Source of the DNA: Actinomycetota bacterium
Lineage (GTDB): Bacteria > Actinomycetota > Thermoleophilia > Solirubrobacterales > Solirubrobacteraceae
Reading direction: 5' to 3'
Assembly (NCBI GenBank): GCA_005883255.1
Contig: VAXS01000187.1
Coordinates: 1 to 15,789, forward strand
Length of the DNA: 15,789 nucleotides
Shown piece after piece: positions 1 through 15,789 of the stretch. A program made the position numbers and the translations under genes. Within the stretch, counting starts at the first letter, position 1; every line of letters begins with the position of its first letter. The notes under the pieces were generated by a model. That model ran no database searches. It saw only the letters and a list, made by a program, of their open reading frames with translations, and was not told the origin of the DNA.

Positions 1-1181
1 AGCGAGACGTCGGTGCGCGAGAACTCGGGGTTGATCTCGTCCATCTCCTTGAGCTGGTCGTAGGGGACGTTGGCCTCGGCCAGCAGCACGTTCATGTGGC
101 CGGGCATGCGGCCCGCCACCGGGTGGATCGCGTACTTGACCTCGATGCCCCGCTCCTCCAGCTCCTTGGCCAGCTCCTGCACCGCGTGCTGGGCCTGGGC
201 CACCGCCATCCCGTATCCGGGGACGATCACCACCTGGCGCGCGTACGAGAGCTGGATCGCCGCGTCGGCCGCGCTGGTCGACCTCACGCTGCGGCCGTCC
301 AGCTCCGCCGCGCCCGGCGCGCCCGCCACCGGCGCCCCGCCGCCGAAGCCGCCCGCGACGATGTTGGGGATCGAGCGGTTCATCGCGTCGGCCATGAGCT
401 TGGTGAGGATCGAGCCCGAGGCGCCCACCAGCATCCCGGCCACGATCATCGCGGTGTTGTTCAGCGCGATCCCGGCCGCCGCCGCGCTCAGGCCGGTGAA
501 GGCGTTGAGCAGCGAGATCACCACCGGCATGTCGGCGCCGCCGATCGGCAGCACCACGAAGTTGCCCAGCAGCGCGGCGGCGATCAGCACGCCCACGATC
601 AGGCCCTGGCTGTGGCCGCCGGCCAGGATCGCCGCCCCCAGCCCCACCGCCGCCGCCAGCAGCACGCCGTTGACCAGCTGCTGGGCGCGGCCCAGCGTGA
701 TCGGCCGTCCGGGCAGGAGCTCCTGGAGCTTCCCGAAGGCGATGTTCGATCCCCAGAACGAGACCGATCCCACGATCGCGCCGAACAGCGAGAACATCGC
801 CACGTACAGCGGGTCGGACGCGTAGCCGCCGCTGTTGCGGAACTCCACCCAGGAGATGAGCGCCACCGCGCCGCCGCCCACGCCGTTGAACAGCGCCACC
901 ATCTGCGGCATCGCGGTCATCTTCACGTTGCGGGCCGCGGGCACGCCCACCAGCGTGCCGATCACGATCCCGGCGGCGATCAGGCCCCAGTTCCCCATCC
1001 CCTTGGTCAGGAGCGTGGCCGCGATCGCGATCGCCATCCCCACCGCGGCGAGCAGGTTCCCGCGCACCGCGGTGCGCGGATGGCGCAGCCGGACCAGGCC
1101 GTAGATGAACAGCGCGAAGGCGACGATGTAGCAGGCCCGGATGAAGTTCCCGTCCTGCAGGAAGGTGGCGCTCGGCGTCAT
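1..1181 (-). CDS. pntB: NAD(P) transhydrogenase subunit beta, 3' end outside window
   Basis: Beta subunit of the proton-translocating membrane transhydrogenase, which moves hydride between NADH and NADP+ at the cost of proton motive force. The window holds the first 393 codons. The N-terminal half is a series of hydrophobic helices (membrane domain II). The NADP(H)-binding domain III follows, with the hallmark VIVPGYGMAVAQAQHAV near 181-240, then KYAIHPVAGRMPGHMNVLLA and EMDEIN close to the window edge. In E. coli PntB this stretch lies just before the conserved GANDTVNP segment, so roughly 70-80 residues should lie outside the window. The ATG at 1181-1179 overlaps the TGA of pntAb (ATGA), which implies translational coupling. 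Identity is secure from motif order. Confidence 0.96.
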   Translation of the reverse strand, partial: MTPSATFLQDGNFIRACYIVAFALFIYGLVRLRHPRTAVRGNLLAAVGMAIAIAATLLTKGMGNWGLIAAGIVIGTLVGVPAARNVKMTAMPQMVALFNGVGGGAVALISWVEFRNSGGYASDPLYVAMFSLFGAIVGSVSFWGSNIAFGKLQELLPGRPITLGRAQQLVNGVLLAAAVGLGAAILAGGHSQGLIVGVLIAAALLGNFVVLPIGGADMPVVISLLNAFTGLSAAAAGIALNNTAMIVAGMLVGASGSILTKLMADAMNRSIPNIVAGGFGGGAPVAGAPGAAELDGRSVRSTSAADAAIQLSYARQVVIVPGYGMAVAQAQHAVQELAKELEERGIEVKYAIHPVAGRMPGHMNVLLAEANVPYDQLKEMDEINPEFSRTDVS

Positions 1182-1486
1182 TCCTTCCCGTCGCGCTCCG
1201 CGTCCTCGCCCGGCCGGCCCTTGAACATCTCCAGCATCCGGTCCGTGACCAGGAAGCCGCCCACCACGTTGATCGTCCCGAAGGTGATGGCGATGACCAG
1301 CAGGACCTTGTTGAGCACGCCGTGCCCGGACAGGCCCAGGACCAGCAGGCCGCCCAGGATCACGATCCCGTGGATGGCGTTGGTCCCCGACATCAGCGGG
1401 GTGTGCAGCGTGTTCGGCACCTTGGAGATCACCACGAACCCCACGAAGCCGGCGAGCACCAGGATGGCCAGGTTGGTGACCAGCAT
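1178..1486 (-). CDS. pntAb: NAD(P) transhydrogenase alpha subunit, membrane part (split PntA)
   Basis: A 102-residue integral membrane protein matching the C-terminal membrane domain of PntA in species where alpha is split into two polypeptides. Three hydrophobic segments are visible at about residues 3-21, 37-55 and 59-80. Family-typical stretches include VPNTLHTPLMSGTNAIHGI and GTINVVGGFLVTDRML, followed by a short charged cytoplasmic tail. It would pair with PntB to form the proton channel. The start overlaps the preceding stop as TGATG, and its own TGA overlaps the pntB start, so the three pnt genes form one translationally coupled unit. The length is normal for this split subunit. Confidence 0.95.
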   Translation of the reverse strand: MLVTNLAILVLAGFVGFVVISKVPNTLHTPLMSGTNAIHGIVILGGLLVLGLSGHGVLNKVLLVIAITFGTINVVGGFLVTDRMLEMFKGRPGEDAERDGKE

Positions 1487-2622
1487 CAGGCGGCCACCCC
1501 CGCCGCCTTGCGCGCGCCCTCGTGCACGATCTCCCCGTCGCGGGTGACGCAGGCCCCGGCCACGATCTCGTCGTCGAAGTCCAGCTCCAGCGCCCCCTGG
1601 TCGTCGGTCATGAGCTCCAACAGCGCCTGGATGTTGCGCGCGTAGAGCTGGGAGGCGTGCTCGGCCATCGTGGACGGCAGGTCGAGCGGCGCGGCGATCG
1701 TGACGTCGTGGCGGACCACGGTCTCCCCCGGCTCCGAGAGCTCGCAGTTCCCGCCGGCCTCGCCCGCCAGGTCGACCACCACGCCGCCCGGCTTCATGCG
1801 CTCGACGGCGTCGGCGGTCACCAGCCGCGGGGCCGGGCGGCCCGGGACCAGCACGGTGGTGATGACCACGTCGAACTCCGTGATGTTGTCGCTGAGCTCG
1901 CGCTGCTGGGCCGCCTTCTCCTCGTCGGTGAGCTCGCGCGCGTAGCCCCCCTCGCCCTCGGCGCCCTTGCCCGCCTCCAGCTCCAGGAAGCGCGCGCCCA
2001 GCGACTCCACCTGCTCCTTGACCGCGCTGCGCACGTCGTAGCCGGTGACCGCCGCGCCCAGGCGGCGGGCGGTGGCGAGGGCCTGCAGCCCGGCCACGCC
2101 GGCCCCCAGCACCAGGACCTTGGCCGGGCGGATGGTGCCCGCCGCGGTCATCAGCATCGGGTAGAACCGGCCGAGCAGCTGGGCGCCCACCAGCGCCGCG
2201 CGATAGCCGGCGACGTTGCTCTGCGAGGACAGCGCGTCCATGGACTGGGCGCGGGAGATGCGGGGCACGGCCTCCAGCGCGAAGGCGGTGACGCCGGCGT
2301 CGGCCAGCGCGCGGACCGTGTCGGGAGCGGTGAGGGGGCTCAGGAAGCCGATGAGCACGCTCCGGGAGCCCAGGCGGCCGATCTCCTCGGGGCTGGGCGG
2401 GGCCACCTTCACCACCACGTCGGCGCCCCAGACGTCATCCGTGTCGGCGGCGATGCGGGCGCCCGCCTCCTCGAACAGGGCGTCGGGGATGAGCGCCGCC
2501 TGGCCCGCGCCGGCCTCCACCAGCACCTCGTGGTCGCCCTGCGTGAGCTTCCGTACGACCTCGGGAACCAGGGCCACGCGCTTCTCCCGCTGCGCGGTCT
2601 CCTTCGGGACGCCGACTCTCAT
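1486..2622 (-). CDS. pntA: NAD(P) transhydrogenase alpha subunit, NAD(H)-binding part
   Basis: A 378-residue soluble domain I of transhydrogenase, which binds NAD(H) and exchanges hydride with NADP(H) on PntB. It begins MRVGVPKE, typical of the PntA/alanine dehydrogenase family. It carries the R-Q-D loop region RISRAQSMDALSSQSNVAGY (about 121-140) and the Rossmann motif VLGAGVAGLQA with GAGVAG at 173-178. It also has VVVDLAGEAGGNCE near 281-294, where the nicotinamide end binds in this family. No membrane helices are present because these are on the separate pntAb. The start lies 23 bases after the stop of the upstream ECF-toroid gene. No clear Shine-Dalgarno sequence precedes the ATG, so it may be leaderless from a weak local promoter or read through from upstream. 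Confidence 0.96.
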   Translation of the reverse strand: MRVGVPKETAQREKRVALVPEVVRKLTQGDHEVLVEAGAGQAALIPDALFEEAGARIAADTDDVWGADVVVKVAPPSPEEIGRLGSRSVLIGFLSPLTAPDTVRALADAGVTAFALEAVPRISRAQSMDALSSQSNVAGYRAALVGAQLLGRFYPMLMTAAGTIRPAKVLVLGAGVAGLQALATARRLGAAVTGYDVRSAVKEQVESLGARFLELEAGKGAEGEGGYARELTDEEKAAQQRELSDNITEFDVVITTVLVPGRPAPRLVTADAVERMKPGGVVVDLAGEAGGNCELSEPGETVVRHDVTIAAPLDLPSTMAEHASQLYARNIQALLELMTDDQGALELDFDDEIVAGACVTRDGEIVHEGARKAAGVAA

Positions 2623-2645
2623 GAGGGCCGGGACCGTATCGAGAT

Positions 2646-4334
2646 TCAGGTCAGCGCCGTCATGAGGACGGCCATGACACGCCCGCTCTCGTGGGCCAGC
2701 GCCAGCACCGCCAGGGAGACCGGCTCCGAGGAGGTCGAGGCCGCTCCCGACGAGCGCCTTGTGCTCTTGGCGGCCGCGGCCGCCGCCGCCGCGGCGCTGG
2801 CCCGCCGGCCCGCGCGCGGCACCGCGGCGATCGGCAGCGGGCGCCGCTGCAGGGCGGCCAGCGCCTGGCCCGTGACCCACACCGGGGTCTGGCCGCTGGT
2901 GCGCGAGTAGCGGACGCTCCCGTCGGGCGCGATCAGGCTGCGCAGGAAGCCCAGCGGAGAGCGAGACCCGGAGCGCCGGACCGTGTCGGGGTTGCGGCCG
3001 GCGGCCACCAGCGCCTGGACGGCGTAGGCGGTGGACTGCGCGTTGGAGCCGTCGCCCGGGGTGAGGGGGAAGCCTCCGTCGGCGTTCTGCTCGCGCCGCA
3101 GGAAGGCGACGGCCCGGGTCACCGTCCGGGAGCTGCGGGCACCCGCCGCCACGAGGCCCTCGATGGCCACGGCCGTGTCGTCCACGCCGCTCTGCCCGCC
3201 CCGCCCGAACGTGTTGAAGCCGCCGTCGCGGTTCTGCTGCGAGCCCACCCAGGTCCGCGTCCGCCGGACGGCGCTCGCCGACGCCGACATCCCCCCCGCG
3301 TGGTAGGCCAGCTCGGCGAACGCGCTCAGGACGACGCCGCCGGCGAACGAGCCGTCCGAGCGCTCCCGCCGGCGCAGCTGCGCGACCAGGTCGCGTCCCG
3401 CGAAGCGACGGGGCGAGACGCCGGCGGCCCCCAGCAGGACGATCGTCCGCTCCAACTCGCCGGTGTCGTTGAGCTGCCCGGCGTGGGCCCGGACGTAGTC
3501 GATGGCCGAGTGCCCTCCCCGGCGGACGTCGAGCGGGTTGCGGCCGGCGGCGGCGAGTCCCAGGCCGGCCCAGCCGGTGAACAGCTGGGACGAGCCCTGG
3601 CCGGGGGCGGCGCCCCAGCCGCCGTCCGCGTTCTGGGCGCGCGCGAGGTAGCCGGTGGGGCTGGCGGCCAGGGCGGGCGCGGCGGCCAGGGCCAGCAGCG
3701 GCAGCGCCAGGGTGGTCCCGGCGGCGACCGGGCGCCAGGTCACCTCGAAACGGGCCCGGAAGCGGCGCAGCATGCGCAGGATCGCGGGACCGAAGGCGAG
3801 CGCGAACAGCACGTTGCCGGTGGCGTGGGCCACGTCGAAGGGGAACGCGGCGGCGGTGATCCCCGCGAAGCTGCCGCTGGAGGCGTCGGTGTACGTGAGG
3901 AGCGTGGAGAGGTTCATGATCGCGCCGAAGCCGAAGCCGGCCACGGCGCCCGCGGTCGCCAGGGAGAGGCGGCCGAGCCGCGCCCCCGCCAGCCGGCCCA
4001 GCAGCCCGCCGCCCACTCCCACCGCGCCCCAGGCCAGCATCTGGAACGGCGTCCAGGGGCCCTGGCCGAAGAACACGTTCGAGGCCAGCGCCGCCAGCGC
4101 GCCCACGGCGAAGCCGGGCGCGCCTCCCAGCGCGGCGCCGGAGATGAGGACGATGTCCGTGGTGGGCTTGACGTTCGGGAGCGGCGCGAACGCGATCCGC
4201 CCCAGCGCGGCCAGCGCCGCCATGGCGGCGACCAGCGCCACCACGCGCGCCGGCGGACGGCTGCGCTCGTACCACGCGAACCCCACCGCGAGGACGGCGC
4301 CGACGAGGAGCAGCGAGGCGAGCGGCCAGGTCAC
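2646..4334 (-). CDS. ECF transporter S-component fused to an extracytoplasmic alpha/alpha-toroid domain
   Basis: A 562-residue two-part protein. Residues 1-190 are very hydrophobic with about six helices. They contain FAPLPNVKPTTDIVLISGAA (49-68) and FFGQGPWTPFQMLAWG (88-103), a pattern I associate with substrate-binding S-components of ECF importers. A basic stretch (RMLRRFRARF) and a further hydrophobic segment ending in AxA (203-224) would carry the chain outward. Residues about 228-500 are a repeat domain of the prenyltransferase/squalene-cyclase fold, with QNADGGWG (234-241), QQNRDGGFN (366-374), EQNADGGFP (415-423), GVDDTAVAIEGL (383-394) and AAGRNP twice (262-267, 444-449). A polyalanine linker and a weakly hydrophobic tail end the protein. 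The GTG start overlaps the ecfA stop (GTGA). Riboswitch control, DUF4430 neighbours and pduO suggest cobalamin as substrate. Substrate is inferred; the fusion is read directly in one frame. Confidence 0.85.
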   Translation of the reverse strand: MTWPLASLLLVGAVLAVGFAWYERSRPPARVVALVAAMAALAALGRIAFAPLPNVKPTTDIVLISGAALGGAPGFAVGALAALASNVFFGQGPWTPFQMLAWGAVGVGGGLLGRLAGARLGRLSLATAGAVAGFGFGAIMNLSTLLTYTDASSGSFAGITAAAFPFDVAHATGNVLFALAFGPAILRMLRRFRARFEVTWRPVAAGTTLALPLLALAAAPALAASPTGYLARAQNADGGWGAAPGQGSSQLFTGWAGLGLAAAGRNPLDVRRGGHSAIDYVRAHAGQLNDTGELERTIVLLGAAGVSPRRFAGRDLVAQLRRRERSDGSFAGGVVLSAFAELAYHAGGMSASASAVRRTRTWVGSQQNRDGGFNTFGRGGQSGVDDTAVAIEGLVAAGARSSRTVTRAVAFLRREQNADGGFPLTPGDGSNAQSTAYAVQALVAAGRNPDTVRRSGSRSPLGFLRSLIAPDGSVRYSRTSGQTPVWVTGQALAALQRRPLPIAAVPRAGRRASAAAAAAAAAKSTRRSSGAASTSSEPVSLAVLALAHESGRVMAVLMTALT

Positions 4335-5962
4335 GGGAGCACCTCCAGGGTCGAAGCTTCTGCACGCGCCGCCGCGAGGAGGGCGGCGCCGGCGGCGGGG
4401 TCGAGCGCCTGGCCCGCGCCGCCCAGGATCCGGGCGGTCTCGGTGGCGAAGTGCCAGCCGCCGGCCAGGACCTCGCCGGCGGGCCCGTCGGCCACCGCCT
4501 CCCCGTCGCCCAGGAGCACGACCCGGTCGGCCGCGGCGGCGGCCAGCTCGGGATCGTGCGTGGCGACCAGCACCGCGGTTCCGCCGGCGGCCACCTCGCC
4601 CAGCACGGATGCCAGCCGGGCGCGGTGGGCGCGGTCCATTCCCCGTGTGGGCTCGTCCAGGCACAGCGTCGCCGGCCGCTCCTGGCCACCCATCACGATG
4701 GCCAGCGCCAGGCGCTGGCGCTCGCCGCCCGAGAGGTCGCCGGGGTGACGCTCGGCCAGGTCCTGGAGGCCCGCGGCGCCGAGGTCGGCCGGGTCCAGCT
4801 CGTCGGCCACGCGCTCGTGCACCAGGTAGTCGCCGGGGGTCTGGAGCAGCAACGCCACCCTCCCGCCGGCTCGAATGCGCCCCCGGGTGGGCTCGAGCAG
4901 GCCGGCGGCCAGCCGCAGCAGCGTGGACTTGCCCGCGCCGTTGCGGCCCATGAGCGCCACCCGTTCGCCGGGCGCCAGCCGCAGGTCGACGCCCCGCAGC
5001 GCCGCCCGTCCCCGCGGCCACTCGAACCACACGCGCTCGAGGTGCAGCGCCGGAGCGGGGGCGGAGCGGCGGCGCAGCCGCAGGCGCGAAAGGCGACCGT
5101 CGGGGGTGCTCGGCTCCGGCTCGTCGGGCGCGCCGGGCAGCAGCCCCTGGGCGCGCAGCGCCGCGCGAGCCTCCTTCACGCCGGTGGGCGGCGGGCGCAG
5201 GCCCGCGCGCGCGAACAGCTGGGCGCCCGGCGTCTGCAGCGCAGGCGCCGCCACCGCGGCCCACTCCAGGAACTCGCGCGGCGGCGCGTCGCAGGCGACG
5301 GTCCCGCCGGCCAGCGCGACCACGCGATCGGCCGCCGCCAGGCAGCGCTCGAGGCGATGCTCGGCCAGCAGGATGGCGGTCCCCCACTCCTCGTTGAGCC
5401 GGCGCAGGAGCCAGATGAGCTCGTCGCCCGCCACCGGGTCGAGCTGCGAGGTGGGCTCGTCGAGCGCCAGGAGGCGCGGGCGCGGCGCCAGCGCGGCGGC
5501 CAGCGCGACGCGCTGCAGCTCGCCGCCGGAGAGCTCGTGGGTGGGGCGGTCCAGCAGCTGGGCGATCCCCAGCGCCAGCGCCGCCTCCTCCACGCCCCGC
5601 GCCACCGCTCCCGTCCCGTCGCCGCGGTTCTCCAGCGGCAGGGCGATCTCCGCTCGCACCGTCCCCATGAGCACCTGGGTCTCGGGCTCCTGCAGGACGG
5701 TCCCGCACACGCCGGCCAGCGCGGCCGGACCGTGCTCGCGGGTGTCCATCCCGCCCACCTCCACGCGCCCGGCGACGTCCCCTCCGTGGAAGTGCGGGAC
5801 CAGTCCGCAGGCGGCGCGCACCAGCGTGGACTTGCCGGAGCCCGACAGCCCGCACACCACCGCGAGCTCCCCGTCGGCGAGCTCCAGCTCGACGCCGCGC
5901 AGCGCCGCCCCGGCGGCGCCGGGGTAGCGGTAGGTCAGGCCCTCGATCCGCAGGGCGCTCAC
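4331..5962 (-). CDS. ecfA: ECF transporter ATPase, two ABC domains in one polypeptide (EcfA1-EcfA2 fusion)
   Basis: A 543-residue cytoplasmic protein with two complete CbiO/EcfA-type ATPase domains, which power import by ATP hydrolysis on the EcfT scaffold. Domain 1 (1-235) has Walker A GLSGSGKST (38-46), Q-loop Q91, signature LSGGE (144-148), Walker B LLALDEP (164-170) and switch His202. Domain 2 (about 306-505) has GRNGAGKST (339-347), Q374, LSGGE (410-414), LCLDEP (433-438) and His469. All catalytic residues are present in both halves, so both sites look active. A proline- and charge-rich linker joins them. Most ECF modules encode two separate ATPases; fused forms are known. The GTG start at 5962 overlaps the ecfT stop, and its own stop overlaps the S-component GTG. 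Confidence 0.95.
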   Translation of the reverse strand: MSALRIEGLTYRYPGAAGAALRGVELELADGELAVVCGLSGSGKSTLVRAACGLVPHFHGGDVAGRVEVGGMDTREHGPAALAGVCGTVLQEPETQVLMGTVRAEIALPLENRGDGTGAVARGVEEAALALGIAQLLDRPTHELSGGELQRVALAAALAPRPRLLALDEPTSQLDPVAGDELIWLLRRLNEEWGTAILLAEHRLERCLAAADRVVALAGGTVACDAPPREFLEWAAVAAPALQTPGAQLFARAGLRPPPTGVKEARAALRAQGLLPGAPDEPEPSTPDGRLSRLRLRRRSAPAPALHLERVWFEWPRGRAALRGVDLRLAPGERVALMGRNGAGKSTLLRLAAGLLEPTRGRIRAGGRVALLLQTPGDYLVHERVADELDPADLGAAGLQDLAERHPGDLSGGERQRLALAIVMGGQERPATLCLDEPTRGMDRAHRARLASVLGEVAAGGTAVLVATHDPELAAAAADRVVLLGDGEAVADGPAGEVLAGGWHFATETARILGGAGQALDPAAGAALLAAARAEASTLEVLP

Positions 5963-6819
5963 CGGACGACCCCCCGGCGATCGAGGAATGGCGCGAGCGC
6001 GGCCGCCAGCAGCGCGACGGCCAGCGCGCCGGCCTGGACCGGCGCGCCCAGGCTCAGCCGCGGGTAGGCCACGAAGTCGGTGGGGCCGACCGCCGCGATC
6101 GCCGCCAGCGCCACGATCGCCACCGCGGCGGCGGCGAAGGCCAGGTCGTGGCGCGACCACGGCCGGCGGCGGGGTGGCGGGCGGCGCCCCGCGCCGTAGC
6201 CGCGCAGCTCCAGGGTGGCCGCCACGTCGATCGCGCGGTCCAGCGCGCCGGCGGCGACCGCCCGCACGATCGCCCGCCGCGGCGCGGGACGACCCGGCCG
6301 GCAGCGCTGGGCGTCGGCCAGGCGCCGGGCGTCGCGAGCCAGCACGGGCACCATGCGCGTGGCCAGGGCGGCGGTCAGGGCCGAGCGGTAGGAGACGCGG
6401 CGAAACAGCCGCAGGACCTCGTCCGGGTCGACGGCGGCCGAGTACAGCGCGAAGCACTCGACCAGCAGCAGCGCCCGCAGGCCGAGGACGGCGCCGTACA
6501 CGGTGGCCTCCAGCGTCACGTCGACCTGGCCGAGCACCGGGACCTCGCCCAGCCGGGCGATCACGGTCAGCCCCTCCCGGGCCGCGAGCGGGTTGACCAC
6601 GATGATGAGCGCCGCCAGCGGCAGGCCGATGCGCGCGGCGCGCAGGAGCTCACGGCCCACCCCCGCCGCCGCGCCGGCGCCCGCGACGGCCACGAGCACC
6701 GCCCCCAGCACGATCGGATCGTCCACCACCAGCGCCGCCACCGCCAGCGCGCTGCAGTAGGCGGCGCCGGAGGCGGCGCGCGCGGCATGCAACGGACTGG
6801 GCCGGCGCCGGTAGATCAC
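5959..6819 (-). CDS. ecfT: ECF transporter transmembrane scaffold EcfT (CbiQ family)
   Basis: A 286-residue membrane protein linking the ATPases to the S-component. Hydrophobic helices are visible at about 22-53, 63-78, 105-125, 226-245 and 260-277. The cytoplasmic coupling region contains DAQRCRPG (169-176) and the family signature AATLELRGYGAG (200-211), corresponding to the paired Ala-Arg-Gly-type coupling motifs of EcfT that dock into the ATPase grooves. The VDPDEVLRLFRR stretch is also typical of CbiQ/EcfT. The GTG start at 6819-6817 overlaps the TGA of the upstream DUF4430 gene. That start was preferred because in-frame sequence further upstream is arginine-rich shadow coding. With the following genes it makes a complete ECF module (T, A-A, S). 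Confidence 0.92.
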   Translation of the reverse strand: MIYRRRPSPLHAARAASGAAYCSALAVAALVVDDPIVLGAVLVAVAGAGAAAGVGRELLRAARIGLPLAALIIVVNPLAAREGLTVIARLGEVPVLGQVDVTLEATVYGAVLGLRALLLVECFALYSAAVDPDEVLRLFRRVSYRSALTAALATRMVPVLARDARRLADAQRCRPGRPAPRRAIVRAVAAGALDRAIDVAATLELRGYGAGRRPPPRRRPWSRHDLAFAAAAVAIVALAAIAAVGPTDFVAYPRLSLGAPVQAGALAVALLAAALAPFLDRRGVVR

Positions 6820-7736
6820 GGGCTCGCCTCCGGCGGGACGACGGGGAGCGGCAGCGTCAGCGACGGGCCCACGGCCAGCGCGAAGCGGTGGCTGAGCGTG
6901 CCGGCGTCGAGCGCGCGGGCGGCGGCGAGCATCCCCGCCGCGTCGGTGCCGGTCACCACCCACGTCGTCTGCTGCTCGTGCTCGCCGGTGGCGGCGATCA
7001 GCCCGGTCCCCGGCCCCAGCCGGCGCACGACCCGCCCCCGGGGGTCGAGCGCCCCGATGCTCCGGCCGCTCGCGTCCGGTCGGACGAACACGCCGCTGGC
7101 GCCCGGGCCTCCCTCGAGCCGCCGTGCAGTGGGGTCGGCCCGCAGCTGCGCCCAGGGGCCGATCAGCACGCGCAGGGTCTTGAAGCCGCCGGGCGCCGCC
7201 AGGCTGCTCTGGCCGAAGACGATCCCCGCATCCGTCAGCCTGCGCTCGGCCTCCTGGCAGGCGGCGCCGGCGCCGGGCGCGCAGGCCGCCTGCACCGGAA
7301 GACGATGCCCGTCCACGCCTGAGCGGAACGGCTCCGGGAACGCCCCCACCACCGCCGGGATGGACATCGCCGACGACCAGTCGTGGCGATCCCACCACAC
7401 CCGATCGCCCGCGTGCAGGCGCGTGGACGCCGCCCCGCGCGGAGCCTCGATGCCGTTGACGTAGTAGAACCAGTCGACCTGGCCTCCCCCGCGCAGCCCG
7501 TCGATCGACTGGACGAAGCCCCCGCCGAAGCGGGTGCCCACGCGGAAGCGGCGCTCGAGGAAGCGCATGACGGTGTCGGCGCCCGGGGTCCGCGCGCTGT
7601 GCACCGTCCTGACCGTGCGGGCGCCGAAGTCGTCGCTCACCGTGAGCGAGACGCCCCGGACGCCCTTCCCCGGGCCCAGGCCGCAGCCGCTGGCGCAGGC
7701 GGCCGCGAGGGCGGCGACGACGACGAGTCGCCTCAC
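6816..7736 (-). CDS. DUF4430-domain protein, putative lipoprotein (transcobalamin beta-domain-like)
   Basis: A 306-residue exported protein. The N-terminus MRRLVVVAALAAACASGC is a short basic and hydrophobic signal ending at Cys18. The lipobox (ASGC) is acceptable but not ideal. Residues about 25-120 are a clear DUF4430 domain, with FVQSIDG (74-80), VDWFYYVNGIE (87-97) and LHAGDRVWWDRHDW (107-120). The YYVNG and GDxVxW pattern is the family hallmark and also occurs in the cobalamin-binding C-terminal domain of vertebrate intrinsic factor and transcobalamin. A further globular region (about 125-290) that I do not recognise contains VLIGPWAQLRAD and TWVVTGTDAAG. The GTG start overlaps the upstream stop (GTGA at 7733-7736). 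A role as cell-surface corrinoid capture protein is inferred from fold and neighbours; no binding site was proven. Confidence 0.85.
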   Translation of the reverse strand: MRRLVVVAALAAACASGCGLGPGKGVRGVSLTVSDDFGARTVRTVHSARTPGADTVMRFLERRFRVGTRFGGGFVQSIDGLRGGGQVDWFYYVNGIEAPRGAASTRLHAGDRVWWDRHDWSSAMSIPAVVGAFPEPFRSGVDGHRLPVQAACAPGAGAACQEAERRLTDAGIVFGQSSLAAPGGFKTLRVLIGPWAQLRADPTARRLEGGPGASGVFVRPDASGRSIGALDPRGRVVRRLGPGTGLIAATGEHEQQTTWVVTGTDAAGMLAAARALDAGTLSHRFALAVGPSLTLPLPVVPPEASP

Positions 7737-8365
7737 GTCACCGTCACCTCCACCGGAAAGGCGGGGACGAGACCCGTGGCGGTCGCCGTCGCCCGGTAGC
7801 GGCCGCGGCTGGCTGGCGCCGTCAGGGTGGCACCGCCGTCGGCGCCGGTCGTCGCCGTGGCGGCCGCGAGCGTCACCTGCGCGCCCGCCACGGCCACGCC
7901 GCGACCGCGGTCGTCGTAGCCGCGCACGGTGAGCCGCACCGGCGCGCCCGCCGTCACCTGGCTGGCGGCGGTCAGCGCGAGCGTCCGCTGGCAACCGGTC
8001 GCGCCCATGCGGCAGTAGAACCACAGGACGGGCTGCCCCGCCCGGGCCCGGATCCCCGGGCTCCCGGCGCCCACCCCGGGAGCGCGCCGCCCGACCTTGT
8101 ACACCCAGCCGTCGGCGCCGCGCGCCCGGTCGGGGCCGATCCGATCCACGTACAGCGACTCCGACGCCGCCGGGCTCCGCGCCGAGCAGCCGCCGAAGTC
8201 GCGGACGTGGAAGCCCGGCCCGCCGGCCCGGCGCAACGCGGCCAGCGCGGCCAGCGGCGTGCCGGCGCCCACCGCGCAGCGATGGCCGCTCGCGGGAACG
8301 GTGGTCGCGCGCGCCACCACCGTCCGCGGTCCGCCCAGGACGTGCGCCCGCCCCGCCACCATCAT
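7733..8365 (-). CDS. Second DUF4430-like protein with Ig-like C-terminal domain; true start uncertain
   Basis: Read from the ATG at 8365 this is 210 residues, but the frame stays open upstream. The beta-domain part matches the neighbouring DUF4430 proteins: CAVGAGTPLAALAAL (30-44), FHVRDFGGC (52-60), SLYVDRIGPD (70-79), GWVYKVGRR (86-94) and VLWFYCRMGATGCQRTL (113-129), with several cysteines. Residues about 130-210 form a beta-rich Ig-like module with GADGGATLTAP. The first strand (PRVPMMVAG) begins before the ATG. The in-frame codons at about 8461-8370 encode RAILASALAGFLAGGG and further Ala/Gly/Val, which looks like a signal peptide. So the real start is probably upstream, yet no ATG, GTG or TTG exists there in frame (see the frame-break finding). 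Export and corrinoid capture are inferred. Confidence 0.7.
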   Translation of the reverse strand: MMVAGRAHVLGGPRTVVARATTVPASGHRCAVGAGTPLAALAALRRAGGPGFHVRDFGGCSARSPAASESLYVDRIGPDRARGADGWVYKVGRRAPGVGAGSPGIRARAGQPVLWFYCRMGATGCQRTLALTAASQVTAGAPVRLTVRGYDDRGRGVAVAGAQVTLAAATATTGADGGATLTAPASRGRYRATATATGLVPAFPVEVTVT

Positions 8366-9500
8366 CGGGACGCGAGGAGCGGGCGCGACACTCGCCACCG
8401 CGCCCGCCGCCGCCCCGCCGCCCGCAAGGAAGCCGGCGAGCGCCGACGCCAGGATCGCTCGCCAGGAAGTAGGAGGCGTCGCACCGCCCGGGCCGGAACC
8501 GCTCGACGAACACGCTGTAGAACTGGCACCGCGTGCGCGACCGCAGGGTGGAGACGGAAGCGCTCCCTCGCCGCACGGGCGGGAGCAGGAACGTCCGGCG
8601 CAGGCGCAGGTACGTCGCGTAGAGGCCCGCGCTTCCCGGATCCGAGTGCCCCCGCAGGAGTCGCGGAGCCGTCCGCGTGGTGAACCGCTGCCCGTTGGCG
8701 ATGCCCAGGATCCGCGCGGTGGGGAGATGGTCGACCCCGCCGGTGGCCGAGGCGCCGAAGCGCGCGGGACTCGCCGTCCCACACGTCCCGTCGTCGCCCT
8801 GGTGGACGCAGACGACCAGCGCGTTGGAGCGCACCGAGTCGGTTCGCTCCGCCTTCAGCCGCTGGTCGCCGCGGTCCGAGAGCGTCACCTGCGCGGTCCC
8901 GTCGACGCCGGTGAGCTGCCCGCCCACGCTGGCGCCGGAGATGGCCGAGCCGTCCTGGCCGTCCACCACCTTGACCGCGAACGGCTGGCCGGACTCCGCG
9001 GTCGCCGGGCCGGTGAGCTTCAGCAGGTGGGCCTTGGAGAAGTAGTCGTAGGCGAACAGGACGTCGTCCCCTGGCGCCACCTCCTGCTGGCAGCCTCCGA
9101 CGTTCGAGCTCTTGTAGTTGAGCGCGTAGCCCCAGAACTGCGTGCTGTTGCTGGAGTCGGGACCGATCCGGTCGATCGTGAAGTCCTGGAAGCTGTCGAA
9201 CCAGGTCCCGGCCCAGGTGAAGCCGCCGGCGATCGAGCCGTCGTCCAGCGCGGTGGTCATCGTGGGACCGGGCGTGGGATTGGCGCCGCCGTTGGTCCCG
9301 TCGCAGGCGTGCGGGCCGCTGGCGTCCTTGGTCAGGGTCTTCGCGTTGGTGGTCACCGGACCCTCGAATATCGTCGAGGAGCTTCCCTCGATCCGGAGGT
9401 TCACGGTCACCGGGCCGGCCAGCGCCGGCGCGGCGGCGGCGAGCACGGACAGGAGGAGCAACGCGATCCCCAGGATCGCGCGGCGCGGGAGATGCTGCAT
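8362..9500 (-). CDS. First DUF4430-domain secreted protein of the riboswitch operon; 3' end appears frameshifted
   Basis: Starts at ATG 9500 with MQHLPRRAILGIALLLLSVL, a textbook Sec signal cleaved after ALA at about residue 28. Residues 30-160 are a DUF4430-like beta domain (VNLRIEGSSSTIFEG, CDGTNGG, FTWAGTWFDSFQDF, FWGYALNYK, VLFAYDYFSKAHLLKLTGP). An Ig-like module follows (163-233, with GVDGTAQVTLSDRG). A third module (255-349) contains ILGIANGQRF and the C-x-Y/F-x-ERFRPGRC pattern. The starting frame is clean to Asp349 (8454) and then becomes Arg/Gly-rich. A one-base slip near there enters a frame with SW(x4)PASL that stops at TGA 8362, overlapping an ATG in the same way as other junctions here. 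The start has AAGGGG about 8 bases upstream. Read literally, the first frame stays open to 6816. Confidence 0.75.
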
Positions 9501-9504
9501 CAGA

Positions 9505-9540
9505 GCCACCCCTTTCCCCGAGGGCTTTCGGGCTTGTGGC
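9505..9540 (-). promoter_or_regulatory. Possible riboswitch expression platform (ribosome-site hairpin)
   Basis: Between the riboswitch and the ATG at 9500, two competing foldings are visible. A small hairpin pairs 9528-9532 with 9517-9521 (CCCGA/TCGGG, six-base loop). A larger pairing joins GCCAC (9536-9540) with GTGGC (9505-9509) and would enclose the AAGGGG ribosome-binding site. GCCAC includes part of the 3' strand of riboswitch P1, so ligand binding could switch pairing. No T-run follows, which favours translational over termination control. Which state is OFF cannot be settled by eye. Confidence 0.4.
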
Positions 9541-9701
9541 CGGAGGCAGGTCTCCTGGCTCCCGGGCCGACCCTCCCGCGCCTTCCCGGTCCGCCGTCGG
9601 CGGCCCAGTGGCTGCACGCCTCGCGTGCGTGCGGGGGGCGTCCCCGGTAACAGTGGCGGGTCCGCGCCGGATTCTCACCGGACTTCCCTGGGCCACCGGC
9701 C
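9538..9701 (-). ncRNA. Cobalamin riboswitch (AdoCbl/B12 aptamer)
   Basis: On the minus strand all landmarks are present in order. The P1 5' strand GGCCGG (9701-9696) pairs with CCGGCC (9543-9538). GGGAAGTCCGGTGAGAATCC, then GCGCGG and CCCGCCACTGT, lie at about 9690-9650. GCCACTGGG follows near 9613-9605, GGGAAGGCGCGGGAGG near 9590-9570, and the B12 box AGCCAGGAGACCTGCC at 9560-9545 is a perfect match to the known consensus. The aptamer lies 37 bases before the first DUF4430 gene. In this class, cobalamin binding normally shuts down uptake or biosynthesis genes downstream, so the DUF4430, ECF and toroid genes are expected to be repressed when B12 is plentiful. This is the strongest evidence for the operon's substrate. 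Confidence 0.96.
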
Positions 9702-9715
9702 TATGGACGTTCGAG

Positions 9716-9745
9716 ATCGTATGCTGAATCCGGTATGACCGTCAA
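9716..9745 (-). promoter_or_regulatory. Sigma70-type promoter of the riboswitch operon
   Basis: On the minus strand TTGACG (9745-9740, five of six to the -35 consensus) is followed after 18 bases by TACGAT (9721-9716, TAnnnT -10). Transcription would begin about 9709-9705, just before riboswitch P1 at 9701. The -35 region lies inside the first codons of the divergent adenosyltransferase gene, and the spacer covers its ATG. Position relative to the aptamer makes this credible; no transcript data are available. Confidence 0.6.
9720..9725 (+). promoter_or_regulatory. Possible -10 element of the adenosyltransferase gene (near-leaderless)
   Basis: TATGCT fits TAnnnT and would place the transcript start at about 9732, three bases before the ATG at 9735. 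No Shine-Dalgarno sequence precedes this ATG, which agrees with leaderless translation, common in actinobacteria. No good -35 is visible. It overlaps the opposing -10 of the riboswitch promoter, so the two promoters would compete. Confidence 0.35.
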
Positions 9746-10313
9746 TCTCACTCGCATCTACACGCGGCTGGGCGACAAGGGCGAGACCCACCTCGGGGAC
9801 ATGAGCCGCGTGCCCAAGACCCACCCGCGCATCGAGGCCTACGGCACGGTGGACGAGCTCAACGCGCAGGTGGGCGCGGCGCTGGCGCTGGACGCGGTGC
9901 CGGAGCGCTACCGCGAGTGGCTGCGCCGTGTCCAGAACGACCTGTTCGACGTGGGCGCGGACATCTCGGTGCCCGAGGGCGGCGAGCGCGAGCGCCTGCG
10001 CGTGCGCGCCGAGCAGACCGAGTGGCTGGAGCAGGCCTGCGACGAGGTCAACGCCACGCTGCCGTCGCTGAAGTCGTTCGTCCTGCCGGGCGGGACGCCG
10101 CTGGCGGCGCAGCTGCACGTGGCGCGCACCGTCTGCCGGCGGGCCGAGCGCCGCGCGCTGGACGTGGGCGACGAGCTCAACCCCGAGGTGGTCCGCTACC
10201 TCAACCGCCTCTCCGACCTGCTGTTCATCCTCTCGCGCGGCGCCAACGCCGACGCCGGCGAGGACGAGCCGCTGTGGGAGCCGGGCGGCGGCGCCCCCGA
10301 CGCCGCCGCGTAG
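9735..10313 (+). CDS. pduO: ATP:cob(I)alamin adenosyltransferase, PduO type
   Basis: A 192-residue cytoplasmic enzyme that transfers the 5'-deoxyadenosyl group of ATP to cob(I)alamin, giving coenzyme B12. Family motifs are in the expected order: the ATP-binding N-terminus IYTRLGDKGETHLGD (8-22), RIEAYGTVDELNAQVG (32-47), SFVLPGGTPLAAQLHVART (114-132) with CRRAERR (134-140), and YLNRLSDLLFILSR (155-168). The length is normal for a single-domain PduO/MMAB enzyme. It is transcribed divergently from the riboswitch operon with only 33 bases between its ATG and the aptamer, so import and adenosylation are genetically linked. The two start regions physically overlap. It ends directly against the stop of the convergent gene. 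It could equally be labelled cobO or MMAB-like. Confidence 0.95.
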   Translation: MTVNLTRIYTRLGDKGETHLGDMSRVPKTHPRIEAYGTVDELNAQVGAALALDAVPERYREWLRRVQNDLFDVGADISVPEGGERERLRVRAEQTEWLEQACDEVNATLPSLKSFVLPGGTPLAAQLHVARTVCRRAERRALDVGDELNPEVVRYLNRLSDLLFILSRGANADAGEDEPLWEPGGGAPDAAA

Positions 10314-10556
10314 CTAGCGCTGGGTGAACCAGCCGCCGCGGACCAGGTCGTGGAAGACCACGACGTCGCGCCCGCACGCCGTCACCACCTCCCAGTAGCG
10401 GCGGCGCAGCGGCCGCTCGGTCCACCAGCGGTCCTCCACCAGCCACGACTCGCGCACCGCGTCCACGCGACGGTCGTCCACGGCCAGCGGGCGCCCGTCC
10501 ACGCCGGCCCGGACGCGCGTGCTCCGGGGAAGGCCGAGTTGGCGAGGCCCGGTCAC
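10314..10556 (-). CDS. Small ImuB-associated protein, DUF6504-like
   Basis: An 80-residue protein with the core GVDGRPLAVDDRRVDAVRES, then WWTERPLRRRYWEV and a VVFHDL-GGWFTQR ending. It resembles the small DUF6504-type proteins encoded next to imuB/dnaE2 mutasome genes in actinobacteria; this identification is from memory of the pattern and is tentative. Its GTG start overlaps the imuB TGA (GTGA at 10553-10556), so the two are translationally coupled and presumably co-regulated by the SOS response. No signal, membrane segment or catalytic motif is visible. Conserved Trp and Arg residues would suit a protein or nucleic-acid interaction role, but the function is unknown. Its TAG stop abuts the TAG of the opposing pduO gene with no spacer. 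Confidence 0.65.
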   Translation of the reverse strand: MTGPRQLGLPRSTRVRAGVDGRPLAVDDRRVDAVRESWLVEDRWWTERPLRRRYWEVVTACGRDVVVFHDLVRGGWFTQR

Positions 10557-11752
10557 TCCTCACCCTCGAACGGCGCCAGCATCGCCCGGCGCTCGGGCAC
10601 GCGCGAGTCGGACTGCACCTCGACCACCCGCAGCGCGGCGTCCGCGCCGGCCAGCGCCCGCGCCTGTCCCACCGCCCGGCGCAGTCGGGCCTCGCGCGCG
10701 CCCGCCGCCTCGTCGAGCAGCGGGCGCTGGTCGGTGACCGGCGGACCGAAGCTCTCGACCTCCAGGCGCAGCGACTCGGCGGGCGCGGGAAGGAGGCCCA
10801 GGCGCAGGGCGAGCGCCAGGCGCATCCGCTCGGGGGCGGCCAGCGGCTCGCGGAAGGTGACCCGCTCGCGCCAGGTGCCGCCCTCCACCAGCGTGGCCGA
10901 CAGCGCCACCGCCCGCAGCGTGCGCCCGCGGCGCTCGCGGCGGGCGACCAGGCGGTCGACCAGCAGGCCGAGCGCGTGCTCCAGCGCCGGGCCCGACGCC
11001 GCCTCGGGCAGCTCGAGCGACTCGCGCAGCCGCTCCGCCGGCAGGCGCGGCGTCAGCCGCTCGTCGCGCCCGCTGGCCAGGTCGTGGGCGTGCAGCCCGG
11101 GCGCGCCGAAGCGGTCGGCCACCGCCGCGCGGGACAGCTGGGCCAGCTCGCCCAGCGTGCGCAGGCCCAGCCGCTCGAGCGGCGCCGGCAGCGCCGCCGT
11201 GCGCGCCCGCAGCGCCAGCAGGCGGACGCTCAGCCCGGACAGGTAGGCGCGCGCCTGGTCCTCTCCGCCGCCCACGACCTCGGGCCGCACCACCCGCGCC
11301 CGGGTGGCGGCCGCCAGCGCGCAGAACGCCGTGGGCCCGGCGCCCACCCGGGCCGGCCGGTGAAGCGCCCGGCGGACGGCGGCCAGGATGCCGGCCAGCG
11401 CCCCGCCGTGCAGCCCCCGCAGGCCGTCTGCCTCGAAGGAGGCCAGACCCGGGCGCTCGGGCGCGACCAGCGCCCCGATCCCCTCCAGCCTCCCCAGCAG
11501 CGCCTCCCAGGCCTCGGCCACGCCGGCCGGGTCGGGCGGCACCAGCGCCAGCCGGGGGCAGCGGGCCAGGGCCTCGCCCAGCTGCATCCCCCGCCGGATC
11601 CCGAACGCCTCGGCCGCCGCCGAGACCTCGCCCACCGCCTGCGTCCCGCCGGGCAGCGGGGCCAGGGCGGCCGGCTCGCGCAGCAGCGTCGCGTGCCCTC
11701 CCGCGGCCACCGCGAGCTCGAAGCGGGGAAGGAGGACGCAGACCACGGACAT
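10553..11752 (-). CDS. imuB: ImuB-like protein (catalytically inactive Y-family DNA polymerase homologue)
   Basis: A 399-residue protein of the translesion mutasome, which in mycobacteria works with ImuA' and the error-prone polymerase DnaE2 by docking on the sliding clamp. It begins MSVVCVLLPRFELAVAAG, with the palm strand of Y-family polymerases but without the usual acidic metal-binding pattern. Other typical ImuB stretches are SAAAEAFGIRRGMQLGEALARCPRL (44-68, quoted in part by position), FEADGLRGLHGG (106-117), VGAGPTAFCALAAA (136-149) and LRTLGELAQLSRAAVADRFG (197-216, helix-hairpin-helix-like). The C-terminal region looks like the little-finger and ImuB tail; I saw no clear clamp-binding QLxLF motif. 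Start 11752 was chosen because a LexA box ends one base upstream; an in-frame ATG at 11761 lies within the box. No imuA or dnaE2 is in the window. Confidence 0.88.
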   Translation of the reverse strand: MSVVCVLLPRFELAVAAGGHATLLREPAALAPLPGGTQAVGEVSAAAEAFGIRRGMQLGEALARCPRLALVPPDPAGVAEAWEALLGRLEGIGALVAPERPGLASFEADGLRGLHGGALAGILAAVRRALHRPARVGAGPTAFCALAAATRARVVRPEVVGGGEDQARAYLSGLSVRLLALRARTAALPAPLERLGLRTLGELAQLSRAAVADRFGAPGLHAHDLASGRDERLTPRLPAERLRESLELPEAASGPALEHALGLLVDRLVARRERRGRTLRAVALSATLVEGGTWRERVTFREPLAAPERMRLALALRLGLLPAPAESLRLEVESFGPPVTDQRPLLDEAAGAREARLRRAVGQARALAGADAALRVVEVQSDSRVPERRAMLAPFEGEE

Positions 11753-11766
11753 CGAACGCATGTTCG
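11753..11766. promoter_or_regulatory. LexA (SOS) box at the imuB start
   Basis: A perfect 14-base palindromic site CGAAC-GCAT-GTTCG, flanked as TCGAACGCATGTTCGC. This matches the actinobacterial LexA operator pattern CGAACnnnnGTTCG (mycobacterial TCGAACnnnnGTTCGA). It ends one base before the preferred imuB ATG and overlaps the predicted -10, so LexA bound here would block transcription until DNA damage. Confidence 0.85.
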
Positions 11767-11788
11767 CATCCGCCGGCGGCCCTCGCAA
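11760..11788 (-). promoter_or_regulatory. Candidate imuB promoter
   Basis: Minus-strand TTGCGA (11788-11783) is followed after 17 bases by GAACAT (11765-11760), a weak -10 that overlaps the LexA box. The transcript would start at about the ATG at 11752, predicting a leaderless mRNA. The -35 is fair and the -10 poor, so this is tentative. Confidence 0.4.
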
Positions 11789-11802
11789 GGGGGATGGGAG
11801 GG

Positions 11803-11822
11803 CGCGCGAAGACCTCCGCGCG
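11803..11822. terminator. GC-rich hairpin between protease and imuB genes
   Basis: CGCGCG (11803-11808) pairs with CGCGCG (11817-11822) around an eight-base loop. It lies in the 87-base gap after the protease stop at 11840 and before imuB. There is no T-run on either strand, so it is at best a weak or Rho-assisted terminator. Confidence 0.25.
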
Positions 11823-11839
11823 GCCTTCCCCCGCCCTGC

Positions 11840-12901
11840 TCAGCCCGGGTAGTCCGCGGTGAGCGTGAACGGACCCGCGCCCGACCGCCGCACCACCCGC
11901 ACGGTGGCGTTGGCGGTGGCCGCGGTGGGCTGGCGGCAGAAGACCGCGCTCGCCTGCTTGCTGGCGGCGCCCCCGCCGACGCGGCGAAGCAGGCGACCGC
12001 GGTTGCGCAGCTCGAGGTCGAAGCGTGCGCCCGGGGAGGTCCGCAGTCGCACCGCCAGCTGCCCGTCGAGCGTGGTCACCAGCGCCAGCGCGGCGGTCCG
12101 GCGGCCGGACCCCAGCCGGCCCCGCAGCGTGCGGCGCGACGGCACGCGCCACGGGTTGAGCACGTCGCGCCGGATCGCGGCGAACGCCCCCGCGTCCGGA
12201 CGCATCAGGGGGTTGAACTGCCAGATCACCTGCGGATAGTGCAGGTGGGCGTAGGAGTCGGCGAAGCCCTCGCCGGGGTCGTCCAGGTAGTGCGCGCCCT
12301 GGTCGCCCGGGAACAGCAGGCCCTGGCTCACGCGGCCGCAGATGTGCGCGTAGCTGGCCCAGTACTTCGCTCCCCAGTCGATCGCCATCCAGGGGAAGTC
12401 GCTGCGGAACGACGCGATGTGGTGGCCGTACTCGTGGGTGATCGCGTACTCGCGCGTGAACGGCCCTCCGTGGGACGGCTCGCGATCGGGGATGTACATC
12501 CGCCGCTCCGAGCGCACGTAGCAGGCCAGCACGCCCAGCTCTCCGCCGCAGGCGGCGTTGACCTCGGCCTCGGTCCCGATGAACACGCGCAGGAGCCCCA
12601 GCTCGTCGCCGTGCAGCCGCGAGTCGAGGAAGTCGACGTAGGACTGGGCGCTCCCGCTGACCGAGCGCGACATCGTCACCTGGATGGGCACGCCGTCGGT
12701 GGTCAGGTAGTTGCGGGTGACGGAGCCCGACCGGGCCGCCGGCGCCCGCGGGGGACGGTCGATCACCCGGTCGCGGAAGAACAGGGCCGCCGGGCCGGGC
12801 GGGCCCGCGTGCGGATCCAGGGGCTGCAGGCGCTCCGCCCGCGCCGGCGCGGCCGCGAGCAGCAGGGCGCCCAGCGCGCAGATCAGGCTCGCGCGGCGCA
12901 T
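11840..12901 (-). CDS. Secreted HExxH zinc metalloprotease-like protein
   Basis: A 353-residue exported protein. Residues 1-22 form a signal peptide (MRRASLICALGALLLAAAPA, cleaved around ARA). The middle contains YVDFLDSRLHG (88-98), a Cys pair at 118 and 127, and the zinc motif HEYGHH (156-161). EGFADSYAHL (211-220) follows about 50 residues later, where Glu211 is the likely third zinc ligand, a gluzincin-like arrangement. Residues about 255-353 form a beta-rich C-terminal domain resembling the pre-peptidase C-terminal type, probably a targeting or substrate-contact module. The exact peptidase family was not recognised. The ATG follows the upstream stop by five bases, with GGAGG touching the ATG directly, an unusually short spacing that may limit translation or rely on coupling. 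Confidence 0.8.
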   Translation of the reverse strand: MRRASLICALGALLLAAAPARAERLQPLDPHAGPPGPAALFFRDRVIDRPPRAPAARSGSVTRNYLTTDGVPIQVTMSRSVSGSAQSYVDFLDSRLHGDELGLLRVFIGTEAEVNAACGGELGVLACYVRSERRMYIPDREPSHGGPFTREYAITHEYGHHIASFRSDFPWMAIDWGAKYWASYAHICGRVSQGLLFPGDQGAHYLDDPGEGFADSYAHLHYPQVIWQFNPLMRPDAGAFAAIRRDVLNPWRVPSRRTLRGRLGSGRRTAALALVTTLDGQLAVRLRTSPGARFDLELRNRGRLLRRVGGGAASKQASAVFCRQPTAATANATVRVVRRSGAGPFTLTADYPG

Positions 12902-12906
12902 CCTCC

Positions 12907-14664
12907 TCACAGCGCCGAGGTCTGGCCGAACATCTCGCCCAGCCGCGCCGCCACCTGGAAGTCGCCCCCGATGCGCATCCGGCCGTCCATCACCGCGCGC
13001 ATCGGGTCGAGGTCGCCTCCCACCAGCCGCGCGAAGTCGGCGAGGTCCAGGGCGATGGTCACCTGCGGCTCCGCCGAGCGGCCGGGACGCACCCGCGCCC
13101 GCCGGGCATCCACGGTCACCACCCAGGGCCGTTCGCGCCCGTCCGAGCCCCGCAGCAGGTACTGGATGTCGCCGGCGAAGCCGCCCGCGCGCTCGGGCTG
13201 GAAGCGGCGCGTCATCCCGCCGAACACCATTCGCAGCCCCGGGCCCGAGCCGATCGTGCGCTCCAGGCGCCGGTCGTCGGCGCGGCGGACGAAGGCGCCC
13301 AGGGCCGCCTCGCCCCGCTCGGCCAGCCGCTCCGCCACCGCCGCCCGGAGCCCGGCGCCGTCCACCGCCGCGCCGCCCGCGCCCTCGGCGCCCGCGCCCA
13401 CCACGGCCGGCGGCGGCCCGGAGGCCAGCGGCTCGATCGCGTAGGCCGGGTCGGCCCGGCGCGCGGGCGCCCGGCGGGCCAGGGCCGCGTCCACGGCGCC
13501 GGCCAGCCGCTCGCGTTTCGCCGCCTCGTGCTCCTCCACGCGCTGTGCGAACTCGGGCATCACCTCTTGGGCGAACACCTCCAGCGACTCGCAGATGTGG
13601 TCGTGGCGGTTGCGCCCGGCCTGCAGCACGAAGATCAGCTGGTCCACCCCGGCCGCCTCGTAGCGACGGCACAGGTCGCGGACCTGGTCCGGCGTGCCGA
13701 TCGCGCCGCGCAGCGAGCCCACCCCCTCCTGCATGATCCGCACGCCCAGCGGCGCCCGGTCGGGCGTGACGATCTGGCGCGAGAAGCCCCGCTCGTCCCG
13801 ATGGGCCTGGAACTCGTCCCAGATGTCGGTCGTCCCCGGGTGGTGCTCGCCGAAGACGTAGTAATGGGCGAGGGAGTAGCCGAAGAAGTGGGCGCCGTCG
13901 ATCCCGCGCTCGATCGCCTCCTGCTCGTCGGGATGGCACATCATCGGCAGCACCACCGCGACGTTCGGGTTGACCGCGAACCCGGCGGGCACGCAGCGGT
14001 CGGAGGACACGATCGCGTAGTACTCGTCGACCCACTCCCGGGCGTCCTCGGGCTCGACGAACGAGAACGACAGCGCGCCGACGCCCTTCTCCGCCGCCAG
14101 GCGGATCGTCTCGCGCCGTGAGCAGGCCACCCACAGCGGCGGATGCGGCTTCTGGACCGGCTTGGGCACCACGTTGCGGACCGGCATGCGGACGTAGCGC
14201 CCGTCCCAGCCGGCGAAGGGCTCCTCCACGAGCATCCGCGTGACCACGTCCAGCGCCTCGTCCCACTGCTCGCGCTTGCTGTCGCGGTGGACGCCGAAGC
14301 CCTCGAGCTCGGCGCCCGAGGAGGTCTCGCCCGAGCCGAAGTCGCAGCGGCCGCCGGACACCAGGTCCAGCATCGCCACCTTCTCGGCCACGCGGGCGGG
14401 GTGCTGGTAGCCCGGCGGGATCGCCACGATCCCGAAGCCCAGGCGAATGTGGCGGGAGCGCTGGCTCGCCGCGCCCAGGAAGACCTCGGACGCCGACGAG
14501 TGCGAGTACTCCTCGAGGAAGTGGTGCTCGACCTCCCACACGTAGTCCAGGCCCAGGCGGTCGGCCAGCTCCACCTGCTCGAGCGCCTCGGCGATCAGGC
14601 GCTGCTCGGCGCCGTCGTCCCAGGGGCGGGGGAGCTGGTGCTCGTAGAAGATGCCGAAGCGCAT
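12907..14664 (-). CDS. Luciferase-like flavin monooxygenase fused to a C-terminal SCP2 lipid-binding domain
   Basis: A 585-residue protein. Residues 1-375 are an LLM-class (bacterial luciferase/F420 or FMN-dependent) oxidoreductase: MRFGIFYEHQLPRPW start, VEHHFLEEYSHS (45-56), LGFGIVAIPPGYQHPARVAE (75-94), SGGRCDFGSGETSS (103-116), KPHPPLWVACSR (172-183) and AIGTPDQVRDLCRRYEAAGV (321-340). An Ala-rich linker (390-440) leads to an SCP2/sterol-carrier-like domain (about 465-582) ending DLADFARLVGG and MRIGGDFQVAARLGEMF. The fusion suggests oxidation of a hydrophobic substrate held or delivered by the SCP2 domain; the substrate is unknown. ATG 14664 was chosen because homologues start MRFGIFYEHQ; an in-frame ATG at 14694 adds ten Pro/Ala-rich residues. 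It lies 38 bases downstream of the alpha/beta hydrolase. Confidence 0.9.
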   Translation of the reverse strand: MRFGIFYEHQLPRPWDDGAEQRLIAEALEQVELADRLGLDYVWEVEHHFLEEYSHSSASEVFLGAASQRSRHIRLGFGIVAIPPGYQHPARVAEKVAMLDLVSGGRCDFGSGETSSGAELEGFGVHRDSKREQWDEALDVVTRMLVEEPFAGWDGRYVRMPVRNVVPKPVQKPHPPLWVACSRRETIRLAAEKGVGALSFSFVEPEDAREWVDEYYAIVSSDRCVPAGFAVNPNVAVVLPMMCHPDEQEAIERGIDGAHFFGYSLAHYYVFGEHHPGTTDIWDEFQAHRDERGFSRQIVTPDRAPLGVRIMQEGVGSLRGAIGTPDQVRDLCRRYEAAGVDQLIFVLQAGRNRHDHICESLEVFAQEVMPEFAQRVEEHEAAKRERLAGAVDAALARRAPARRADPAYAIEPLASGPPPAVVGAGAEGAGGAAVDGAGLRAAVAERLAERGEAALGAFVRRADDRRLERTIGSGPGLRMVFGGMTRRFQPERAGGFAGDIQYLLRGSDGRERPWVVTVDARRARVRPGRSAEPQVTIALDLADFARLVGGDLDPMRAVMDGRMRIGGDFQVAARLGEMFGQTSAL

Positions 14665-14702
14665 GCGGGCGGGGGCGGGCCGCGGAGCCCCCATGCTAGT
14701 CG

Positions 14703-15593
14703 TCAGGAATCGGCTCTCGCCTGAGCGCTCCCGAAGAGCTCGCGCGCTCGCTCCGCCACCAGGTCGGGACGCTCCTCGGCGATGAAGTGCCCGCAGTCCG
14801 CGACCAGCTCGACGCGCATGTCGCGCGCCCAGCGCTCGTGTCCGGCGAAGTGCACCGGGCGCACGACCTGGTCGTCCAGCCCGTGCAGCATGAGGATCGG
14901 CTGCTCCAGCGGCAGGCGCCAGTCGCGGCGTGGGAGCGTGTCGCGGGGCATGGCGCGGTAGAGCTGGACCGACGCCCGCACCCGCGCCGGATCCGCGAAC
15001 TGACCCAGGAAGCTGCGCCGCTCCTCCTGGCTCCACGCGCCCGCCCCGACCCAGCGCGCCAGCGGGTGGTCGGCCTGGCTGAGGCTCTGCACGACTCGTG
15101 CGCCCAGCTGCGGAGTGGCGATCGCGGCGGCGTACCAGAACCGCCACAGCGTCGCCAGCCCCCGCAGGCTCGGCGGGGAGAACGGGCTGGCGATGTTGAG
15201 GGCGAGGAAGCGCTCGACGCGCTCCGGCGCCAGCGCGCACATCAGGAACCCGATCCATCCACCCCAGTCGTGCCCGACCACGCCGCAGCGCTCGACTCCC
15301 AGCTCGTCCAGCAGGGCCAGCATGTCGCGGGTCAGCGTCAGCTTGTCGTAGCCGGACGGCGGCGCGTCGGACCAGCCGAACCCCCGCAGGTCGGGGCAGA
15401 TGACACGGCGCTCGGCGGCCAGCGCCGGGATCAGGTGGCGCCACTCGTACCAGTGCTGCGGCCAGCCATGCAGGAGCAGGACCGCAGGCCGGCCGCCCTC
15501 CCCCGCCTCGGCAACGTGCAGGCGAACGCCGTTCGCGCGGTGATGGGAGTGGACGACTCCGGGGACGTCGGGCAGCGGCGGGCCATCGGTCAC
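14703..15593 (-). CDS. Alpha/beta-fold hydrolase, epoxide-hydrolase-like
   Basis: A 296-residue cytoplasmic hydrolase. It has the oxyanion motif LLHGWPQHWYEW (40-51), DLRGFGWSDAP (68-78) and the nucleophile elbow GHDWGG with Asp109 (107-112). The acid is in HGLDDQVV (Asp240/241) and His269 in DCGHFIAEERP. Asp as nucleophile together with HGWPQ points to epoxide hydrolase or haloalkane dehalogenase-type chemistry rather than a Ser esterase. The cap region 135-220 is Trp/Arg-rich. The GTG start at 15593 has AGGAAG about eight bases upstream. It precedes the flavin monooxygenase-SCP2 gene on the same strand, so monooxygenation followed by epoxide opening is a plausible joint pathway, but this is inference. 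Confidence 0.9.
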   Translation of the reverse strand: MTDGPPLPDVPGVVHSHHRANGVRLHVAEAGEGGRPAVLLLHGWPQHWYEWRHLIPALAAERRVICPDLRGFGWSDAPPSGYDKLTLTRDMLALLDELGVERCGVVGHDWGGWIGFLMCALAPERVERFLALNIASPFSPPSLRGLATLWRFWYAAAIATPQLGARVVQSLSQADHPLARWVGAGAWSQEERRSFLGQFADPARVRASVQLYRAMPRDTLPRRDWRLPLEQPILMLHGLDDQVVRPVHFAGHERWARDMRVELVADCGHFIAEERPDLVAERARELFGSAQARADS

Positions 15594-15606
15594 CCCTGGA
15601 GCTTCC

Positions 15607-15612
15607 TACACT
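15607..15612 (+). promoter_or_regulatory. Possible -10 element before the MmcQ/YjbR-like gene
   Basis: TACACT matches TAnnnT, 11 bases before the ATG at 15624, within the 30-base divergent gap. No convincing -35 is visible upstream. Confidence 0.3.
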
Positions 15613-15623
15613 CGGGACCTCCG

Positions 15624-15789
15624 ATGGCCACCTGGGACGACGTACGCCGGATCGCCCTCGCCCTGCCGGAGACCAGCGAGCGGTCGTCGCGCGACCTGGC
15701 GTCCTGGCGCGTGCGCGACAAGGGGTTCGTCTGGGAACGGCCACTTCGCCCCGGGTCGAGCACCGAGTCGCCAAGGAGGCCCTGCTTGG
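15624..15789 (+). pseudogene. MmcQ/YjbR-family protein, 5' part with apparent internal frame-breaking deletion
   Basis: The first 42 codons read MATWDDVRRIALALPETSER and RVRDKGFVWERPLR, the usual N-terminus of small MmcQ/YjbR proteins, whose function is poorly known. After codon 42 the frame yields PGSSTESPRRPCL, which does not fit the family. The neighbouring frame from 15755 reads VEHRVAKEALL, which resembles the later family stretch normally found about 20 residues further on. This suggests loss of roughly 60 bases plus a frame change, either a real pseudogene or an assembly error. The gene runs off the window end, so its remainder is unknown. It is divergent from the hydrolase with a 30-base gap. 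Confidence 0.6.

Follow-up and report, generated by a model that had tools for sequence, protein, structure and literature searches.

The window, the whole stretch of 15,789 nucleotides analyzed here from a bacterium of the phylum Actinomycetota, carries on its minus strand an operon made up of a cobalamin riboswitch, three genes of the DUF4430 type, genes for EcfT and a double EcfA, and one for an S-component that continues into an alpha/alpha toroid. This arrangement raises the question of what the operon imports and what a toroid might do on the S-component of an importer. An alpha/alpha toroid and a DUF4430-type beta domain are also the parts of animal intrinsic factor, transcobalamin, and haptocorrin, and the sequence-only reading had proposed that the bacterium divides these two folds between polypeptides to capture corrinoids. 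The features of the locus were as follows.

9735..10313, plus strand: PduO-type cob(I)alamin adenosyltransferase, divergent neighbor (PF01923, 213.8 bits; TIGR00636, 186.3 bits)
9716..9745, minus strand: promoter-like site TTGACG-18-TACGAT (consensus scan of 9400-10000)
9528..9727, minus strand: cobalamin riboswitch aptamer (Rfam RF00174, 64.3 bits, E = 3.3e-14)
8442..9500, minus strand: gene A, divergent DUF4430-like, normal 3' end missing (PF14478, 19.2 bits)
8395..8470, minus strand: zone of reading-frame change, stop of A and start of B missing relative to locus L112 (GC3 profile)
7733..8467, minus strand: gene B, divergent DUF4430-like, start codon missing (DUF4430 models)
6816..7736, minus strand: gene C, DUF4430, transcobalamin C-terminal-like (PF14478, 44.1 bits; family alignment A4)
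5959..6819, minus strand: EcfT, CbiQ-like transmembrane coupling protein (PF02361, 55.8 bits)
4331..5962, minus strand: double EcfA ATPase, two ABC domains on one chain (two PF00005 stretches, 150.7 bits)
2646..4334, minus strand: 562-aa protein, CbrT-like S-component followed by an alpha/alpha toroid (Pfam, phmmer, AlphaFold2)
3732..4334, minus strand: S-component domain, residues 1-201 (phmmer to 6fnp_A, CbrT)
3660..3728, minus strand: hydrophobic segment with AxA, after the Arg-rich end of the S-component (alignment of fused rows)
2817..3668, minus strand: alpha/alpha toroid, residues ~223-506 (SQHop_cyclase_C, 47.1 bits)

Riboswitch and transporter genes point to corrinoid uptake

The RF00174 match covered the whole model (positions 1-189), exceeded the gathering score of 31.5 bits, and was the only one in the 1.89-Mb assembly (72.4% complete). 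It started at 9727, not at 9701 as the sequence-only reading had placed it, although the presence of the riboswitch was called correctly. One promoter-like site was found in 9400-10000, compared with a mean of 0.0 in 50 shuffles, a count that does not by itself imply a functional role. The divergent PduO gene lies beside the operon in 14 distinct loci, with the window counted. Within the operon, the starts of gene C, EcfT, EcfA, and the S-component each overlap by 4 bases with the stop of the gene ahead.

The S-component matched CbrT of structure 6FNP both as a single sequence (phmmer, E = 8.7e-13) and as a profile (A5, E = 4e-28), and the Pfam families of ECF S-components matched it solely under their cut-offs. 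CbrT was reportedly predicted by Rodionov in 2009. Judged by homology, the window holds the module content of a CbrT-type transporter, namely, a CbrT-homologous S-component, EcfT, and two ABC ATPase domains. The RF00174 and Pfam matches and the CbrT homology thus confirmed the gene set and complete riboswitch that had been read from the letters alone.

Genes of B12 metabolism were compared among 10 genomes of the order. CbiC, CobN, and a BtuC-family gene were all absent over cut-off in seven of them, and B12-binding enzymes were present there. With only the two marker families CbiC and CobN considered, neither was found in the genome of the window (72% complete) or in 7/9 relatives, that is, in 8/10 genomes. 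The riboswitch, the CbrT homology, the adjoining PduO gene, and B12-using hosts that mostly lack the synthesis markers tested support the earlier proposal of corrinoid uptake well, and the operon very probably serves this function.

Two other substrates were weighed. The first, a B12-controlled ECF transporter for cobalt or nickel that resembles CbiMNQO, would fit the assignment of EcfT to the CbiQ Pfam family, and B12 riboswitches often precede cobalt importers. However, the CbiQ equivalog TIGR02454 scored 36.4 bits versus a cut-off of 111.8, and the lack of CbiC and CobN in 8 of the 10 genomes compared implies that cobalt would not be built into corrin there. Because the S-component is CbrT-like and the equivalog score is far under its cut-off, a cobalt importer was rejected, and we regard metal import as the least probable of the alternatives. 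It is less improbable, but still unlikely, that the ligand is another corrinoid or tetrapyrrole, such as cobinamide, pseudo-B12, or haem, instead of cobalamin. Haem ECF systems constitute a different family, and control by a cobalamin-family riboswitch would favor cobamides. On the other side stand the strong divergence of the DUF4430 proteins and, as given in the cited part of its description, the experimental finding that ECF-CbrT of Lactobacillus delbrueckii takes up cobinamide as well as cobalamin (PMC5997447).

Three DUF4430-type genes, one firm and two divergent

Gene C scored well above the PF14478 cut-off of 23.8 bits and encodes a beta domain of the DUF4430 family, whereas genes A and B were assigned weakly. 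The score of gene A was under the cut-off, and ~190 residues beyond its DUF4430-like domain had no Pfam match. For gene B, a DUF4430 match was not found in Pfam. Two DUF4430 models built without A or B gave 14.1 and 12.8 bits for A and 18.1 and 14.7 bits for B, with E-values that apply to five sequences only. The DUF4430 proteins of family alignment A4 were highly divergent as a whole. By eye, gene A has a signal-peptide-like start and gene C a lipoprotein-like start; gene C begins with GTG, overlapping the stop of B.

The GC3 profile switched frame somewhere between ~8455 and ~8395. In L112, a locus of the same genus, gene A has a stop and gene B is a separate gene; relative to it, gene A in the window lacks ~45-50 residues at its end and gene B lacks its start, through either a true deletion or an assembly fault. 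The three DUF4430-type proteins expected from the first reading were therefore recovered, C firmly and A and B as divergent members, but A and B did not hold up as two intact genes.

The toroid follows the S-component behind a hydrophobic segment

The toroid and the DUF4430 domain are encoded by separate genes in the window. A hydrophobic segment between the S-component and the toroid was present in 26/26 fused rows (window included), each with AxA, which is a weak motif in Ala-rich sequence. This segment may act as an internal export signal or anchor. The AlphaFold2 model of the S-component-toroid protein had a mean pLDDT of 89.5 and a pTM of 0.71; the hydrophobic segment was modeled with low confidence and without a predicted helix.

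Among the 50 Foldseek/VIA matches listed for this model, the structures closest to the toroid were squalene-hopene and drimenyl-diphosphate cyclases. Neither B12 carriers nor S-components were found among these 50, as the toroid fills the list; for the B12 carriers, this does not exclude the family. In the toroid sequence profiles, B12 carriers were not found among the matches listed (in two of the searches, the best 60 of 100 and the best 60 of 71). Against NCBIfam NF053823, the SCO2321 family membrane protein, the window toroid scored 92 bits (E = 3.6e-26; family cut-off 300). Four loci of one genus (L182, L183, L184, and L201) have the gene order toroid-T-A-S and an upstream riboswitch model match; unlike in the window, the toroid is a separate gene there, and DUF4430 was not found by our own models.

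The window toroid belongs to a different subfamily than the toroids fused to DUF4430, and the two subfamilies are clearly homologous (hhalign probability 99.4, in a comparison whose Bacillota training set included the DUF4430-linked toroid of L068). L068 seems to hold both an S-linked and a DUF4430-linked toroid. The separate subfamilies and their joint occurrence in L068 suggest that the two kinds of toroid may differ in their job. Most Bacillota toroids end in a motif that contains His; the S-fused rows have YS...QTPVWVT in its place.

One-chain relatives in Bacillota resemble animal B12 carriers

In 31 Bacillota loci, a toroid and a DUF4430 domain lie on a single polypeptide. When such a one-chain relative was modeled, B12 carriers occupied rows 1-12 (VIA) and rows 1-15 (Foldseek) of the structural matches, and the best PDB matches, which extended across both domains, were solely transcobalamin, haptocorrin, and intrinsic factor; the training of AlphaFold2 included entries of this type. 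Superposition on whole B12 carriers by Foldseek gave an rmsd of 6-15 Å and a TM of 0.42-0.53, so the placement of the two domains matches that of the carriers just roughly. For a DUF4430 profile of the Bacillota-type relatives, the best sequence match in the PDB was human transcobalamin-2 (E = 0.001); a mixed profile including the window gave E = 0.31 against transcobalamin. The transcobalamin-2 match and the matches of the one-chain model support the transcobalamin-type folds of the earlier proposal. The window differs from the animal carriers in that its two domains are on different polypeptides, probably linked to the membrane, and in that its toroid is nearer to cyclases.

The gene set is conserved, and the riboswitch often accompanies it

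Relatives retained the gene set of the operon. The domain models started from the window and were extended with these loci, so the architecture counts describe loci reached through the S-toroid protein. Class, order, and phylum were assigned from named relatives (Solirubrobacteraceae and Thermoleophilaceae). Class stretches were 40 chosen among the matches of 87/149 genomes, and phylum stretches were 20 chosen from 106/296 genomes, mostly long contigs; named loci were the best 80 of 223 confirmed. The duplicate contigs L114 and L118 were excluded, riboswitch counts omit 18 loci that had no match and whose upstream side was truncated (15 named, 3 class), and our models R1 and R2 were trained partly on loci later searched (18 and 19 training rows).

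A riboswitch lay upstream on the same strand in 30/30 class loci, 16/20 other loci of the phylum, and 39/61 named loci; among the class loci scanned with Rfam, 24/25 had a B12 riboswitch upstream. Short riboswitch variants reached the Rfam cut-off in L103 and L110 and remained under it in L047, L055, and L041. No riboswitch was found in 22 of the 61 named loci, including L049, whose protein was modeled; a comparison of four of the 22 with all of Rfam found nothing, and RF00174 exceeded its cut-off in just 16 of the 40 genomes behind the named loci. The sequence-only reading had named homologous operons lacking B12 riboswitches as a refuting observation, and these 22 named loci agree with it in part.

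A toroid was present in the cluster in 22/27 class loci and 36/49 named loci (from the best 80 of 223) and was not found in the remaining 5 and 13. Its arrangement varied among relatives: fused to the S-component, fused to DUF4430, or free.

Proposed role of the toroid

We propose that a scarcity of corrinoid would switch on, through the riboswitch, a dedicated CbrT-type ECF importer. The DUF4430 proteins, of which at least one is probably a lipoprotein, would lie on the outer side of the membrane, where they would bind the corrinoid or present it by means of the transcobalamin beta-domain fold. The toroid, exported by the internal signal behind the S-component, would be placed over the outer mouth of the latter. 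There, the toroid and the DUF4430 domain would most likely form the two halves of a corrinoid clamp, from which the toroid would pass the ligand down, and the CbrT-like S-component, EcfT, and double EcfA would move it across the membrane. The riboswitch, gene content, CbrT homology, predicted folds, and conservation behind this scheme come from sequence and prediction. We consider the scheme as a whole likely, and the joint clamp slightly favored on balance.

The main alternative keeps the corrinoid importer and takes the toroid out of the clamp: it would be structural or face the cell wall, or would dock DUF4430 onto the S-component and make no contact with the ligand. The cyclase-like fold of the window toroid, its separation from the DUF4430-fused subfamily, the clusters in which no toroid was found, and the altered end motif all lean this way, whereas the recurrence of the toroid with varying partners and the homology of the two subfamilies argue for the clamp. 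This alternative has an appreciable chance, although we do not favor it. Far less probable is a role of the toroid as a class II terpene cyclase in a lipid or hopanoid cluster with an incidental riboswitch. Squalene-hopene and drimenyl-diphosphate cyclases lead the listed structural and profile matches, and among the S-fused toroids, the subfamily of the window, DXDD is kept in 5/15 and its last two Asp in 9/15. However, the protein has a single barrel fused to a CbrT-like S-component, and nearly all Rfam-scanned class loci have a B12 riboswitch upstream. The cyclase was rejected because, despite those five S-fused rows, DXDD is absent in the window (GVDDT) and in 36 of the 43 toroids of alignment A3, being kept in 7.

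Relation to known systems

The earlier statement that no well-described bacterial system has this layout was partly right. Burroughs et al. in 2007 already described bacterial proteins with toroids and secreted transcobalamin C-terminal-like domains and predicted that they scavenge B12 (PMC1796856). Their genes share operons with relatives of CbiO and CbiQ, have paralogs alongside, and occur in hosts in which genes for making B12 are usually scarce. The window resembles these SLBB/DUF4430 operons in that its DUF4430 genes adjoin CbiO- and CbiQ-like genes and in that neither CbiC nor CobN was found in its genome (72% complete). In the cited part of that paper, toroid and transcobalamin-like domain form one fusion, and an S-component, a riboswitch, and a toroid-S fusion are not mentioned. 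Within the open-licence literature, the export of the toroid from the S-component itself and the links to the riboswitch and to CbrT are new relative to that prediction.

ECF-CbrT of L. delbrueckii (6FNP) resembles the window in its homologous S-component, EcfT, and ABC ATPases. According to the cited part of its description, its ECF module is common to several S-components (PMC5997447), whereas the window has a private module with a double ATPase, DUF4430 proteins, and a toroid, and its S-component carries one more hydrophobic segment at the N terminus. In Lactobacillus rhamnosus, an "additional lipoprotein component of putative cobalamin ECF transporter" likewise pairs a lipoprotein with a cobalamin ECF system, by annotation only, and a DUF4430 protein adjoins the rtpR gene; the cited part describes neither a toroid nor a mechanism (PMC9963975).

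Identifying the B12 transporters of numerous gut genomes was described as an open problem in the cited part of a gut micronutrient survey (PMC6593275), and the cluster offers a concrete, riboswitch-marked candidate in Bacillota and in the phylum of the window. It connects the experimentally proven CbrT family with proteins of bacteria that are related to intrinsic factor and transcobalamin. It also opens to tests of binding and structure the proposal, made in 2007, that the B12 carriers of animals were acquired from bacteria. We suggest, tentatively and at somewhat less than even confidence, that the window encodes a split transcobalamin inside an importer, with the toroid half tethered behind the S-component via an export signal of its own and the DUF4430 half a lipoprotein or secreted, whose closing over the corrinoid atop the S-component would be the loading step of the ECF transporter. 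If so, the one-chain Bacillota proteins and the animal carriers would be further arrangements of one ancient bacterial uptake clamp.

Gene organization of the riboswitch-headed cluster

The cluster lies on the minus strand from 9727 to 2646, where a cobalamin riboswitch is followed by three genes for DUF4430-type (transcobalamin C-terminal-like) proteins (A, B, and C), ecfT, a double ecfA, and a gene in which the S-component is fused to a toroid. The riboswitch matched RF00174 (the Rfam cobalamin riboswitch) at 64.3 bits and was the sole match to this family in the assembly (72% complete); a promoter-like site was found at its 5′ end. The start codons of C, ecfT, ecfA, and the S-component gene each overlap the preceding stop codon by four bases, so translational coupling is likely. 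Two further features of the window were as follows.

9735-10313, plus strand, PduO-type cobalamin adenosyltransferase gene, divergent from the riboswitch, with its start codon 8 bases from the aptamer 5′ end
8395-8470, minus strand, missing stretch that joins A to B out of frame, placed by GC3 and by comparison with L112 (a same-genus relative)

Because only these 8 bases separate the PduO start codon from the aptamer, the promoters and leaders of the PduO gene and the riboswitch operon must overlap. Of the 141 loci searched, 16 have a PduO gene in this divergent position; two of these are duplicate contigs, which leaves 14 distinct loci with the window among them.

The layout proposed by the sequence-only reading was borne out, except that A and B are not two intact genes in the window. 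Gene A has no stop codon and reads on into out-of-frame sequence, the start of B is absent, and GC3 showed a frame switch between ~8455 and ~8395, whereas in L112 A ends at a normal stop and B is separate. The frame change and the intact A and B of L112 therefore indicate that sequence spanning the A/B border is missing from the window, as a result of either a deletion or an assembly fault. In the Pfam analysis, C was the sole protein above the PF14478 cut-off of 23.8 bits (44.1 bits), A scored below it (19.2 bits), and B had no match to this family; DUF4430 models built without A and B matched both at low scores. Given their match to transcobalamin and their genomic setting, the DUF4430 domains are likely to bind corrinoid.

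S-component, linker, and toroid

Pfam ECF families matched the S-component of the window only below their cut-offs. The S-component alone as a query retrieved 6FNP chain A with an E value of 8.7e-13, and the family profile did so with an E value of 4e-28. This structure is ECF-CbrT, for which import of cobalamin and cobinamide is reported as experimentally proven (PMC5997447); the work on ECF-CbrT made use of an E. coli methionine strain deficient in B12 uptake. In all 26 fused rows, window included, the S domain has an arginine-rich end followed by a hydrophobic segment with AxA, a weak motif in alanine-rich proteins. The segment resembles an internal export signal, and the toroid is thus predicted to lie most likely outside the cell. 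The AlphaFold2 model of the fusion had a mean pLDDT of 89.5, with the S domain and the toroid confident and the linker not; no helix was predicted in this low-confidence linker. After the toroid, which spans residues ~223 to 506, the C terminus of the fusion (2649-2800, minus strand) carries an alanine-rich tail and then a predicted helix at residues 540 to 561.

Architecture of related loci

When 149 genomes of the class were searched with the protein, 87 had matches, the window's own counted and some with the toroid only; a profile search across 296 phylum genomes yielded the S-component in 106, the window's own again counted. Surroundings were analyzed for 40 class and 20 phylum stretches, and domains were assigned with models built in this work; the named loci are the best 80 of 223. 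Class loci were mostly DUF4430-DUF4430-EcfT-EcfA-S with the toroid fused to S or separate, and Bacillota loci were mostly DUF4430-EcfT-EcfA-S with or without a toroid fused ahead of DUF4430. Of the loci with 7 kb or more upstream and 2.5 kb or more downstream, all 27 class loci and 48 of the 49 named loci had DUF4430, and 22 of the 27 and 36 of the 49, respectively, had a toroid. The S–toroid fusion was seen in 28 rows, of which two are duplicate contigs. Thirty-one loci, all Bacillota-type by record title and some near-identical to each other, encode a toroid ahead of DUF4430 in a single chain; in the modeled one-chain relative, L049, two membrane-length helices lie between the two domains.

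The Bacillota locus L068 (1804-11972) encodes a toroid joined in one chain to two DUF4430 domains and, downstream of S, a second toroid that is closer to the S-fused kind; its cluster also includes two further DUF4430 genes and a riboswitch. Two archaeal loci (L044 and L073, Methanosaeta/Methanothrix, 8452-10903) contain a DUF4430 domain along with a toroid that is related to those fused to S, and no S-component of the window's family and no Rfam B12 riboswitch were found in these stretches.

Riboswitches across related loci

RF00174 reached gathering score in 24 of the 25 class loci that were scanned; the remaining one, L113, is cut off just upstream of S. With two riboswitch models built partly from the loci (R1 and R2), at least 6 kb of upstream sequence, and strand and side checked, a riboswitch was found in all 30 class loci and in 39 of the 61 named loci; R1 and R2 also found one in 16 of 20 phylum loci. 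Seven of the 61 named loci belong to the window's own group (L032-L035 and L037-L039) and all have a riboswitch, leaving 32 of 54 among the others. The expectation of a B12 riboswitch at homologous operons held in these 30 class loci but failed in 22 named loci; these misses, which include L049, speak against a universal riboswitch link. Four of them, compared with all Rfam families, showed no riboswitch, and RF00174 scored above cut-off anywhere in 16 of the 40 genomes behind the named loci. Short Bacillota variants came near known B12 families, with L103 just at the RF00174 cut-off, L110 at the AdoCbl-II cut-off, and L047, L055, and L041 below Rfam cut-offs. No riboswitch for another vitamin was found in the loci scanned with all Rfam; L133 has a c-di-AMP riboswitch further upstream, ahead of its B12 riboswitch.

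L134 (15418-15806) and L135 (11332-11733) each show two close matches on opposite strands, one heading the importer cluster and the other pointing away to a toroid-type match. L187 (9206-18081) has four riboswitch model matches and two toroid-type matches. In L188 (12925-14864, plus strand), the riboswitch match lies ahead of a divergent toroid and DUF4430-type match, and this locus was scored as a miss because the match faces away from the S gene.

B12 use in host genomes

In ten genomes of the order, window's included, B12-binding domains were found in all ten, CobN in two, CbiC in the same two, and FecCD (BtuC family) above cut-off in three, one of them weak (30.4 bits); in seven, none of CobN, CbiC, and FecCD was found above cut-off. 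Most of these organisms therefore use B12 and have neither these synthesis markers nor the usual importer. Absences in the window's incomplete genome are weak, and the pattern was the same in five relatives that are 93 to 99% complete (G047, G035, G023, G121, and G065). DUF4430 matches were located at the importer cluster in nine genomes; in G011, where the contig bearing the cluster is broken, the match is on contig C145. There (1082-5124), the match lies near two BtuC-family (FecCD) genes, and this host also has CbiC and CobN, possibly representing two B12 importers side by side.

Function of the cluster and relation to known systems

The cluster most likely encodes a CbrT-type corrinoid importer equipped with accessory proteins at the cell surface, and there is little doubt that its substrate is a corrinoid. 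The split-transcobalamin interpretation proposed earlier is partly supported: corrinoid uptake is well supported by the riboswitch, the CbrT homology, the neighboring PduO gene, and the hosts, but the joint clamp stands less firmly. One-chain relatives and intrinsic factor suggest, by a narrow balance, that the S-linked toroid would close over the same ligand as DUF4430; this suggestion is weakened because the toroid of the window has a cyclase-like fold and belongs to a separate subfamily.

Transcobalamin-type domains in bacteria, with toroid fusion on either side, have already been reported by Burroughs et al. 2007 (PMC1796856), which also describes operons that join them to CbiO- and CbiQ-like genes in hosts usually without B12 synthesis, predicts B12 scavenging, and proposes that animals acquired them from low-GC Gram-positives. 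A proteomics paper mentions an "additional lipoprotein component of putative cobalamin ECF transporter" (PMC9963975), and a gut-vitamin survey that includes CbrT names the identification of B12 transporters as open (PMC6593275). Four points were not encountered in the open-licence papers searched: that the toroid is fused directly to an S-component resembling CbrT, with a putative export signal between them; that a riboswitch accompanies such clusters in many genomes; that their S-component is of the CbrT family; and that a one-chain relative matches the B12 carriers structurally over both domains. The cluster represents one variant of a known, little-tested kind of system.
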